A DNA stretch of 64,000 nt from an uncultured Myxococcales bacterium. GTDB taxonomy: Bacteria > Myxococcota_A > Bradymonadia > UBA7976 > VGTA01. Location: assembly GCA_937146725.1 (NCBI GenBank), contig CAKZRU010000097.1, positions 1-64,000 of the forward strand, written 5' to 3'. The translations under genes and the position numbers were made by a program. The first letter of the stretch is position 1. The number at the start of each line of letters is the position of its first letter. The notes beneath the pieces are model-generated. The model did no database searches. It saw only the letters and a program-made list of their open reading frames with translations, and was not told the DNA's origin. Positions 1-64,000 of this stretch are shown here, piece after piece.

Positions 1-1196
1 AGGTAATAGTCCGCATAGTCACTCGCCTGTCTGTGCGCACCAGTCGTGTCAATCGTGACCTCATCCCCGAGCAGCCATGAGCCTTCGATGACCGCTTGGT
101 CACTGTAGCTTCCTTCTGTTTCAAATGAGAGCGCAGTGATATCACCGGCTGATGTGTAGATTGCCGGTTGCACAGTATCGCTGAGATTTACCGGATCACC
201 AAAAATATCGATGACCCCAATCGCATTATGTGTTTCAATATCACTATACTCTATCGTGATATTGCGCCCATCCGAGGCATACAAGATCAAAGCCCCTTCT
301 GTGCTCAATTCTGCACGTACCCCGCTGGAAGAGTGGCCTGCATTGATGGCATTGATTAATTCATGGTTGGCATCACCGTTCTGCACCGAAAATCCTGCGA
401 CTCCCCAACCATTAATCTTGAGGGAATGCTCTCCACTGAGATCAATAGCCTCAATCGGAGTGGCGCCCATGATTACATTCTCTTCAACAGATGCCTTTAC
501 TTTTGTGTATGGACTCGCCTGATTAATCGCTTTTGCCTTAGCAATCGCTGACCCCATCTGTTGAGAGTATGAGATGCGGTCATCATAGCTGCTTGTGCCA
601 CGAATTGAGACACCATTGATCGACAGTTCACCTGTATTCAAGGGGTCAAGAAAAAGTCCCCGGCGTAGACTCGTTAACTGGCTCTGTCTTCCTAGTTTTG
701 AGCTATTCAATGAGCTCCGCTTCATAAGGCGTTGTGGGGCGCTCGCTTGATCAAGAGAAAGCATCAGCTCATCTGCATTCTCGAGTATTTTTACGCCATT
801 AAACTCTGTATTTTGAGCGATTTCATCGAGTGAGCGCATCACGCTCTTAAACTCTTCGGTGAGTGTCTGCCGATCAAGAAAAGAGTGTGTGTCATTAGAT
901 GCACGAACGGCAATATCTCTGAGCTCAAACAAACGCTCTTGAGCTTTGGCGAGCGCATTATCGACAGTTTGTAATAAGGAGAGTTGGTCTCCCCGCCCTC
1001 GAAGCTCTGCTTGAGCTTGCTTGAGCTGAGACTCTAAGCGGGTTGAGATCCCAAGACCGGCCACATCATCACGAGCGCTATTGATCCGGAGACCAGAGTT
1101 AATCTTACGAAAGGTCACAGTCAGCCGATTGAGTCGCTGACTCATGTCGCGTCCAAAGCGCATCGTCTCGGCATTAAAGTGAATCGTATAACTCAT
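1..1196 (-). CDS. Flagellin, N-terminal part (cut by window edge)
   Basis: Flagellar filament subunit, normally exported through the flagellar type III apparatus. From ATG at 1196 the frame stays open for 398 codons and runs off the left edge. Residues about 1-140 match the conserved D0/D1 helical region, including 'INSARDDVAGLGISTR' and 'LQTVDNALAKAQERLFELRD'. The rest is a Ser/Gly/Ala-rich variable middle region. The C-terminal D0/D1 helix has not been reached, so the full protein should be well over 450 residues. No clear Shine-Dalgarno precedes the ATG; the start is chosen because the conserved N-terminus begins there. A short dyad (ctaat-aa-attag, 1261-1272) lies in the leader. No other flagellar gene is in the window, so motility cannot be judged. 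The family call is secure. Confidence 0.93.
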   Translation of the reverse strand, partial: MSYTIHFNAETMRFGRDMSQRLNRLTVTFRKINSGLRINSARDDVAGLGISTRLESQLKQAQAELRGRGDQLSLLQTVDNALAKAQERLFELRDIAVRASNDTHSFLDRQTLTEEFKSVMRSLDEIAQNTEFNGVKILENADELMLSLDQASAPQRLMKRSSLNSSKLGRQSQLTSLRRGLFLDPLNTGELSINGVSIRGTSSYDDRISYSQQMGSAIAKAKAINQASPYTKVKASVEENVIMGATPIEAIDLSGEHSLKINGWGVAGFSVQNGDANHELINAINAGHSSSGVRAELSTEGALILYASDGRNITIEYSDIETHNAIGVIDIFGDPVNLSDTVQPAIYTSAGDITALSFETEGSYSDQAVIEGSWLLGDEVTIDTTGAHRQASDYADYY

Positions 1197-1331
1197 AGCT
1201 AAACACAACAATAGAATTAGAATTGAGACAACAGAAAGTAATTTATATGCTTTAAATTGTCTAATAAATTAGTTTAATATGCTATCATTTTTGAAACAAT
1301 TTTAGACGAATATCGTAATCAAGTAGTTTTA

Positions 1332-2177
1332 TTATCGCTTAAGTGCATCACTAAGAAAAGCAAAGAGATCTTGTAGCACATATTTTTTTCTATTTTCTTC
1401 CTCAAACCACAGCTCATGATAGCAATCCTCATATAGTTTAAGCGTTTTGTGTGAGCTTTCTAAGTCAGCAAAAAGCACAAGTGTTCTTTGGGCGTCTACA
1501 ATGTGATCATCTTGGGCAACCTGCCATAAGATCGGTGTGTTCTTGAGCTTGAACTTCTTTAGAGCCTGTGGCACTGAATCCAAGGCTTTTAGGGTTTCTG
1601 TAAACCACCTGGCGCTCGCTTGATAAACGGCTAAGGGGTCCTGCTTCATAGCGATTTCAACTTGTGAATCATGGCTCAGTAGATGGGAGTGATCGCCGGT
1701 TGGAAGTCTAAACTTGGGTATGAATTGGCTTAACCCATGAGCTAACCCACGTTTCCACCAAGGGACATGGACTTTTAACCCAAAAAAAGGAGAGCTGAGT
1801 ACAATCGCATCAAAGTGTATGAATTGATCGGTATGAAAAAGGGCTTGAGTAGCAACTAAGGCACCATTGGAGTGAGCTAAAAGAACCTTTTGATGAGTTT
1901 TACATTCATTCTCAAAGACTTCACCTATGCATGATAAATCCTCTAGATAGTCTTTAAAGCTGGTAATGTGGCCTTTTAACCCAGATGAAAGTCCGTGCCC
2001 TCTAAAGTCAAATCTAAGTACACTTATGCTGTGATTATTGAGCAGATGGACAAAGTCATCATAACGCTGACAATGCTCTCCAAAACCATGCAGAAGTAAG
2101 GCACTTACTTGAGCTGAGTCAGCATGATCTACTTTATAAAATAGTTTTATATTATCTTTAGTTATACAGTATGGCAC
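1332..2177 (-). CDS. Alpha/beta hydrolase, monoglyceride-lipase-like
   Basis: Probable cytoplasmic lipase or esterase of the Hydrolase_4 type, 281 aa, no signal peptide. Seen: 'LLLHGFGEHCQRYDDF' and 'LRFDFRGHGLSSG' in the N-terminal third. The nucleophile elbow reads LLAHSNGAL, so Ala replaces the first Gly of G-x-S-x-G. A likely catalytic Asp sits in 'AQDDHIVDA' and a His in 'YHELWFEEE' near the end. The start is GTG at 2177, with GGAAAG about 8 nt upstream; no ATG fits. It lies 42 nt after the acyltransferase-like gene on the same strand, suggesting one transcript acting on a related substrate. A close paralogue lies at 34949-35791 with the same elbow. Substrate unknown. Confidence 0.85.
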   Translation of the reverse strand: MPYCITKDNIKLFYKVDHADSAQVSALLLHGFGEHCQRYDDFVHLLNNHSISVLRFDFRGHGLSSGLKGHITSFKDYLEDLSCIGEVFENECKTHQKVLLAHSNGALVATQALFHTDQFIHFDAIVLSSPFFGLKVHVPWWKRGLAHGLSQFIPKFRLPTGDHSHLLSHDSQVEIAMKQDPLAVYQASARWFTETLKALDSVPQALKKFKLKNTPILWQVAQDDHIVDAQRTLVLFADLESSHKTLKLYEDCYHELWFEEENRKKYVLQDLFAFLSDALKR

Positions 2178-2219
2178 AATATGTGACTTTCCATATTTTA
2201 AGAGTCAAAACTCTCATAT

Positions 2220-3488
2220 TTATTCAGCTTTATGATGATCTTGGAATTGCTTTTCTGATTCAAACACAATCTTTAAAACTTCTGACTCGCCTTGTGTATA
2301 TAAAGCAGCAGCATCGCTACTTAAGTGGTCAAGATCAATTTCTGGAGAATTCCATGTGGTCGAAATGGTGATTTGCTCACCTAAACTACAAGCAAAGCTA
2401 TAAATAGGCATCGAGGTAGGAACAATATACAGAAAAAGCTCTTTGGCATATTGACTAGGGCCCGTATCAGGTTCAAAAATCCCCGGACTAAAAAGGCAAT
2501 CCACCATTGTTTTCTTCAAAGCACTTTGCATTTCAACCAGTGAAAGTAGGTGATAGGTAGGCATTACCTCTATTGCTCTTGAACGCATCTGCTTTTTAAT
2601 TTCTTGAGCTTGAGCCTCAATATTCTGACGATGAACATCTATGATCATCAAGGAATAATTATTACGAAAGCGAGGATTGTTCATACCTACAACTAAGCCA
2701 AATCTTAGCTTATTTCTTGATAAAGCTGCGCTGTGAAATAAACGATTCGCCCAAGTCGCCAAAAGAGCTGCGGTAAACTTGGTTTGACTACGCTGCTTAA
2801 GTGCTGTGATTTTCTGCTTTTTAAAAGAATGCCTTAATAATTTCTGCTCGGATTGATCCGCAAGTTTAGTGAGTGGTGTATGGCTGAACCAGCGTATTCC
2901 CATCACACTCAATGCATACAGCATAAAACACTCAGAAAAGATTGGAATATAACGATCTCCTAGCAACCAGCGACTTTCGAAGGGCTTGGACTTAATCGCG
3001 GGTGAAAGGGTTTCATTAAACATCCTAATCCCATCCCATACAGTATGATCAAACAATGCACCCACCAGCTGACGGCCATCATGAAACTTATAAACAAGCT
3101 CTTTATTATTCTGATCGGAAAGCTTAAAAAACTCTTTGTCATGTACGGTTTGGCAAATAATATCCTCTATGCTGTAATGCTTATAAAACACATATTGTTG
3201 CTCAGCCAAGTCCATCCCTCGTCGATAGTTACTTTGGGGTGACTTAAGATCATGAGTTATATTCCTTATCATTTCTTCTTTAATGTCTTGATATGGAGCA
3301 TCATCTGTAAAAGTAATATGAAAGCCCGCCCAAGCTCTTGTCTGCTCCTGCACACACCATTTGAGCATGTGTAAATCACTGCCTTGAATACTTTGCTTAG
3401 CAATGTGCATAACCCAAAGTCTACAGCCGGCAAAAAAGAGCATAATTGCGCTCAGCCCAAAGAGAATTAAGGATAAAATAAGGGTCAT
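2220..3488 (-). CDS. Membrane-anchored CAT-like (HxxxDG) acyltransferase
   Basis: 422 aa. A single hydrophobic helix at residues about 3-25 anchors the protein. The body carries an H-x-x-x-D-G motif (HTVWDG, His148, Asp152), the signature of the chloramphenicol-acetyltransferase fold shared by WES/DGAT wax-ester synthases, BAHD enzymes and peptide-synthetase condensation domains. The C-terminal part ('YIVPTSMPIYSFACSLGEQ', then a Thr-Trp-Asn strand) resembles the second half of that fold. A transfer of an acyl group to an alcohol or amine is therefore likely; substrates are not readable. ATG at 3488 is used; the ribosome site is weak. The hydrolase at 1332-2177 follows by 42 nt, so an acylation/deacylation pair is plausible (inference). 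It could also be a catalytically dead relative. Confidence 0.6.
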   Translation of the reverse strand: MTLILSLILFGLSAIMLFFAGCRLWVMHIAKQSIQGSDLHMLKWCVQEQTRAWAGFHITFTDDAPYQDIKEEMIRNITHDLKSPQSNYRRGMDLAEQQYVFYKHYSIEDIICQTVHDKEFFKLSDQNNKELVYKFHDGRQLVGALFDHTVWDGIRMFNETLSPAIKSKPFESRWLLGDRYIPIFSECFMLYALSVMGIRWFSHTPLTKLADQSEQKLLRHSFKKQKITALKQRSQTKFTAALLATWANRLFHSAALSRNKLRFGLVVGMNNPRFRNNYSLMIIDVHRQNIEAQAQEIKKQMRSRAIEVMPTYHLLSLVEMQSALKKTMVDCLFSPGIFEPDTGPSQYAKELFLYIVPTSMPIYSFACSLGEQITISTTWNSPEIDLDHLSSDAAALYTQGESEVLKIVFESEKQFQDHHKAE

Positions 3489-3605
3489 ACAGATTTGCTT
3501 TCCAAGTAAATTATCATCTCAAGTAAAGGATCATCTCAAGTCCTAGAATCATCTAGGCCGAATTGATAACTTGTTTCCTTGACTATGGTCAACGAGTATG
3601 CACTT

Positions 3606-3644
3606 GACTCATAAAGATGACTCATAATTTTGACTCATAATTTT
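3606..3644. repeat. Three tandem 13-bp units in a divergent promoter region
   Basis: Three head-to-tail units start with gactcata (3606-3618, 3619-3631, 3632-3644); the last two are identical (gactcataatttt). They sit 68-106 nt upstream of the EamA ATG in the 223-bp gap between divergently transcribed genes. Another short repeat, atcatctcaagt, occurs twice nearby (about 3513-3540). The 13-bp spacing is more than one helical turn; a binding-site array or simple slippage are both possible. Confidence 0.6.
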
Positions 3645-3711
3645 GATTCTGATTTCCTTGTCTAATCATCTCACATACCATTGTTTAATTATTTAAAGGC
3701 CATCAGTCATC

Positions 3712-4650
3712 ATGCCTAAACAGTCTCAAAGAAAAGTGATGCTTACTCAAGATACTTCGCCCAAGCTTAAAGGCATGATGACCTTGGCACTTGGTGTCGC
3801 CTCCATTAGCTTTGCCGCTCCTTTATTTAAACTGAGTCAGCCGGTTCATCCCTTGATTGCAGCAGCTACAAGATTAAGCTTTGCGACCTGTCTTTGGGGA
3901 TTCATTACACTTTATCAAGTGCATAGAAGTAAAAAAGAGGCACAATATCAACCAATTAGTTGGTCTGATCAGCTTTATCTTGGGGCGCTTTGTGGCCTTT
4001 GCTACGCGATACACTTTGGCGCTTGGGTCTGGTCATTAGGCTTAACTTCAGTCATTGCTTCAGCCACCTTGGTCACAACCACGCCCATTATGCTTGGCTT
4101 GATCGCATGGTTCAGTGGTAAAGATAAACCAAGTCTGCGCTTATTAAGTGGAGGCTTAGTTGCTAGCCTTGGGATTATCACCTTTATATTAGAGCCTCAG
4201 GCTCAATACAATACTAAATGGATTGGTGACTTATTAGCTCTACTTGGTGCATTAGCGATGGTTCCATACTTATTATTGACTCGAAAACATCAGGCTCGCC
4301 TAAAGATTGCTCCATTTTCCATGGTGGCCACTTTTGTAGGCGCTAGCTTGTTGTGGCTTATCTCATTTTTTACAGTTGCAACTACAGAGTTTTCACTGCC
4401 CAAAGATATGCAACTTTATGCGCTACTTGGTACTGCACTGATTCCACAGCTGATTGGCCATAGTGCTTTAACCATTAGTCTTCGTTATTTCACACCAACC
4501 GAAGTGGGTATTGCCACCTTACTAGAGCCTATAGGCGCATCATACATTGCTTGGCTTTTACTAGGTGAACAAGTAACTCTTAATTCAGCATATGCAACCG
4601 TAATCACGCTACTTGGTGTTTTATTGGCTTTGAAAGGCTCTGCTAAATAA
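3712..4650 (+). CDS. EamA/DMT-superfamily transporter
   Basis: 312-aa inner-membrane protein with about ten hydrophobic helices arranged as two EamA repeats (residues roughly 20-155 and 170-308), the usual length and layout of drug/metabolite transporters that export small molecules or amino acids. Typical features seen: a first helix with 'FAAPLFKL' and 'AAATRLSFA', and the family end 'EPIGASYIAWLLLGEQ' before the final helix. Start ATG at 3712 with a weak upstream AAAGG; an internal ATG (residue 10) is an alternative. Transcribed alone, divergent from the acyltransferase-like gene, with a tandem 13-bp repeat in the shared promoter region. The substrate cannot be predicted. Confidence 0.9.
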   Translation: MPKQSQRKVMLTQDTSPKLKGMMTLALGVASISFAAPLFKLSQPVHPLIAAATRLSFATCLWGFITLYQVHRSKKEAQYQPISWSDQLYLGALCGLCYAIHFGAWVWSLGLTSVIASATLVTTTPIMLGLIAWFSGKDKPSLRLLSGGLVASLGIITFILEPQAQYNTKWIGDLLALLGALAMVPYLLLTRKHQARLKIAPFSMVATFVGASLLWLISFFTVATTEFSLPKDMQLYALLGTALIPQLIGHSALTISLRYFTPTEVGIATLLEPIGASYIAWLLLGEQVTLNSAYATVITLLGVLLALKGSAK

Positions 4651-4652
4651 GC

Positions 4653-4672
4653 GCTTTCACTTTTTGTGAAGC
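4653..4672. terminator. Possible bidirectional hairpin between convergent genes
   Basis: A short stem (ttcac / gtgaa, extended by gc/gc across one bulged base) with a five-T loop lies just after the EamA stop and before the convergent lipoprotein gene end. It is not followed by a good T-run, so termination activity is uncertain. Confidence 0.3.
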
Positions 4673-4699
4673 AGAACTTAATCCCAAACTCAACCTGCT

Positions 4700-5437
4700 T
4701 TAAAGTTTTTTGGCACTTTTAACCACATCAGCAATCTTGAGGTTATTACTCATTGATTTAACTAATTTAGGACTTTCTTGAATGACTTGAGACAAGCGCT
4801 CTATTGTGCGTTTAGACTCTGAAACAATTTTATCGGCCAAGATCGCCTTATCGGGTTTTGCTAAGGCTTCTTTTTTGGTTTTTGCTACAATCCCTTTGCT
4901 TTCATCAATCAACGCTTTGGCATCCACAATCAGATCTTTAAGGCTTTTCATGGTTAAGCTTAAAGCATCATACGAGTTACCAAGTTTTTGTACTGTTTTT
5001 AATTTCTTACTTGATCGCTTTCTGAGTGCCTGACGAAGCGATTTTCTTGATTCACCCTTGAAGCCGGTTTTTAGCAAGGATTTAATTTGCTTGTCAAAGT
5101 CTTGGTTTACTTTTTGTGCGAGCTTAAACTTCGTATAAAGAATAGTCGCCTTCTTATTAAACCGATCAAAGGCCTTAAACTTAAAAGTTCGGTATTTCAC
5201 CTTAATCTTTTTACTTTTGATCTTGGTGTTAAAATAATCAAAGTCACTGTTTTTATAAGCTAAATATTCAGGTCCAAGATCCTTAAGATGGATCTTTTTA
5301 GTTCTCATGCCCGATTGCTTTTGGAGATGATTTAATGCAGAGCATGAAAACATACTCAGTGCAGTAAACATCATTAGGCTTGTCAATAATACTCGTAAAG
5401 TGCGGTTATGTGTTGTCATCTTATTGTCTTGAGTCAT
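4700..5437 (-). CDS. Lys-rich helical lipoprotein, function unknown
   Basis: 245 aa. Signal peptide with a lipobox-like end (LSMFSC), so probably lipidated at Cys32 and held on the periplasmic side of a membrane. The rest is highly basic (many Lys) and strongly helical, with no cysteines or motif I recognise. Two starts are possible: ATG at 5437 or ATG at 5419; neither has a good ribosome site, and the second leaves a more compact signal peptide. Convergent with the EamA gene. No assigned function. Confidence 0.72.
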   Translation of the reverse strand: MTQDNKMTTHNRTLRVLLTSLMMFTALSMFSCSALNHLQKQSGMRTKKIHLKDLGPEYLAYKNSDFDYFNTKIKSKKIKVKYRTFKFKAFDRFNKKATILYTKFKLAQKVNQDFDKQIKSLLKTGFKGESRKSLRQALRKRSSKKLKTVQKLGNSYDALSLTMKSLKDLIVDAKALIDESKGIVAKTKKEALAKPDKAILADKIVSESKRTIERLSQVIQESPKLVKSMSNNLKIADVVKSAKKL

Positions 5438-5479
5438 ATAAGTATCTGGTAGAGAGTAAGTTAGTTCCTTAATATAGCA

Positions 5480-6829
5480 TTAAATCCTATATTTTCTAGA
5501 GTTTAGTTGGCTGTATAATGCTAAGAAAATAAGGATTAAAAGGCTAGACTGTTGCTGATTAGAGCGACTGTCGCAGCTGCTGTACTCTTGTGGTTCAGTA
5601 CTATTCATCATTTCCTCGCCTCCCAAGAGATTGGTTTCACCAGCAGTCATATTTCCTGTTTCACCGGCTTCCATACCTGCTTCCATACCGGCTTCCATAC
5701 CGGCTTCCATGCCTGCTTCCATACCTGCTTCCATACCGGCTTCCATGCCTGCTTCCATACCTGCTTCTGTACCGGCTTCGGTGCCTGCTTCCGTACCGGC
5801 TTCGATGCCTGCTTCGGTGCCTGCTTCGGTGCCTGCTTCGGTGCCTGCTTCGGTGCCTGCTTCTGTACCGGCTTCTGTACCGGCTTCTGTACCGGCTTCG
5901 GTGCCTGCTTCGGTGCCTGCTTCTGTACCGGCTTCTTCAGGCTCGGGCTCTGGCCCTGGATCACTCGCTAGCATGTCGTAAGGTCTTAGGTCATGGTGAA
6001 TACAGGCTTCAAGATTCTCTTGGCGTTCAGCAAGCATCAACATAGTATCGTATCTTGTGTAAGTACATACATTGCAAACACTTATGTCATCAGAAAGACT
6101 GCCATCGGCCATAATATAATTAAAGGTTGAACATTCCGGTGGAGGGGCAACTTCATCGTTAATGACAATTTGTCTTTCTAAGTTCCACTCTTGATAATCT
6201 TGACCAAGACGAGTGATAGCGCTTAAGTCAGGAAGCTCATAAATCCTGCCGTTGTATTTGATCAGTTTAACTTGTTGAGCTTCTTCGGCACTCAACCATG
6301 CAAAAAGACGCTCTTGTCGTCTAAATCTCATTCTTGGCGGATCACAGCTGGTTAAAAGAGTCGGATCAACTTCGTTATCTTTGATAAACATGGTACTTGG
6401 AGACTGACTTGGAGCTATGCTGTCATCAGCGGCAACCACTGTGTAATTCAACACAGTATTGCCATTTAAAAAGTCTTCAATCGTTAATTGAACTTGATCA
6501 CCCACACTTGGCTCAGGGTTAATGTGCCCTAAATCTTGAGTCGTAATCCCTTCAAGCTCCATCAGATTAAATTGCGCAGGCATGCCATTAATTGTCGCGC
6601 TGTAGTTCACAAATGGATTAGCAGAATACGACAGAACAATCACACCATTACTCGGCAAATTACTATCAGTTGGTGGGTAAGCTCTGATAAATCTAGGCTC
6701 GGCAGGCAAGCATGCATCTGCCACATTAACTTGATAGCCTAGCATAAATATAGAAAGGCTTAGCATGGCGATGCTTAAGCTGATTATATACTTATCAGCG
6801 TATCTAGGTCGACTCTTAAATATTGACAT
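5480..6829 (-). CDS. Anchored surface protein with Ig-like start and EAG repeat stalk
   Basis: 449 aa. Signal peptide (residues about 15-39), then 'RFIRAYPPTDSNLPSNGVIV', which resembles the start of bacterial Ig-like domains, and a region with several cysteines. Next come about 22 tetrapeptides of the form (T/M/I)EAG. The C-terminus is Cys + 12-14 residue hydrophobic helix + basic end ('SSCDSRSNQ...LLILIFLALY...NSRKYRI'), the layout of MYXO-CTERM-like sorting signals. Start: AAGGAG overlaps the in-frame GTG at 6841, which makes ATG at 6829 (11 nt downstream) the better choice. Likely exported and anchored, with the repeat as a stalk next to the anchor. Function unknown. Confidence 0.78.
   Translation of the reverse strand: MSIFKSRPRYADKYIISLSIAMLSLSIFMLGYQVNVADACLPAEPRFIRAYPPTDSNLPSNGVIVLSYSANPFVNYSATINGMPAQFNLMELEGITTQDLGHINPEPSVGDQVQLTIEDFLNGNTVLNYTVVAADDSIAPSQSPSTMFIKDNEVDPTLLTSCDPPRMRFRRQERLFAWLSAEEAQQVKLIKYNGRIYELPDLSAITRLGQDYQEWNLERQIVINDEVAPPPECSTFNYIMADGSLSDDISVCNVCTYTRYDTMLMLAERQENLEACIHHDLRPYDMLASDPGPEPEPEEAGTEAGTEAGTEAGTEAGTEAGTEAGTEAGTEAGTEAGTEAGIEAGTEAGTEAGTEAGMEAGMEAGMEAGMEAGMEAGMEAGMEAGMEAGETGNMTAGETNLLGGEEMMNSTEPQEYSSCDSRSNQQQSSLLILIFLALYSQLNSRKYRI
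5667..5936. repeat. 12-bp tandem repeat array inside a gene, about 22 units
   Basis: On the plus strand the unit is gcttcNgtNcct / gcttccatacct (minus strand codes xEAG). Two sub-blocks are visible: cat variants (MEAG) at 5667-5766 and gtg/gta variants (TEAG) at 5767-5936 with one gat (IEAG). The block structure implies duplication of runs rather than single units. In-frame by construction, so gain or loss changes stalk length without a frameshift. Confidence 0.95.
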
Positions 6830-7032
6830 GATCGTGATCACTCCTTGTTATTAAAATGATGAGAATACATCGTTAAGCAATCAAAAATATGCACTATTTA
6901 CTAGCTATTTTAAATAGCAGATCATGATTCTCCTTCTTCAGAATGAGTTCTGTTATAAGCAGAGCGCAAACGCATAACTGATGAAACGCAAGCGAACGAT
7001 TGAACATCACTTTCTAAAACTGATCATTTGCG

Positions 7033-9702
7033 ATGATTAATGGACTTTACAAAACAAAAGAAAGCTCTTTTTTTATGGAACAAGAGATCATAGAACACCC
7101 CCCTACAGACAAAGTATCTCCACATGAACATGAAGAAAAGCCTAATGCTTTTTTTATGAAACTGGTGAGTCTTGTACTCAATTATCCCTATTTGGCATTA
7201 GGGTTTACATTGATGATAAGTTTAATTGCTGCCTTTTCGACTTATACAGCCATCAAGGTGGATAACAGCCTAGAAATGTTTACTCCTCCTCAATCGGAGG
7301 CGACCCAAAGCCTGAAAGAATATCGACGCCTATTTGGACGTGATGATGTTTTTATGGTGTCAGCAAAGGGTGATATTTTTTCGGTAGAGTTTTTGAAAAA
7401 GCTCAAAGCTCTTGAGAACGAAGTTAAGCTGATCAATGTTGACTTAAGTTCAAGCCCCAATGATTCAGAATTGTCTGTTGTTAAGTCACCTATAACAGCG
7501 AGTGAAAGTGAATTATCAAAGAATGAGCAATCATTTGATTCTGCTCTACTTGATTCTGCTCTACTTGATTCTGATTTCAACGAAGGCTTTGAGCTCGAGA
7601 GTGATGAATGGGACGCCTCTGAAGGTTCGGTGATTGAAGAAACCACATCTTTGGTATCTGTTCGGCGAACATATAATAAAGAGGGCGCTTTACAAGTAGA
7701 GCCATGGTTTGATCCCATTCCTTCACAAGATGAACTTGATCGCTTAAAGATTGAGGCTCTACAAGACCCTCTGCTTGCTGAGCGCATAGTGAACCAAAAA
7801 GCTGACTTTACGGTATTGATGATTAAAGTCATGCTCATGAGTGAAGACGATATGTTTAAGGTCTTCCAAGTTCTCAAAGGGATTGTTAAGAAATACCAGT
7901 CAGAAGATTTTAAACTCAAAGTCACTGGTACTCCCGCAGTAAACGCAGCCCTTAACGAAGTGGTTCTCAACGATTTAAGTAAGCTTCTTGTGCTCAGTGG
8001 CTTTGCTATGACCTTGGCGCTTATTTATCTATTTAGAAGCTTCTTTATGGTCGTTGGTCCCATTGTTGTCGTTTCAATTTCGGTTTTGTGGACCATGGGC
8101 TTTATGGCTTTGAGCGGTATGACTTTAAACTTACTGTCAAGCATATTACCCGCTTTTCTACTTTGTGTAGGTTTGGGTGACTCAATTCACTTACAATCAA
8201 TTTATCAGGGCTGTCGACAAGAAAACGATGACTATCGTGCATCTATCATTAAGGCGGCTGGTTTAACAGGTCCACCCATATTGTTTACTTCGTTAACGAC
8301 CATGATTGGCCTTTTTAGTTTTAAGTTTGCCAATGTCACAGCCATCCAAGAAATGGGTATGGCTGGCGGAGTTGGGGTGATCTTTGCCCTACTACATTCG
8401 TTAATTACTTTGCCCTTATTTCTACTTTGGCAAAAAGGTCAAGGAGTGGTAAAAGAAGATAAAAAAGCCCTGTCAGCATCAAATACCAACAACGATGATA
8501 AGATTGACTTTATTTTAAATAGTCTTGTCGGTTTATCCATAAATACAGCTGGGCGACGTTTAGTGTTAAGCGCGGGTATTCTGCTGTTTCTAATCAGCTT
8601 ACTCGGCTTGAGTAAATTAGAAGTATGGCATGATGATTTAGCAACATTGCCGGATGATCACCCGATTAAAAGTGCGGTTTTAGAAGTTGATCAGGAATTG
8701 GGTGGGGTAGCCAATGTTCAAATTGTGATCAAAGCCGAAGAATTAGATCGAGGTGTAAAGAACATTGAAGTCCTGCATGCCTTGGAAAAGCTTTCAAAGC
8801 ACGTACTAGACTATCAAACACCACAAGGAGAGCGTATTGTTGGCCATGCTCTTAGTTTAACCAACGTAGTGAAAGAAACCCGAAAAGCGCTCAGTGATCA
8901 AGCTAATGCATACTCGCTACCCGACTTAAGCTCAAAGACTCAAATACAGGCTCAACAAGAAGCAAGCCAGCTTCTTAGTCTTTTTGAGCTACAAAGTCCT
9001 GAGCAACTCAGAACTTTATCCACAATCGATCTCAAAGCCTCTCATTTAACGTTACAAGTCAAATGGCAAGAGGCCACTAGCTATGCAGGACTCATTGAGC
9101 ATATAAATATTGGGATTCATAAGTATTTTGAACCTTTACAAAAGCAAGGCTTAGAATTAAGGCCCACCGGCGGAGTGTATTTAGCATATACGATTATTTC
9201 CTCACTCTTAGATGACTTAATTAAAAGCTTTAGTGCTGCCTTTTTAGTCATTACTTTTTTGATGGTTTTAATGCTCAAGGAACTCAAACTCGGCTTGTTA
9301 GCGATGATTCCTAACTTATTTCCCATTTTGCTTATGATCGGCACCTTGGGCTTAATTGGGATTCCACTTGATCTTAATAACCTTTTAATCGCTTCGATCG
9401 CATTGGGGATTGCGGTGGATGATACCATTCATCTGTTGCATCACTTTAAGGCTTCGTATGTTCTTCATGGTGATCGAGAGTTAGCTATTGCTGACTCAAT
9501 TAAGCATGCAGGTCGCGCGATGCTTAGTACAAGTATTTTGCTCTGCATCGGCTTTAGTATGCATATGTTTGCAAGCACAGCGGCTGTTCAGCGCTTTGGA
9601 GTGATTATTGGCGCAACTGTGATGGTCGCTTTTGTGGTGGACTTACTGATTTGCCCAGCGATTCTAAGAATTGCATATCCAGCCCATAGTACTAAGGTAT
9701 GA
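7033..9702 (+). CDS. RND-superfamily exporter (HAE3/MMPL type)
   Basis: 889 aa, the usual size for HAE3 proteins that move lipids or hydrophobic compounds across the inner membrane using the proton gradient. Seen: first helix at about 47-70, large periplasmic loop, a five-to-six helix bundle ending each half, and the paired motifs 'GLGDSIHLQ' and 'AVDDTIHLLHH' in equivalent helices. The N-terminal 45 residues are acidic and cytoplasmic. The first loop contains a small in-frame 15-bp tandem duplication (7537-7566, residues SALLD twice) inside an acidic Ser-rich stretch (about 145-215) that is an insertion relative to simpler family members. Start ATG 7033; ATG 7075 is possible and neither has a strong ribosome site. 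Convergent with truA. Confidence 0.9.
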   Translation: MINGLYKTKESSFFMEQEIIEHPPTDKVSPHEHEEKPNAFFMKLVSLVLNYPYLALGFTLMISLIAAFSTYTAIKVDNSLEMFTPPQSEATQSLKEYRRLFGRDDVFMVSAKGDIFSVEFLKKLKALENEVKLINVDLSSSPNDSELSVVKSPITASESELSKNEQSFDSALLDSALLDSDFNEGFELESDEWDASEGSVIEETTSLVSVRRTYNKEGALQVEPWFDPIPSQDELDRLKIEALQDPLLAERIVNQKADFTVLMIKVMLMSEDDMFKVFQVLKGIVKKYQSEDFKLKVTGTPAVNAALNEVVLNDLSKLLVLSGFAMTLALIYLFRSFFMVVGPIVVVSISVLWTMGFMALSGMTLNLLSSILPAFLLCVGLGDSIHLQSIYQGCRQENDDYRASIIKAAGLTGPPILFTSLTTMIGLFSFKFANVTAIQEMGMAGGVGVIFALLHSLITLPLFLLWQKGQGVVKEDKKALSASNTNNDDKIDFILNSLVGLSINTAGRRLVLSAGILLFLISLLGLSKLEVWHDDLATLPDDHPIKSAVLEVDQELGGVANVQIVIKAEELDRGVKNIEVLHALEKLSKHVLDYQTPQGERIVGHALSLTNVVKETRKALSDQANAYSLPDLSSKTQIQAQQEASQLLSLFELQSPEQLRTLSTIDLKASHLTLQVKWQEATSYAGLIEHINIGIHKYFEPLQKQGLELRPTGGVYLAYTIISSLLDDLIKSFSAAFLVITFLMVLMLKELKLGLLAMIPNLFPILLMIGTLGLIGIPLDLNNLLIASIALGIAVDDTIHLLHHFKASYVLHGDRELAIADSIKHAGRAMLSTSILLCIGFSMHMFASTAAVQRFGVIIGATVMVAFVVDLLICPAILRIAYPAHSTKV

Positions 9703-9756
9703 AGCTTTTGAGTAGGCTGAAATACTTTCAGAACTATAATAGTTTTATAACTAAGT

Positions 9757-10566
9757 TTACTTCGGTGGTGTCCAAAACATTTCTTCAAGGCATAGGCCAC
9801 GGGCTGGCGCGGTAGGGCCCGCAGCTGAACGTGCTTTGGCTGAGATAATTTCGGGAATACAATCAGCTTCCCAATGACCGCGTCCGATTTCAAGTAAGGT
9901 GCCAACCAAGTTTCTGACCATCTGCTTTAAAAAACCACTGCCGGCAAAGTGAATTTCATACATAATCACGTCAGAATTAAGCTTTTTACAGGTTAGACTT
10001 GTAAGCCAAAGCGCCCTTATGCTTGTTTGATGCTGTCCATTACTCGCAGCAAAGCTTTGAAAGTCATGCTCACCATGCAAGTGAGCTAAGCCATGCATCA
10101 TAGCCTCTGTATTGAGCGGATAATGAATCCAAGTCGCAAAGCGATCAAGCATGGGGTGTCGAGAATTAGCATAATAGATGCGATAACGGTAACGCTTGCC
10201 CTCATTTACAAAGCGAGGCACAAAGCCTAAGTCGACTTCATAGGCTTGATTGACCGCAATTTGTTCAGGTAACTTTTTATTCATCGCCTTGATTAGACCT
10301 GCTAAACGCACCGGATGAGTTGTGGTAAAGGCCGCCAACTGATCTTCTGCGTGTACACCGGCATCTGTCCGACTTGCTCCATCTACTGTGATGCTTTCTT
10401 TAAGAAAGGCACTCAATTCTCGCTCAAGCGTACCTTGGATGGTTTTTTCCAACTTAGGCTGCTTCTGCCAACCATGATAGCCTGTACCATCATAGCTTAA
10501 TTTGAGCGCAATGCGACGCGGGTCTCTGTGCTTAAAGGTCAAGGGCAATCCCAAAGAAATATACAT
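9757..10566 (-). CDS. truA: tRNA pseudouridine synthase A
   Basis: Makes pseudouridine at positions 38-40 of the tRNA anticodon stem. Seen: 'RIALKLSYDGTGYHGWQ' near the N-terminus, the catalytic Asp block 'GASRTDAGVHAEDQ', 'RYRYRIYY', 'HDFQSFAA' and the C-terminal 'FLKQMVRNLVGTLLEIGRG', all in family order. ATG at 10566 gives 269 aa, the usual TruA length; an in-frame ATG at 10629 would add 21 residues not found in the family and deepen the overlap. With this start the gene overlaps the end of the upstream 577-residue gene by 35 nt, so the two are probably co-transcribed. Confidence 0.95.
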   Translation of the reverse strand: MYISLGLPLTFKHRDPRRIALKLSYDGTGYHGWQKQPKLEKTIQGTLERELSAFLKESITVDGASRTDAGVHAEDQLAAFTTTHPVRLAGLIKAMNKKLPEQIAVNQAYEVDLGFVPRFVNEGKRYRYRIYYANSRHPMLDRFATWIHYPLNTEAMMHGLAHLHGEHDFQSFAASNGQHQTSIRALWLTSLTCKKLNSDVIMYEIHFAGSGFLKQMVRNLVGTLLEIGRGHWEADCIPEIISAKARSAAGPTAPARGLCLEEMFWTPPK

Positions 10567-12265
10567 TGTTACCAAGTCTGAATGAATCGGGATCGGCAAA
10601 GTCATCAACCTGTGATGATTGATACTCAAAGGTCAGATAACTGTGATTTACCCCCGCATCTCGGTCAAAGGCCCAAGCCATTTCACGATCGAGGAAATCG
10701 AGTAAAAAGTGAGCACCAATGGTATAGAAATATCCCATTGTTCCACCGCTTGCTTCACTACTTGGCTGACCATTATCCATAAATTGTGCAACATCTCCAG
10801 CTCCATCATAAATCGTCCAACTATAATAGCTTAAACCAGCTTTGACGACCGGAACTAAGGGAAAAACTTTTTGGAACATATCAAAGCGATAGGCAGCATA
10901 AACTGAGAAAGGAATAATGGAGAGTTTGGTTGTCTCGGCGATATTGGTCACACTGAGTCCCTTACCCTCAACACTCCAATAACCAACACTACCACCAAGA
11001 GATACAGTCCCCTTGTTTTGAATGAGATGTCTTTCCATTTGGATTTGGAACATTACCGGAGATTGATCCTCAAACACTCTTTCATAGGGTCTTTGTACAC
11101 CATCTTGAGCTTGAAATTCTTCATCAATTTTTGGTTGATAGGTACCGCCCGAAAACTGAACGGTAGAGCTACGTTGACTTTGAGAGCCGGTCGGACGGGC
11201 CTCGGCTGATAAAGGACTGATTAAAAGGGCCGTTAAAGTAAGGCCGAGGATATTGACCAGGGCTTCTTTTGGGGCTTTCTTTGAAGATTTCTGATGAGAG
11301 ATCGCTCTTTTGGTGAAGATTAGAGTCAAAAGGAAGAAGAATAATGAAATTAAACCCTTGCTTGAATCCCTTTGATCACAGCCACCTCTTTCACCACCGG
11401 GATACTCGCCACTATAAACTTCGGCAAAGTCCAAAACCGAAGCCGGAGTACCGGTGGTCATGGGGCTATCTTCTGATTTATTTTCGGCATCATCATAAAC
11501 TACATAAATGACGTTGTAGAGTTGGTCATTCACCAAACCCTCAAAACGATCACCAGAACCACCGGTCACTTCTTTGCAACGAGCGTCTTCACGAGATAGA
11601 TCCTCTGCCCAAACACAGGCTTCATATTTAACCACATCTCCACCAACTTCCGGTGCATTAATCACTAAAGCTTCTTCGGCAGGAGTCACTGATGGCGCTT
11701 CATCAGGTGCTGAGGGAGGATTTAAATCTACGGAAAGTTTAAGCGCCTGAGATTCTTCCTCAATCGGGTTGAGCCCAATCAAGGGATCAGCCTCGGTTTC
11801 GGTGTAGTGAAGAAAAAAGCTAATATTCTTTTCTTCTCCTGCGATACACGGCTCATCAAATAAGTCTGCCACAGTAAATGTTGTAGATACAGTGCCCGTA
11901 TTACTTACTTGCTTTAAACAAGAGCAACCACCATCATCTAAGGCCACTTCATTACACACATCTTCATGTGAGCAAGAACTTCCTGTAGTTGCAATCAAGC
12001 GCACATGATAGTTCACGGTCAATGAAGGATTGTTATAAGTTCCACTTAGAGTGAACTCTTCATTTTGAACAACATCCTCACAGCTTTCAACATTGATGGC
12101 GACATTTGATGGAGTAATACTTAGACTTGAGACTGTATCACTTACCATTCCATCTGTACTTTCTTGAGCCCACACATTTAAAGGGGCAAAAAATCCTATT
12201 GTCATAATAGTGATGAACAATGACGGACTGAAAACTCTATGCTGTCTTAGTGCAAAACGATTCAT
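10532..12265 (-). CDS. Fused protein: anchored Fn3-like protein plus outer-membrane beta-barrel
   Basis: 577 aa in one uninterrupted frame. Part 1 (about 1-332): signal peptide ending 'LNVWA', a Cys-rich domain, an Fn3-like domain (about 185-275), then Cys296, a hydrophobic helix (GLISLFFFLLTLIF) and a basic run, exactly how a MYXO-CTERM-like anchored protein ends. Part 2 (about 334-577): a second signal-peptide-like hydrophobic stretch ending 'SAEA', then 'GGTYQPKIDEEF', 'VNHSYLTFEYQSSQVDDF' and a terminal 'YFFGIALDL', which I recognise as the MXAN_2562-type outer-membrane barrel. In Myxococcus, as I recall, the anchored protein and the barrel are separate neighbouring genes. No ATG or GTG exists at the junction for an independent second start. 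truA overlaps the 3' end. Confidence 0.8.
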   Translation of the reverse strand: MNRFALRQHRVFSPSLFITIMTIGFFAPLNVWAQESTDGMVSDTVSSLSITPSNVAINVESCEDVVQNEEFTLSGTYNNPSLTVNYHVRLIATTGSSCSHEDVCNEVALDDGGCSCLKQVSNTGTVSTTFTVADLFDEPCIAGEEKNISFFLHYTETEADPLIGLNPIEEESQALKLSVDLNPPSAPDEAPSVTPAEEALVINAPEVGGDVVKYEACVWAEDLSREDARCKEVTGGSGDRFEGLVNDQLYNVIYVVYDDAENKSEDSPMTTGTPASVLDFAEVYSGEYPGGERGGCDQRDSSKGLISLFFFLLTLIFTKRAISHQKSSKKAPKEALVNILGLTLTALLISPLSAEARPTGSQSQRSSTVQFSGGTYQPKIDEEFQAQDGVQRPYERVFEDQSPVMFQIQMERHLIQNKGTVSLGGSVGYWSVEGKGLSVTNIAETTKLSIIPFSVYAAYRFDMFQKVFPLVPVVKAGLSYYSWTIYDGAGDVAQFMDNGQPSSEASGGTMGYFYTIGAHFLLDFLDREMAWAFDRDAGVNHSYLTFEYQSSQVDDFADPDSFRLGNNVYFFGIALDL

Positions 12266-12292
12266 GTTGGCTCTCTAAAGCTATTGGTAAAT

Positions 12293-12319
12293 TGCTTGTA
12301 AACTGCTTGTAAACTGCTT
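12293..12319. repeat. 11-bp tandem repeat upstream of the fused barrel gene
   Basis: Unit tgcttgtaaac occurs twice exactly (12293-12303, 12304-12314) with a third partial copy. It lies 28-54 nt before the ATG of the gene at 10532-12265, within its leader or promoter. The rest of the 290-bp gap 12266-12555 shows no gene. Confidence 0.6.
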
Positions 12320-12555
12320 AACCGCAGTCCGGAAATCTATTAAGACTTACGTTAGCTCTCACTTGTACATGAAGTCTGTCTAGATTGCATGGCTTCTTTT
12401 GTGTACGTGATTTTAGATTTAGACTCAAGCCGAAGAACAAGGAAGTTGATACCGATCATTCTTTGAGATAGCCGTATGCAGTATTTGCTCACGAATATAA
12501 AGTAATCGTTAGAGTCCCAAGCCATAATGTTTGTCGAAAACTGCTCGCATTTTGT

Positions 12556-13119
12556 TTAGTCTAGACCAAGCTCAATCATGAGTTTTGCCAAAGCACTTGG
12601 AATAGGGATTTCAGTCTTAACATTGAGTATGATTAGCTGGTCTTGGATTTTACGACGAGCCCGTTTAGTTTCTTCTAACTCTTTTTGCACTTGAGCAACA
12701 TGCTCCGGAGGAAGAACAACAAACTCCAGATCATTGGTAACCCTATCCGAGTGCTTGGCATATTCGATCTTACGCTTCATTGCTTCATCAGATAAGCGGG
12801 GCATGACTTTAGCCCAGACTAAGATATTTCTTTGTCGTTGCTCTCTTGCAAAAAGTAGCCCATCTTTTGAAAGCAAGTCATAGACACCTGATTTGGCATT
12901 ATATTTAGCGATTAAAGTTCGTAGCTCTCGTCGTATATCAAGGTATTGTTCAACTTTAACTTGAGCTTCTGTAAAGGCCTTGAGTTGCTGATCTAGTTTT
13001 TGCATGGGTTCTGTTTCAAAAACATTGATCTTCACCATCAGTGCTTCTTTTTCTAAAGAGCTAATTTCAGCATCGACCTCATCACGCATCAGAGCTGCTT
13101 TTCTAAGATTAATTTTCAT
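12556..13119 (-). CDS. MKINLRKA-family protein, copy 2 of a tandem paralogue pair
   Basis: 187 aa, soluble, almost entirely helical with heptad-like charged stretches (about 15-85 and 115-165), no signal peptide. Paralogue of the gene at 13444-14001: shared blocks are MKINLRKA, 'AKYNAKSGVYDLL', a QRQRNI run, 'PRLSDEA', and the C-terminus 'RRKIQDQLIILNVKTEIPIP' to ELGLD. From memory this layout (short conserved N-term, 'L..AxY..R..xG...L', 'K.QDxLxxLNxxTxI') resembles small uncharacterised proteins of tailed phages; this is not verified. ATG at 13119 has only a weak ribosome site. Function unknown. The pair is separated by a 324-bp non-coding spacer, so each gene may have its own promoter. Confidence 0.75.
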   Translation of the reverse strand: MKINLRKAALMRDEVDAEISSLEKEALMVKINVFETEPMQKLDQQLKAFTEAQVKVEQYLDIRRELRTLIAKYNAKSGVYDLLSKDGLLFAREQRQRNILVWAKVMPRLSDEAMKRKIEYAKHSDRVTNDLEFVVLPPEHVAQVQKELEETKRARRKIQDQLIILNVKTEIPIPSALAKLMIELGLD

Positions 13120-13443
13120 AAAATACCCATGAAAGCGAGTTTAACTGGCCTAAAAGATAATAGATGCCATTGGAAATAATAGATGCCACGAGAGTCAAGG
13201 TTCATCATAAACAAAAAACAAAAAACAAACTGCAAATAACACTCGTTCCCCTAGTCAACATAACAGCTAAACAACATGGCGAGTCGACTAAAGATTTAAG
13301 TTTTCAGAATGCAGCGCAATGGCTTAATGATGATTTATGAGGCTGAGTCGTGGCCCAACAGCCTATCTTAAATACATAGTAAGCTCAGACGTTACACATG
13401 TATCTAAGACACTCGTAAGGTTTACTTTTACTTAATCAATGAC
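13120..13443. other. 324-bp AT-rich spacer with short repeats, no gene seen
   Basis: Contains a 13-bp direct repeat (ataatagatgcca at 13157-13169 and 13176-13188, 19-bp period) and an A-rich run with repeated aaaaaac near 13207-13230. The repeat lies 38-69 nt upstream of the ATG at 13119, where promoter or operator elements would be expected. No open frame with a start and ribosome site was found. Confidence 0.5.
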
Positions 13444-14001
13444 TTAATCAAGTCCAAGTTCCTTAATGAGTGTAGCCACCTTCTTCGGTACTTCGATTTC
13501 GGTGGTGATATTGATGACCAGTAGCTGGTCTTTGATCTTACGACGACGACGTTTGATTGCTTCGATACGATCTTCGATAGCTGTGATTGTTTCTACCGGA
13601 AGTACATCAAGCTTGATTGATCGACTATACTCATCTGACTGAAGCAGTGACTCAAGCTGGCGATTGATTGCCTCATCTGATAGGCGAGGCTTAGAGTTAG
13701 TGACGATGTTTCTTTGACGTCGTTCTCGAGAAGCGAGCATGGCATCTTCGGCAAGTAGCTCATTGATACCAGCCTTTGCATTATATTTAGCGACTAAGGT
13801 TCTTAGTACTCGACGGGCTTCTTGATAGACTTCGACCTTAGCTTGAGCCTCCTCAAAGGCAACCAGCTGTTGTTGTACCTGTTCACAGATATTAGTTTCG
13901 AACAGATTGGGGTGGACAGTGTAGGGCACTTGGTCAAAGCGACCAATTTCATCTTGAAGTAAGTCTTGCACGATAGAGGCTTTCCTCAGATTGATCTTCA
14001 T
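13444..14001 (-). CDS. MKINLRKA-family protein, copy 1 of a tandem paralogue pair
   Basis: 185 aa; same architecture as 12556-13119, with no membrane segment. Conserved with its partner: N-terminal MKINLRKA, 'LRTLVAKYNAKAGINELLAE', RQRNI, 'PRLSDEAINRQ', 'RRRKIKDQLLVINITTEIEV' and ELGLD at the end; the middle (about 20-50 and 120-145) diverges. The spared residues suggest one helical core under selection in both copies. ATG at 14001 is preceded by AAGGA, 11 nt away. Unknown function. A phage-type ancestry is possible but there is no integrase or phage structural gene in the window. Upstream lies 352 bp of non-coding DNA. Confidence 0.75.
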   Translation of the reverse strand: MKINLRKASIVQDLLQDEIGRFDQVPYTVHPNLFETNICEQVQQQLVAFEEAQAKVEVYQEARRVLRTLVAKYNAKAGINELLAEDAMLASRERRQRNIVTNSKPRLSDEAINRQLESLLQSDEYSRSIKLDVLPVETITAIEDRIEAIKRRRRKIKDQLLVINITTEIEVPKKVATLIKELGLD

Positions 14002-14353
14002 AAGCGATTGATTCCTTGTAGAAGGTTAAGATAAAATAAGCGCTGGTAAAGTAAATCCCTAGTAAGTTTTGGCTATTAACAACAATCCACCAAAACTCCA
14101 ATAAACCTTAATGACGAACTTAAGCGCCAAGCACATAGACTTAACCGCCCTATTTTTTTGATTAGGACAAAAGTTTTGAATTTTTTTTCTACTTCTTTAT
14201 TTTCGCTATTTCTTATCTTAACCCAGATAAAGATATTTATCGGTAAGATAATGCTTAACCCCTTTAAGCTCACACCAAGTGACACTTGCTATGCGATCAA
14301 AATTGCGATTAGGTATTAAGTCCAACATTATTACGCGTCTGTTTTAGAGTCGC
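14002..14353. other. 352-bp spacer, no supported gene
   Basis: AT-rich region upstream of the MKINLRKA copy 1 gene. A 69-codon frame exists on the minus strand (14076-14285) but has no ribosome site, no recognisable motif, and an odd composition, so I do not call it. No tRNA, hairpin terminator or clear tandem repeat was found here. Confidence 0.4.
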
Positions 14354-15340
14354 CTATTGAGTAGGATTTTTTGTGGGAGGAACATCTGCAAAGGCTTCGG
14401 AAACTTTAGGAAAAGTTTTTAAGTAATCACGAGTCGCATCCCCAAGTACATCTCGATATAAACGTTGTGGAATAGAAAAAATTAAATCAGCAATACGGGT
14501 TTCAACCGAATATCTTGCAAGGGCGCTTTGCGCTTGCTTCGCATCGGTGATTCCTTCCGAAAAAATGACTCTTAGGCTTTCTTTTCCTGTACCTTCCCCC
14601 ACAAGCCAAGACAGATATTGTAAAATTAAATTATCAACTCGCGCCCCACGTCCACCATAGTTATAAGCGCGAACGGTTTGGCGTTCTTCTTCGCTTAAAA
14701 GAGCATAAAGCGCTCGCCCTTGCTTGTGAATGATATCGATATGTGCTTGGGCACTATATCTGAACCCATCATTCAAAAGCGGAACAATCTTTTGACCATA
14801 GCTACGAATAAGCTCCTGACTGATTGATTTTAATTTTTGAACTTTATGAGCAAGGTTTAGAGTTTCTCTGATCAGCAGGCTTTGAGATACTCTTAGTTTT
14901 CTTGGGATGTTCAAGTGAGTTAATTCATTTTGAACTTGATAGCCGGTAAGCAAGAATGACTCAAGCCAAGCATCACGAGCTTCTTTGGTCCAATCGTTAC
15001 GCTGTAATTGAGTCACAAGTGCTAAAGTCATGTGCCCAAAAACCTTGAGCTGATGATACTCGAGTGGTGTTGGAATTGGAAAGCTTGCCACCTGTTTTCC
15101 ATTTCTAAAGAGTTTTAGTGCTCCGGCTTCACTTACGATGACTGCTCCTAGTTGCTGTGGCTCAGCTCGAATGACTTCATGCAGTGCCTTTCGGGCAAGA
15201 GTATTCATGGCTGTAAAACTTTCAGAGAGTTTAGTTTGTTGAGACTGCTTAGGAGTCTGATATTTGCCTTTATCTGCAAAACAAAAAGAAGAGTTGATGA
15301 TAAGACTTAAGATCATAATTAAGGGGTATAAACGATTCAT
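14354..15340 (-). CDS. Secreted helical protein, function unknown
   Basis: 328 aa. Signal peptide of about 22 residues (ends 'SFCFA'), no lipobox, so probably periplasmic. The mature part is helical with regularly spaced Leu/Arg and a conserved-looking 'YNYGGRGARVDNLILQYLSWLVGEG' type stretch around residue 225-250, but I recognise no family. Excellent ribosome site (AGGAAGG, 4 nt before ATG at 15340). It lies 98 nt downstream of asd on the same strand, and may be read from the same transcript. Confidence 0.8.
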   Translation of the reverse strand: MNRLYPLIMILSLIINSSFCFADKGKYQTPKQSQQTKLSESFTAMNTLARKALHEVIRAEPQQLGAVIVSEAGALKLFRNGKQVASFPIPTPLEYHQLKVFGHMTLALVTQLQRNDWTKEARDAWLESFLLTGYQVQNELTHLNIPRKLRVSQSLLIRETLNLAHKVQKLKSISQELIRSYGQKIVPLLNDGFRYSAQAHIDIIHKQGRALYALLSEEERQTVRAYNYGGRGARVDNLILQYLSWLVGEGTGKESLRVIFSEGITDAKQAQSALARYSVETRIADLIFSIPQRLYRDVLGDATRDYLKTFPKVSEAFADVPPTKNPTQ

Positions 15341-15438
15341 TAACCTTCCTTTTTATTATGTGTCATGTGTTGAAAGTATTTTTGCGAATTATTTTATAAG
15401 CATGCGTTTATTGAGTGCCATTCGATGCGTATTTTACC

Positions 15439-16461
15439 CTATGATAACTTAACTTGTACCAAATCCTTTTGAATCAAGCATTCAGCGATTTGGATTGCAT
15501 TTGTTGCCGCCCCTTTTCTTAGATTATCAGCAGCTACCCATAGGTTTACACCATTGTCTACAGAACGATCACGACGTAAGCGACCCACCCATACGTCGTC
15601 TTGGCCGACAACATCTACTGTACTAGGCCATTCGTTATCGGTGCAAAGTAAAACGCCCTCTGCATGTTCAAGAGCTTGATTGATTTCATCCATCGTAAAG
15701 CCTTGTTCAAGCTCAACGTTTAATGAAACACAGTGTCCGATAAAGGTGGGAACTCGAACACAGGTGGTGCTGACTTTTAGCTCGGGTAATGAAAGTATTT
15801 TACGGCTTTCATTAATCATTTTTTCTTCTTCGTTGGTGTCTCCACTATCCTCAAAAGAACCAATTTGAGGGATGACATCAAAGGCTAAACGACGGGGGAA
15901 AACTTTGGTATTTGGGTCTTCAAAGCGTAAAACTTTAATGACTTGATCTCTGAGTTCATCCATGCCTTTACGGCCTGCGCCTGATGATGATTGATAGGTG
16001 CTTGCAACCACTCTTTTTAAACCTGCAACTTGATGTAAAGCTTTAAGCGGAGCCATGAGTTGTATCGTTGAACAATTCGGATTGGCAATTAATCCACGAT
16101 GTTGCTCCAAAGCCTCTGGATTCACCTCTGGGACAACCAAAGGCACTGCTGCTTCCATTCTAAAGGCACTCGTATTGTCAATAATGACTGCGCCAACTTC
16201 TAAAAAGCGACCAGCATAACGTTTGCTTGCCTCTCCACCGGCAGAAAAAAAAGCGAGTTGAATACCGTTTAGGTCTGCTTTCTCAATATCTTCCACTTTG
16301 ATTTGTTGGTCTTGCCAAGAAAGAGACGTACCAGCCGAACGCTCTGAAGCAAATAGTCGTAAACTCTTGACAGGGAAATCTCGTTCTGCAAGTACGGTTA
16401 AGAGTTCTTCTCCGACAGCACCAGTGGCACCTAAAATACCGATATTGTAGCTTATTGACAT
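15439..16461 (-). CDS. asd: Aspartate-semialdehyde dehydrogenase
   Basis: Reduces aspartyl phosphate to aspartate semialdehyde with NADPH, the branch point to lysine/diaminopimelate, threonine and methionine. Seen: N-terminal Rossmann 'IGILGATGAVGEELL', the catalytic Cys in 'IANPNCSTIQ', 'STYQSSSGAGRKGMDEL', and the substrate block 'RVPTFIGHCVSLNVE' with its His. 340 aa is the usual length. ATG at 16461. Divergent from the Cys-rich lipoprotein gene; no lysine-riboswitch core was found in the leader. The downstream secreted protein may be co-transcribed. Confidence 0.96.
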   Translation of the reverse strand: MSISYNIGILGATGAVGEELLTVLAERDFPVKSLRLFASERSAGTSLSWQDQQIKVEDIEKADLNGIQLAFFSAGGEASKRYAGRFLEVGAVIIDNTSAFRMEAAVPLVVPEVNPEALEQHRGLIANPNCSTIQLMAPLKALHQVAGLKRVVASTYQSSSGAGRKGMDELRDQVIKVLRFEDPNTKVFPRRLAFDVIPQIGSFEDSGDTNEEEKMINESRKILSLPELKVSTTCVRVPTFIGHCVSLNVELEQGFTMDEINQALEHAEGVLLCTDNEWPSTVDVVGQDDVWVGRLRRDRSVDNGVNLWVAADNLRKGAATNAIQIAECLIQKDLVQVKLS

Positions 16462-16713
16462 CAGTTTTACCCTTATTATTTAGAGAGGACAAACAAGAAA
16501 GTCTCTCATAGTTAAAATGTTGGGTAAGCACAAGCTAAGTTTAATCTTTATAAGAGATTTCTTCAGATTTATTCTCATCACTTTAAGACATCTTTTTCTA
16601 AGTTCAGAACACTATTGCTTTCAACTTACAGAAAGAGTAGATGTAAGGTCTTAATACCCAATTCTTTATTTATTTATGCGCACAAGCGCTTAAAACCTAA
16701 CAAGGAGAGTCTT

Positions 16714-18534
16714 ATGAAGCTTAATCTATCATTGCTTCTTTTGACCTGCTCGCTTGCTTTCATCGCATGTGATGATAGCGGTGATGACACCACAGCAGGT
16801 ACTGAAATGGCCGGCACCGAGATGGCCGGCACCGAAATGGCTGGCACCGAAATGGCCGGCACCGAAATGGCTGGCACCGAAATGGCTGGCACCGAGATGG
16901 CTGGCACCGAGATGGCTGGCACTGAGATGGCTGGCACCGAGATGGCTGGCACCGAAATGGCCGGTACCACAATGACCGGTATCTGTAATGAGGTTGTAGA
17001 AGTTGGTGCAACTTGTGAGCCTAGCAATGACTGTTGCGCTCGTGGTTCATTCTGTAACCCAACTTCAGAGACTGAAGGACAATGTGTTCGTAACTGTGAA
17101 ATCCCTGAAGAGGGTGATCCAGTTGGTTGTGAAGCTCGTGAGCTTTGTGTAGAAAATGGTGAGCAAGGTGATGATGGAATCACTCCTGGCTTCTGTCTAC
17201 CAAGTGACAACTGTGAGCCTGGCAACGAGAACCTAGCTTGTGGCGAAGGTGAATTCCACTGTCTACGTGTTCAAAACATCACTCTTTGTATTGGTGACCT
17301 TGCTGAGGCACGTGCAGAAGACCCAAGCCTAATCGTTGGCGAAGGTGAGCCTTGTGACGTATTCAACGAGACTGCACCTACTTTCTGTGAGCCTGGTCTA
17401 ACTTGTGAGTCAAACGGTACTGAGCGTGTTTGTCGTGCTGCTTGTTCAGCAGATGCTGATTGTGGTGAGGGCGAAAACTGCCTTGATTACACAGACGTAA
17501 CTGACGGACTTAACTACAAGTTCTGTTCACCTGTGTGTGATCTTGCTAACCCAGATTGCGGTGAGACTGGCGCTTGCGTAATCACTGACATTCTTAATGA
17601 TGTTGCTTACGGAACTTGCCAAGAGGTTGGTGCTGAAAACCTAGCAGCTGCTGGCGAAGCATGTAACATCTTTGACTCTGAGTCTCCACTCAAGTTCTGT
17701 GGCGCTGGCCAAAGCTGTGAGTTCAACGGTGTAAACAGCGTTTGTACTGCAATCTGTAACGACATGGTTATGTGCGCAGAGGGCGAGACCTGTGTTGACG
17801 CAACCGAGCGATACAACGAGGCTTTCCAATACAACTTCTGTACTACTCCTTGTGATCCTTTAGCTCAAGACTGCGCTAACGGCGAAGCTTGTGCTTTCTC
17901 TGGCGTAATCAATGATGCTCCTGCTGGTACTTGTGTAAGCGAGCCTGCAGCCGGTATGGGCCAAAATGGCGACGACTGCGTAAGCGGTGCAAACGCTCCT
18001 TATTGGGGTGACTGCGCAGCTAACAACGTTTGTTTCATTGATGACGAAGCAACTGGCGCTGGTAGCTGTGGTAGCTTCTGTGCTGACGGCCGTAGCGACC
18101 TTTGTACAGGTGAATACCAAGCATGTGTTGACAGTGCAGTCGACGGTTTAGGTCTTTGCTCTGGTGCTTGTGATATCTTCAGCGGTACCGGTTGTGATGA
18201 GGGCGAGAGCTGCCTATTCAGCAACGAGGGTGCAAATGCTGAGGGTACTCTAGCGGCAACTGGTTTCTGTGAGGAAAATGCTGACGCTGGCCAAGTTGGT
18301 ACAGAGGAAGCTTGTGTAATGGGTATGCTTGACATCGGTGACGGTGAGAGCTTCGAATATCCATTCCTTAACAACTGTCCTCCTGGCCACATCTGTATCG
18401 GTGTTGCTCAAGGCCAGCCTCCAATTTGTCTCCAAATGTGTGACCAAAACGCTGCAGAAAACACTTGTGCAGACGGTCTTACTTGCCAAGGTCTGTTCCA
18501 AGGTATCGAGAGCGTTGGTGTTTGCTTCCAGTAA
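16714..18534 (+). CDS. Cys-rich repeat lipoprotein with GTEMA stalk, probably abundant
   Basis: 606 aa. Signal peptide with lipobox ending 'AFIAC', then about ten acidic residues, 11 tetrapeptides GTEM-A-type (16795-16977), and a long Cys-rich region. At least two ~100-residue modules repeat the pattern C-x-(I/V)-F-(N/D)...F-C-x-x-G-x-x-C-x-x-N-G...V-C-x-A-x-C, as in other myxobacterial-type Cys-rich surface lipoproteins; many disulfides are expected. Start: ATG at 16714 has AAGGAG 8 nt upstream; the frame extends to 16615 without a ribosome site. Codon use differs from its neighbours: Asn AAC, Phe TTC, Ile ATC, Glu GAG and Arg CGT dominate, typical of strongly expressed genes. A strong terminator follows. 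Function (surface coat, adhesion or binding) unknown. Confidence 0.88.
   Translation: MKLNLSLLLLTCSLAFIACDDSGDDTTAGTEMAGTEMAGTEMAGTEMAGTEMAGTEMAGTEMAGTEMAGTEMAGTEMAGTEMAGTTMTGICNEVVEVGATCEPSNDCCARGSFCNPTSETEGQCVRNCEIPEEGDPVGCEARELCVENGEQGDDGITPGFCLPSDNCEPGNENLACGEGEFHCLRVQNITLCIGDLAEARAEDPSLIVGEGEPCDVFNETAPTFCEPGLTCESNGTERVCRAACSADADCGEGENCLDYTDVTDGLNYKFCSPVCDLANPDCGETGACVITDILNDVAYGTCQEVGAENLAAAGEACNIFDSESPLKFCGAGQSCEFNGVNSVCTAICNDMVMCAEGETCVDATERYNEAFQYNFCTTPCDPLAQDCANGEACAFSGVINDAPAGTCVSEPAAGMGQNGDDCVSGANAPYWGDCAANNVCFIDDEATGAGSCGSFCADGRSDLCTGEYQACVDSAVDGLGLCSGACDIFSGTGCDEGESCLFSNEGANAEGTLAATGFCEENADAGQVGTEEACVMGMLDIGDGESFEYPFLNNCPPGHICIGVAQGQPPICLQMCDQNAAENTCADGLTCQGLFQGIESVGVCFQ
16795..16977. 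repeat. 12-bp tandem repeat coding for GTEMA tetrapeptides
   Basis: About 14 units of ggNacNgaNatggc(c/t), with third-base variants (gaa/gag, gcc/gct, acc/act) scattered between units; the last units are altered (accaca atg accggt). It lies right after the lipidated Cys and short acidic spacer. Confidence 0.93.
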
Positions 18535-18542
18535 GCAATATG

Positions 18543-18594
18543 GGTGATTAATTCACCACTTTAGATATCTTCGGATATCTTGAGTTGATACTCA
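18543..18594 (+). other. Run of three short hairpins in the 3' untranslated region
   Basis: After the lipoprotein stop the RNA can form three consecutive stems: ggtga/tcacc (18543-18557), agatatc-TTCG-gatatct (18563-18580, a 7-bp stem with a C(UUCG)G loop), and tgagt/actca (18581-18594). They abut each other and lead directly into the terminator hairpin. Such a structured 3' end commonly protects abundant mRNAs from 3' exonucleases (established for UUCG-capped stems); the role here is inferred. Confidence 0.65.
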
Positions 18595-18598
18595 GTTC

Positions 18599-18630
18599 AA
18601 AGGGCAAAACTTTCGGGTTTTGCCCTTTTT
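18599..18630 (+). terminator. Rho-independent terminator of the Cys-rich lipoprotein gene
   Basis: Perfect 12-bp stem aaagggcaaaac / gttttgcccttt with a 6-nt loop (tttcgg), followed by a T-rich tail. It ends the 16714-18534 transcript and isolates it from the next gene. Confidence 0.93.
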
Positions 18631-18707
18631 CGTTTTTATGGTCTCCAACTTTACATTAGGTTAAGATCACTACAGATCTATGTATTGTTTTAGTTAAGGA
18701 GATCACC

Positions 18708-20156
18708 ATGTCTGTTATTAGTCGTTACTATTTAAAAACGATAAGCAAACTCTCTTATTTTTTTTGCCCCTTAGTTTTATGTCTACTCGCTTTAATGTTG
18801 ATAGGACAATCAACTCAAGGGTTTGCCTTTGGTTTGTTTGTCAGTCCGCAAAGTATAACTACCGATTCCAAAGCTCGTATGTTTGTAGCGCGCACTGCAA
18901 ATGGGCTTAAGTTTTTGGTTCAAGGTAGAGCTGCCAGTGAAGCTGAAGCAAAGGCCTTTTGGTTACTTCCCGTACCCAATGTGGCGAACTTAGATGAAAA
19001 CCCACCCATGATTCGCTCGATTGATCCAGCGCCATTAATGGAGTTAGCTGATCTAAGTGCACCGCAGTTTGAAGGCGCTTGCAATGATGAACCTAATGGT
19101 CAAGTTGCTGATGCTAAACAAGAATTTGATCCGACTCCGGTGAATATGCAACGTGCGCTTTCTTTTAATGCACAGAAACTTTCGCCTCCAATGGGCATGC
19201 CGGATGGTGATAGTGAATTGCATCGCTATTTAACCCAAGAGGGCATTGAAATGACAGAGTCCATCGATGAGCTGATTCGCTGGGCCAGCGATCAGAACTT
19301 GATGATTATTTTGATCGAGTTTGAAGAAAGAGTCATTAGTGAAGGTGCTTCACCGGCCATTGAGATCGACCTAAATCTTCCTGAGAATACGGATATTCGA
19401 GTTTCACTTAAGCAATTAACCAATACCGTCATGGGCAATAGCACCGACTTTGTATTTTATATTATGGGTCAAGAACGCTTTCGCTCAAACTTTCCAACGA
19501 CCGAGCTTGATAACTCAGTCGTTAGCTTTAATTCAGAAACGGAAACTGATTATTTAATGCAGTTTGATGTTGTTTCCCTAGCCCGACAAAGCCAATTATT
19601 TGTCACTGAATATGTAGGTCAGCTTTCTCCAAGCACCTTTACAAATCCAATGCTCGCTGAACTCAGAAATAGCATCTTGGCAGATAAACTCACCCGTTTA
19701 AGAGCTCGTTTGATTGCGGCAGCATTAAGAAACAATGCTGAGAGTATAACTTTTAGTCCTGTTATGGGCGGTAACTACCAAAGAAATCATCGAGTAGAGG
19801 GATATATGTGTCCAGAGCTTGCCGGTCAAGAAGCAGGACAAGAAGCAGGACAAGAAGCAGGACAAGAAGCAGGGCAAGAAGCCGGACAAGAAGCCGGACT
19901 AGAAGCCGGACAAGAAGCTGGACTAGAAGCCGGTCAAGAAGTAGAATCAGGGCAAGATAACGAGGCTGGCCAAATCATGGAGGATATGGCAGGAGCATCA
20001 GAGGGTGAATCAGAAGAAGTATCGAATAACCAATCCGCAAATGATGGTGGCTGTGAGCAAACTAAGCCTAACCTAAACCTTTGGGTCTTATTTGCTTTGA
20101 TCTTTGCATTGCAGGCGCTCATCAAAAGAGAAAAGGCGACCTTATCATATGAGTGA
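18708..20156 (+). CDS. DUF2330-like anchored protein with AGQE stalk
   Basis: 482 aa. Signal peptide (about 12-41), then 'GLFVSPQSITTDSKARMFVA' and 'EAKAFWLLPVPNVANL', which resemble DUF2330 proteins of myxobacteria, although the paired N-terminal cysteines of that family are not seen. Near the C-terminus are about ten AGQE/AGLE tetrapeptides (19821-19942), an acidic spacer, then 'DGGCEQ', a hydrophobic helix and a basic tail: a MYXO-CTERM-like anchor. Strong ribosome site TTAAGGAGATCACC before ATG at 18708. The last 8 nt overlap the HAD phosphatase gene. Family assignment moderate; the exported, anchored nature is clear. Confidence 0.75.
   Translation: MSVISRYYLKTISKLSYFFCPLVLCLLALMLIGQSTQGFAFGLFVSPQSITTDSKARMFVARTANGLKFLVQGRAASEAEAKAFWLLPVPNVANLDENPPMIRSIDPAPLMELADLSAPQFEGACNDEPNGQVADAKQEFDPTPVNMQRALSFNAQKLSPPMGMPDGDSELHRYLTQEGIEMTESIDELIRWASDQNLMIILIEFEERVISEGASPAIEIDLNLPENTDIRVSLKQLTNTVMGNSTDFVFYIMGQERFRSNFPTTELDNSVVSFNSETETDYLMQFDVVSLARQSQLFVTEYVGQLSPSTFTNPMLAELRNSILADKLTRLRARLIAAALRNNAESITFSPVMGGNYQRNHRVEGYMCPELAGQEAGQEAGQEAGQEAGQEAGQEAGLEAGQEAGLEAGQEVESGQDNEAGQIMEDMAGASEGESEEVSNNQSANDGGCEQTKPNLNLWVLFALIFALQALIKREKATLSYE
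19821..19942. repeat. 12-bp tandem repeat coding for AGQE tetrapeptides
   Basis: About ten units of gcNgg(a/t)caagaa, with two ctagaa (Leu-Glu) variants alternating at the 3' side. Located between the folded domain and the C-terminal anchor. Confidence 0.93.
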
Positions 20157-21009
20157 ACTTTTTGAAAAGTGGTCTGCACATTTCCAAAAGACTTCTACAG
20201 ATCACTCAAATCAGTCACTGAGCTTGACTGGAGATGAGGCCTTTGTTTTTGATTGTGATCAAACTTTGATTCACGGCGACATTGGGGAAGCAACCCTTAG
20301 GTTAGCCTTGGAACGACGTTGGGTCATTAGCCATGATGCATGGTGGCAACATCTGATTGAGGCGGAGTTTTCAACAGCAGAAATAAATTCATGGCGTCAA
20401 GGGTATGAGCTAGAAGCAAATCGAATTTCAACTGAGCATGAAAAAGATAAAAAAAGTGCTTCTTTGTCCCAAGAGCTTTGGGAAGCCTATGAAAAGCTTT
20501 GTATGGATGATGTTGAGTCGGCCTATATCTTTGCAGCTCGTATTGCTTATCAAAGACATCCCGTTGAGTTGGCACTTATCACAGATTCGGCATTACAACA
20601 GGATGAACAAGTTCGCTTTAGACCTTCTGTAATTAGTTTAGTACAAGAAATCCAAAAGCAAGCTAAGGTATGGATTGTGAGCAGTAGTCATATTGGAATT
20701 GTACGAGTCATTGCCCATCACTATAATATCCCAAGCCAGCAGGTAATTGGCATTGACTTTGCCCTCGACAAACAGCAAACATACAGCCAAAACTTGATAC
20801 AGCCAGCGCCTATAGGGCCCAAAAAGATCAATGCTTTTCAGGTATTAAATCAAGCTCAGCCCTTTTTAATGGCGGGAGATAGTAAGCATGATTTGCCCAT
20901 GATGCATTATGCAAAAAGTGCCCTGTTTATTGATCACCATAAGTCAATAGGCCTAAGACAAAGCGCTCAAGAGCTTGGGGCGATGATTGTTGATTCAAAG
21001 CAACTTTAG
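20149..21009 (+). CDS. HAD-superfamily phosphatase (phosphoserine-phosphatase-like)
   Basis: 286 aa cytoplasmic enzyme. All HAD motifs are visible: motif I 'FVFDCDQTLIHGD', motif II Ser in 'WIVSSSHIG', the Lys in 'IGPKKINAFQ', and motif III 'GDSKHDLPMM'. The helical cap between motifs I and II (about 40-150) places it in subfamily I. Start ATG at 20149; an upstream in-frame ATG at 20104 lies inside the preceding gene. It overlaps that gene by 8 nt, so translation is probably coupled, though a functional tie to a surface protein is not obvious. Substrate unknown; phosphoserine is only one option. Confidence 0.85.
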   Translation: MSELFEKWSAHFQKTSTDHSNQSLSLTGDEAFVFDCDQTLIHGDIGEATLRLALERRWVISHDAWWQHLIEAEFSTAEINSWRQGYELEANRISTEHEKDKKSASLSQELWEAYEKLCMDDVESAYIFAARIAYQRHPVELALITDSALQQDEQVRFRPSVISLVQEIQKQAKVWIVSSSHIGIVRVIAHHYNIPSQQVIGIDFALDKQQTYSQNLIQPAPIGPKKINAFQVLNQAQPFLMAGDSKHDLPMMHYAKSALFIDHHKSIGLRQSAQELGAMIVDSKQL

Positions 21010-21108
21010 TTCACTATGCTTAACTTCACTGCACTTCATTATACTGGGCCATAATCATTTTTGGACTAGATCTTACCCTGAGTTATGTGAATCTAAATAT
21101 TTAGGTCG

Positions 21109-22545
21109 TTAAAAAAGAAGACCAATATAAGCTGATAAAGTAAATACTGTGGTTTCTTCGATTCTAATTCGGCGACCAATGGCATCAATGTTTGGAACAT
21201 AGGTAGGATTGTGCTCACTGCGCTGCTGAGTATTTTTGGGTGGTACTCTCACGCCATACTCATCGACACTATTGCTTAGCAAGTCTTTACCAATCTTAGC
21301 ATTGCTTAAGTTATGCTCTGTTTCGTGCGCCAAAGCGAGATCGGCACCGATTTTGAAGTACTCTGAAGCATAAACACCTAAACCTAAGTGACCTCGAACT
21401 GTCATAAACTGCTCAACAGTTGTGATTCCATCAAACGTGGCTGGTGCTTGGGAAAGAAAGCTAGGATCTCGTGCATTTTCATTATAAAAGGCACAGTTAT
21501 CTTTACCATCACGAGCTTGCAACTCTCGATTACAAGAGACAGCTCCTACCGCTAAAGCATCAAAAAGCTCGCTGTAATCACGACCTTCTGCTTGATAGGC
21601 AACACCAAGTCCAAGATCAATAAAGATCTTCATGCCTTCACGAGGATTTTCAAAGGGAATTAATTCAACCCCAAAGTCAAAGCCACCACGCGCTCCGGGC
21701 AAGTAAAACTCTTGTGCACCGGTTGCTGAATATTGCTTGAAAGGAGATTTTAAAGAGCTGCCCAAAGGTAAGTTTGCTTCAAAGCGCGCATAGGGCTCTA
21801 CATACTCATATCGTCTTGAAAAGCTTGTGCCTAATACTAACTCATGCACACCTCGTCCTACTCCGCCAGTTGAGACAGGTCTTGGTCGCATTTCAGAGCC
21901 GGTAGGTGCTCGATAACCAAGTTCGATCACCCACTCTCCACGAGTGTCATCTCTTTCACTGCTAATCGGTGCATAGCGTAGCTTATAAAGCATATCGCCA
22001 AAACCCGCTCTTTTGGGTAGGCCACTCATAAATCCACCATCGGGCACAGTGAACAGCTTTTGGGTATCTCCATTGGGAGAAATACTACTGATACTTGAAT
22101 CAACCGCAGTGTTTGTAGGATCTCCGCCATTACCCGCAAAGCGAATTTCTTGAGTATCTTCCACTACAATGGGGGCTTCAATCCAAAGTTCTAGATCTTT
22201 GAAAAGCCCAAAGCGTGCGCGAGGCACAAGTTCATGTGTATAGCGTGCATAACGTAATTCTTTAACATGAATAAGCTGTCCGTTAGTATCTACTCCTGGA
22301 CAGGTCATAGTATCTTCTTGGGAACAGTTGTACTCGCGAGTGATTTTTGCTCTGCGTAGATGACGTCGGTAAAAAACCTCACCGATAAAATCAAAAGGAT
22401 TACCTTCTTCGGCGGCATCTGCAACAATTGTGGGTTCAGCTGCATCTACATCTGTAATACTCATACCTGTATATAGGCATAACGTACACATGAGAGACGC
22501 AAGATTACTAAAGCTTAAGTATTTGTTTTTAATGTATTTCATCAT
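21109..22545 (-). CDS. Outer-membrane beta-barrel protein
   Basis: 478 aa. Signal peptide (to about residue 35), many alternating hydrophobic strands ('ELGYRAPTG', 'ELVLGTSFSRRYEYVEPYARFE', 'FIDLGLGVAYQ', 'VRGHLGLGVYASEYFKIGAD') and a C-terminal strand ending in Phe ('LSAYIGLLF'), the barrel-assembly signature. The N-terminal extension contains cysteines and a charged segment. SD-like AGGGGAT directly precedes ATG ATG at 22545. Divergent from menB. Could be a passive pore or a structural barrel; no substrate is indicated. Confidence 0.82.
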   Translation of the reverse strand: MMKYIKNKYLSFSNLASLMCTLCLYTGMSITDVDAAEPTIVADAAEEGNPFDFIGEVFYRRHLRRAKITREYNCSQEDTMTCPGVDTNGQLIHVKELRYARYTHELVPRARFGLFKDLELWIEAPIVVEDTQEIRFAGNGGDPTNTAVDSSISSISPNGDTQKLFTVPDGGFMSGLPKRAGFGDMLYKLRYAPISSERDDTRGEWVIELGYRAPTGSEMRPRPVSTGGVGRGVHELVLGTSFSRRYEYVEPYARFEANLPLGSSLKSPFKQYSATGAQEFYLPGARGGFDFGVELIPFENPREGMKIFIDLGLGVAYQAEGRDYSELFDALAVGAVSCNRELQARDGKDNCAFYNENARDPSFLSQAPATFDGITTVEQFMTVRGHLGLGVYASEYFKIGADLALAHETEHNLSNAKIGKDLLSNSVDEYGVRVPPKNTQQRSEHNPTYVPNIDAIGRRIRIEETTVFTLSAYIGLLF

Positions 22546-22686
22546 ATCCCCTAAGCGACTTGCTCAGTTGAGAGGTGGCGAACTTTTTGCCAAGATACAA
22601 TAAAGTCTTGAGTGTGACTAGATGTAATCCACTATGTATGTCAAACTGTTCCCCAATTTAAAACAGACAAAAGGTAAATAAGAATT

Positions 22687-23589
22687 ATGGTTTCCGAAAT
22701 ATTTGACCCAAGCCAATGGGATAAAGTATCTGGCTTTGAGTTCACTGATATCACCTATCATCGAGCCAAAGCGCATGGAACAGTGAGAATCGCTTTTGAT
22801 CGCCCCGAGGTACGTAACGCCTTTAGACCCAATACTGTCGATGAGTTATATACTGCGCTTGATCATGCTAGACAGTGGAGTGATGTGGGCTGCGTTCTCA
22901 TTACCGGCAATGGTCCTTCTCCCAAAGATGGGGGCTGGGCCTTTTGTTCTGGTGGCGACCAAAGAATTCGTGGTAAAGCGGGTTATGAGTATTTTGAAGA
23001 TGACAAGGGTAATGAGCCTGTTGATCAAGCCAAACTTGGTCGCTTACACATCTTGGAAGTCCAAAGACTGATTCGGTTTATGCCCAAGGTGGTTATCGCT
23101 GTCGTACCCGGCTGGGCTGTGGGTGGTGGTCACAGCCTGCATGTGGTTTGTGACTTAACTTTAGCAAGTAAAGAACATGCGATCTTTAAACAGACCGATG
23201 CCGATGTGGCTAGCTTTGATGGTGGGTATGGTTCGGGTTTGCTTGCGCGACAAGTTGGGCAAAAAAAAGCACGGGAGATCTTTTTTTGTGGCTTTAACTA
23301 CTCTGCAGACGAAGCGGCTGAAATGGGTATGGTCAATCGCTCGATCCCACATGCTGAGCTTGAAAAAGAAGCGCTTCGTTGGGCCGCTGAAATCAACAAT
23401 AAGAGTCCAACCGCTCAACGAATGTTAAAATATGCGTTTAACCTACCTGATGATGGATTAGTGGGTCAGCAACTCTTTGCCGGTGAAGCCACCCGTTTAG
23501 CCTATGGTACAGATGAAGCAGTAGAAGGCCGAGACTCCTTTTTACAAAAAAGACCAAGAGATTTTTCAAGGTTCCCTTGGTACTATTGA
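22687..23589 (+). CDS. menB: 1,4-dihydroxy-2-naphthoyl-CoA synthase (menaquinone synthesis)
   Basis: Closes the naphthoquinone ring from o-succinylbenzoyl-CoA. Crotonase-fold motifs in order: 'RPEVRNAFRPNTVDELY', the oxyanion block 'FCSGGDQRIRG', 'PGWAVGGGHSLHVVCDLTLAS', 'QTDADVASFDGGYGS' and the C-terminal 'RPRDFSRFPWYY' characteristic of MenB. 300 aa is typical. Transcribed alone; no other men gene is in the window, so the pathway is scattered. Indicates the organism respires with menaquinone. Start ATG 22687, upstream AAAGG rather far (13 nt). Confidence 0.96.
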   Translation: MVSEIFDPSQWDKVSGFEFTDITYHRAKAHGTVRIAFDRPEVRNAFRPNTVDELYTALDHARQWSDVGCVLITGNGPSPKDGGWAFCSGGDQRIRGKAGYEYFEDDKGNEPVDQAKLGRLHILEVQRLIRFMPKVVIAVVPGWAVGGGHSLHVVCDLTLASKEHAIFKQTDADVASFDGGYGSGLLARQVGQKKAREIFFCGFNYSADEAAEMGMVNRSIPHAELEKEALRWAAEINNKSPTAQRMLKYAFNLPDDGLVGQQLFAGEATRLAYGTDEAVEGRDSFLQKRPRDFSRFPWYY

Positions 23590-23777
23590 GACTTTGGTTT
23601 ATTTGCTCAGTAAAATATTTACCGATCAAGTATTTACCGGCCTTGTTTAAATGATGTATGTCGAGCCAACATAAGCCCCCGCTTTTGCACTCGTGATCGC
23701 TTTTATCTTTGTCTTCAACGTTGAGACATGTATATAAATAAGCCTTACTCAGTTTACAGAAGCGGATTTAACGATTT

Positions 23778-24719
23778 ATGAAGACCTTAAGTGCTTGGCT
23801 TTCGCCCTTTGACCCTCGAGGGATGTCGTTATGGGGGAGTGTCGCCTGTTTTATCTTAGCCTATGGATTATATGGAGTGCAGGGGCGCTTGGTTGAAGTA
23901 TGGCCTAATCGTTGCAGTTTAATTAAATCACAGCTATTGCAAGCCACCCAAATAGATCTTCCTTCAGATCAAAAAAACTCGATTTCACATCCGCTTTTGC
24001 TTCAAAGTGTAAAGGTTTCTGAGCAAAAGCTAGATCAGTATTGGCTGATAGCAAATCATGACCAAAAAGAGGACTCTTGGTTGATTCCCAAGGCTGACTA
24101 TTATGAAGCTCAGGTAAAACTCAATCGAATGAAGCCTATTTGGGTTGAAATTAAGTCTATAGATGGACAGCATCTGAGTCTAACCTATGAGCCCGAACAA
24201 AGTCCGGTTGAGCTCTATAAGTATCTTATGCAAAGCAAGGGTTTAAAAGAAGCCCACTCAATGATTGAAGAACAGGCCTTTTCGCGCTCTTCTTTGGAGA
24301 AACTCGGTTATGAAAAAACACCTTATGACTTAAGTTGTCAAAGAGAGCACATGGACAAAGAATTACATTTGTTGGTGGCCCTGCTCTTAAAAAGTACCGT
24401 CGTTGGTTTAGAATCTGTAGAGCAGATTAACCATCAACTTTGGTTAAGCAAAAGACAGGTTGCTGACCGCCAACACTATAAAGTTCAGTCGCTCGATCAA
24501 GCAAAAAGCGCTGATGGTTCTTGGTCTATTTCCTGGGTGAAAAATAAGCATGTTTCTCAAACAAAATCGATCGTAGACAGGCCTTTCAATCTAAATACGG
24601 AAACTCCACCTGCTTGGCTTATCACCCTATTACAAACACTCAGTTCCGTTGATAAGCCAGCAACGCACCTAGCGACTCAACTTGCTACACTTGCCCCCGA
24701 GATTAAACTCATTAAGTAG
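23778..24719 (+). CDS. Membrane-anchored protein, function unknown
   Basis: 313 aa. One N-terminal membrane helix (about 14-34, 'GMSLWGSVACFILAYGLYGV'), then a soluble, probably periplasmic, domain with mixed strands and helices. Two cysteines sit at about 46 and 185. No family recognised. The next gene follows by 22 nt, so the two likely form a unit. No clear ribosome site before ATG at 23778. Confidence 0.7.
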   Translation: MKTLSAWLSPFDPRGMSLWGSVACFILAYGLYGVQGRLVEVWPNRCSLIKSQLLQATQIDLPSDQKNSISHPLLLQSVKVSEQKLDQYWLIANHDQKEDSWLIPKADYYEAQVKLNRMKPIWVEIKSIDGQHLSLTYEPEQSPVELYKYLMQSKGLKEAHSMIEEQAFSRSSLEKLGYEKTPYDLSCQREHMDKELHLLVALLLKSTVVGLESVEQINHQLWLSKRQVADRQHYKVQSLDQAKSADGSWSISWVKNKHVSQTKSIVDRPFNLNTETPPAWLITLLQTLSSVDKPATHLATQLATLAPEIKLIK

Positions 24720-24741
24720 TCAAAGGAAGCTAGGTGATCAT

Positions 24742-25446
24742 ATGGGCCTGACTTATCTTCAAATCTTCTTCAGCAGAGTCTGTTGTTTCTGTCATCATGC
24801 ATTTCTTTCCTGGTTAATCAACCTAAAGAACCTTAAGCTTGCTTTGATCTTAAGAAACATGAAGTCCTGTGGATTTAAATGTTTAATACTGTGCTTGATT
24901 GCTATACTGCCGATGAAGAACTATGCAGAAAAAACTCCTGCTAGAAGCCGAATGACGACCTTGACAGTTAAGCAGTATATAAAAGCCTTGGAAAAAAAGC
25001 CTAATCTCTTAGTAAAATCACTTAACAAGCTCAAGTTACTACAAGAAGTTACCGGCCAAGCCAACACAAGCCTTCAAAAGCCTTCTAGAAAGCAAAGTTT
25101 AGCGACCAAAAGAAAGATTAAAAAACGACTTAAGCAGACAAGTGTTTTATTGAGTAACATATACGCATTGGTTGCAGATTATTTTCAAGCGGAACGAAGC
25201 ACTAACGTGCAGTCGAAACTGTATCTGAAGTTAAGAAAGACAGTCTGGCTACTTTTGAATCGTGAGCAAAAACTCTTTCAAGGGAGCAATGGTCGATTTT
25301 GCTTGAGGGCTGTATGGGAAAGGTTGCTTGCACAAAGTTACTTATCTGTGAATCAATATAAACGTGCTCAACATCACTTTTTAAGAGCATATCAATGTGG
25401 TGGTTCTGTCGATGACCTAACAGCTGCTCAAAAGATTAAGCATTAG
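24742..25446 (+). CDS. Lys-rich exported or membrane protein, function unknown
   Basis: 234 aa from ATG 24742, which has AAAGGA and AGGTGA upstream. A later ATG (24859) would start a cleaner signal peptide ('MKSCGFKCLILCLIAILP', then 'NYA'), so the true start is uncertain; the longer version would have two hydrophobic stretches. The rest is basic and helical, ending in a region of paired helices ('RLLAQSYLSVNQYKRAQHHFLRAY', a TPR-like pair) around 205-228. Sits 22 nt after the preceding membrane protein and 34 nt before the ATE-like gene. Function unknown. Confidence 0.6.
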   Translation: MGLTYLQIFFSRVCCFCHHAFLSWLINLKNLKLALILRNMKSCGFKCLILCLIAILPMKNYAEKTPARSRMTTLTVKQYIKALEKKPNLLVKSLNKLKLLQEVTGQANTSLQKPSRKQSLATKRKIKKRLKQTSVLLSNIYALVADYFQAERSTNVQSKLYLKLRKTVWLLLNREQKLFQGSNGRFCLRAVWERLLAQSYLSVNQYKRAQHHFLRAYQCGGSVDDLTAAQKIKH

Positions 25447-25480
25447 GGCAATAATTGTAATTTATAAAGGTATATAGCGG

Positions 25481-26359
25481 ATGAATGACGCATCGAATTC
25501 CAATGGAGACTCTGACTTGGATATTGAAACTGGCCTAGGGCTTGATCCAGAGCTGTGGTGGGCACAGCATAGCGCTCGCGGGGATTGGGCACGAGGTAAG
25601 TATTTTCAGCGCTTTGAGCTTGAACGAGCAAGCCCTCAAGTGATGGATGCCTTATGGGCTGATGGGTGGCGACATTTTGGTAAAACATTCTTTCGTGATT
25701 ATTTTAATGTTCATGGAAGTCGCTTGGTGCGTGTTCTTCCCTTACGGATTAGACTTTCCGCTTTTAAAATGACTCGTGACCAAAGACGCTTACGTAAAAA
25801 AAATCATGATGTAAGCATTCATTTTAGACCTATCGTATTAACCGATGAGCATATGGAGCTGTTTAAAAGACATGCAGAGCGGTTTACAGAAAATCGACCA
25901 CCTAGCTTATATAGCTTTATCTCGCTATCACCAGTATTGGTACCCTGTCCAAGCTTAATGTGTGAAATCCGAAAAGATGGCCGACTTTTGGCTGCTAGCT
26001 TCTTTGATGTTGGCCATGAAGCTGTGTCAAGTATTTATGCTATGTTTGACCCCGATGAAGCATCAAGAGGTCTTGGACATTTGACCTTATTGTCAGAAAT
26101 ACAGTTTGCTCAACACTTTAAAAAAAGCTTTGTATACACAGGGTATGCGCATACGATTTCTAGCTATTATGATTATAAAAAACGCTATCGAGGTACTGAA
26201 TTCTATGATTGGCGATCAGATTGGCATCCAATGAATGAACTTCGGGATGACTTTTTTCCTAGTCATCGCTATGAAAACTCTGATATTCCCGAAGAACTCT
26301 TGGTTGTTGATGATTCTGTGTCAGAAGATGATCATAACGATTCAGCAACGCAAGACTAA
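25481..26359 (+). CDS. ATE-like aminoacyl-tRNA protein transferase homologue, Cys motif lost
   Basis: 292 aa. The arginyl/leucyl-tRNA-protein transferase fold is recognisable: 'LWADGWRHFGKTFFRD', 'LPLRIRLSAFKMTRDQRRLRKKN', then the C-terminal half with 'RPPSLYSFISLSPVL', 'AASFFDVGHEAVSSIYAMFDPDE', 'RGLGHLTLLSEIQFA' and 'YTGYAHTISSYYDYKKRY'. In the family these enzymes add Arg or Leu to protein N-termini (N-degron). The four N-terminal cysteines that bind a metal or Fe-S cluster are absent: the usual C-x-x-C before P-x-R is here 'NVHGSRLVRVLPLR'. Likely still an aminoacyl transferase, but the substrate could differ. Acidic tail at the C-terminus. ATG 25481 has AAAGG upstream. Confidence 0.82.
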   Translation: MNDASNSNGDSDLDIETGLGLDPELWWAQHSARGDWARGKYFQRFELERASPQVMDALWADGWRHFGKTFFRDYFNVHGSRLVRVLPLRIRLSAFKMTRDQRRLRKKNHDVSIHFRPIVLTDEHMELFKRHAERFTENRPPSLYSFISLSPVLVPCPSLMCEIRKDGRLLAASFFDVGHEAVSSIYAMFDPDEASRGLGHLTLLSEIQFAQHFKKSFVYTGYAHTISSYYDYKKRYRGTEFYDWRSDWHPMNELRDDFFPSHRYENSDIPEELLVVDDSVSEDDHNDSATQD

Positions 26360-26411
26360 GCTCTTTTATATTATTTAACTCAATCACAATAAACAAGGAT
26401 CAGCCTTGGCT

Positions 26412-28223
26412 ATGAAAAAAATAGATGCACCTTTAATTACACTCAATGGCATTGCCTTAAACTTTGGTGGACCACCATTAATTGAAAGTGCTGACTTTAG
26501 TATTCATGATGGTGAAAGAGTGTGCTTAGTTGGGCGAAATGGTTCAGGCAAAAGTAGCTTAATGAAGGTAATGGCCGGTATCATTGCGCCTGATGCGGGT
26601 GACTTGATCATTCCACCAAATGTAAGAGTCACCTATTTGGCCCAAACTCCTTCACTGAGAGAATGGGCAACCGCTTTGGATGCTGTTAAGTCTGCACTCA
26701 ATGCAGACCAAGCTGATATGGAGTATTTGGCTGAGTCTTATTTACGAGAGTTAGATGTTGACCCAGATCGGCCCACAGAAACGATGTCAGGCGGAGAAGA
26801 GCGTAAAGTCGCTTTAGCTCGTGCTCTCATTTCTGATCCACAATTATTATTGCTGGATGAACCAACAAATCATTTGGATTTACCAAGTATTGAGTGGCTT
26901 GAAAAAACCTTAGCAAGACTCAGCGGGGCAGTGATTTTGATTAGTCACGATCGTGCCCTACTTGAACGAAGTACCAATCGGACATTATGGGTAGACCGCG
27001 GTAGAGTCCGCCAACTTGGATCTGGCTTTGCTCGTTTTGATACTTGGCGAGAAGAGGTTTATCACGAAGAAGATTTAGAGAAACAGCGTATGGACAAGCT
27101 GCTAGCCCAAGAAACCCAATGGCTTAGGGAGGGAATCTCGGCGCGTAGAACACGTAATCAAGGTCGCTTACGTAGGCTGATGGACTTGAGATCAGAAAGA
27201 GCTTCTATGCGCCGGCGAACCGGTACGGCAGCCCTTAATCTGCAAAGCGGCGAAAAGTCAGGTAAAGTCGTTGTAGATGCACAAGGCATTAGCAAAGCAT
27301 ATGGTGATCGAATTCTATTTAAGCCCTTGGATTTAAGAATCATGCGAGGTGATCGAATAGGGGTTATTGGGCCAAATGGTGCCGGGAAATCCACTCTTAT
27401 TAAAGTGATTTGCGGTGATCTTACTCCTGATTCGGGCTCTGTTCAACTTGGTACGCAACTAAGAACCGTATATATTGATCAAAATCGTAACTTAGACCCT
27501 GAAGCAACTCTCATGGAGGTGCTGTGTGTATCAGGTAGTGATCGAGTTATGGTTCATGGTCGTCCGGTCCATGTCGCTGGCTATCTGCAAGACTTTCTAT
27601 TTGAAGGTCGAGATGCAAGGCGTCGCGTGAAAACACTATCGGGCGGAGAACGCGCACGCTTACTTTTGGCTCAGCAGCTAACCGAAAGTGCAAACCTATT
27701 GATTTTAGACGAGCCAACCAATGACTTAGATCTAGAAACCCTTGAGCTTTTGCAAGATCTATTGGGTGAATATGAAGGCACAGTCATCATGGTCAGCCAT
27801 GATCGTGACTTTTTGGATAAAGTCGTCACATCTACCCTTGCTTTTAGTGCCGATGGGCAGGTTACAGAATACGCTGGTGGCTACAGTGATATGCTGAGCC
27901 AAAAAGCGCTTGCCATTACTCAAAATGCTAGTAAATCTAAAGCTCAGACAACTTCTACAAAGGGAAGTCAACGGGCCAAAAAGAAGCTCTCTTACAAGGA
28001 AAGCAAGGCCCTAGAAGCTGCCAGTCTTCAAATGGAACAGCTAAGTGAGGAACTTCAACAGCTTGAGGCGGATATTGCGGACCCAAGCTTATTTGAGAGA
28101 GATCCTAATCTTTTTCAAAGTAAAATAGAAAGGTTGGGCACATTAAAAACTGAATTAGAGGAAGTAGAAGAAGAATGGCTAAGGCTTGAAACACTTAAGG
28201 AAGAACTTGAGAGTTCCTCATGA
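26412..28223 (+). CDS. uup: ABC-F ATPase, Uup type
   Basis: About 603 aa. Two ABC domains in tandem, each with Walker A ('GRNGSGKSS', 'GPNGAGKST'), signature ('MSGGEERKVALARAL', 'LSGGERARLLLAQQL'), Walker B ('LLLLDEPTNHLDL', 'LLILDEPTNDLDL') and switch His ('ISHDRALL', 'VSHDRDFL'), no membrane segments, an arm linker between them (about 215-290), and a C-terminal coiled coil (about 525-600). This fits Uup, which acts on the ribosome or on DNA intermediates. ATG 26412 is used; TTG at 26406 is better placed relative to AAGGA (26395-26399). The stop overlaps the next gene's ATG (ATGA). Confidence 0.9.
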   Translation: MKKIDAPLITLNGIALNFGGPPLIESADFSIHDGERVCLVGRNGSGKSSLMKVMAGIIAPDAGDLIIPPNVRVTYLAQTPSLREWATALDAVKSALNADQADMEYLAESYLRELDVDPDRPTETMSGGEERKVALARALISDPQLLLLDEPTNHLDLPSIEWLEKTLARLSGAVILISHDRALLERSTNRTLWVDRGRVRQLGSGFARFDTWREEVYHEEDLEKQRMDKLLAQETQWLREGISARRTRNQGRLRRLMDLRSERASMRRRTGTAALNLQSGEKSGKVVVDAQGISKAYGDRILFKPLDLRIMRGDRIGVIGPNGAGKSTLIKVICGDLTPDSGSVQLGTQLRTVYIDQNRNLDPEATLMEVLCVSGSDRVMVHGRPVHVAGYLQDFLFEGRDARRRVKTLSGGERARLLLAQQLTESANLLILDEPTNDLDLETLELLQDLLGEYEGTVIMVSHDRDFLDKVVTSTLAFSADGQVTEYAGGYSDMLSQKALAITQNASKSKAQTTSTKGSQRAKKKLSYKESKALEAASLQMEQLSEELQQLEADIADPSLFERDPNLFQSKIERLGTLKTELEEVEEEWLRLETLKEELESSS

Positions 28224-29113
28224 GTCTTAGCCCTCAAGATTCTCAACTTACAGATGAGCATCAACTAAAGGCAAGTGCATATCAGCCTATTATTAAAACT
28301 AAAGATAAACTGAGATATGCGCTTGTTTATGAGGGGGATAGCAAGCAAAGGCATCAAAAAGGCCAGGTACTGATTGTTTTGGTTGCCGGCGTTCCCGGCT
28401 CTGAAAGAGATTATCGTTATTTAACTCCACTTCTCAACCAATGGGCTCCGGTGGTCAGGGTGATCTTACCGGGCTTTGGTATACTTTCTGATGAAGCCCA
28501 AGCACCAGCTTCGGGCATGGAGAGAGCGCTTTACTTAAAAGCAGTCGCCGATGCAGAACAATGGCAAAAGTTATTGATCGTCGGTCACTCAATGGGTGGA
28601 ATTGCCTGTACCTATTGGGCGAGTATTGACCAGCGAGTTAGAAGCTTGGCCTTGCTATGTAGTGTAGGTATTAAGATGCATCGCGGCATGGCTTTTGGTG
28701 CAAATATGGCCCGTTTTTTACTTGGGCTGATGCGTTTGCCGATCATTAAAACAAGAATACAAAAGCGCTTTAGAGAGGCCATGATTCGCATGGGATTTAA
28801 AAGCCATGTCTTAGACTCATTACAACTCAGACTTATCTTACAGCATGTGGTTCACCTTAATTTTAAAGATGTTAAAAAGCGTTTACATGCTCAATATTTG
28901 GCTGGGCTCGATCAAATTTCAATGCTCTATTGTTTTGATGACCCTATCGTTGATTTTGAAGCAAGCAAGGCCCTTATGGAGCACTTACAACAGCAATTTC
29001 CTCAAGAAAAGTTAGTGATCAGATGTATTGATAAGGGTGGCCATAACCCCCAAAAACATAAAAATTTAGAAGTAGATCATTGGCTTCATTCGCTTTATAC
29101 TTTTTACACTTAA
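28220..29113 (+). CDS. Alpha/beta hydrolase
   Basis: 297 aa cytoplasmic hydrolase translationally coupled (ATGA overlap) to the Uup-type gene. Seen: oxyanion segment 'LIVLVAGVPGSERDYRYL', canonical nucleophile elbow 'IVGHSMGGIAC' (Gly-His-Ser-Met-Gly), candidate acid in 'CFDDPIVDFEAS', and a His in 'CIDKGGHNPQKHK' near the end, giving a complete triad. The cap region (about 150-225) is basic and helical. Not close to the two AHSNG hydrolases of this window. Substrate unknown. Confidence 0.85.
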   Translation: MSLSPQDSQLTDEHQLKASAYQPIIKTKDKLRYALVYEGDSKQRHQKGQVLIVLVAGVPGSERDYRYLTPLLNQWAPVVRVILPGFGILSDEAQAPASGMERALYLKAVADAEQWQKLLIVGHSMGGIACTYWASIDQRVRSLALLCSVGIKMHRGMAFGANMARFLLGLMRLPIIKTRIQKRFREAMIRMGFKSHVLDSLQLRLILQHVVHLNFKDVKKRLHAQYLAGLDQISMLYCFDDPIVDFEASKALMEHLQQQFPQEKLVIRCIDKGGHNPQKHKNLEVDHWLHSLYTFYT

Positions 29114-29162
29114 CATTGTACCAAAACCTATATTTAACTATGTGATTTTAGGAAGCACCTCG

Positions 29163-29915
29163 ATGATTGCTCAATATAATAAAACATTTAAGCTTTTGGG
29201 TTTCACCCCCCTTTTACTCGCTCCCCTTTTCTTCGCTCTCTTTTTATTATCTGCGACTTTCACATATGCACAGAATACAAATAGCCCTGAGCCTAAAAAA
29301 GGTGAGTCGATTGCACCATCAGCATCATTACTACCAGACCAAGGCCCAATGCTTTCCGATCAAACGAGCATTAAGAAGGGACAATGGAGTTTTTCATTTT
29401 CCGTGCCTTATGGTGGCGCGGCCCAACAAGGCTTTGCCGATCAAGTGCCTCACTTAGGTTTTTGGCGTATGCTTAGTGATGACTTTGCCTTGGGTATTTT
29501 TACCGGCTTACGAATTTCAGCACAAGATATTGTTGAGGATGAAGAAGCGCCGAATTATACAAGTGGAGAACAATTGGTCTCCTCTGAACTTGTTCTAAGT
29601 CCAAGCTTTAAGTTTTATCCCTACCAAAAAGACACCGTTGCGCTTTATTTCATTGGTCAGGCCCATGTGCGCATGTACAGCGATGGAGATAAAGCGACCA
29701 CGACAGATACAGAGCCAAGTGTAGGTGAAACCTATTCACCAAACGAAGAACTACAATTTCGAACCAGATTTGGCTTTGGCACTGAATGGTTTCCTACACC
29801 AGCTTTTAGCATCGCGGGACATGTTGGTTTACAGCTTGATTTGCTACGACAAGGTGATCTTGGCTTTGGCCTAGAAACTTTTACCTCTGCACTCAGTGCT
29901 CAAGTTTATTTCTGA
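29163..29915 (+). CDS. Outer-membrane barrel-like protein
   Basis: 250 aa. Signal peptide (to about residue 38, 'FTYAQ'), then a short Pro/Ser linker and alternating strands ('GQWSFSFSVPYGGAAQQGF', 'FALGIFTGLRIS', 'SELVLSPSFKFYPYQ', 'LYFIGQAHVRMY', 'FRTRFGFGTEWF', 'FSIAGHVGLQLDLL') ending with an aromatic residue ('SALSAQVYF'), so an eight-to-ten strand barrel is likely. ATG at 29163 has AGGAAG 8 nt upstream; GTG at 29142 is the far alternative. Its last 45 nt overlap the end of the convergent oxidoreductase gene. Function unknown. Confidence 0.8.
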   Translation: MIAQYNKTFKLLGFTPLLLAPLFFALFLLSATFTYAQNTNSPEPKKGESIAPSASLLPDQGPMLSDQTSIKKGQWSFSFSVPYGGAAQQGFADQVPHLGFWRMLSDDFALGIFTGLRISAQDIVEDEEAPNYTSGEQLVSSELVLSPSFKFYPYQKDTVALYFIGQAHVRMYSDGDKATTTDTEPSVGETYSPNEELQFRTRFGFGTEWFPTPAFSIAGHVGLQLDLLRQGDLGFGLETFTSALSAQVYF

Positions 29916-31034
29916 ATAAAGTCTCAAGGCACTTAATATAGCTCGTTCGACACCTTGGTCAATTTGGCCTTTAAGTATTGCTTCTCCACAAAGGCCTAAG
30001 TTGAATTGAGGATAATACAGCTGTTGTAAATCATCAGTTAAAGATGAACTTGCATAACGCCAACGATGAATCTTAAGCACATCAATAGACGATCGTTCGA
30101 TATTTGTTGGGTTGGATAAACGACTCTTTAACTCAACTAAGCAAAGTTCTTCAATCTTGCTAACGTCTAGCTCCATATTCTCTGCACTCCAATCATGGTG
30201 CAGATGGATGGCGATCACACTAGAATCAGCACACTGATGTGGCAATAGATTGGTAGATAAGTCTTTGATGCTTTTAATCATCTTTGAGTTTTGTAAGGTA
30301 TTTGACTGAAGCTGACCTAAGAGCCTTGAGGGGAGTTTGAGTAAAATAACCCAACTTGATTGAGTATTAACTTGCTCAAGTCTATGCTTCAGCCTTGTAA
30401 TTTCTTCTGGTACTAATGAAGTTTTTTTGGGTATCTTAAACTCAGTTTCTTCAAGTAAATCATATGCTTGCTGTGGAGGCAGGCTGAGCATGATATAGTT
30501 GGCAGTATGAGAGAATGTGCTTTTCTGTTGTTCTACCCAGCACTCACCATCGATCTGCCAAGTTTGTGTACTATGATCAAAACATAAGCTCTTAATATGA
30601 TGCGATAAATAAAGGGAATGATTTTGCCGAGAACCCAAGGAGTCTACTGAGAAACTTTGCTCAATATTGATCCATGTATCTGTTGCTAGCTCAAAGGAAG
30701 CGGACGAGTTATGTTTCTGTAAGTGATCAAGTTTTTGCCATCCAAGGTCTTGGAAGAAACCTTCAAGATTAATATCTTGGGTCAGCTTACTATCTTTTAG
30801 CTTTTCGACATTGATTGAACAATGCTTGACACCAATCGCCAATGGTACTTGAAGATCTTGTATAGGAACAAGAGATGCCCGGCCCCCTAAGCGTCTCGAT
30901 TTATCGTATAGGTTAATTCTATATTGCTTATCTTGTTGCTGATCATCTTGCTGTAGTAGATAGTTTAGAGTTGTACCAGCAATACCACCGCCAATAACTG
31001 CAACCTTTACTTTAGAGTCTTTACGAATATGCAA
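29871..31034 (-). CDS. FAD-dependent oxidoreductase (amine-oxidase/renalase-like)
   Basis: 387 aa. N-terminal dinucleotide-binding motif 'KVAVIGGGIAGTTLNYLL', then 'LYDKSRRLGGRAS' (FAD ribose/pyrophosphate contacts), and near the end 'LGLCGEAILKGQIDQGVERAILSAL', the flavin-binding C-terminal motif. This is the layout of NAD(P)-binding FAD oxidoreductases related to renalase and amine oxidases. The start codon is TTG at 31034 (no ATG in place; AAAAGG lies upstream). The 3' end overlaps the convergent barrel gene by 45 nt; both frames look intact, so this is compact packing and not an error. Substrate unknown. Confidence 0.85.
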   Translation of the reverse strand: MHIRKDSKVKVAVIGGGIAGTTLNYLLQQDDQQQDKQYRINLYDKSRRLGGRASLVPIQDLQVPLAIGVKHCSINVEKLKDSKLTQDINLEGFFQDLGWQKLDHLQKHNSSASFELATDTWINIEQSFSVDSLGSRQNHSLYLSHHIKSLCFDHSTQTWQIDGECWVEQQKSTFSHTANYIMLSLPPQQAYDLLEETEFKIPKKTSLVPEEITRLKHRLEQVNTQSSWVILLKLPSRLLGQLQSNTLQNSKMIKSIKDLSTNLLPHQCADSSVIAIHLHHDWSAENMELDVSKIEELCLVELKSRLSNPTNIERSSIDVLKIHRWRYASSSLTDDLQQLYYPQFNLGLCGEAILKGQIDQGVERAILSALRLYSEINLSTECRGKSF

Positions 31035-31089
31035 GTTAGTCTAACCTTTTGGATCACAATGTGATCTTTTAATGGCTCAAATTTATCAG

Positions 31090-32685
31090 TTAATCACATA
31101 AGTGTGCTTGGTCATCCGCAAGCTCAAAGTAATCCATAATTGTAAATAATATCTGATCATTTCCATCGGTACTTGTGCCCACTTCAACCGGTTCTTCTAA
31201 GGCTTTAAAGGGGCTTGCTTGAACTCCTGTTCCATTTTGAGAGCAAAGCATCAAAGGCGCTAAAGTTTTGGTGGAACTCGCTGCTGATAGGGCACCGCTT
31301 AAACCTTGTAAGTTAAAGTCCATAATTTCCCAAGCGGAACCACCGTCAAATGAGTTTTGAACTGTATCTGAATCTAAAAATAAGTCTGGTGCTTCACTAT
31401 TATCTCTTTGTACCAACATATTGAAGACTTGATAAGGAGTACGTTCCGCATTGGATAAATTATGGATTAGACTAGCAAGAAAACCAGCATCATAGGCGAG
31501 CCCAAAGTAGGGTGCCGGCAAACTTAAATTGGAGTCAATCTCAATTGCCTTGGCTTGTGCCTGAGCATACATATCCTGCCATTTTGCAAAGTTTTCATGA
31601 CTCGAATCATAATATAAATGCGGGTATTGACCAGCAATTACAGTATATTGTAATAATTTAGGCCAAAAGGTGAGCATGGGTATGCTGCTTTGATCGACTC
31701 TCCACTTGTAGGCTAAAAGCTTTAAGGGTTGAGTTGTTGAAGTCACTGTTGTTTTACGTTGGGCTGTATCGATAAGCTCACTTAGCTGTGCTGTGCTTAA
31801 AGGATCAAGGGAAACAAAATATTGTAAAGGGCTTACACTATTTAAAAAGTCAGTAATCACTTCATCAATTTTGAAAAACTCATCAAAATATATGATTAAT
31901 GTCCGAAAGAGCGAATTTGAATACGGACTTAATCGCCAAGTTAAGCGTTCAATATAATCAGCTGAATAGGACTGATTATCATTTTGTAAGGTCAGCATGG
32001 AGATAAAATTGCGCTCATTTGAAGTTTCACTCAGATGATCTAATAATTTGGTACTTAGATATTCAAAGGCTTGGGTCACTTCTAAAGGAGAAGATCCCAA
32101 TCTTAAGTGAAAGCTTTGTGCAACAGGACTACTTGAGCCTATATTTTTACCTTGATCTTGATCTGTTAAACTGATTGAAAGATAAACTCTCGCTTGAGAG
32201 TCTGTTTCGTTCCCAAGTGATTCTCCAATCACAGTTTTCACATTATAGCGACTAAAGGTCTCAAGAACACTATCTCGGACTGTTGAACTTGGATCGCATA
32301 CAATGATGCTTGCAGAAGGACTCTCTGCTTGTTGACTAAGTGCTACTCCTGTTTGTAGACCGACAATAGCAGGCCAAGCCGGTCCAGACACTGCAACTAA
32401 ATCATGATCAGCTAATAAGCCAATCACGACTTCATTGTCTTGAGGCGTGTAGTCACTCAGTTGTTGCCCATCAGCAAGTTGCCAATAACAAGAGCTTCCT
32501 TCACTCACGCAAAAGTTATACAGATCACAGCGCTCAAAAGTACTAAGGCAGTCCGAATCTTGGGTACACTCTTTATATTTATCCATTTTAAAAGGTGTAC
32601 AGCTGGTAAAAATCAGTAAAGATAATAGGTAAGTGACACAGCTTAACTGTACCGCTTTAAAGCTGACTTGCTTTCTTTGAGACAT
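31090..32685 (-). CDS. Lipoprotein with ABC-type solute-binding fold
   Basis: 531 aa. Signal peptide with lipobox 'IFTSC', then a Cys pattern 'CTQDSDCLSTFERCDLYNFC' followed by a domain resembling the Leu/Ile/Val-binding periplasmic protein family: 'VVIGLLADHD', 'GLQTGVALSQQA', 'VKTVIGES', a middle cleft, and 'KLLQYTVIAGQYPHLYYDSS'. No ABC permease or ATPase is nearby. It is followed on the same strand by no other gene before the oxidoreductase and is preceded 37 nt away by the kinase gene (32722-34884), so it may act as a ligand sensor in that context (inference). ATG 32685 has GAGGAG upstream. Confidence 0.75.
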   Translation of the reverse strand: MSQRKQVSFKAVQLSCVTYLLSLLIFTSCTPFKMDKYKECTQDSDCLSTFERCDLYNFCVSEGSSCYWQLADGQQLSDYTPQDNEVVIGLLADHDLVAVSGPAWPAIVGLQTGVALSQQAESPSASIIVCDPSSTVRDSVLETFSRYNVKTVIGESLGNETDSQARVYLSISLTDQDQGKNIGSSSPVAQSFHLRLGSSPLEVTQAFEYLSTKLLDHLSETSNERNFISMLTLQNDNQSYSADYIERLTWRLSPYSNSLFRTLIIYFDEFFKIDEVITDFLNSVSPLQYFVSLDPLSTAQLSELIDTAQRKTTVTSTTQPLKLLAYKWRVDQSSIPMLTFWPKLLQYTVIAGQYPHLYYDSSHENFAKWQDMYAQAQAKAIEIDSNLSLPAPYFGLAYDAGFLASLIHNLSNAERTPYQVFNMLVQRDNSEAPDLFLDSDTVQNSFDGGSAWEIMDFNLQGLSGALSAASSTKTLAPLMLCSQNGTGVQASPFKALEEPVEVGTSTDGNDQILFTIMDYFELADDQAHLCD

Positions 32686-32721
32686 CCTGTTCTCCTCATC
32701 TGACGAGATAATTTAATCGAC

Positions 32722-34884
32722 TTACTCTAGCTCTAATAGTGGAACATCGATAGCATGTTTCTTTTTAGAGGGCCGGTTCTTTTTAGCTGGCTTCATCTTT
32801 ACAGGTTCTGCTGTTGTCCTTGTTCGCTGTGACGTTTTTCTAATCTGAGACTTAGGCTTTCGTCTTTCGGCTTTAGCAGACCGAGTCGAGGTTTTAGACT
32901 TCAATTTTACCTTAGTTCGCGATCTTGCATTACTCATTGATCTTTTTTGACGTTTTGAGCGTCGCTTGGCTCTGCTTTCAGTTTTATCCTTACCTATTTT
33001 AAGGCTTTTTAATGTAGCTGGGTTTGAATCCTCTGAACGTGTTTCAGGACTCAACGCCTTTGGCGTTGGTAGTTTAAACTGAAGCTGTGGAGGGGCCGGT
33101 AAGGCATACCAATAACTCTTACCTGCCTTTAAGTCATAAGTTTTGGAGAAACGCCATTCTCCTTGAATCAAGCTCACTTCATAACGACCTTCGACAAGCT
33201 CTAGTTGTAGTGGTGTGACTCCTTGCTCTTGACCATTAACTTCTAACCTCACTTGTGATTCACTGTTACTTAGATGATCTATTGAAGTAAAATATACACT
33301 TGCCGGTTGCTGAACTAAGCTTTGAGTTGGGTTCAAACCTTCCTCTACAAATAGGCTGGTACCAAACATAAAGGCAACAGCACCAAATATCGCAGTCAGT
33401 AAAAATAGGATAAAGTGTGAGCGAATTAAGCTACTCCAATGAACTTTGGTACTATCCGGAGCTGATGATAAGCGGTTAATTGAACTCTCTTCAAAGTGAA
33501 AAGGATTGGTTCTTTCTTGAATTTCAAAGCCGTTAACTTGAGGCAATGTTGCCAAAATCTGTTGCAAACATTCATCGGCCGTATTGGGACGATCACTTTG
33601 CTTCAGATTTAAACAACTTCTAATCACTTTGGCTAAAGCCGGCGTCACCCAACTTGGGGTCTTATCCTGTTCTAATAAGTCATAGGGATCTTTTTGTAGC
33701 TTCTGAAACATGAGTTCAACAGTATTGTCACCTCTAAAGGGAAGCGTTTTTGAGATCAACTGAAAACAAAGAATACCTACAGCATAAATATCGGTGGCCG
33801 GTCCTTGAGACTCTCCTCTAATTTGCTCTGGCGCCATATATTGAATCGAACCATGAACATGCCCTGTACCAGTGACTGTATCCCCTTCAACCCCACGAGC
33901 TAAACCGAAATCTAAGATTTTTAAGATTTTTCGTTCGGCATCCCACATGAGATTTGAGGGCTTGAGATCTCTGTGAATCACGTCATGATCATGCGCTTCT
34001 TGAACGCCACGTAATAGTTGCGTCACAATATCTTTAAACAAGTCAACCGACATGGTGTCCGGATGTGTGACAAAACTTTTTAGAGTATCACCCTTAATCA
34101 GCTCCATGACCAAAAACTGTTCACTTTGATGATCACCACAGTCATAGATCGTTACAATATTTGGATGGTTGAGGCTTGCCATTTTTAAGGCTTCTCGTTC
34201 AAACCTAGCTCGGTCTTCAGCACTTGGCCCATCTCCGGCTGAGTGGGATACTTTTACAACAACTTCTCGGCTGAGGCGTTGGTCAACAGCCGCAAAAACT
34301 TGGCCCATCCCACCTTGCCCAATTTTTCTTGTGATTTGATAACGATCAACCAGTAACTCATTAGCCACAAATTCATCCATAGCTCCACCGGATGAAAATT
34401 GTCTTGGTAAAGGAGTTGATGGAGGCAGTAAGCGTTGCTGTGCTGCAGAGGATGGTGGTGGGGGTAACACTGAGTTTATCGCCGGCCGAGCAGCATTAAA
34501 ATTCATGCTTGGAGGACTTTTTCTCACCGGATTGGAGACAGGATTTAAACTCGGCTGAGATCCTTGTTGAGACCCTAGTGAAGACCCTTGTGGAGACCCT
34601 TGTGGAGACCCTAGTGAAGACCCTAGTGAAGACCCTAGTGAAGACCCTAGTGGAGATCCTTGTTGAGACCCTAGTGAAGACCCTGATGATATTTGGTGAG
34701 GATTGGACTGATGTTTTTGAGTTTCATGAAAAACAGGGCCTGTCCGAAAACCACCCGAAGAAAGGTCACCATAATCCAAGCCAAAGTTGGGCAGAGTCCC
34801 AGGAATCGTTTTTAGATTTCGCTGGTGTGCTGATTCTTGAGCTGACTCTTGCTCTGTTTGTGGCTGTGGCGGTGTTTTGCTCAC
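32722..34884 (-). CDS. Ser/Thr protein kinase with repeat N-terminus, TM helix and PEGA domain
   Basis: 720 aa. Residues 1-170 are low-complexity, including about ten Ser-x-Gly-Ser tetrapeptides. The kinase domain spans about 180-450: Gly loop 'IGQGGMGQVF', Lys in 'VVVKVSHSA', 'HRDLKPSNLM', 'LDFGLARG', 'GSIQYMAPEQIRG'. A membrane helix lies at about 487-510, then a PEGA domain (about 525-600, 'NGQEQGVTPLQLELVEGRYEVSL'), and a strongly Lys/Arg-rich tail (about 620-710). The kinase is cytoplasmic and the PEGA domain extracytoplasmic. Start GTG at 34884 with AAGGAGG upstream. Downstream 37 nt is the solute-binding-like lipoprotein, a possible periplasmic partner. Targets unknown. Confidence 0.93.
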   Translation of the reverse strand: MSKTPPQPQTEQESAQESAHQRNLKTIPGTLPNFGLDYGDLSSGGFRTGPVFHETQKHQSNPHQISSGSSLGSQQGSPLGSSLGSSLGSSLGSPQGSPQGSSLGSQQGSQPSLNPVSNPVRKSPPSMNFNAARPAINSVLPPPPSSAAQQRLLPPSTPLPRQFSSGGAMDEFVANELLVDRYQITRKIGQGGMGQVFAAVDQRLSREVVVKVSHSAGDGPSAEDRARFEREALKMASLNHPNIVTIYDCGDHQSEQFLVMELIKGDTLKSFVTHPDTMSVDLFKDIVTQLLRGVQEAHDHDVIHRDLKPSNLMWDAERKILKILDFGLARGVEGDTVTGTGHVHGSIQYMAPEQIRGESQGPATDIYAVGILCFQLISKTLPFRGDNTVELMFQKLQKDPYDLLEQDKTPSWVTPALAKVIRSCLNLKQSDRPNTADECLQQILATLPQVNGFEIQERTNPFHFEESSINRLSSAPDSTKVHWSSLIRSHFILFLLTAIFGAVAFMFGTSLFVEEGLNPTQSLVQQPASVYFTSIDHLSNSESQVRLEVNGQEQGVTPLQLELVEGRYEVSLIQGEWRFSKTYDLKAGKSYWYALPAPPQLQFKLPTPKALSPETRSEDSNPATLKSLKIGKDKTESRAKRRSKRQKRSMSNARSRTKVKLKSKTSTRSAKAERRKPKSQIRKTSQRTRTTAEPVKMKPAKKNRPSKKKHAIDVPLLELE
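34557..34685. repeat. 12-bp tandem repeat in the kinase N-terminus
   Basis: Units of gaccctNgtgNa on the plus strand (minus strand codes Ser-Leu-Gly-Ser, Ser-Pro-Gln-Gly variants), about ten copies with ccttgt/cctagt variants. Cytoplasmic, unlike the AGxE tracts, but with the same four-codon period. Confidence 0.9.
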
Positions 34885-34948
34885 CTTTCCTCCTTATTAC
34901 GGCTCTTGGTGTGCGTATAATCACTAGAGTTTACTTATTAAATCAGAT

Positions 34949-35791
34949 TTACAAAGTAATTACATTAAGATCTTGAAGGAATTTTTTTAGATCTCCAAAA
35001 ACTTTCGAGCGTTTTTCTTCATCCTCAAACCAAATCTCATGATACAGACCACTATAAGATTCTAGTGACTTATCAGAGGCCTTAAGCTCTGCAAATAAAG
35101 CCTCTGAGATTTCACTATCTGCAATGTGATCATCACCTGCCAATTGCATTAGTATAGGTACTTCAATGTGCTTGAGTCGCTCACCGACTTGGTCATGAGC
35201 ATCAAGGATTTCAGTGAACCAACGCGCAGATGCGACCCTACCGATCAAAGGATCCGTTGCATACGCATCAATCACTTGTTGATCATGACTCATATGATTT
35301 GGGTTTAAATCGGTTGGTAAGCCTAAAGTTGGAATAAGACGACTTAGTTTTGCTCCCAAAAATGATTTCCATTTGGGAACTTTAACTTTAATCGCATAAA
35401 ATGGAGAACTTAATATTGCTGCTGACCATGTCTTTAATTCTGGGATTAATGCCAAAGCATGTGTAGCAATCAAACTTCCATTTGAATGAGCAAATATAAC
35501 TTTATGATCTAAGTCAAAGTTTTGGTCATGAATCTCGATGATTGCTTGTACATCTTGAAGATATTCATCAAAGGCCATGATATGACCTCTACGGCCTTCA
35601 GAACGACCATGCCCTCTGTAGTCAAAGCGGAGTACACTAATACCAAGTCCTATTAAGTACTCAACAAAGGCATCATAGCGACCGCAGTGATCACCAAAAC
35701 CATGGATAAGGATTGCAGAAGCTTGTGCATCATCCGCATGATCAATCTTGTAAAAAAGACGTGTTTTGTCTTGAGATTCTGTATAAGACAC
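34949..35791 (-). CDS. Alpha/beta hydrolase, paralogue of 1332-2177
   Basis: 280 aa, same layout as the 281-aa hydrolase at 1332-2177: 'AILIHGFGDHCGRYDAFV', 'LRFDYRGHGRSEGRRGHI', elbow 'IFAHSNGSLIATHAL' (Ala-His-Ser-Asn-Gly), 'LAGDDHIADSE', and 'YHEIWFEDEEKR' with the probable catalytic His. By eye around half the residues agree. Start: GTG at 35791 preceded by AGGAG 7 nt away; an in-frame TTG 24 nt further upstream (35815) lacks a site, and the GTG start equals the paralogue's length. It is followed on the same strand by the kinase gene 64 nt away. Substrate unknown. Confidence 0.85.
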   Translation of the reverse strand: MSYTESQDKTRLFYKIDHADDAQASAILIHGFGDHCGRYDAFVEYLIGLGISVLRFDYRGHGRSEGRRGHIMAFDEYLQDVQAIIEIHDQNFDLDHKVIFAHSNGSLIATHALALIPELKTWSAAILSSPFYAIKVKVPKWKSFLGAKLSRLIPTLGLPTDLNPNHMSHDQQVIDAYATDPLIGRVASARWFTEILDAHDQVGERLKHIEVPILMQLAGDDHIADSEISEALFAELKASDKSLESYSGLYHEIWFEDEEKRSKVFGDLKKFLQDLNVITL

Positions 35792-35948
35792 AGTGGTGCT
35801 CCTAGTGATGCTCAAAGGCTATAAAACTTTGCGTGACGCTAGCTTATTTTATTAACTTGTTCTCATAGACTCTGCAAGTCTGACAGTCTAAGCACAACAT
35901 ATTTATCACTGTATTTACTCTAAACATCATCTAACTGTAGGAAAAAAA

Positions 35949-37031
35949 ATGCTTGAGTTTTTAAGCCAAATCTCAATAGACCTTATCCTTTTTATCGCCA
36001 AGGTAGTGATTATCCTTGGCTCGGTGGGTATTCTCATTAAAAATGTTTTATCTGGGCAATCCTCAGATGAAGGCAGTGAACTTAAGATTACTCACCTTAA
36101 CGAAACTTATAAAAAGCAAAAGATTGACATTACTCATGCTTTGCTCACGCCGGAAATGAGGAAGTATGCTGAAAAGCAAAATGCACGTGATGAAAAATCT
36201 GAACTTAAAGCAAAAAAGAAAAAAGCGAAGCAGGATATAAAAGCAAATAAAAAGAGCCCTACTCAAACATCAGCTGACTCTCCGAATCTGCAACAAACTC
36301 CGCAAAAATCACGTTTGTTTGTTTTAAACTTTAAGGGAGATATTCAAGCCTCAGCCGTTGAAAGTCTGCGTAAAGAAATCACTGCTATTTTGCAGGTTGC
36401 TGGCAAAGATGATGAAGTCTTATTAAAACTTAACAACTCTGGTGGTTATGTACACACTCATGGTCTGGCTGCTTCGCAACTTACACGTATTACGGATGCA
36501 GGCTATAAATTGACCATTGCGATCGATCAAGTTGCTGCTAGTGGTGGATATATGATGGCCTGTGTTGGTCAAAAAATTATTGCTGCTCCTTTTGCAATCA
36601 TTGGTTCCATTGGAGTTGTTGCTCAAGTCCCAAATGTTCACCGCTTGCTCAAAAAGCATGATATTGATGTTGAATTACATACAGCAGGTCAATTCAAACG
36701 TACCCTCACTATGCTTGGTGAAAATACAGAGGAAGGCCGTCAAAAGTTTGTTGAAGATCTACATAAAACCCATGATTTATTCCAAAACTTTGTGAAGGCT
36801 CAAAGAGCAACCCTAAATGTTGAGGAAGTCGCCACAGGTGAAACTTGGTATGGTTCAAGTGCTCTCGAAATCGGTTTGGTCGATGAAGTCAAAACAAGTG
36901 ACGAATACATCATGCAATCTTTGGATCACTATGAGGTGTTTAGTCTTGAGTTTGAGCGCAAAAAGAAGATGGGAGAGCGTGCCCTATCTCTCGTGCATAA
37001 CTTGCTTGGCGGTCGCTTACCGGAAATGTAA
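35949..37031 (+). CDS. sohB: Membrane-anchored S49 peptidase, SohB type
   Basis: Signal-peptide-peptidase-like serine protease that cuts in or near the inner membrane. 360 aa: an N-terminal helix (about 10-35), a Lys-rich linker (about 75-115), then the S49 domain with the nucleophile Ser198 ('QVAASGGYMMACV') and the base Lys250 ('AGQFKRTLT'), giving a Ser/Lys dyad. 'APFAIIGSIGVVAQVPNVHRLL' is typical. One catalytic domain and one helix match SohB and not SppA. TAGGA upstream of ATG at 35949. Alone on its strand, divergent from the hydrolase. Confidence 0.95.
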   Translation: MLEFLSQISIDLILFIAKVVIILGSVGILIKNVLSGQSSDEGSELKITHLNETYKKQKIDITHALLTPEMRKYAEKQNARDEKSELKAKKKKAKQDIKANKKSPTQTSADSPNLQQTPQKSRLFVLNFKGDIQASAVESLRKEITAILQVAGKDDEVLLKLNNSGGYVHTHGLAASQLTRITDAGYKLTIAIDQVAASGGYMMACVGQKIIAAPFAIIGSIGVVAQVPNVHRLLKKHDIDVELHTAGQFKRTLTMLGENTEEGRQKFVEDLHKTHDLFQNFVKAQRATLNVEEVATGETWYGSSALEIGLVDEVKTSDEYIMQSLDHYEVFSLEFERKKKMGERALSLVHNLLGGRLPEM

Positions 37032-37067
37032 GCTTAAGCGACATGGTTTAGAGTAAACCTATTCAAT

Positions 37068-39026
37068 TTACTGACCCATACCAGCGGTCGTTTCACCGGC
37101 CATGTCGCCGGCCATTTCGCCCGCAGTCATTCCGGCCATTTCACCGGCCATATCACCGGCCATTTCGCCCGCAGTCATTCCGGCCATTTCACCGGCCATT
37201 TCTTCTTCCATAGCTTGCACACAATCCACCGGAGAAAGTTCTAGAGGGACTTCGTTTAGCCATTCTATATCCATACCTGTCACAAAATGATCTCCAGAAG
37301 CATTATTGATAAACAAGGTATGGATTGCTTCTGCAACATTAGACTGTTCGCCTTGCTCATCTATTGCATAAAAACAATCGCTTGGAATAAATATGGTTTG
37401 GCGATCTTGGTCATTTAATTCAGGCTGAATGATTTGATCTGCGATATATCGGGCAGGTCCCATAGCAAGCTCTACGGGCGCACCACGATTAAATGCGATC
37501 TTGAGAGGACTGAGTTCTGGTTCACCTCCAAATGCCGAAGGCTGAGCAGCGATCTTCCAAGAAAGCTTAACGCCTGCACTGCTCATATCGGCAGGCATGG
37601 TCAGATTAAATTGTTTATACGCGGGTACACCTGCAGCTCTTAGTGATGGTACGCCCACAGCCTGTGTACCTGACACAGAATAAGGAACACCATCGCGAGA
37701 CTCAGCAGCTGAATAGTTTATCCAGGGCGCCGACCTTACACAGTCTAACATACCATATTCTAGTAAAATTGAACGAACCGTGCTTGCAATCTCTTCGCCT
37801 TCTGCCTCTGCTTGTACCAAAATAAGCTCACTCGCTTCTTGATGGCTTGTATTTTGATTAAAAAGTTCAAGGGCGTTAAACATAATTCGATCAGCAATTT
37901 CCTGTCCAACCGCTTCTCTAATCGCCCACATGGTTGACCCAATCACTCGTCCATGCACATGCACTTCCCAATGGGTATCACTTGGACATTGATAAGCGAC
38001 ATCTAAGTTTCTGCCCTCTCCTCCATTCACAGTGCCAATCCCATATTTACCGATATCCGCTTGATTAAGAATTGTGCCACCAAAATAATCAGCGAGCCCT
38101 TCATTCATTCCACCAGGCGAAGAATCTAAGCCATATTGATCAATGACAAAACCCTGTAAACGGTCGATGCCAATCACAGCATGTGTGTATTCATGATAAA
38201 TGACTGAGGCATCATATGAGAAGTCAGCATTACCTTGGAAAAATACGATTAAATCGGTATCTCGAGCAGGTAAGCCAAACTGCTGGGCAAAGGCTTCCCA
38301 ACTTTCTTTTGGAAAGAATAAAGCATTATCTAAAGGAATAAAGCCATCTGGCCCTGGACGCAAGCCCTCAAAAGGCAAAGCGGGATTTGTTTTGAGTTGC
38401 ACGTTTACCAAAGCTGGTAACGGTGTTTCATATTTAACAAAGTCATGCTTTTCTTTGTAATAATCGGCGACTTCATTGACATGGTGATACATCATCAACT
38501 CAGCAAATTGGTCATTTGGATCGGTATAGTCTTCTGGGGGAACATACCCTAAATAGTTACCATCAGCATTTGGTCTAACGGTTTGGGCTTCTCGACATAA
38601 ACTGACCTCAATTGTAAAGCCCATGTTAATTTCACCACTTAGACCACCTTCTTCATTTAAGCAGTTAAAAACTTGGACCGACTCTGAAGTTAAAATGCCG
38701 TTAGCAGAGCTGGTTTGCTTCATTTCAACTTCGGTTAATTCACCATCATCGGTAATGGGGTCATGTAAAAATAGATTAGCTTTTGGATTTTCAAGATGTG
38801 GAGGCGGCAAGGTTTGATCCATCTCAATATCTTGGTCAATGTCTTGGTCCATCTCTTGTTCAACAGATGCATCCTCTTCTAGGCTGACCATATCGGTGAC
38901 AAGAACCTCTTGACTCGGAATCCGCTGCGAAGAATCATCACAGGCTACACACACAAAAGAGCTAAGTAAAAGAAATGGTACAAATCTGACAGATGGGTGT
39001 ACTAAACGTTCTGTTGTCGTTTTCAT
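37068..39026 (-). CDS. M36/M4-like zinc metalloprotease lipoprotein with GEMAG tail
   Basis: 652 aa. Signal peptide with lipobox 'VCVACDD', acidic spacer, then a gluzincin catalytic domain: HEYTH (His278, Glu279, His282) and a downstream Glu309 in 'GMNEGLADYFGG', the zinc ligand set of fungalysin/thermolysin-like enzymes. 'FAELMMYHHVNEVADYY' ahead of it resembles the M36 catalytic region. No propeptide domain is present at its N-terminus. The C-terminus is a tract of GEMAG/GDMAG/GMTAG units (37091-37203) and no membrane anchor, so the repeat is at the free end. Start ATG 39026 overlaps the stop of the gene at 39023-39775 (ATGA), so the two are translated together. Likely secreted to the cell surface as an active or activatable protease. 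Confidence 0.83.
   Translation of the reverse strand: MKTTTERLVHPSVRFVPFLLLSSFVCVACDDSSQRIPSQEVLVTDMVSLEEDASVEQEMDQDIDQDIEMDQTLPPPHLENPKANLFLHDPITDDGELTEVEMKQTSSANGILTSESVQVFNCLNEEGGLSGEINMGFTIEVSLCREAQTVRPNADGNYLGYVPPEDYTDPNDQFAELMMYHHVNEVADYYKEKHDFVKYETPLPALVNVQLKTNPALPFEGLRPGPDGFIPLDNALFFPKESWEAFAQQFGLPARDTDLIVFFQGNADFSYDASVIYHEYTHAVIGIDRLQGFVIDQYGLDSSPGGMNEGLADYFGGTILNQADIGKYGIGTVNGGEGRNLDVAYQCPSDTHWEVHVHGRVIGSTMWAIREAVGQEIADRIMFNALELFNQNTSHQEASELILVQAEAEGEEIASTVRSILLEYGMLDCVRSAPWINYSAAESRDGVPYSVSGTQAVGVPSLRAAGVPAYKQFNLTMPADMSSAGVKLSWKIAAQPSAFGGEPELSPLKIAFNRGAPVELAMGPARYIADQIIQPELNDQDRQTIFIPSDCFYAIDEQGEQSNVAEAIHTLFINNASGDHFVTGMDIEWLNEVPLELSPVDCVQAMEEEMAGEMAGMTAGEMAGDMAGEMAGMTAGEMAGDMAGETTAGMGQ
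37091..37203. repeat. Repeat tract coding for AG-x-x tetrapeptides (EMAG/DMAG/MTAG)
   Basis: Mixed units of gccatttc(gcc/acc)... with period 12 bp, coding EMAG, DMAG and MTAG on the minus strand. About nine units in two sub-blocks around a shared cccgcagtcattccggcc segment that is repeated 48 bp apart. Confidence 0.85.
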
Positions 39027-39775
39027 TTTTGCTCTCCTGATTTAACGCTAATAATCGCTCCATCACGTCCATCGACTAGAATGATCCAAGAACGAAGCTG
39101 CTCACTTTGTATAGCTCTAAACTCAAAGACTTCATGGGCGACTCCCGGCTCATATGATACTGCCCCGCGTGTCACTTTAATGATCTTAAGCCCCTTTTGA
39201 CTCACTAGTTTGTTCGTAGATTTAATGGCTTGCTCTTCACTAATCTGCGCTTTGATAAGAGTGTTTAAGGCACCGATTCCATTGTTAACATGCTCAAGTC
39301 GACCACTCTTGATTAAGAACTTACTGTCTTGATTGAGAATTGTTCGGCCTTCAATCGCTCCTTTGATATGGACAACATGCTGGTCTTTACGTGCTTCAAC
39401 TTTAGAGATCGAGAGCTGTGTATGCCCCCATAATGTTTGATGCTGGTCAATGAATGCTTGGGCTTGTTCCATAATGCTGTTTCCATGGAGTTCAAGATTG
39501 AGCTTGAGCATTAAAGAAACCCCCAACCGATCTACACGTTGTTTGATGATCGCTTGTGGATATGTTTGACGTAGCTTGGTGATGGTTCTAGAAATCTCAG
39601 AGTTTATTTGCTCTAGACCACTAGAAGCTGTATTTGATTCTAAAGTATTCTGCTGCGTCACACTCATTGGTTTTGCGTTCAGCGGTATACTGATGAAAAC
39701 CAATAGCAATGTAAGCGAATACCTCAAAGGGGTCATGTACTTCGGACAGTTTAGATGGTACTGTGTGACAGTCAT
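39023..39775 (-). CDS. Stand-alone FTP/PepSY propeptide-like protein
   Basis: 250 aa. Signal peptide ending 'IPLNA' (residues about 13-34), no lipobox. The mature part reads like the propeptide of M4/M36 proteases: 'AQAFIDQHQTLWGHTQLSI' and 'HIKGAIEGRTILNQDSKFLI' (FTP-type 'G..V....v.l....g'), then 'ISEEQAIKSTNKLV' and 'WIILVDGRDGAIISV' (PepSY-type, V-D-x-x-G). ATG at 39775 has AAGGAG 9 nt upstream and is clearly preferred; the frame extends to 39904 without a site. Its TGA overlaps the ATG of the protease. Propeptides normally fuse N-terminally to the catalytic domain as a folding chaperone and inhibitor; here it seems to be a separate polypeptide. Family resemblance is by eye. Confidence 0.68.
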   Translation of the reverse strand: MTVTQYHLNCPKYMTPLRYSLTLLLVFISIPLNAKPMSVTQQNTLESNTASSGLEQINSEISRTITKLRQTYPQAIIKQRVDRLGVSLMLKLNLELHGNSIMEQAQAFIDQHQTLWGHTQLSISKVEARKDQHVVHIKGAIEGRTILNQDSKFLIKSGRLEHVNNGIGALNTLIKAQISEEQAIKSTNKLVSQKGLKIIKVTRGAVSYEPGVAHEVFEFRAIQSEQLRSWIILVDGRDGAIISVKSGEQK

Positions 39776-39824
39776 TAGCCACTCCTTAATAGTGGATTCA
39801 TAGTTAAGATGAATAGTATTTAAC

Positions 39825-40262
39825 ATGAACAGAGACAAAACCACCAAAATCGTTGCAGACTTTTCCTTATTATTTTTAGGTTTGGCTCTAGTTTTAAGTA
39901 GCAATCAGCTTTGGGCTCAGACTCGTTTTTCGACTGATCCAGTCTCTCCACAGTACTTTTATTGGCTGATCTTAGTTTCGTTAAGCTTTGTGCAAGGTGC
40001 TTTGAATGGCTTATTGGTCCTAGTGTTAAGAAACTTTAAACATGAATATGCCGGCACAAGATGGACACAAGCTTTTTGGGCAGGATTTCCAAGCGCATTT
40101 TTGGTGACTCAGCTTCTTCTGTTTCTCATTGATTTATTTCATGATCAAACCGCTTTATCTGAACTTAGTACACTTGGCCTAAGTCTTTGGTTTGCCCTTT
40201 TTCTGATCCTGAACTTTTATCTTGTGTTTCGGCTGTCGGTTTGGGCAGCACACGAGAATTAG
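39825..40262 (+). CDS. Small integral membrane protein, unknown function
   Basis: 145 aa with four likely membrane helices (about 10-32, 44-66, 82-104, 116-138) and short loops. No motif recognised. ATG 39825; the ribosome site is weak. Divergent from the propeptide-like gene. Confidence 0.65.
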   Translation: MNRDKTTKIVADFSLLFLGLALVLSSNQLWAQTRFSTDPVSPQYFYWLILVSLSFVQGALNGLLVLVLRNFKHEYAGTRWTQAFWAGFPSAFLVTQLLLFLIDLFHDQTALSELSTLGLSLWFALFLILNFYLVFRLSVWAAHEN

Positions 40263-40406
40263 TTGAGAGCTCTTAATGGAAAAGAGTGAAGTAAGAGAAT
40301 GAAGTAAGCGGGCTAAGCTATAGAATTGAGTGAATGCTTTGATTCTTACTTGACCTCGCTATACTTCTTGTGAATAAAGAAGCAAAGTTTAAAAAGAGAG
40401 GTCATA

Positions 40407-41471
40407 ATGGTTCTTCGTCGAGTCAAATCTAAACTCCAAGCTGATCTTCATTTAATCGAGCAGAGTGAAGAACAAAAAATGCTTTCAGATACTTTGCATG
40501 CTTGGGCGCAAACGACAATTGCTCCTTTTGCCCAGCATTGGGATGAAGAACAAGAGCTACCCATCAATGTACTTAGAGAAGCGGAGGAGCTAGGGCTTTA
40601 TTCTATATCAGTTAAGGAAAAACTTGGTGGCTCAGAAATGGGATATACCGCCGCCTTGACTGCCGTAGAAGCTCTTGCTCAATATGAACCAAGTCTTGCT
40701 CTTAAAGTAGCACTTTTAAATGGTCCTATTGCTTCCTTGTGGCCGGAAGAACTACCCTTAAGTGAAGCCACTTGGGCAAATGATACTTTACAAATCAATG
40801 GTGCCGGCGCTACCGGACAACTCACCGATGTTCCATGGGGAGAAAGTGCTCATTGGCTGTTTTTACCTCAAGGCGATCGCCTTTATCTCATTGATTTACA
40901 AAGTGATAAGGTGAGCCTTAAGCCGCAGAAAGATCGTCTTGGTTTAAGATGTGCTGAATGGGTAAACTTAACTTTTGAAGGCGCTCCCACACTTGCATAT
41001 CCATTGAGAAGACGTAATCGTTTAAAGGCCCAAGCATGGATGAATCTTGGTTGGAGTGCTATTGCGATCGGTGCTGGTAAAGCCGGTATTCAAGAAGGCA
41101 TAAACTATGCTACTGAAAGAAAGCAGTTTGGCCAACCAATCAGCGAATTTCAAGCGATACAATGGATGATTGCGGATAGTGTCACCGAATTAGATGCGGC
41201 CCGTTTACTCATGTTTGAAGCAGCCAAAGCGTTAGAATCTGGTGAAGACTGGGATGTGCGCGAAGGTGCTCGTTTAGCTGCTCAGGCAAGACTTTTAGCC
41301 GCTGAAGCAAGCCATCAAGCTTGTGATCGTGGCTTACAAATGCATGGTGGCTATGGGTTCACCAGAGAATATGCAGTTGAACGCTATTGGCGAGATGTAC
41401 AAAGAGTTTATCCCGCCAAAGGTAAAGAGATCTTGGAGCGTTTAATCCTTAATGGCTTAAACTTTGACTAA
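40407..41471 (+). CDS. Acyl-CoA dehydrogenase-family flavoprotein, shortened
   Basis: 354 aa, shorter than the ~380 aa norm. The N-terminal helical domain ('LREAEELGLYSISVKEKLGGSEMG') and the C-terminal helical domain ('TERKQFGQPISEFQAIQWMIAD', 'LQMHGGYGFTREYAVERYWRD') are clear; the latter contains the Glu position expected for the catalytic base. The middle beta domain (about 125-190) is reduced and lacks the usual flavin 'tep..GSD' block, and the C-terminal 'EGT.EI' motif is replaced by 'PAKGKEILER'. It may oxidise an unusual acyl-CoA or act non-catalytically. ATG 40407 has GAGAGG upstream. Alone, followed 47 nt later by the OB-fold-like lipoprotein. Confidence 0.85.
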   Translation: MVLRRVKSKLQADLHLIEQSEEQKMLSDTLHAWAQTTIAPFAQHWDEEQELPINVLREAEELGLYSISVKEKLGGSEMGYTAALTAVEALAQYEPSLALKVALLNGPIASLWPEELPLSEATWANDTLQINGAGATGQLTDVPWGESAHWLFLPQGDRLYLIDLQSDKVSLKPQKDRLGLRCAEWVNLTFEGAPTLAYPLRRRNRLKAQAWMNLGWSAIAIGAGKAGIQEGINYATERKQFGQPISEFQAIQWMIADSVTELDAARLLMFEAAKALESGEDWDVREGARLAAQARLLAAEASHQACDRGLQMHGGYGFTREYAVERYWRDVQRVYPAKGKEILERLILNGLNFD

Positions 41472-41518
41472 TTAATCACTCAATTTATACTTATCCTCTT
41501 GATTCTAAAGGACTTAAA

Positions 41519-42487
41519 ATGTTTAAGCCTCAAAAAAACTTATATTCACTATTGTGTATTGCCCTCAGTGTTTTTACTTTTGCCTGTGATGATACTGATG
41601 AAGTTGATAATACAACTCTGATGGTTTCTGGTACTGAAATGGCGGGTACCATGATCGCCGGTACTGAAATGGCGGGCACCATGATCGCCGGTACTGAAAT
41701 GGCGGGTACCATGATCGCCGGTACCGAAATGGCAGGCAGCATGATCGCTGGTACTGAAATGGCAGGCAGCATGATCGCCGGTACCGAAATGGCAGGCAGC
41801 ATGATCGCTGGTACTGATATGGCGGGGATGACCATGACACCTCCCGATTGCTCTACCTCAAGTATTGAGGCACCTTGTATGGTCAGCATTTACAGCGCTC
41901 GTCAACCAAGCTTGGTGCCAGATTTAACCTCTGTTCAAATTGAAGGGGTGATCACTGGTGTGCGCATCAATGACGAGGGCAATGCCTCTCATATTGTTAT
42001 GCAAGACCCCGCCGGTGGAGCATATAGTGGTATTTGGGTATATCTAAATGACAATGAAATGGAAGCCCTACCCATCCTAAATGTTGGTGAAAGTATTGTT
42101 CTATCTGGTCAAGTTGAAGACTATTTTGGACAACGACAAATCAACACGGTCACTGCGATTAGCCAATTGGGCGCAGGTGCTGTGGTTAATTCTATGTTAG
42201 TTAATGCTGCCGATGTCGCTACTAACGGCATTAATGCAGAATCTATGGAAGGCGTGTTAGTCACTGTACAGCAGGTCAGTGTTGAAGCAATTAACCCAGT
42301 TGCTGGACCCGGTGATATGGATCCCACAAATGAATTTGTTGTGACCGGAAACCTTAAAGTTGATGATTTCTTTTTCAGTTACATTCTGCCCATGGTCGGT
42401 CAACAATACACAAGCATCACTGGTGTAATGAGACTGGGTAATGGTGATTATAAGCTCATTCCTCGCAGTGTAAGTGATATTCAATAA
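41519..42487 (+). CDS. Lipoprotein with GTEMAGTMIA stalk and OB-fold-like domain
   Basis: 322 aa. Lipobox 'FTFACDD', acidic spacer, then eight 24-bp units (41631-41822) coding alternately GTEMAG and (T/S)MIAG. The C-terminal domain (about 115-320) begins 'IEGVITGVRINDEGNASHIVMQDP' and continues with 'GIWVYLNDNEMEALPILNVGESIVLSGQV', which resembles the DUF5689/OB-fold modules of surface nucleases and adhesins. No catalytic motif is visible. AAAGGA precedes ATG at 41519. Likely surface lipoprotein. Confidence 0.78.
   Translation: MFKPQKNLYSLLCIALSVFTFACDDTDEVDNTTLMVSGTEMAGTMIAGTEMAGTMIAGTEMAGTMIAGTEMAGSMIAGTEMAGSMIAGTEMAGSMIAGTDMAGMTMTPPDCSTSSIEAPCMVSIYSARQPSLVPDLTSVQIEGVITGVRINDEGNASHIVMQDPAGGAYSGIWVYLNDNEMEALPILNVGESIVLSGQVEDYFGQRQINTVTAISQLGAGAVVNSMLVNAADVATNGINAESMEGVLVTVQQVSVEAINPVAGPGDMDPTNEFVVTGNLKVDDFFFSYILPMVGQQYTSITGVMRLGNGDYKLIPRSVSDIQ
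41631..41822. repeat. 24-bp tandem repeat, eight units (GTEMAG/TMIAG)
   Basis: Units of ggtactgaaatggcgggtaccatgatcgcc alternate between GTEMAG and (T/S)MIAG, with SMIAG variants in the last units. This is a doubled version of the 12-bp tetrapeptide unit. Confidence 0.93.
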
Positions 42488-42558
42488 TTGACCTTAGTTC
42501 AATTAAACGACAGTTCAATTACACTCAAACTCGTTAGACTCGATCGGTTTATTATACG

Positions 42559-43341
42559 ATGCACAATAGCATTCCCCTAAGCTCGATCCATGATAAATCT
42601 TTTAAAGCGCGTCGTGAGCTACTTGAGCAAGCACAAGATTTCGGCTTTGCGCTTATTGAAGTAGATGAGCTCAAGCATATTGAAGCGCTTAATACCGGAA
42701 TTGAAGAAGCTCAAAAGTTAGGAAGCTTTAGGTTTCCACCGATCAATGTAGAGCGTATTGAATATAGCGAAGTGCATCGAACTGTTTTTAAGGCTTTATT
42801 TTCGATCGCATTAGAATGCTTGTCCTTATTGACTGAGCAAGATGAGCATATTTCTACCCAAGTAAACGCACTTTTTAGCGAATCTGAGCATGAGCCCTTT
42901 CCGCTTCATCATGATTTTCATCCCACTTTTTTTAATCTGTTTAATTATGATCATGGAGCGCTTAATACACACCAAGATCGTGGTTTGATTACTATTATCC
43001 ATATTCAGCCACCCAATACTGATCTTGAACATAAAAGTGCTTTATGGATAGAAGGCGCTGACCAAAAGTGGCGCTCAGGTGATGCAGTGATACATGCAAA
43101 ACAGAGTGAAAAAGTTCATGCTAAATATGTGCTTATGCTTGTTGGAGAAGAGGGGGAGCGTTTATTTAGTACTTGTGGCCTTGAGGGAGTATATGCTGCC
43201 GATCACAGTGTCAGAGTTCATCCAGAAGGTGAGTTCATTGAATATTCACATCATCAAAGAGATCCCGACTCACAAGCAGAGTTAAATCGATTAAGTGCAG
43301 CATTAATCCTGCAGAAAACAATTCCAGATTCCATCAACTAA
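42559..43341 (+). CDS. 2-oxoglutarate/Fe(II) oxygenase-like protein
   Basis: 260 aa, soluble. The middle reads 'LFNYDHGALNTHQDRGLITIIHIQPP', with the H-x-D metal ligand pair (His-Gln-Asp) placed as in isopenicillin-N-synthase-type dioxygenases, followed by 'WRSGDAVIHAK' and a distal His region ('KVHAKYVLML'). The N-terminal segment (about 20-90) fits the family's helical start. The reaction could be hydroxylation or ring closure on a small molecule; substrate unknown. Start ATG at 42559 without a strong site. Stands alone between the lipoprotein and mtnP. Confidence 0.65.
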   Translation: MHNSIPLSSIHDKSFKARRELLEQAQDFGFALIEVDELKHIEALNTGIEEAQKLGSFRFPPINVERIEYSEVHRTVFKALFSIALECLSLLTEQDEHISTQVNALFSESEHEPFPLHHDFHPTFFNLFNYDHGALNTHQDRGLITIIHIQPPNTDLEHKSALWIEGADQKWRSGDAVIHAKQSEKVHAKYVLMLVGEEGERLFSTCGLEGVYAADHSVRVHPEGEFIEYSHHQRDPDSQAELNRLSAALILQKTIPDSIN

Positions 43342-43459
43342 ACCACACATTACGAGTCACAAGTTCATCATCATCCTTAAGTCTGCTTGCATTTTAGGTA
43401 AGCTAGGGCTAAAACACCGCTAGATCTTCTCCCTATAATTCTGCAAGAGAAAACAAGTG

Positions 43460-44380
43460 ATGTCTCAGATGATTTTAGACAAGAATAATCAAGTAATAGA
43501 ACCGGTTACTTTGGCGGTCATCGGTGGCAGTGGTTTATATCAAATAGATTCACTAAAGGACATTACTCAAGTTCAAGTTGAAACGCCCTTTGGTTCGCCC
43601 TCTGATGAGTTTATGGTGGGCCGTCTTGGTGCTTTAAGAGTAGCCTTTTTACCTCGGCATGCCAAAGGACATAAGCTTCTTCCATCCGAAATCAACTACA
43701 AAGCGAATATGTGGGCAATTAAAAAGCTAGGTGCCCGTTTCGTTTTAAGTGTTTCTGCTGTGGGCTCTTTACAAGAAGAAGTCGCGCCTGGCCACTTGGT
43801 TTGCCCTGATCAATTTATAGATAGAACCTATAAAAGAGATAATACTTTTTTTGGTGAGGGAATTGTTGGTCATATTTCTTTTGGTGACCCGATCGATCCC
43901 AAACTGGCGACCTTGGTGTATGAAGCAGCACATGAAGTATGCACCACAACAGTGCATCAAGGTGGTACTTATGTCTGTATAGAGGGGCCAACATTTTCAA
44001 CTCGGGCAGAATCTCTACTTTTTAAAGCTGCAGGCGCCAAAGTGATTGGCATGACCAACTTGCCTGAAGCTCGTTTAGCGCGAGAAGCTGAACTTGCATA
44101 TGCAACCCTTGCGCTATCTACTGATTATGACTGTTGGCATGAAGAACATGATGAAGTCAGTGTTGCTTCTGTTCTTGAAGTTATGAAAGCGAATATTGCC
44201 CAGGCTCGTGCTGTCATTGTCGCCTTTGCAGCAAAACTAGAGGCTCACGCCGATGAAGAGTTTATGTCTCATAGTGCTCTTGGTGGTGGTTTGGCCATTA
44301 TGACAGCCAAAGAGCTTATTCCTAAAGAGACCTTGCAAAAGGTGGACCTTCTTTTTGGTCACTATCTCTCACCCAAATAA
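43460..44380 (+). CDS. mtnP: S-methyl-5'-thioadenosine phosphorylase
   Basis: Cleaves methylthioadenosine (from polyamine synthesis and related reactions) to adenine and methylthioribose-1-phosphate, the start of methionine salvage. About 306 aa. Motifs: 'VIGGSGLYQI', 'PRHAKGHKLLPSEINYKANMWA', 'YVCIEGPTFSTRAES', 'GMTNLPEARLAREAELAYATL' and 'STDYDCWHEEHDEVS' (substrate Asp pair), in family order. ATG 43460 or GTG 43457, one codon apart. A PfkB kinase gene follows 67 nt later, as seen with MTAP genes in other bacteria. Confidence 0.95.
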   Translation: MSQMILDKNNQVIEPVTLAVIGGSGLYQIDSLKDITQVQVETPFGSPSDEFMVGRLGALRVAFLPRHAKGHKLLPSEINYKANMWAIKKLGARFVLSVSAVGSLQEEVAPGHLVCPDQFIDRTYKRDNTFFGEGIVGHISFGDPIDPKLATLVYEAAHEVCTTTVHQGGTYVCIEGPTFSTRAESLLFKAAGAKVIGMTNLPEARLAREAELAYATLALSTDYDCWHEEHDEVSVASVLEVMKANIAQARAVIVAFAAKLEAHADEEFMSHSALGGGLAIMTAKELIPKETLQKVDLLFGHYLSPK

Positions 44381-44447
44381 CATAAACCCATTAATATATA
44401 ATTGATTATAATTATTTAAGTAATTACTGACCAAAGAGAGTTCAGCC

Positions 44448-45362
44448 ATGAATGATGCAAAGATTTTAATTGTAGGCTCCGTTGCCTTTGATGATGTTGA
44501 AACCCCCGCTGGACGAAGACCTAATTCGCTTGGTGGTTCTGCTAATTATTTTGCGGTTGGCGCAAGTCATTTTGCGCCGATTCAGCTCGTCGCTGTTGTG
44601 GGAGAAGACTTTCCAAGCGAACATGTTGAAGCGCTTAAAGAGCGTGGTGTTGATCTAGAAGGACTAGAAACAGTCAGTGGAAACACCTTCTTTTGGAGAG
44701 GACGGTATGCCGCTGACTTTGGAGATGCTGAAACACTTGATACTCAACTCAATGTTTTTGCCGACTTTCAGCCTAAAATTCCGCAAAGCTACCAAGAAAC
44801 TGATTATCTGTTCTTAGGAAATATTCACCCTGCACTTCAAGAGGAAGTTGTGGATCAAGTGAAGGCTCCAAAACTGATCGGCTGCGATACAATGAACTTT
44901 TGGATCACTGGTGAGCCAGAAGCCCTTGCAAAGCTCCTCAAAAAAATTGACTTACTCGTTATCAATGAGGGAGAGGCTAGGTTGCTTTCAGGTGAAAAGC
45001 ACATCCCTAAAGCTGTAGAAAAGATCTGTGCAATGGGTCCAAAAATTATTGTGATCAAGAAGGGTAGCCATGGAGCCGCTCTTTATCATCCAGAAGGACA
45101 ATTCTTTGTGCCTGCCTTCCCTTTAGAGACTCTCAAGGATCCTACCGGTGCCGGTGATAGCTTTGCTTCTGGTTTAATGGGATATATCGCCCAAAAAGAC
45201 TCGACTGACCTAAAAACATTCAAGACAGCTCTTCTTTATGGAACTGTGATGGCTTCTTTTGCTTGTGAAGAGTTTTCTTTTGATCGCACAATCAAGCTTA
45301 CTCAAGAAGAAATCACAGATCGCTTCAATGCTTTGAAAGCAATGATTACGATCGAGGATTAA
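44448..45362 (+). CDS. PfkB-family sugar/nucleoside kinase
   Basis: 304 aa. 'GGSANYFAVGASHFAPIQLVAVVGED' (substrate-side motif 1), and 'DPTGAGDSFASGLMGY' (motif 2, the anion hole and catalytic Asp) define the ribokinase/adenosine-kinase family. 'IVIKKGSHGAALYHPEG' precedes it. In neighbourhoods with MTA phosphorylase such kinases often act on nucleosides or on methylthioribose-derived sugars; here the exact substrate is not visible. AAAGAGAG upstream of ATG 44448. Confidence 0.92.
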   Translation: MNDAKILIVGSVAFDDVETPAGRRPNSLGGSANYFAVGASHFAPIQLVAVVGEDFPSEHVEALKERGVDLEGLETVSGNTFFWRGRYAADFGDAETLDTQLNVFADFQPKIPQSYQETDYLFLGNIHPALQEEVVDQVKAPKLIGCDTMNFWITGEPEALAKLLKKIDLLVINEGEARLLSGEKHIPKAVEKICAMGPKIIVIKKGSHGAALYHPEGQFFVPAFPLETLKDPTGAGDSFASGLMGYIAQKDSTDLKTFKTALLYGTVMASFACEEFSFDRTIKLTQEEITDRFNALKAMITIED

Positions 45363-45457
45363 TCAAAAAAAGTCTCGATTATTCAACAAATCATAAGCAT
45401 ACTCTCTCTGCTCAATACTTGTCCCAAAATTAAGTATGGTTTTAGAGGAGTTTTCAA

Positions 45458-46663
45458 ATGTTTCGCTTACTTGTAACCGGTGGTATCTCTCTGATCTTCA
45501 CCCTAATTTGTGTACTCACCTATACAACCGTGAGTGATCACACTCATACCGAAGTTGAATTACAACTGCATGAACGGCTAAAAGGAGCACATCAAAGTAT
45601 TACTCACTTGCAACAGTTAAGCCATTCGGCAACCTTAGCACGCGCTGAACAAATTGCCCAAGATCGCACATTGGTTTCTGCGCTTTCAACTAAGATAAAG
45701 AGTAAAACAGCCTTAGAAGACTACCAAAGTCGTCATGAAGCGGTCTTTGAGATTGTTAAGCAATGGAAAGAGCGTTTTATTAGGCAAAGCCAACAAAGCT
45801 TAAGCCATGAGCCGGGCAAGCTTGAAGACTGGAATGTAATGAAGCCCTACTTCTTTACAGTTACAGATCAACATGGCTTGATCGTCGCTGATATGAATAA
45901 CAAACGTAGCTTTGCTAAGGATGAAAAAGGTTCAGAATATACTCGTTTATTTGAGAAATATCCGGTCCTGAAGTCCGCTGTACAAAACGAGGGCGAAAGC
46001 TTTTATGATGTATGGGATGTAGGCCATCAGCTTGTTGTAGGCGTCTCACCCGTTCGCAAAAATGATCAAGTGATCGGTTTGGTGGTGATTGGTTACCATA
46101 TTAATCAAAGCTCAGAGGAATATAAGCGCTCTCTTTTTGCTGATGTTGGTTATTTATTTCAAGGTAAGCTTCAGGGAAGTTCCACCTTAGGTAAAGAAGA
46201 AGCCACGCTTGAGCAAAATGCAAAAGCATTGATTGAGACCTATCAAAACTCGCCCTTAACACCGATTAAGGTTGAACTAGAAAAAAGAACTATTTTGCTC
46301 AGACTAGGTAAGGTAGGTGGTTATAAAAGCGCTGAAAATATCTATTTCTTTGTTGCAGTAAATTGGAGTGATACCCTTGCGAATGCGACTAGTATTCGTG
46401 AAGTTTTGATCATTTACCAAGTCATTGGCTTATTGATGATTCTCTTTGTTTTCTGGTTTGGAATGCACTACTTTGTGACTCCCATTAAGGACATTGAAGA
46501 AGGTGTCATTAAAGTGACCAATGGTGACCTAAAGTATTGGTTTAGTTATGAAGTAGGCTCAACAGATATCAGTCCTACTCTGTCACAGCATCTTGATATT
46601 ATGGTGAGTAAATTATCAGGTCGTGAAATGCCTGAAATGTCTAATGAAGAGGATCAGCAGTGA
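45458..46663 (+). CDS. Membrane Cache-domain sensor without output domain
   Basis: 401 aa. Helix at about 1-22, a periplasmic double-Cache-like sensor (about 35-310, 'FFTVTDQHGLIVADMNNKRS', 'YDVWDVGHQLVVGVSPVRKNDQVIGLVVIG'), a second helix (about 320-345), then a partial HAMP segment ('PIKDIEEGVIKVTNGDLKYW') and a short acidic tail. There is no kinase, cyclase or chemotaxis signalling domain. It overlaps the next gene by GTGA, so the two are coupled. Might act with a separate partner protein. GAGGAG precedes ATG 45458. Confidence 0.82.
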   Translation: MFRLLVTGGISLIFTLICVLTYTTVSDHTHTEVELQLHERLKGAHQSITHLQQLSHSATLARAEQIAQDRTLVSALSTKIKSKTALEDYQSRHEAVFEIVKQWKERFIRQSQQSLSHEPGKLEDWNVMKPYFFTVTDQHGLIVADMNNKRSFAKDEKGSEYTRLFEKYPVLKSAVQNEGESFYDVWDVGHQLVVGVSPVRKNDQVIGLVVIGYHINQSSEEYKRSLFADVGYLFQGKLQGSSTLGKEEATLEQNAKALIETYQNSPLTPIKVELEKRTILLRLGKVGGYKSAENIYFFVAVNWSDTLANATSIREVLIIYQVIGLLMILFVFWFGMHYFVTPIKDIEEGVIKVTNGDLKYWFSYEVGSTDISPTLSQHLDIMVSKLSGREMPEMSNEEDQQ

Positions 46664-47868
46664 ACGCTACAAACACGAATCATCGTTTACGTTTGGGTAT
46701 AGATATATTTGCCGAGCATCCTAATCAGTATGCTCAGGATAAAGCGGTTGCTTTGCTTTGTCATGCAGCAAGCGTAACTCAAAACTATACTCATCTGACT
46801 GAACTTGCTTCTCTGGCTAAACTTAATGTTATTCGTTGCTTTGGCCCAGAACATGGGATTTGGGCTGATGCTCAAGATATGGAAGCCGTTGAAGACCAAG
46901 AGCAATTAGAGCCAAACACTGGTGCTCCGGTAAGCTCATTATACGGACATACCATTGAACAACTGACCCCTAGTAAGGAAAGTTTAGCAGGTGTAGAACT
47001 CTTAATCATAGATCTACAAGATATTGGTACACGTTATTATACCTATATTTATACCGCTTGTTTATGCACAATGCGCTGCGCGGAGTTGGGTATTAAGGTC
47101 TTAATTCTTGATCGCCCTAATCCTTTGGGTGGAGTAGAGGTCGAAGGCCGCTATACCGGACAAGACTATTTAAGTTTTGTAGGGATGTGGCCCTTACCTA
47201 CTCGCCATGGTCTTACCCTTGCGGAAGTGGTTTCTTTGATCAATCACCGCGAAGGTTGGAATGCTGAAATAGAGGTCATTGAAGTCCAAGGTTGGCAAAG
47301 AGAGCAGCTTCTTTGTGATACCAAGCAAAACTGGGTCATTCCCAGCCCTAACATGCCTTCTTTTGAAGCCATGCTTGTTTATCCTGGTATGTGTCTGATT
47401 GAAGGTACGGAGATGAGTGAGGCTCGCGGAACAACCAAACCTTTTGAATGGGTAGGTGCAGGTTATATTAATCCTTTTGAATGGGCTCAAGCACTCAATG
47501 AATTAAACTTACCGGGGATTCACTTTAGACCGCTTTATTACAAGCCCACCTTTCATAAGTGGTCCCATCAAACCATTGGTGGCGTTCAGCTACACATTAC
47601 TGATCCACATAAGGTACACCCCTTGCGCATTGGCTTACACTTGTTAGCAACGACTCGTCGTCTTTATGGAAAGCAACTAGAGTGGCGTAAAAAAGCGTAT
47701 GAGTTTGTGGTCGATCGTTTGGCGATTGATTTGTTATTTGGTGATGCTGAAGCCCGACAGCTTATTGATCAGCATGCTAGTCCCGCAGAGATTGATGCTT
47801 ATTGGCAAAGCTGTCAAAAAGAAGCCGAACGTTTTAAAGAAGAAAGGGCACCTTTTTTAAGGTACTAA
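46660..47868 (+). CDS. DUF1343/NamZ-like exo-beta-N-acetylmuramidase
   Basis: 402 aa with the full family pattern: 'CFGPEHGIWADAQDMEAV', 'NTGAPVSSLYG', 'LLIIDLQDIGTRYYTYIYT', 'LILDRPNPLGGVEVEG', 'SFVGMWPLPTRHGLT', 'WVIPSPNMPS' and 'YPGMCLIEGTEMSEARGTTKPFEW'. NamZ enzymes remove terminal N-acetylmuramic acid from peptidoglycan fragments. No signal peptide is visible, so it is probably cytoplasmic and serves muropeptide recycling. Start GTG at 46660, which overlaps the stop of the Cache sensor gene (4 nt). Family membership is clear; the coupling to a sensor is unusual. Confidence 0.9.
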   Translation: MNATNTNHRLRLGIDIFAEHPNQYAQDKAVALLCHAASVTQNYTHLTELASLAKLNVIRCFGPEHGIWADAQDMEAVEDQEQLEPNTGAPVSSLYGHTIEQLTPSKESLAGVELLIIDLQDIGTRYYTYIYTACLCTMRCAELGIKVLILDRPNPLGGVEVEGRYTGQDYLSFVGMWPLPTRHGLTLAEVVSLINHREGWNAEIEVIEVQGWQREQLLCDTKQNWVIPSPNMPSFEAMLVYPGMCLIEGTEMSEARGTTKPFEWVGAGYINPFEWAQALNELNLPGIHFRPLYYKPTFHKWSHQTIGGVQLHITDPHKVHPLRIGLHLLATTRRLYGKQLEWRKKAYEFVVDRLAIDLLFGDAEARQLIDQHASPAEIDAYWQSCQKEAERFKEERAPFLRY

Positions 47869-47901
47869 TTTTACAATCGTGTTCCGCTCGAATAAGCAAA
47901 A

Positions 47902-48948
47902 CTATTGAGCCCGAACAAGCTTGCCCGCTTGTAATTTAATCTGCTCGCTTGCTTTAACTGAGCCATCTTTCTTTAAATGATCGACTTTAAGAGTACTTGC
48001 TGACTTTTGGCCAATCATCGTAAAGCGAGTTTGCTCGGGATATGGCCAACCATGAATATATCTAATATATTTAACGCTTGGATTAATCTGATCACCAAAT
48101 AGAACAATTTCCGTATCGGTCACCAAAATGAGTTCATTTCTCTGATCTCCTACCCAATCATGAGCAAGCTCTTTGATCACTTTAAAGGGGGGGACTTCAT
48201 CTTGGTAAATGAGTTTAAAAAGCTGAGCACCACCAAAAATATAGCTAACTTGCTCAACTGAATTACGCCCATCTACAATATGTGTTGCATAAACAGAGTC
48301 ATCACCAGACCGATCTTGGTCATAAAAAACAGCCGCTAACTTAACTTCTGAGCCATATATCCAAGACAGCTCAGACAGCGGAATCTTAATTTCAATTGTA
48401 TATGTGTTCGCAGTAAAAGCGCTTTTAATCTCTGCTTGGCTTTGCGATGAACGATTCAGTTTATAGCTAAAATAATAGCCTTGATTACTTTGCTCAGTTT
48501 TATCTTGTTTACGTTTTGATTGATAAAATAAGCTGTCTTTTTTATTGGTCTTTTGTTTCTTGGCTCGCTTAGACCTCTTTTGATTAAGCGTAAGCTCGAT
48601 TATGCTACGCTGGGTGCGGAGTTGCTGACTAGCACCTTGTAAGGTAATCACAACTCGGTCTCCTCGGCGAGCTCCGATCAACTCTGAGTCATGACAATCA
48701 ATCCCAAAATAAATAAAGTCCTTGTTATAGGCTACTCTCATTCCACCTTGAAAGTCATCCATATCAGCAATGGTCCCTTTGAGCAGATACTCAGCTGACT
48801 GACGTCTCATTTGTGTCCAATCGCTAAGGTTCCCATCGATGATAAGACGATCATTAGCAATAGGCTCTAAGTTTTCAAGAGCAAAAGCGCTTGGGCTCAA
48901 AAAGCATCCTAGTATGGTAATTATCAAGCTTTTTAAGACATCTTGCAT
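47902..48948 (-). CDS. Secreted CBM9/DOMON-like protein
   Basis: 348 aa. Signal peptide (to about residue 23, 'SAFA'), then 'RLIIDGNLSDWTQM', 'MRVAYNKDFIYFGIDCHDSEL' and 'TYTIEIKIPLSELSWIYGSEVKLAAVFYDQDRSGDDS', the typical strands of family-9 carbohydrate-binding/DOMON-like domains. A Lys-rich loop (about 125-160) is inserted in the domain. The C-terminal third (about 240-348) has no recognised family. Likely a periplasmic or surface carbohydrate-binding protein. GAGAGG upstream of ATG 48948. Last gene of a minus-strand unit with a sigma-54 activator and a hybrid kinase (gaps of 20 and 36 nt). Confidence 0.72.
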   Translation of the reverse strand: MQDVLKSLIITILGCFLSPSAFALENLEPIANDRLIIDGNLSDWTQMRRQSAEYLLKGTIADMDDFQGGMRVAYNKDFIYFGIDCHDSELIGARRGDRVVITLQGASQQLRTQRSIIELTLNQKRSKRAKKQKTNKKDSLFYQSKRKQDKTEQSNQGYYFSYKLNRSSQSQAEIKSAFTANTYTIEIKIPLSELSWIYGSEVKLAAVFYDQDRSGDDSVYATHIVDGRNSVEQVSYIFGGAQLFKLIYQDEVPPFKVIKELAHDWVGDQRNELILVTDTEIVLFGDQINPSVKYIRYIHGWPYPEQTRFTMIGQKSASTLKVDHLKKDGSVKASEQIKLQAGKLVRAQ

Positions 48949-48984
48949 GTTTAACCTCTCTGTTTAAACTCCCTGTTTAAACTC

Positions 48985-50379
48985 TCATTGGGGAGTAATG
49001 TCATATTTTTTCATCAAACGATATACATGCCTACGATCAATACCTGCATCTCGAGAAACTGCACTAATATTATTTTGGTGTTTTTGTAAAAGTTGTACCA
49101 AGTAGTCGCGTTCAAAGGACTCAATAATCAGCTCTTTGGCCTCTTTCAGTGAGCAACTATCTGGAATTTTAGGTTGTGGGATATGATGTTCGCTAATGCT
49201 TAGCTCATCAAAATCTTGCTGATTCAGTTGATCTACTAAATCTGCCGAATGAATCATTTCTCGATCAGCAAAGGTATAAGCTCTTTCAATCACATTGCGT
49301 AGCTCTCTGACATTACCCGGCCAAGACCAAGATTCTAATTGGTGAAATGCATTCGGCGTAAGACCTTTGATAAACTTAAATCCCTCATTTTGCTGATTTA
49401 AGCGCTCTACAAAGTGCTTGGCAATAAGGGTCACATCACCTCGACGATCTTTTAGAGGTGGAAGAATCAGCTGAACTTTAGCTAGACGATAAAAAAGGTC
49501 CTGCCTAAACTCACCTGCTTTGACCATTGAAGCTAGGTCTCTATTGGTGGCCGAGATCACTCGCACATCTACTCTTTTACTCGACTCACTACCGACCTTA
49601 CGGATCACGCCACTTTCAAGAGCTCGCAATAATTTGGGTTGTAGCTTGGTGGGTAATTCACCAAGCTCATCAAGAAATATCGTTCCCCCATCAGCCTGTT
49701 CAAAAAGACCGGCATGGCTTCTGACTGCCCCAGAAAAAGCGCCCTTTTCATGACCAAATAGCTCTGATTCAATCAAATGTTCCGGAACAGCTGAACAATC
49801 AAAAACAACTAAGGGATTTTGGGCACGACGAGACAGCTGATGAATCGCTTGCGCTGCTAATTCTTTACCTGTGCCCGTTTCTCCTTGTATCACTACCGAA
49901 AGATCGCTTGGCGCTAATTTTTGAATCAAAGTATAAGCATTACGCATTTGTCTTGATGCGCCAATTAACGGACCAAGTCGACTTAGGGCACTTTCTTCAA
50001 CACTGATCTCCTCGACTTCTGGTAAAAAACTTAAAGTGGTATTACCAATCTGAAATTCGACATCAGGCGTAAGATAAACATCCCTAATTCTTAAATCGCC
50101 AACATAGGTTCCATTTGTTGATCCTTGGTCCACTAAGCGATAGCCTTCTTGATCTCTATGGATCTCGCAGTGAAAGCGACTTACTGTTCCATCATCTACT
50201 TGAATATCACAGCGTGGATGTGCACCAATGCGAATCAAGTCCTTGGAAAACTTGAAATCTTTAGTTTTTTGGGGCGAAACACCTTTGAGTATTTTTATTT
50301 GGCAGGTTTCTACCTTCAGTGTTTCTTTGAGAAGATCAAAAGCAACAGCATGAGTCATAGAGTCTTTGCTTAGTGCCAT
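48985..50379 (-). CDS. Sigma-54-dependent activator with N-terminal FHA domain
   Basis: 464 aa. FHA domain (about 40-120): 'RIGAHPRCDIQVDDGTVSRFHCEIH' and 'DQGSTNGTYVGD', which reads phosphothreonine. AAA+ domain (about 145-385): Walker A 'GETGTGKE', 'FGHEKGAFSGAVRS' (GAFSGA in place of the usual GAFTGA loop), Walker B 'GGTIFLDELGELP', 'FRQDLFYRLAKVQ' and 'WPGNVREL'. Fis-type HTH at the end ('NISAVSRDAGIDRRHVYRLMKK'). Activates sigma-54 polymerase; the FHA domain suggests control by a Ser/Thr kinase such as the one at 32722-34884 (inference). ATG 50379; the hybrid kinase gene ends 20 nt upstream, so one operon. Confidence 0.95.
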   Translation of the reverse strand: MALSKDSMTHAVAFDLLKETLKVETCQIKILKGVSPQKTKDFKFSKDLIRIGAHPRCDIQVDDGTVSRFHCEIHRDQEGYRLVDQGSTNGTYVGDLRIRDVYLTPDVEFQIGNTTLSFLPEVEEISVEESALSRLGPLIGASRQMRNAYTLIQKLAPSDLSVVIQGETGTGKELAAQAIHQLSRRAQNPLVVFDCSAVPEHLIESELFGHEKGAFSGAVRSHAGLFEQADGGTIFLDELGELPTKLQPKLLRALESGVIRKVGSESSKRVDVRVISATNRDLASMVKAGEFRQDLFYRLAKVQLILPPLKDRRGDVTLIAKHFVERLNQQNEGFKFIKGLTPNAFHQLESWSWPGNVRELRNVIERAYTFADREMIHSADLVDQLNQQDFDELSISEHHIPQPKIPDSCSLKEAKELIIESFERDYLVQLLQKHQNNISAVSRDAGIDRRHVYRLMKKYDITPQ

Positions 50380-50399
50380 GAGTCACTCACTTTCTTAAA

Positions 50400-52517
50400 C
50401 TATGAACCGATTGTATCTTTAATCTTTTTGTATAATGCTCGTAAGCTTACCGGCTTAGTAAAATATTCATCCATACCGGCACTGATACATCTTTCACGAT
50501 CTCCGGGCATGGCTAAGGCGGTTAAGGCAAAGATTGGAATCATTGCAACATTTGGATCATCTTTGATGTGCTTAGTCGCTTCAATTCCATCCATATGTGG
50601 CATTTGAATATCCATTAAAATAAGCTGTGGCCGATGAGCTCTTGCAGCCTGAACCGCTTGATATCCATCCTCAGCGGTAAGAATTTGATAGCCTTTGCGC
50701 CCAAGATAATCACTCACAAGTTGTATGTTTGAAAGATTATCATCTACAATCAATATTGAAGTCGTAGAGGTTGCCGACTTAGGATCAAGTTGATCACTTT
50801 TCATACTTGGTGCTACCTCGTTTATCTGAGAATTTGATTGAGGGTGATGTTCATTTGCCGAGATCACTAAAGCTTTTCTTGGCAGCGGACTAAGTTGAGT
50901 GCTCAAGCTTTCAGTCTCTTTATCTAGCATAATAGGATCTTGCTTCATATCTTGGATCAGATAAGAAATAGAACGAATCGTCGCTTCCAAGGCCCGTCTC
51001 GAAAATGGTTTTTGCAAGTATCCTTGAATTAAATCATTTTCGGTTCTTCGCTCATCTTGAGGCAAGACTGAACAAACAATGACAGGAATGGAAGCAAGTT
51101 GCCGAGTGCTCTTGAGCTTTTTCAAGATATCCCAACCGGATGACTCGGGTAAGAATAAGTCTAAGATGATGACATCAGGAGATTGACTTTCAGCCAAAGC
51201 CAATGCATCACTTCCCCGCTTATCCCAAATGACTTCAGTATCGGTTTCATCAAGGTAACGCTTTATGCGATCACCATCAATAGTACTGTCCTCTATGAGT
51301 AAAACACTTTTGAGATCAGCTAAAGCAAGCGTTTCACTTGTATCTTCTGGCACCTGCTGCTGTTCAGCGAGCCACGGAAAATCAAGATGAAACTTACTGC
51401 CTTGTCCCCAGACGCTTTCAACACTCACTTCTCCACCATGTAACTTCATGACTTGAGATACGATTGATAAGCCAAGCCCAGTTCCTTCATAGGCTCTTGC
51501 CAAAGAAGTATCCAACTGGACGAAGTTTTGAAAAAGTCTAGGTAAGTCTTGTTCCTTAATCCCAATCCCTTCATCCCATACACTCACCCGTAAGTACCCA
51601 ACCTTTGGTGATACACCTACTGTAATCCCAACTTTGTTGTTAGGAGTAGTAAACTTAACCGCATTGCTGATTAAGTTCATCAGGACTTGTTTAAACCAGC
51701 GTTCATCGGCATTGAGCAAGTATACACCTTCAATGCTTACATTCACCGAAAGCGACTTCTTTTGCATCTCACCACGAAAGATTTGTAGGGCCTCAAAACA
51801 ACAAGCCTCAACATCTATATCTTTTAGACTTAAGCTAATACCACCAGCGCGTAATTTGGATAGATTCAAAATATCAGAAATCACCGAAAGTAAATGATGC
51901 CCATTGGAAAAAACCTGCCGAATCGGTTGATGTTGATCATGGTCTAATGGGCCATAAACGCCTTCTAAGAGCGCTTCACAAAGCCCCATAATTGCATTTA
52001 GTGGGGTTCGTAATTCATGTGACATTGAGGCAAGAAATTCTTCTTTAGCTTGGGCACTCTTAGCCAATTCCGTGTTCATCGACTCAATTTTGGTGAACGT
52101 CTCACTGAGTTCTTCTACTTTGGCTTTATACTTTTTATGTGCCTCAGCATCCTTTAGATTTTTACCCGTAACAATAAAGCTAATATTTTCGTTGGGTTCA
52201 GTTAATTTCTTGACAATAAACTTAGTTAAGAAACTCTCTGGTTCAGCATTTGAGGACTCACTCTTTTGTAGATCCCCCTCTACATTCAAATAGCCCTCTA
52301 CACTATGAGCATCTTGATTCTTTAGGGTCTCCCACACATTGGTCCACATTTCTCCATTTGCCAAAGTTATAACAGCATGAATGGATTGGCCGAGTAAACT
52401 TTTAGAATCATGGTTACTGTACTCGATTTGATGGTCGCTATTTAGCCATAAAACGGTTTCTTCTATTTGACCCAAAGAGTGATGATATAATTCAGAAATG
52501 TGGCTTTTTAGATTCAT
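50400..52517 (-). CDS. Hybrid histidine kinase with two receiver domains
   Basis: 705 aa, soluble. A PAS-like N-terminal region (about 1-110), coiled-coil linker, HisKA with His167 ('SMSHELRTPLNAIM'), HATPase ('NLISNAVKFT', 'DEGIGIKEQ', 'GTGLGLSIV', 'GQGSKFHL'), then receiver 1 (phosphoacceptor Asp453 in 'VIILDLFLP') and receiver 2 (Asp636 in 'LILMDIQMPHMDG'). Receiver 1 has variant surroundings ('LFLPESSG'). Multi-step phosphorelay likely; no separate Hpt protein is nearby. No ribosome site was checked as strong before ATG 52517. Located upstream of the FHA activator on the same strand, so probably one regulatory operon. Signals unknown. Confidence 0.95.
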   Translation of the reverse strand: MNLKSHISELYHHSLGQIEETVLWLNSDHQIEYSNHDSKSLLGQSIHAVITLANGEMWTNVWETLKNQDAHSVEGYLNVEGDLQKSESSNAEPESFLTKFIVKKLTEPNENISFIVTGKNLKDAEAHKKYKAKVEELSETFTKIESMNTELAKSAQAKEEFLASMSHELRTPLNAIMGLCEALLEGVYGPLDHDQHQPIRQVFSNGHHLLSVISDILNLSKLRAGGISLSLKDIDVEACCFEALQIFRGEMQKKSLSVNVSIEGVYLLNADERWFKQVLMNLISNAVKFTTPNNKVGITVGVSPKVGYLRVSVWDEGIGIKEQDLPRLFQNFVQLDTSLARAYEGTGLGLSIVSQVMKLHGGEVSVESVWGQGSKFHLDFPWLAEQQQVPEDTSETLALADLKSVLLIEDSTIDGDRIKRYLDETDTEVIWDKRGSDALALAESQSPDVIILDLFLPESSGWDILKKLKSTRQLASIPVIVCSVLPQDERRTENDLIQGYLQKPFSRRALEATIRSISYLIQDMKQDPIMLDKETESLSTQLSPLPRKALVISANEHHPQSNSQINEVAPSMKSDQLDPKSATSTTSILIVDDNLSNIQLVSDYLGRKGYQILTAEDGYQAVQAARAHRPQLILMDIQMPHMDGIEATKHIKDDPNVAMIPIFALTALAMPGDRERCISAGMDEYFTKPVSLRALYKKIKDTIGS

Positions 52518-52715
52518 TGTCTCATTTTCTGTTGATCACATTGATAATTATGAACTGAGATCTTCGCCTTGGAGATGACCATAAAGAAAGATGATCGTAT
52601 AATATCCTTGATCAATCATTGAGTTTGAACAAGTTATAAAAGATGATTTACCTTACTAGAAATCCACAAGATAATAAAGTCCTCTCATACAGGTTCGCTT
52701 TGAATTGAAAAAAAG

Positions 52716-54080
52716 ATGCTTAAGCCATTCAAGAAACTACTTCTAATCTCACTATTTATTGCTCTAAGTGCCTTATCAACAAAGTCACATGCAAGGCCAA
52801 AGTTATGGCGAGCCACTTGGTGGTCGGATCCTGCAACAACCATTGCGATTGCTTGGTATCAACCTGAAAAGGGGTCTGCTCGTTTAAGCTATGGAGAAAG
52901 GCAAAGTGAAAACTCAAAAACAACAGAGAATAACTATCCTTATCATCTCACGGTTAATACCCCCGAAAAAGGAAAAACATATTGGGCTCAATTAAGCGGT
53001 TTAAAGCCCGATACAGAATACAGTTTTCAAGTTGAAACCAGCGAGGGTCTTTCGCGTGAACTTTGGTTTAAAACCATGCCAAAAGAGGCTCAGAAATTAA
53101 AAATTATTGCTGGTGGAGATTCACGAAATCATCGGAAAATCCGTAAAGCTGCGAATAAAACTGTGGCTGAAATCCAACCAGATTTTGTTCTTTTTGGTGG
53201 AGACTTTACAGCATCAGACTCCAAAAAACAGTGGATTAAATGGTTTGAGGATTGGCAATTGAGTATTGCTGATCACGGTCGCTTAATTCCTTTGATTCCT
53301 GCTCGGGGTAACCATGATTCTGAAAAACGCTTAGGGCGGGCATGGGGTAGAGCACATCCACGATTTTATCATGGGCTTAGTTTTGCCGGAAACCTACTAA
53401 GAGTCTATACACTTAACTCAGAAAGACCGGCGGGGGGTGATCAAAAAGCTTGGTTGATCAATGATCTTGAACAGCATTCATCTAGTATTCTGAAGTTTGC
53501 GCATTATCACAAACCGATGAGGCCTCATGTAAGGGGGAAATCCGAAGGACAAGATGAATATTTAAATTGGGCATCTTTATTTGCCAAATATAAAGTCGAT
53601 TTAGCCATTGAATGCGATTCTCATCTAATGAAAATGACTAAACCTCTTTGGCCAAGTCAAGATGGTCAAGATGGTTTTGAAGCTGTATACAGAGGAACTG
53701 TTTACATTGGAGAAGGCGGCTGGGGTGCACCATTAAGGTCGGTCAATGATACCAAGTCATGGACACAGTTTTTTGGTCGAATAAATCATTTCTTTTTTAT
53801 AGAGATTGAGAAAAATGGAATCTATAGAGTCAGCCCGATTGCAATTTCCGCCGTTCCCAAAGATGCTCAAACTCAGCAAAACGAAGTATTAGATATTGCG
53901 CCAGGTGTTAAGTTACCCATTGAACTTCAAGGCTTAAGTACAGCAACGCCTCTAAAAGTTCCACAGCAAGACATTAACTTTATCTTACAAAAAGCCCAAA
54001 ATGGACTTGAATACGGTTATTCTCCACTGCTTTTGACGCCTTTAAACACGGTGCTCAAACCAAGCTCCGAAAGCAAGTAA
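52716..54080 (+). CDS. Secreted metallophosphoesterase (purple acid phosphatase-like)
   Basis: 454 aa. Signal peptide (to about residue 26), an N-terminal Fn3-type domain ('ATWWSDPATTIAIAWYQP', 'LSGLKPDTEYSFQVET'), then the calcineurin-like catalytic domain: 'IIAGGDSRNH', 'LFGGDFT', 'PARGNHDSEK', 'FAHYHKPM' (metal-binding His and Asp residues) and 'CDSHLMK' where other members have G-H-x-H. The last 120 residues form a separate domain. Extracytoplasmic phosphatase or phosphodiesterase. The His-for-Gly change in the last motif could affect metal use. ATG 52716 without strong site; the acidic repeat protein gene follows after 11 nt. Confidence 0.88.
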   Translation: MLKPFKKLLLISLFIALSALSTKSHARPKLWRATWWSDPATTIAIAWYQPEKGSARLSYGERQSENSKTTENNYPYHLTVNTPEKGKTYWAQLSGLKPDTEYSFQVETSEGLSRELWFKTMPKEAQKLKIIAGGDSRNHRKIRKAANKTVAEIQPDFVLFGGDFTASDSKKQWIKWFEDWQLSIADHGRLIPLIPARGNHDSEKRLGRAWGRAHPRFYHGLSFAGNLLRVYTLNSERPAGGDQKAWLINDLEQHSSSILKFAHYHKPMRPHVRGKSEGQDEYLNWASLFAKYKVDLAIECDSHLMKMTKPLWPSQDGQDGFEAVYRGTVYIGEGGWGAPLRSVNDTKSWTQFFGRINHFFFIEIEKNGIYRVSPIAISAVPKDAQTQQNEVLDIAPGVKLPIELQGLSTATPLKVPQQDINFILQKAQNGLEYGYSPLLLTPLNTVLKPSSESK

Positions 54081-54091
54081 TCAAGTCTATC

Positions 54092-56311
54092 ATGGCCAAA
54101 GATCATAAGGTAATTTTAGATTTATGGGATGATGAACCCTTAAATCATCATCAAGTCTCTAATTCGCGCTCTAATCCTATGTTTAATCCACAGCCTTTTG
54201 ATCATGAGTCACTTCCAAAGTCTTCTTCGCCAATTACACATCCTGTAAGCCAAGAGTTTATCTCAAAAGATCAAGAACGCTTGACCTTTTCTAACTCTTT
54301 AACACGTTCAGAGCAACCAACTCCGGTCATGCCGGCCGCTTTCGCACCAAAGCTGAGTCAACCTACCATTTCCCCCAAAGTTGCGAAAAGGCAGGAACAT
54401 GATACAATTCCTATGCAAATTGAGAACGCAGAGAATGAACAATCAGCTGTTCTGAACTCTACTCAAAACACACATAAAGAAGCTTTGCTGGCAGAGCGTT
54501 CTATGCCTTCAACAAAACCAGCGCCTATAAATGTAGATGACCACTCTTTACTTAATGAACAAGTGATCAATCAAGAGCAAGAATCATGGTTACCGCTGTC
54601 GATGTCACCTGAAGAAACAAATGAGCTTAGTTCTAACTCTCCACAACTAAACGCATATCAATATGACCTCGATTCAATGGCTGACTCAAGTCACAGTCTG
54701 CAAGATCTCATGAATAGTGATTGGCAAGAAGAACTCAAACATCGACATCAACGATCTGATTACTCAAGATTAAAAAATGCTTATGAAGCTTCCAAAGCAC
54801 CTAATACATCTTTTGAACTCGAGCAATTCGGGCTCGAACAAGTGATCAATGAGTCTAACCATGAGAATTCAGAAGATCATGTTAAGGATTTTGCAAGCAA
54901 GATAGAGAGTAAAGCAGAGAGTAAAGTAGAGAGTAAAGCAGAGAGTAAAGCAGAGAGTAAAGCAGGCAATATAGAAGAATTACCTTCGGCTCAAACCTTG
55001 CTCGCTGAACTCTTTCCAAGTAAACAACCTATTCAAATGGAAATGGATCATATTGAGGTAGAAAATGCACTTGAGTCTGCACTTGAGTCTGCACTTGAGA
55101 ATGCCCTTGAGAATGAACTTGAGGATGAACTTGAAGATCTACCCACTGAACCTCCCAAGCAAGAACAGCCTAGCCCATATACTTACAATCAATCAGCATA
55201 TATTGAGCCTTTAAGCTTTACGATTCCACCTCAATCTCAAGCAGTCAATCTTGCTTTTGATCGCTATGAAGCCGAGAAATACAATATTTCATCACCAAAC
55301 ACACCATTAGTACAAACTAAGGATAAAAAGACAGATCAAGTCATAGAACAAACTGTAGGTCTGCATAAAAACTTAGATGAAAGTCGCTATAAAAATGTAA
55401 CAAGCAAGAGTTCAAGTAATGCCTATCAAGCTCTAAGAGCCCATAAAACGCTTCCCAATTCCTCTAAAACTATTCTTAAAGCTGAAGACTTAAGCCCAGC
55501 TAATCTTCATCAGTTTCAGCCAAGTACTGTTCTTTCTGAAAGTTCTTTAAATCGAAGAAAGAAATTGTCTCGAGTCTTAATTCAAGGGGTTGAAAGATAT
55601 GCAACTGGTCAAATCAGTTTTGCACCACTTACCGGAATTGCTACCTTACCTTTTGTCAAGATTCAGCCTATTCAGATTGCGCTAAGCTCTGAATCACTGA
55701 ATACTCAGTTGGCTCATATCAGTGAAGCTGATCACCAATTATTAAAGAACACTGCCATGGATGTAACCCTTTCATCTCCAGTTGATGAACAGAATCTAGA
55801 AGATACTAAGCAAGAACATCAAAATATAGACAGTGAACATAAAGAATTTTTGGCAACAGTAGAGTTTCAAACTTTACTCTCTGGTTCAAGTTCCGTGAAA
55901 GCCCCTCAAAATAATCAGATCATCGAGAAAGATTCTCAAAAACAAGGCTGGGATCTTGAACAACATTTAAATCCAAAACAAAAGGAAACTTCTTTGTCAA
56001 ATGGAAGAAAGCAGCGAAAAGCTCCTCCAAGACTTATTCAAGCGTTAGAATCGGCTGAGGTAAGCAAGCCAAGTGAGCACAGAGAAACTGAAGTTCATTT
56101 TGTAGATGCTGCTACAATGTCGGATGATGATATATCTATTGCAGCAACTAAAGATACTGACCAAGTTATGAATCCAAATAAAACGCCGGAACCTAAAGCA
56201 ACACCCTCCTCCTCACCTACAAGCTCTAACTCGTCCGTCAAGCCAAGCTCACCAAGACCCTCAGGGCATCCTTCGGTTAAAGTTAGGTTATGGGGACTAA
56301 AACAACCATAA
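54092..56311 (+). CDS. Large acidic low-complexity protein with tetrapeptide repeats
   Basis: 739 aa, no signal peptide or membrane helix, rich in Ser, Gln, Glu and Asn, so largely disordered and cytoplasmic. Two short repeat blocks: about five ESKA/ESKV units (54902-54964) and about six ALES/ALEN/ELED units (55067-55138), both of 12-bp period. A more ordered segment at about 485-545 ('RRKKLSRVLIQGVERYATGQ' and 'IALSSESL') may be a fold. The C-terminus is Pro/Ser-rich. No family recognised. It lies 11 nt after the phosphoesterase gene and 51 nt before the TPR lipoprotein gene, so probably an operon. Confidence 0.7.
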   Translation: MAKDHKVILDLWDDEPLNHHQVSNSRSNPMFNPQPFDHESLPKSSSPITHPVSQEFISKDQERLTFSNSLTRSEQPTPVMPAAFAPKLSQPTISPKVAKRQEHDTIPMQIENAENEQSAVLNSTQNTHKEALLAERSMPSTKPAPINVDDHSLLNEQVINQEQESWLPLSMSPEETNELSSNSPQLNAYQYDLDSMADSSHSLQDLMNSDWQEELKHRHQRSDYSRLKNAYEASKAPNTSFELEQFGLEQVINESNHENSEDHVKDFASKIESKAESKVESKAESKAESKAGNIEELPSAQTLLAELFPSKQPIQMEMDHIEVENALESALESALENALENELEDELEDLPTEPPKQEQPSPYTYNQSAYIEPLSFTIPPQSQAVNLAFDRYEAEKYNISSPNTPLVQTKDKKTDQVIEQTVGLHKNLDESRYKNVTSKSSSNAYQALRAHKTLPNSSKTILKAEDLSPANLHQFQPSTVLSESSLNRRKKLSRVLIQGVERYATGQISFAPLTGIATLPFVKIQPIQIALSSESLNTQLAHISEADHQLLKNTAMDVTLSSPVDEQNLEDTKQEHQNIDSEHKEFLATVEFQTLLSGSSSVKAPQNNQIIEKDSQKQGWDLEQHLNPKQKETSLSNGRKQRKAPPRLIQALESAEVSKPSEHRETEVHFVDAATMSDDDISIAATKDTDQVMNPNKTPEPKATPSSSPTSSNSSVKPSSPRPSGHPSVKVRLWGLKQP
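54902..55138. repeat. Two blocks of 12-bp tandem repeats in the acidic protein
   Basis: Block 1 (54902-54964): gagagtaaagca/gagagtaaagta units. Block 2 (55067-55138): gcacttgagtct, then drifting to gcccttgagaat and gaacttgaggat. The drift within block 2 shows mutation accumulating after duplication. Confidence 0.85.
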
Positions 56312-56362
56312 CTTTTGGTTAAGACTAGTCACATACATAGGCGCATAAGTATAAGGAGTAAA

Positions 56363-58054
56363 GTGTTGAACAGTACAGGAAGACTTAAGGCTTACCCACT
56401 TAGTTTATCCATACTTGTATGTTGCCTAATCCTTAACGGTTGTGGATTAATGGTGGCTACAGATATAAATCGAGTTAAAGCTACAAGTCAAAATCAATCG
56501 GTAGATGGTCATGGCAAAAGTCAAGAGCAATTACATATCAAGTTGAATCTTTATCTTGATTTAGCGACCCGACAGAATCTAGTTCAAGAACATTGGGATC
56601 GTCCAATTCTCAATCATTTAGAAGCCCAAAGATACACTTTAAATAAACCCTCAACCAAAACTACCAATGAACAAAGCTTTATGCTGAGTTCTACTCTGTT
56701 AACAAACGGCTTTCTGCTTCATTTAGAACATGAGCTTAACCAAGAGTTTAAAGCATTGGGGATTAAAGTGAGTTTAAACTCCTTGCAAGCATGGGAAAGT
56801 AGTTTAGATGGTAAAGCATTGAGTTTGGATCATCTTGCACACACCCTTAGATCAAAGCCAACTCCTACCTTTAATGTATCTCAAGATGCATCCACTCCCA
56901 TGGTTCAAGAGATGCATATTGGCTTGACCTCAAGCCCATTACCATCTTTTGCCCAACTATCAGACTTACTTTGGGCTCGGGCAGGTGTTTCCGCGGTGAT
57001 CGTTAATCGGCCTCTATCCTATTATAAGACAAATGGCGAAACCAGAGAGTCAAAAACTGCAATAGAAACAGCTATAATTCGCCTTTTATTAAGAGGAATT
57101 GCCGAGTCCTTATATCTTGCTCCTGTTTGTGATGGAGGTTGGGGAGGCGCTAACCGAGATCAATTACTTGGCTTAAAAACTTTAGCTTTGGTGACACCTA
57201 ATCATCAAAACGTATCTCCTAGTCTACGCCGAGACCCTTATTTAAGAGGTGCTCCCCCACCTTCAAATGAAGAGTATAATGAAGCATCTTCACCAAGACC
57301 TTGGTCATTTAAAGCGTTAAGCTGGAGTCAGAGCTCAAAAGAGCTCTTTAAGCTACATGTTGGTCAAAGCTTAAAACAAAGTACGGTGCTGAGCACTCAC
57401 TGCAAGCGCTTTGATTTGCTCAGCCTAAGTTGTAAACCTAATCCGGACAGCAAGTCACCTGTAGCAAACCACTTATCCAACATAATCAATCCTTTATTCA
57501 AGCATGCAGGCGAAGTTTGTATGAGTCAGGAAAACTCACTGATTGCACAATACAACAAAGGCCATCTCAACTCAGCTTATTGGCAAGATTATCGCCAAAG
57601 TGCTATTGGTCTGTTGAGTCTCAAGAAGCAAAAGTTCAAAAAAGCCTATTCTTTATGCCAAAAAGTGGCGAAACACCATCCACAGTTGGTGGCAAGCAAG
57701 TGTGCCGGACTCGCTGCTTTGGAATTAGGCGACTTTAGTTTGGCAAGTCTTTATTTAAGAGCTTACCTATCCAGCCATCCCGATGAAATTGATTCGCTTT
57801 CAGCACTTGCTAAAAGTCTTGGTCACGAGGGTAAGGATAAAGAAGCTTTGGCCATCTTACAAAGATTATCCAAGCGCCCCAAGAAAGAACTAGGGGAAAA
57901 AGCTAATCAAGTTTGGTTTAATTTAGGAATCGCTCACGCAAGGCTAGGCTTTGTTTCCAAAGCAAAACAAGCATGGTTAGAGCTTGAACTTAATTCAAGC
58001 GAGGCCCAAGAGGCCAAAAAACTTCTTGAACGCTTAGATGCACAGTCCCCCTAA
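56363..58054 (+). CDS. TPR-containing lipoprotein
   Basis: 563 aa. Signal peptide with lipobox 'LILNGC', a middle domain (about 35-390) of mixed strands and helices with a polyproline-like loop ('LRGAPPPSNEEYNEASSPRP'), and a C-terminal TPR array (about 410-560: 'AIGLLSLKKQKFKKAYSLCQKV', 'CAGLAALELGDFSLASLYLRAYL', 'LGHEGKDKEALAILQRL', 'NLGIAHARLGFVSKAKQAWLELE'). Start GTG at 56363 (AAGGAG 4 nt upstream, with TTG at 56366 as second choice); the frame extends back to 56315 without a site. Probably a periplasm-facing scaffold or assembly factor; partner unknown. Confidence 0.85.
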   Translation: MLNSTGRLKAYPLSLSILVCCLILNGCGLMVATDINRVKATSQNQSVDGHGKSQEQLHIKLNLYLDLATRQNLVQEHWDRPILNHLEAQRYTLNKPSTKTTNEQSFMLSSTLLTNGFLLHLEHELNQEFKALGIKVSLNSLQAWESSLDGKALSLDHLAHTLRSKPTPTFNVSQDASTPMVQEMHIGLTSSPLPSFAQLSDLLWARAGVSAVIVNRPLSYYKTNGETRESKTAIETAIIRLLLRGIAESLYLAPVCDGGWGGANRDQLLGLKTLALVTPNHQNVSPSLRRDPYLRGAPPPSNEEYNEASSPRPWSFKALSWSQSSKELFKLHVGQSLKQSTVLSTHCKRFDLLSLSCKPNPDSKSPVANHLSNIINPLFKHAGEVCMSQENSLIAQYNKGHLNSAYWQDYRQSAIGLLSLKKQKFKKAYSLCQKVAKHHPQLVASKCAGLAALELGDFSLASLYLRAYLSSHPDEIDSLSALAKSLGHEGKDKEALAILQRLSKRPKKELGEKANQVWFNLGIAHARLGFVSKAKQAWLELELNSSEAQEAKKLLERLDAQSP

Positions 58055-58276
58055 ATGAAACCTCTTAAGGGAATAGTTGAATAAATAAAGATACTTACAC
58101 CCAAATCAAGGTTGGTCTAAGATTTAAGGGAAAGATATTTCACTTATCAATCTCTCGATCTCTAAGATTTATTTCATATTATTGCACCAAAGTCTTTGAA
58201 GCTTTTTCAACTAGACAGTACAGTGTAGCCAATTACATTTAGACCATCACCCGATGTTTCAGGAGTACCACTCGAT

Positions 58277-58711
58277 ATGTGTAAACCCCTTTCGATTCTA
58301 ATGATCATGACTCTGATCTTTCAAACCGGTTGCTACAACACTTACTCTGTCAGTATGGATGAGTTTAGGAAGATACAAGAAGCCGATGGTGCATCATTCA
58401 AAAAGATTCAGACAGAAGACGGCCTTGAAATTACAGTGACCGAAAATTCAAGAGTTGGTGTAACCGATGTGAACGGACAATACTACTCAGTATCTCCATT
58501 TAACTTCACACTTAATAATATGCAGTTAGTTGCTCCAGATGATGATATCTTAATGCCTACTAAGGCGATTGAGCAAACAAATATCAAGTTAGTCAATCCT
58601 ACAGATACCGCCTTACTCATCGGTGGAGTAGCGCTCGCACTTGTGGGGACCGCCTTGGGTGTTATTCTGGCCACCCCCGACTGCACAGGTCAATTCTGTC
58701 AACAGCAATAA
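58277..58711 (+). CDS. Small lipoprotein with C-terminal hydrophobic helix
   Basis: 144 aa. Lipobox 'IFQTGC', soluble domain of about 85 residues with several strands, and a hydrophobic stretch near the end ('ALLIGGVALALVGTALGVIL') followed by two cysteines ('DCTGQFCQQ'). The combination of an N-terminal lipid anchor and a C-terminal helix is unusual for such a short protein. AGGAG lies 11 nt before ATG 58277. No family recognised. Confidence 0.75.
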   Translation: MCKPLSILMIMTLIFQTGCYNTYSVSMDEFRKIQEADGASFKKIQTEDGLEITVTENSRVGVTDVNGQYYSVSPFNFTLNNMQLVAPDDDILMPTKAIEQTNIKLVNPTDTALLIGGVALALVGTALGVILATPDCTGQFCQQQ

Positions 58712-59014
58712 AGGCCAATAAAGGTTTTTGATGCTAGTAAAAGATTCTTGGTGCTAGTAAAAGATTCTTGGTAAGCTCTAAAAAGCATGTATTTCAGTTT
58801 TGACGATCCAAAAGATAAGGACACTGATCTCATTCGCTAATTAGTTTCCAAACTATTGAATTCAATCGTAAAACTAAAACTTTAGTTATCAAAACCTATG
58901 CCGATTTTCTATTTTTGAAATAATAGGTGTTGATCAATAGCACTAAGTAGATAATGTATTATATGCAATCAAGCCCCAAAGATTAAGTGTGTGGTAAAAC
59001 AAGTAGGAGAGAAA
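58712..59014. other. 303-bp spacer with a 20-bp tandem duplication, no gene seen
   Basis: Starts with a tandem 20-bp unit (58731-58750 and 58751-58770: (a/g)tgctagtaaaagattcttg, 19 of 20 bases identical). It follows the small lipoprotein stop closely, so it could belong to its 3' untranslated region or to the promoter of the cNMP-binding gene. No terminator hairpin with T-run was seen; the remainder is AT-rich with nothing notable. Confidence 0.55.
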
Positions 59015-60229
59015 ATGCTTTATAGCGACCAATTCTTTAAAGATAAGCTCATAGAACTCAATCGAAACCCTTGTCACACTGAAGCAAAACTGTGGGTTGG
59101 TGTTGCGTTAGCCTCCGAGTCTGATCCTCGAGGGATTAAAATCCTAAAAGAAGCTTTTGATCAATGCCTAATGCTAGGCGAGCCTATTTACTCGTTATGG
59201 GCTGCGCTGGCGATCAAAACTTATGCGCCATTAGAGAATATACAACCTTTATTTACTCGTTTTGCGATGGATCAAGCCAACAGAGATCTGAGTTTTGAAG
59301 ATGTAAGTGTTACTCAGACAGAAGCTCATGATTTAGAAGCGGTAAGCGAACTGATGACCTCACTCGAAGGAGAGGATCTAAAAAGCCAAGTATCTGCTTT
59401 AGCTCTAGATTGGAGCGCTCATGATGTATCTAAACCACACTATAAAGTGACTCCGCTGTTAAGTGCTTTTAATGAGAATATCTTAAGCCAATTATTGAAT
59501 GTACTTGAGCTGAGATCAATGCAAGCGGGAGACTTGTTGATCGAAGAAGGTGAAGAAGGCGGTGGTGTATTTTGGGTGTGTGCAGGAACAGTTGATATAT
59601 CCAGAAGAAACCAGGATAAAGAAACAATACATTTAGCGACTTTAGGCTCTGGAGCACTCGTGGGAGAAATGGGCTTGATTACTCGCTCTCCAAGAGTTGC
59701 AACCGTCACGGCAACCCAAGCTGTACAGGTTTTGGTTCTTCCTGACAAAGCATATGCTATGATGGATGAGTCACGAGAAGTTGTACACAATGCGTTGTCA
59801 CATTTAGTTGGTCGGCGTATGCTACAAAATATCACCAAGTTTTCACCTGTTTTTAAAGCGATTCCTGCTGAAGGACATCCCGAACTGCTCTCTCAATTCA
59901 AAGCCAAGGTTGTACCCGCCGGAGAAGTTTTACTCAAGCAGGGTAAACCCGGTCGTGGTCTTTTCCTTATTCTTGATGGACTTGTTGAGGTAAGTTCTTT
60001 GGGCAGTATTCAGCCTAAATGGCTTAGGGAAGGTGATATTTTTGGTGAAATCTCCTTGGTTTATGATTCACCAGTCAGCGCAACCTGCACAACGGCTCGA
60101 CGTAGCTTATTATACACTTTAAAGCCCGATAAGTTTAAAGCTTTGGTGTCACGCTATCCAGAGATTCAGCACACTCTTGCAGAACTGAGTTTATTCAGAA
60201 ACTTAGATGGCCTTTATACCATGACCTAA
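59015..60229 (+). CDS. Double cyclic-nucleotide-binding-domain protein
   Basis: 404 aa, soluble. A helical N-terminal region (about 1-135), then two CAP-ED/cNMP-binding domains: domain 1 about 160-280 ('MQAGDLLIEEGEEGGGVFWVC', 'LVGEMGLITRSPRVATVTAT') and domain 2 about 290-400 ('VPAGEVLLKQGKPGRGLFLILDG', 'FGEISLVYDSPVSATCTT'). Both have the phosphate-binding 'GE-x-(G/S)L' with nearby 'R-x-A-T' or 'SATC', so domain 2 lacks the canonical Arg. No DNA-binding helix, so it likely relays a cAMP or cGMP signal to a partner. ATG 59015 has AGGAGA upstream; an in-frame GTG at 58991 lacks a site. Confidence 0.92.
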   Translation: MLYSDQFFKDKLIELNRNPCHTEAKLWVGVALASESDPRGIKILKEAFDQCLMLGEPIYSLWAALAIKTYAPLENIQPLFTRFAMDQANRDLSFEDVSVTQTEAHDLEAVSELMTSLEGEDLKSQVSALALDWSAHDVSKPHYKVTPLLSAFNENILSQLLNVLELRSMQAGDLLIEEGEEGGGVFWVCAGTVDISRRNQDKETIHLATLGSGALVGEMGLITRSPRVATVTATQAVQVLVLPDKAYAMMDESREVVHNALSHLVGRRMLQNITKFSPVFKAIPAEGHPELLSQFKAKVVPAGEVLLKQGKPGRGLFLILDGLVEVSSLGSIQPKWLREGDIFGEISLVYDSPVSATCTTARRSLLYTLKPDKFKALVSRYPEIQHTLAELSLFRNLDGLYTMT

Positions 60230-60236
60230 GCCATGG

Positions 60237-61442
60237 ATGATGAGTATCTTAGCCTTACAGAACCAACAAAACTTAGCTTTAAGCGCTTACATAGACTCTG
60301 TAAAACCACTTGCTCAAGGACTGGCTTGGGGCAAGGTTATGCTTTTTGGAGAATATGCGGTACTCAACGGAGGCCCGGCCCTTTTGACCGCAACGCCCCA
60401 ACAGGCTAAAGCCTATTATCTTGACTTAAGTCACTTAACTCAAATCTTACAGATCGACTCATCTTTAAAACTTGGAATAGAAGAGTCAGGCGTGAGCCCC
60501 AGTCAGATAGAATATGTCATATGTGCATTTAATTGGGGTAGCTCTATTCTTTATAAAAACAAGCAGGGTGATCTAAAGTGCTTGGGGGAATCATTTGCTT
60601 TTATTGAGAGATGCTTACATGAGGCTGGTGCACCTAAGGGGATTTATCTCATTGATACCCAAGAGTTTGGTCTAAGCATACATGGTCAATGGCAAAAAAT
60701 GGGCATCGGAAGCAGTGGGGCTTCGAGCGCTGCATTATGTAGTTTACTCTCTCAGCTTCCGGCATCTTTATTAAAGCATACACAAGAAAAGCCGTATGAA
60801 CGTTTTTTATTTGCTCAAGCGCAACACAAGGCAGTGCAAGGTGGGCTGGGGAGTGGTGCAGATGTTGCCTGTAGCACCTTTGGCGGCTTGATTGAGTTCA
60901 AGCTTCATGACTCAAAGCAGACAGTAATTAACCCCTTAAGCACAGTTTTACCTAGAACTTGGGGCCTGTGGAAAGGGGGAAGCTTCTCAACAGCTCAATC
61001 CCTAAGCCAATTAAAGTTATGGAAACAGGAACATCCCAAGAGTTATCAGAAACATATTTCAAACCTTACCCAAGTATCTCAACAAGCGCTTAACTTTTTA
61101 CAGAACCCATCCCGATCATCTGACTCCCAAAAACGTTGGTGCGAACTCATACAAAGTGGTGCGCAAGCAATGCGTCTTTTTTCACATGATATCGCTTTAC
61201 CACTTTGGACCAATACACATGAGCAATGGTCTCAACTGATTAAAGACTTTGATGGTGTAATCAAATCAACTGGAGCCGGAGGAGATGACCTTACTTTATT
61301 TGCCGCTCATGACTTACATGCTGAACAACGCTGTTTAGAGTTAATTAAGGCGCATTGTGCAAAAAATAACGAGCCGCTTTTCATATTCCCTTTATCTCCG
61401 TTAATCCAAGATCAAGAGTCTCTTGTTTTACAAGCACCATAA
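60237..61442 (+). CDS. GHMP kinase, phosphomevalonate/mevalonate-kinase-like
   Basis: 401 aa. GHMP motifs: 'GKVMLFGEYAVLNGGPALL' (motif 1), 'GIGSSGASSAALC' (motif 2, ATP loop), 'QGGLGSGADVACSTFGG' and 'KSTGAGGDDLTLF' (motif 3). The long insert and the G-S-G-x-D-V-A segment resemble phosphomevalonate kinases, so a step of the mevalonate route to isoprenoids is plausible, but other small-molecule kinases remain possible. ATG ATG at 60237; only 7 nt after the cNMP-binding gene, so co-transcribed. Its end overlaps the convergent rhomboid gene by 31 nt. Confidence 0.82.
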   Translation: MMSILALQNQQNLALSAYIDSVKPLAQGLAWGKVMLFGEYAVLNGGPALLTATPQQAKAYYLDLSHLTQILQIDSSLKLGIEESGVSPSQIEYVICAFNWGSSILYKNKQGDLKCLGESFAFIERCLHEAGAPKGIYLIDTQEFGLSIHGQWQKMGIGSSGASSAALCSLLSQLPASLLKHTQEKPYERFLFAQAQHKAVQGGLGSGADVACSTFGGLIEFKLHDSKQTVINPLSTVLPRTWGLWKGGSFSTAQSLSQLKLWKQEHPKSYQKHISNLTQVSQQALNFLQNPSRSSDSQKRWCELIQSGAQAMRLFSHDIALPLWTNTHEQWSQLIKDFDGVIKSTGAGGDDLTLFAAHDLHAEQRCLELIKAHCAKNNEPLFIFPLSPLIQDQESLVLQAP

Positions 61443-62092
61443 GCACTACCCAGCCAAATTCCCCAGAAAGTACCCAACAAAGTACCGATAAGATGACTAC
61501 TTATATCAATGTCATTTCCAAATGAACTTAACGCTAATCCCCATGGTAATATACACAAGAAAAAGCGTCTATAATGGTTTAGATGCTTAAGATAGAAAGC
61601 AAGCTCAACACATTCTTTACTGAGACAAGCCATGGCCACCCCCGAAAGCCCAAGCGACCAAGCTTCGATCCCATAGAGCACCCTCAGTCCAGCAATCATA
61701 AAGCCATAAAACAATATAGAGACAGGGTTCACTTTAGAAGTGATTATAAATAAGAGATCTTGAAAAGTAAGCTTTGGTTTAACATGACTTAAATGACTTG
61801 CTCTACTAGATAGTAAAAGCGCTATAAACAGCAACAAGAGATTGCTCAGTAAGTGACTGTAATCTAGATGCAGTAGCGGTGCAGAAACTAACCTCCACCA
61901 CTGGGTCAAGTCCATAGACGTGCTTGCTAATAAAACGCCCCATTGTCTTGCCCATTCCAAAAGATCATCATTTATTTCTCTATTTTCAATCGCCCAAATA
62001 CTATAAATAACTGAGAGCGATGAGACATAAATAGTGCGTATCATAGCGACATAGATAGCAATGTAGATAAATGAAAATCTCTTTCTAATCAT
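61412..62092 (-). CDS. Rhomboid-family intramembrane serine protease
   Basis: 226 aa with six likely membrane helices. Conserved signatures: 'WWRLVSAPLLHLDYSHLLSNLLLLFI' (W-R and H-x-x-x-N of loop 1/helix 2), 'GLSGVAMACL' (catalytic Ser in G-x-S-G), and 'ISSHLIGTLLGTFWG' (catalytic His in helix 6). Rhomboids cleave single-pass membrane proteins in the bilayer. N-terminal segment is basic and short. Its 3' end overlaps the GHMP kinase gene by 31 nt (convergent). Start ATG 62092 without a strong site. Candidates for substrates are the several proteins here with Cys-helix-basic C-termini (inference only). Confidence 0.85.
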   Translation of the reverse strand: MIRKRFSFIYIAIYVAMIRTIYVSSLSVIYSIWAIENREINDDLLEWARQWGVLLASTSMDLTQWWRLVSAPLLHLDYSHLLSNLLLLFIALLLSSRASHLSHVKPKLTFQDLLFIITSKVNPVSILFYGFMIAGLRVLYGIEAWSLGLSGVAMACLSKECVELAFYLKHLNHYRRFFLCILPWGLALSSFGNDIDISSHLIGTLLGTFWGIWLGSAYGACKTRDS

Positions 62093-62207
62093 CTCTCATC
62101 CCTTGCCAAAAATAGGATCAGTGATTAGAATACTATAACGATTATAAATCTTCGATAATAAATCGTCTATCCAAGGTATTGTTGTCTGATCAACAAGGAG
62201 TAAAGTG

Positions 62208-62531
62208 ATGATTAGCTTAACTGAAAATGCGGCAAAAAAAGTACAGGTCATGCTCGAGTCAAGAGAGCAAGAAACCGTTGGCTTGAGAGTTGGTGTACGT
62301 GGTGGTGGCTGTAGTGGTTTCTCTTATTTTTTAGAGTTTGCTGATAGTAAGTCCGATAGTGACCGTGAACTAGACTCTCATGGGGTCAAGTTGTTGGTTG
62401 ATCGTAAAAGTTACCTTTACCTCATGGGAACTGAAGTGGATTATGTAGACCGTCTAAGCGAGTCTGGGTTCAAGTTTAATAATCCAAATGCTAAGCGTAC
62501 TTGTGGGTGTGGTGAATCATTTAGCGTTTAA
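62208..62531 (+). CDS. IscA/ErpA-type iron-sulfur cluster carrier
   Basis: 107 aa A-type carrier that passes Fe-S clusters to apoproteins. The three conserved cysteines are present: Cys in 'GGGCSGFSYFLEF' and the pair in 'RTCGCGESF'. 'NAAKKVQVMLESR' and 'VDYVDRLSESGFKFNNPNA' are typical. ATG 62208 has AAGGAG 7 nt upstream; GTG 62205 is one codon earlier. Monocistronic by position. Confidence 0.94.
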   Translation: MISLTENAAKKVQVMLESREQETVGLRVGVRGGGCSGFSYFLEFADSKSDSDRELDSHGVKLLVDRKSYLYLMGTEVDYVDRLSESGFKFNNPNAKRTCGCGESFSV

Positions 62532-62537
62532 AGTCTA

Positions 62538-62586
62538 GTTAGATGCTAAATGCTAGATACTAAATACTAAACGCTAGATGCTAAAC
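62538..62586. repeat. Seven tandem 7-bp units (heptad DNA repeat)
   Basis: Seven consecutive heptamers of the form (g/a)(c/t)ta(a/g)a(t/c): gttagat, gctaaat, gctagat, actaaat, actaaac, gctagat, gctaaac. They begin 7 nt after the IscA-type stop and lie well before the next gene. Not in a coding frame. Confidence 0.85.
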
Positions 62587-62691
62587 TCGCTCTAGACTCT
62601 GATTAATCTCAATGATCTCTTGCATTGTTTAGGCCATAAGTGAATAAATGCTCATGAGTCAAAAAAGTTTGAGCGAGGTATCTAACCAATC

Positions 62692-63642
62692 ATGGACGAG
62701 CCACAAAAAGAGATTAACAAAAATACAGAGAACCATAGTGCAGACGATTGTCATGATCTATCTGAAAAGAGTGAACAAGATATAATCAAGTCCATTGAAC
62801 AGGATGGGTCTTTTGGTACTTGTTTACCTCAAGAAGACTCAAACTTGCCTCACGACGACCCAAACTTGCCACACGAAGAACTCAAGCAAGTTCAGTCTGA
62901 TGATCTGTTCTCTTTTCAAGATGAAACAAGTTTCATCTGTCCTGAATGCAAAGAGGACAGGTTGAGTTTGATCCAATGTATGTACTGTGGAGATCGCTTA
63001 GTTGATACAACAATGGTGACGCCTTATCAGCGCTTACTATTAAAGCCTTGCCCTCTGTATAATGACCAAGTTATTCAAGCAGCCAAAGAAAGATTATTAG
63101 TCATTTTTCACCCGCTCAAAGCCTCTCGTCTAAATGCTCATTGGTCGCTTAAGCAAAGGACATTGATTTGCAGAGATGCCAATACTTTACAGAAACTCTC
63201 TGGAAGTTTAATCACCTACACTAAGTATCTACAGATGCTTAAATCACGATTTGAGACTAAACTTGATACACTCGATCCTCATAAGCCACTTAAAGAGCTA
63301 CTAGACTCAAATCAATCCATATCTTGGGCAATAAATCAGTCAAAAACTCCTGAACATGCTGGATTTAACCCTGAATTATACTTGGTTCAATCCGCCTATG
63401 ATGAGCTTAAAGAGTATGATTCATATCAAGAACGAGAGCGTTTATTTAATCAAAGCATGCGTCTAATCCTTGATCAAGCAAGAAAGATTGCGAATCAGCT
63501 TTATCGTTATAATATGCTTGAGCCCACACTTGATCTTGATGCCTTGATGCCCAAGTTATTTCGCTTGCAACAGTTAGAGTCTTGGTTAGAGGGCCAGCGT
63601 CAGCAACTATCGCTAAAGGTTAAACATGATGTCGCCCTATAG
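62692..63642 (+). CDS. Zinc-ribbon-containing protein, function unknown
   Basis: 316 aa, cytoplasmic. An acidic N-terminal tail (about 1-80, including a small duplication SNLPHDDPNLPHEE) and one zinc ribbon at about 83-105 ('ICPECKEDRLSLIQCMYCGDRL', two C-x-x-C knuckles). The remainder (about 110-316) is helical. No family recognised. The next gene starts 17 nt before this stop, so translation is coupled. A weak site precedes ATG 62692. Confidence 0.72.
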   Translation: MDEPQKEINKNTENHSADDCHDLSEKSEQDIIKSIEQDGSFGTCLPQEDSNLPHDDPNLPHEELKQVQSDDLFSFQDETSFICPECKEDRLSLIQCMYCGDRLVDTTMVTPYQRLLLKPCPLYNDQVIQAAKERLLVIFHPLKASRLNAHWSLKQRTLICRDANTLQKLSGSLITYTKYLQMLKSRFETKLDTLDPHKPLKELLDSNQSISWAINQSKTPEHAGFNPELYLVQSAYDELKEYDSYQERERLFNQSMRLILDQARKIANQLYRYNMLEPTLDLDALMPKLFRLQQLESWLEGQRQQLSLKVKHDVAL

Positions 63643-64000
63643 TTCATCAAAACATCCAAAAAAAGAGAGTATCTGGAAAACAATTGACCTTGGGCAGCAT
63701 TCATTAAGATGGAGCGAGTTAGTACATACTAAACAGCAAGAAAGCCAAACTAATCAAATAGATCAAGTCACGCTCAATCACATTTTAACCTTAGATCGTT
63801 TAGCTCTGTGTGAGTTAGACTTGTTGCAATCAGCTTCTCATTTAAATCATTCAAGCTTAGGACGAACGCTGCGGTTTCCACAATGGACTCAAGTAGATCA
63901 ACTATCTTCCTCTCCATTTCTTGGTATGATTACTCGGAATGACACAGAAACAATGTTTGGTTTAAATGGTCCCAAAAGCGAACATAATCCACTCACTGCT
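63626..64000 (+). CDS. Unknown protein, N-terminal part (cut by window edge)
   Basis: Open frame from ATG ATG at 63626 to the window end (125 codons). AAAGGT lies 6 nt upstream of the first ATG. It begins 'MMSPYSSSKHPKKESIWKTI' and continues with a soluble, mixed sequence without membrane helices ('LGQHSLRWSELVHTK', 'LRFPQWTQVDQLSSS'). It overlaps the end of the zinc-ribbon gene by 17 nt in another frame. No family can be assigned from the visible part. Confidence 0.7.
   Translation, partial: MMSPYSSSKHPKKESIWKTIDLGQHSLRWSELVHTKQQESQTNQIDQVTLNHILTLDRLALCELDLLQSASHLNHSSLGRTLRFPQWTQVDQLSSSPFLGMITRNDTETMFGLNGPKSEHNPLTA

Follow-up and report, generated by a model that had tools for sequence, protein, structure and literature searches.

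A single gene of an uncultured Myxococcales bacterium appears to encode a bacterial polyprotein, and we consider it likely, with a probability of roughly 85%, that its product is cut twice, at Cys296 by a myxosortase and near Ala356 by signal peptidase I. The gene occupies positions 10532..12265 of the window, by which we mean the whole 64,000-nt stretch of DNA analyzed here. It comprises 577 codons and is read in the minus direction (12265->10532), and its frame and family matches identify it as a MXAN_2561-type anchored protein joined to a MXAN_2562-type barrel. Since relatives carry the two modules as overlapping genes, and since the join has recurred with both cutting signals in place, cells probably make one chain that is then cut in two. 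A preliminary description of this DNA had given the extent of the 577-residue frame exactly, without its strand. It had also placed an anchored Fn3 protein and a barrel in that one frame, which agrees with the family matches and with the Fn3-like and barrel folds seen in an AlphaFold model.

All features of the gene lie on the minus strand. A first signal peptide (residues 1-33, 12167..12265), likely cut at VWA|QE and unstructured in the AlphaFold model, is followed by an N-terminal exported module predicted to consist of Fn3-like beta-sandwiches (residues 46-296, 11378..12130). As the preliminary description had predicted, each half matched the expected family, the first below and the second above the curated cut-off. 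Residues 46-307 matched NCBIfam MXAN_2561 (NF045522) with 79.5 bits (E 2.9e-22, cut-off 150), and by this score the N-terminal half is a divergent MXAN_2561 relative that is not filed as an equivalog. Residues 368-576 matched NCBIfam MXAN_2562 (NF040596) with 171 bits (cut-off 100), and the C-terminal half belongs to that family. A Pfam search returned a match for neither half of the 577-aa protein. The full-length AlphaFold model, built from 64 aligned sequences, had a mean pLDDT of 86 and comprised a confident Fn3-like beta-sandwich N-terminal part, helices at residues 300-324 and 335-349, and a barrel at about 367-576 with eight long strands, mostly at pLDDT >90. Foldseek matched the N-terminal part to FN3 tandems, in agreement with FN3 matches from a profile search against PDB chains, and matched the barrel to 3qrc, a barrel of the Ail type, with a TM-score of 0.63 by target. 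The model thus gives the C-terminal module (residues 367-577, 10535..11167) the eight-stranded outer-membrane beta-barrel fold of the MXAN_2562 family, its location in the membrane being predicted. Because confidence was low at the junction, the model defines no fixed arrangement of the Fn3 part relative to the barrel.

The junction between the modules contains what appear to be two processing signals placed head-to-tail. The sorting cysteine, Cys296, lies in the motif GERGGC (11378..11380) and is followed by a helix at residues 300-324 (11294..11368), which from the model and its hydrophobicity would be the anchor helix of a MYXO-CTERM-like signal. A basic loop (residues 319-334, KRAISHQKSSKKAPKE, 11264..11311), predicted to be cytoplasmic, is also predicted to serve both the anchor and a second signal peptide. 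The latter corresponds to residues 336-356 (11198..11260; helix 335-349 in the model) and, as read from the sequence, has the basic n-region, hydrophobic core and AxA site of a Sec/SPI signal peptide (KRAISHQKSSKKAPKEALVNILGLTLTALLISPLSAEA|R). This hydrophobic leader closes with SAEA|RP ahead of the barrel, which makes cleavage after Ala356 likely. The window protein therefore has the tripartite anatomy of MYXO-CTERM, namely Cys296, helix 300-324 and a K/R-rich loop, in an internal and not a C-terminal position. At an E-value limit of 10, TIGR03901 (MYXO-CTERM, cut-off 20 bits) did not match the window protein, and a family scan of the source genome yielded no TIGR03901 match above cut-off. 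As the window protein misses the cut-offs of both TIGR03901 and MXAN_2561, our claim is that the signal works like MYXO-CTERM, not that it is a member of that family.

The barrel family (MXAN_2562) was found in 53 of the 57 genomes of the class and in 275 of the 379 sampled genomes of the phylum. We classified 148 Myxococcota loci having both modules, 46 of which were fused and 102 split. Separate genes in related genomes had been anticipated in the preliminary description, and they nearly always overlap by 4 nt: this was the exact overlap in 87/102 split pairs (ATGA 56, GTGA 29, TTGA 2). Fused frames 71% and 53% identical to the window protein occur in a genome of the same genus and one of the same family, respectively, and three single-contig genomes (G020, G041 and G047) also carry fused homologues. 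Both states were seen again in a second, named genome collection, which partly repeats genomes of the first and which contributed the extra fused loci L197, L207, L213 and L239. No relative came up when contigs were searched with the window protein by itself; with an alignment of fused relatives as the query, 62 loci were obtained. In split pairs of one family (f34, including L123 and L150), the anchored protein carries a Cys-rich motif, EQCE...CG..GFC..C, and the barrels have a long extension at the N-terminus but no clear adjoining signal peptide.

These distributions bear on whether the window gene could be an assembly or sequencing error joining two adjacent genes. The draft genome that contains the window has 194 contigs, and where two genes overlap at NTGA, an indel of 1 nt could bring them into one frame. 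However, the fusion is common to independent relatives that have no remaining start codon or ribosome-binding site for the second gene, and single-contig genomes are fused too. Decay of the start signals is not what a one-base assembly error would produce, and we give this explanation almost no weight. The frameshift or missed indel that the preliminary description had named as a possible cause can thus be set aside.

The loss of start signals also bears on the idea that two proteins arise without any cutting, with the ribosome initiating in frame immediately upstream of the second signal peptide, in which case the fusion would amount to a missing stop codon. This idea is consistent with an ancestral state of two genes with an overlapping start, and with the fused locus L171, in which an ATG directly precedes the second signal peptide after a long low-complexity linker; L171 is possibly a recent or merely apparent fusion. 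However, a Shine-Dalgarno-like match lies ahead of 83/92 second-gene starts at -4 or -1 in the split state, whereas an ATG or GTG with a Shine-Dalgarno sequence was present at only 2/46 fused junctions. The window gene has none, its junction containing neither ATG nor GTG and a single TTG that lies inside the first helix. Internal initiation is therefore very unlikely. Since fused junctions are almost devoid of such starts, one chain would be translated, and the sequences support a single translation product from the fused gene.

The two signals have been retained in all fused homologues. The order Cys, hydrophobic segment, basic loop and second hydrophobic segment was found in 46/46 fused proteins, with a mean of 5.9 K+R and 0.2 D+E in the basic loop. 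The mid-protein sorting signal and the hydrophobic leader before the barrel that the preliminary description had pointed out are therefore a shared feature of the 46 fused loci among the 148 classified. A strict AxA motif followed the second hydrophobic segment in 41/46 proteins by script and in 44/46 by eye, the script sometimes having chosen the first helix over the second (L004, L152 and L156), and a relaxed rule was satisfied in 46/46. Because AxA appeared in 33% of these Ala-rich regions when their sequences were shuffled, the site alone is weak evidence, and we take its retention across independent fusions to carry the weight. In the homologues L021 and L028, both from single-contig genomes, the internal MYXO-CTERM scored above the TIGR03901 cut-off. 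Another group of fusions (L023, L040, L046-L050, L116, L137, L158, L163, L197, L207, L213 and L239) has a CFI-box-type internal anchor (CFIATAAYGS...) and a longer multi-helix segment in place of MYXO-CTERM; the CFI-box-CTERM domain scored above cut-off in L049, L116, L137 and L158.

To estimate how often the fusion arose, a gene tree of both modules was used. Parsimony required at least 17 changes between the fused and split states, compared with 39.5 for shuffled labels, and 15 when branches under 80 support were collapsed. An irreversible split-to-fused model fitted best (lnL -51.80, versus -54.44 for equal rates and -59.87 for irreversible fused-to-split), with the split state at the root. 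The tree is a midpoint-rooted gene tree, its sampling is uneven and many of its genomes are drafts, so that the number of fusions is approximate; we estimate from it that the join arose repeatedly, about 15 times or more. Between two congeners, the window junction is 41% identical, compared with 75-76% in the modules, and so it appears to evolve as a signal peptide does. dS between these congeners is saturated, hence no dN/dS ratio is given.

Retention of the junction speaks against two further explanations. In one, the chain would stay uncut and behave like an autotransporter, the Fn3 passenger being displayed by its own C-terminal barrel. The passenger-then-barrel order and the C-terminal position of an 8-strand barrel fit this arrangement, but the two long hydrophobic stretches flanking a basic loop, present in 46/46, would leave such a chain stuck in the inner membrane, and in 102 relatives each of these modules is a protein of its own; we regard the arrangement as highly improbable. 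In the other, only the barrel would be released, by signal peptidase I, with the myxosortase skipping the internal anchor and the Fn3 module held in the inner membrane by the helix hairpin. In its favor, MrtP-type processing of internal tags is so far putative, and the window tag misses the TIGR03901 model. However, conservation of the Cys in all 46 fused homologues over about 15 or more independent fusions, together with the internal tags above the TIGR03901 cut-off in two single-contig genomes, makes release of the barrel alone unlikely. We therefore favor two cuts. The link from the second hydrophobic segment to the first barrel strand is about 10 residues, which is too short to span from the inner to the outer membrane, so that at least the second cut would be almost unavoidable if the outer membrane is where the barrel inserts. 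Of the two mechanisms raised in the preliminary description, an inner anchor with the barrel delivered in cis and processing into two parts, this short link and the signals kept in all fused homologues argue for the latter.

The source genome encodes a protein that scores as the myxosortase MrtP (NF040674; 383 bits, cut-off 250), an assignment made by model score only. The myxosortase core was above cut-off in 54/57 genomes of the class. MrtX was considered as an alternative identity and rejected, as the same protein reached 102 bits against a cut-off of 180. In M. xanthus, Cys-dependent cleavage of MYXO-CTERM proteins by MrtX was demonstrated experimentally, MrtX was sufficient in E. coli, and C-terminal tags function even mid-protein according to the authors (PMC11980579).

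We propose that SecYEG would thread the whole chain, the first signal peptide would be removed, and the Fn3 module would fold outside the inner membrane. Helix 300-324 would then stop transfer, leaving the basic loop in the cytoplasm, and helix 336-349 would re-start export and bring the barrel out into the periplasm. Cleavage after Ala356 by signal peptidase I would release the barrel to BAM, while MrtP would cut at Cys296, which is probably lipidated, and leave the Fn3 protein lipid-anchored for surface export. Residues 297-356 would be a leftover hairpin that is discarded. The fusion may thereby take over from the translational coupling of the ancestral NTGA-overlapping pair and fix the partners at 1:1. 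With moderate confidence, we extend this proposal to the phylum: Myxococcota may repeatedly turn a translationally coupled pair, a surface-anchored protein and its barrel partner, into a dual-protease polyprotein, in which an internal intramembrane-protease sorting tag lies head-to-tail with an internal signal peptide and a single translocation event brings two partners to the outer membrane in constant 1:1 proportion.

To our knowledge, bacteria seldom make cellular polyproteins that are processed into separate envelope proteins. In Bradyrhizobium, the FbcH cytochrome b/c1 precursor is a single chain from which cleavage at an internal signal sequence yields two envelope proteins; FbcH is unrelated to the window protein and has neither a sorting cysteine nor an outer-membrane barrel. 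The nearest likeness by family is the MXAN_2561/MXAN_2562 pair (NF045522/NF040596), which has the same two modules in the same order and truA adjoining in many loci. Most of these relatives are split, NTGA-overlapping genes, whereas the window has one frame with both processing signals inside. Our literature search found no paper mentioning MXAN_2561 or MXAN_2562. By architecture, the window protein resembles MXAN_5598 of Myxococcus xanthus, in which an adhesin-like part and an internal MYXO-CTERM are followed by an outer-membrane barrel and OmpA domains (Guo, Haft and Wall, PMC11980579). In the authors' view, genes may have fused here and the N-terminal part would be processed; they regard internal motifs as rare (PMC11980579). 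The polyprotein idea thus has one published precedent, which differs in that the barrel is accompanied by OmpA domains and in that it was reported as a rare single case. The preliminary description had called the arrangement unusual, and this has to be tempered given its recurrence in Myxococcota and the internal MYXO-CTERM already in print. New relative to MXAN_5598 are the different family and the finding that a single ancestral overlapping pair has fused independently many times. The retention of both signals in every fusion, the CFI-box as a second type of sorting signal and the loss of the internal start are also new here. TraA/TraB of M. xanthus, encoded by overlapping genes, likewise combine a MYXO-CTERM surface protein with a partner (PMC11980579), but they are separate genes with different domains and a kin-recognition function. 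Recurrent fusions at the same place are a natural experiment on two points: the ability of a myxosortase to cut a tag located away from the C-terminus, and the ability of signal peptidase I to process a second signal peptide lying behind a stop-transfer helix. Their recurrence also implies that the two products would act as partners in a fixed ratio, and annotators should avoid reading such fusions as single multi-domain proteins.

The frame downstream of the fused gene, at 9757..10629 on the minus strand, is truA, encoding tRNA pseudouridine synthase (Pfam PF01416), and its true start is probably inside 10532-10629. In many related loci, spread over several families of the phylum, truA again lies directly downstream of the pair, placing a housekeeping RNA-modification gene beside an envelope pair. 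Two adjoining paralogues of 187 and 185 aa, both starting with MKINLRKA, lie at 12556-13119 and 13444-14001 on the minus strand of the window; a Pfam search gave no match for the first. An 889-aa MMPL/Patched-type transporter at 7033-9702 is convergent with truA and the fused gene.
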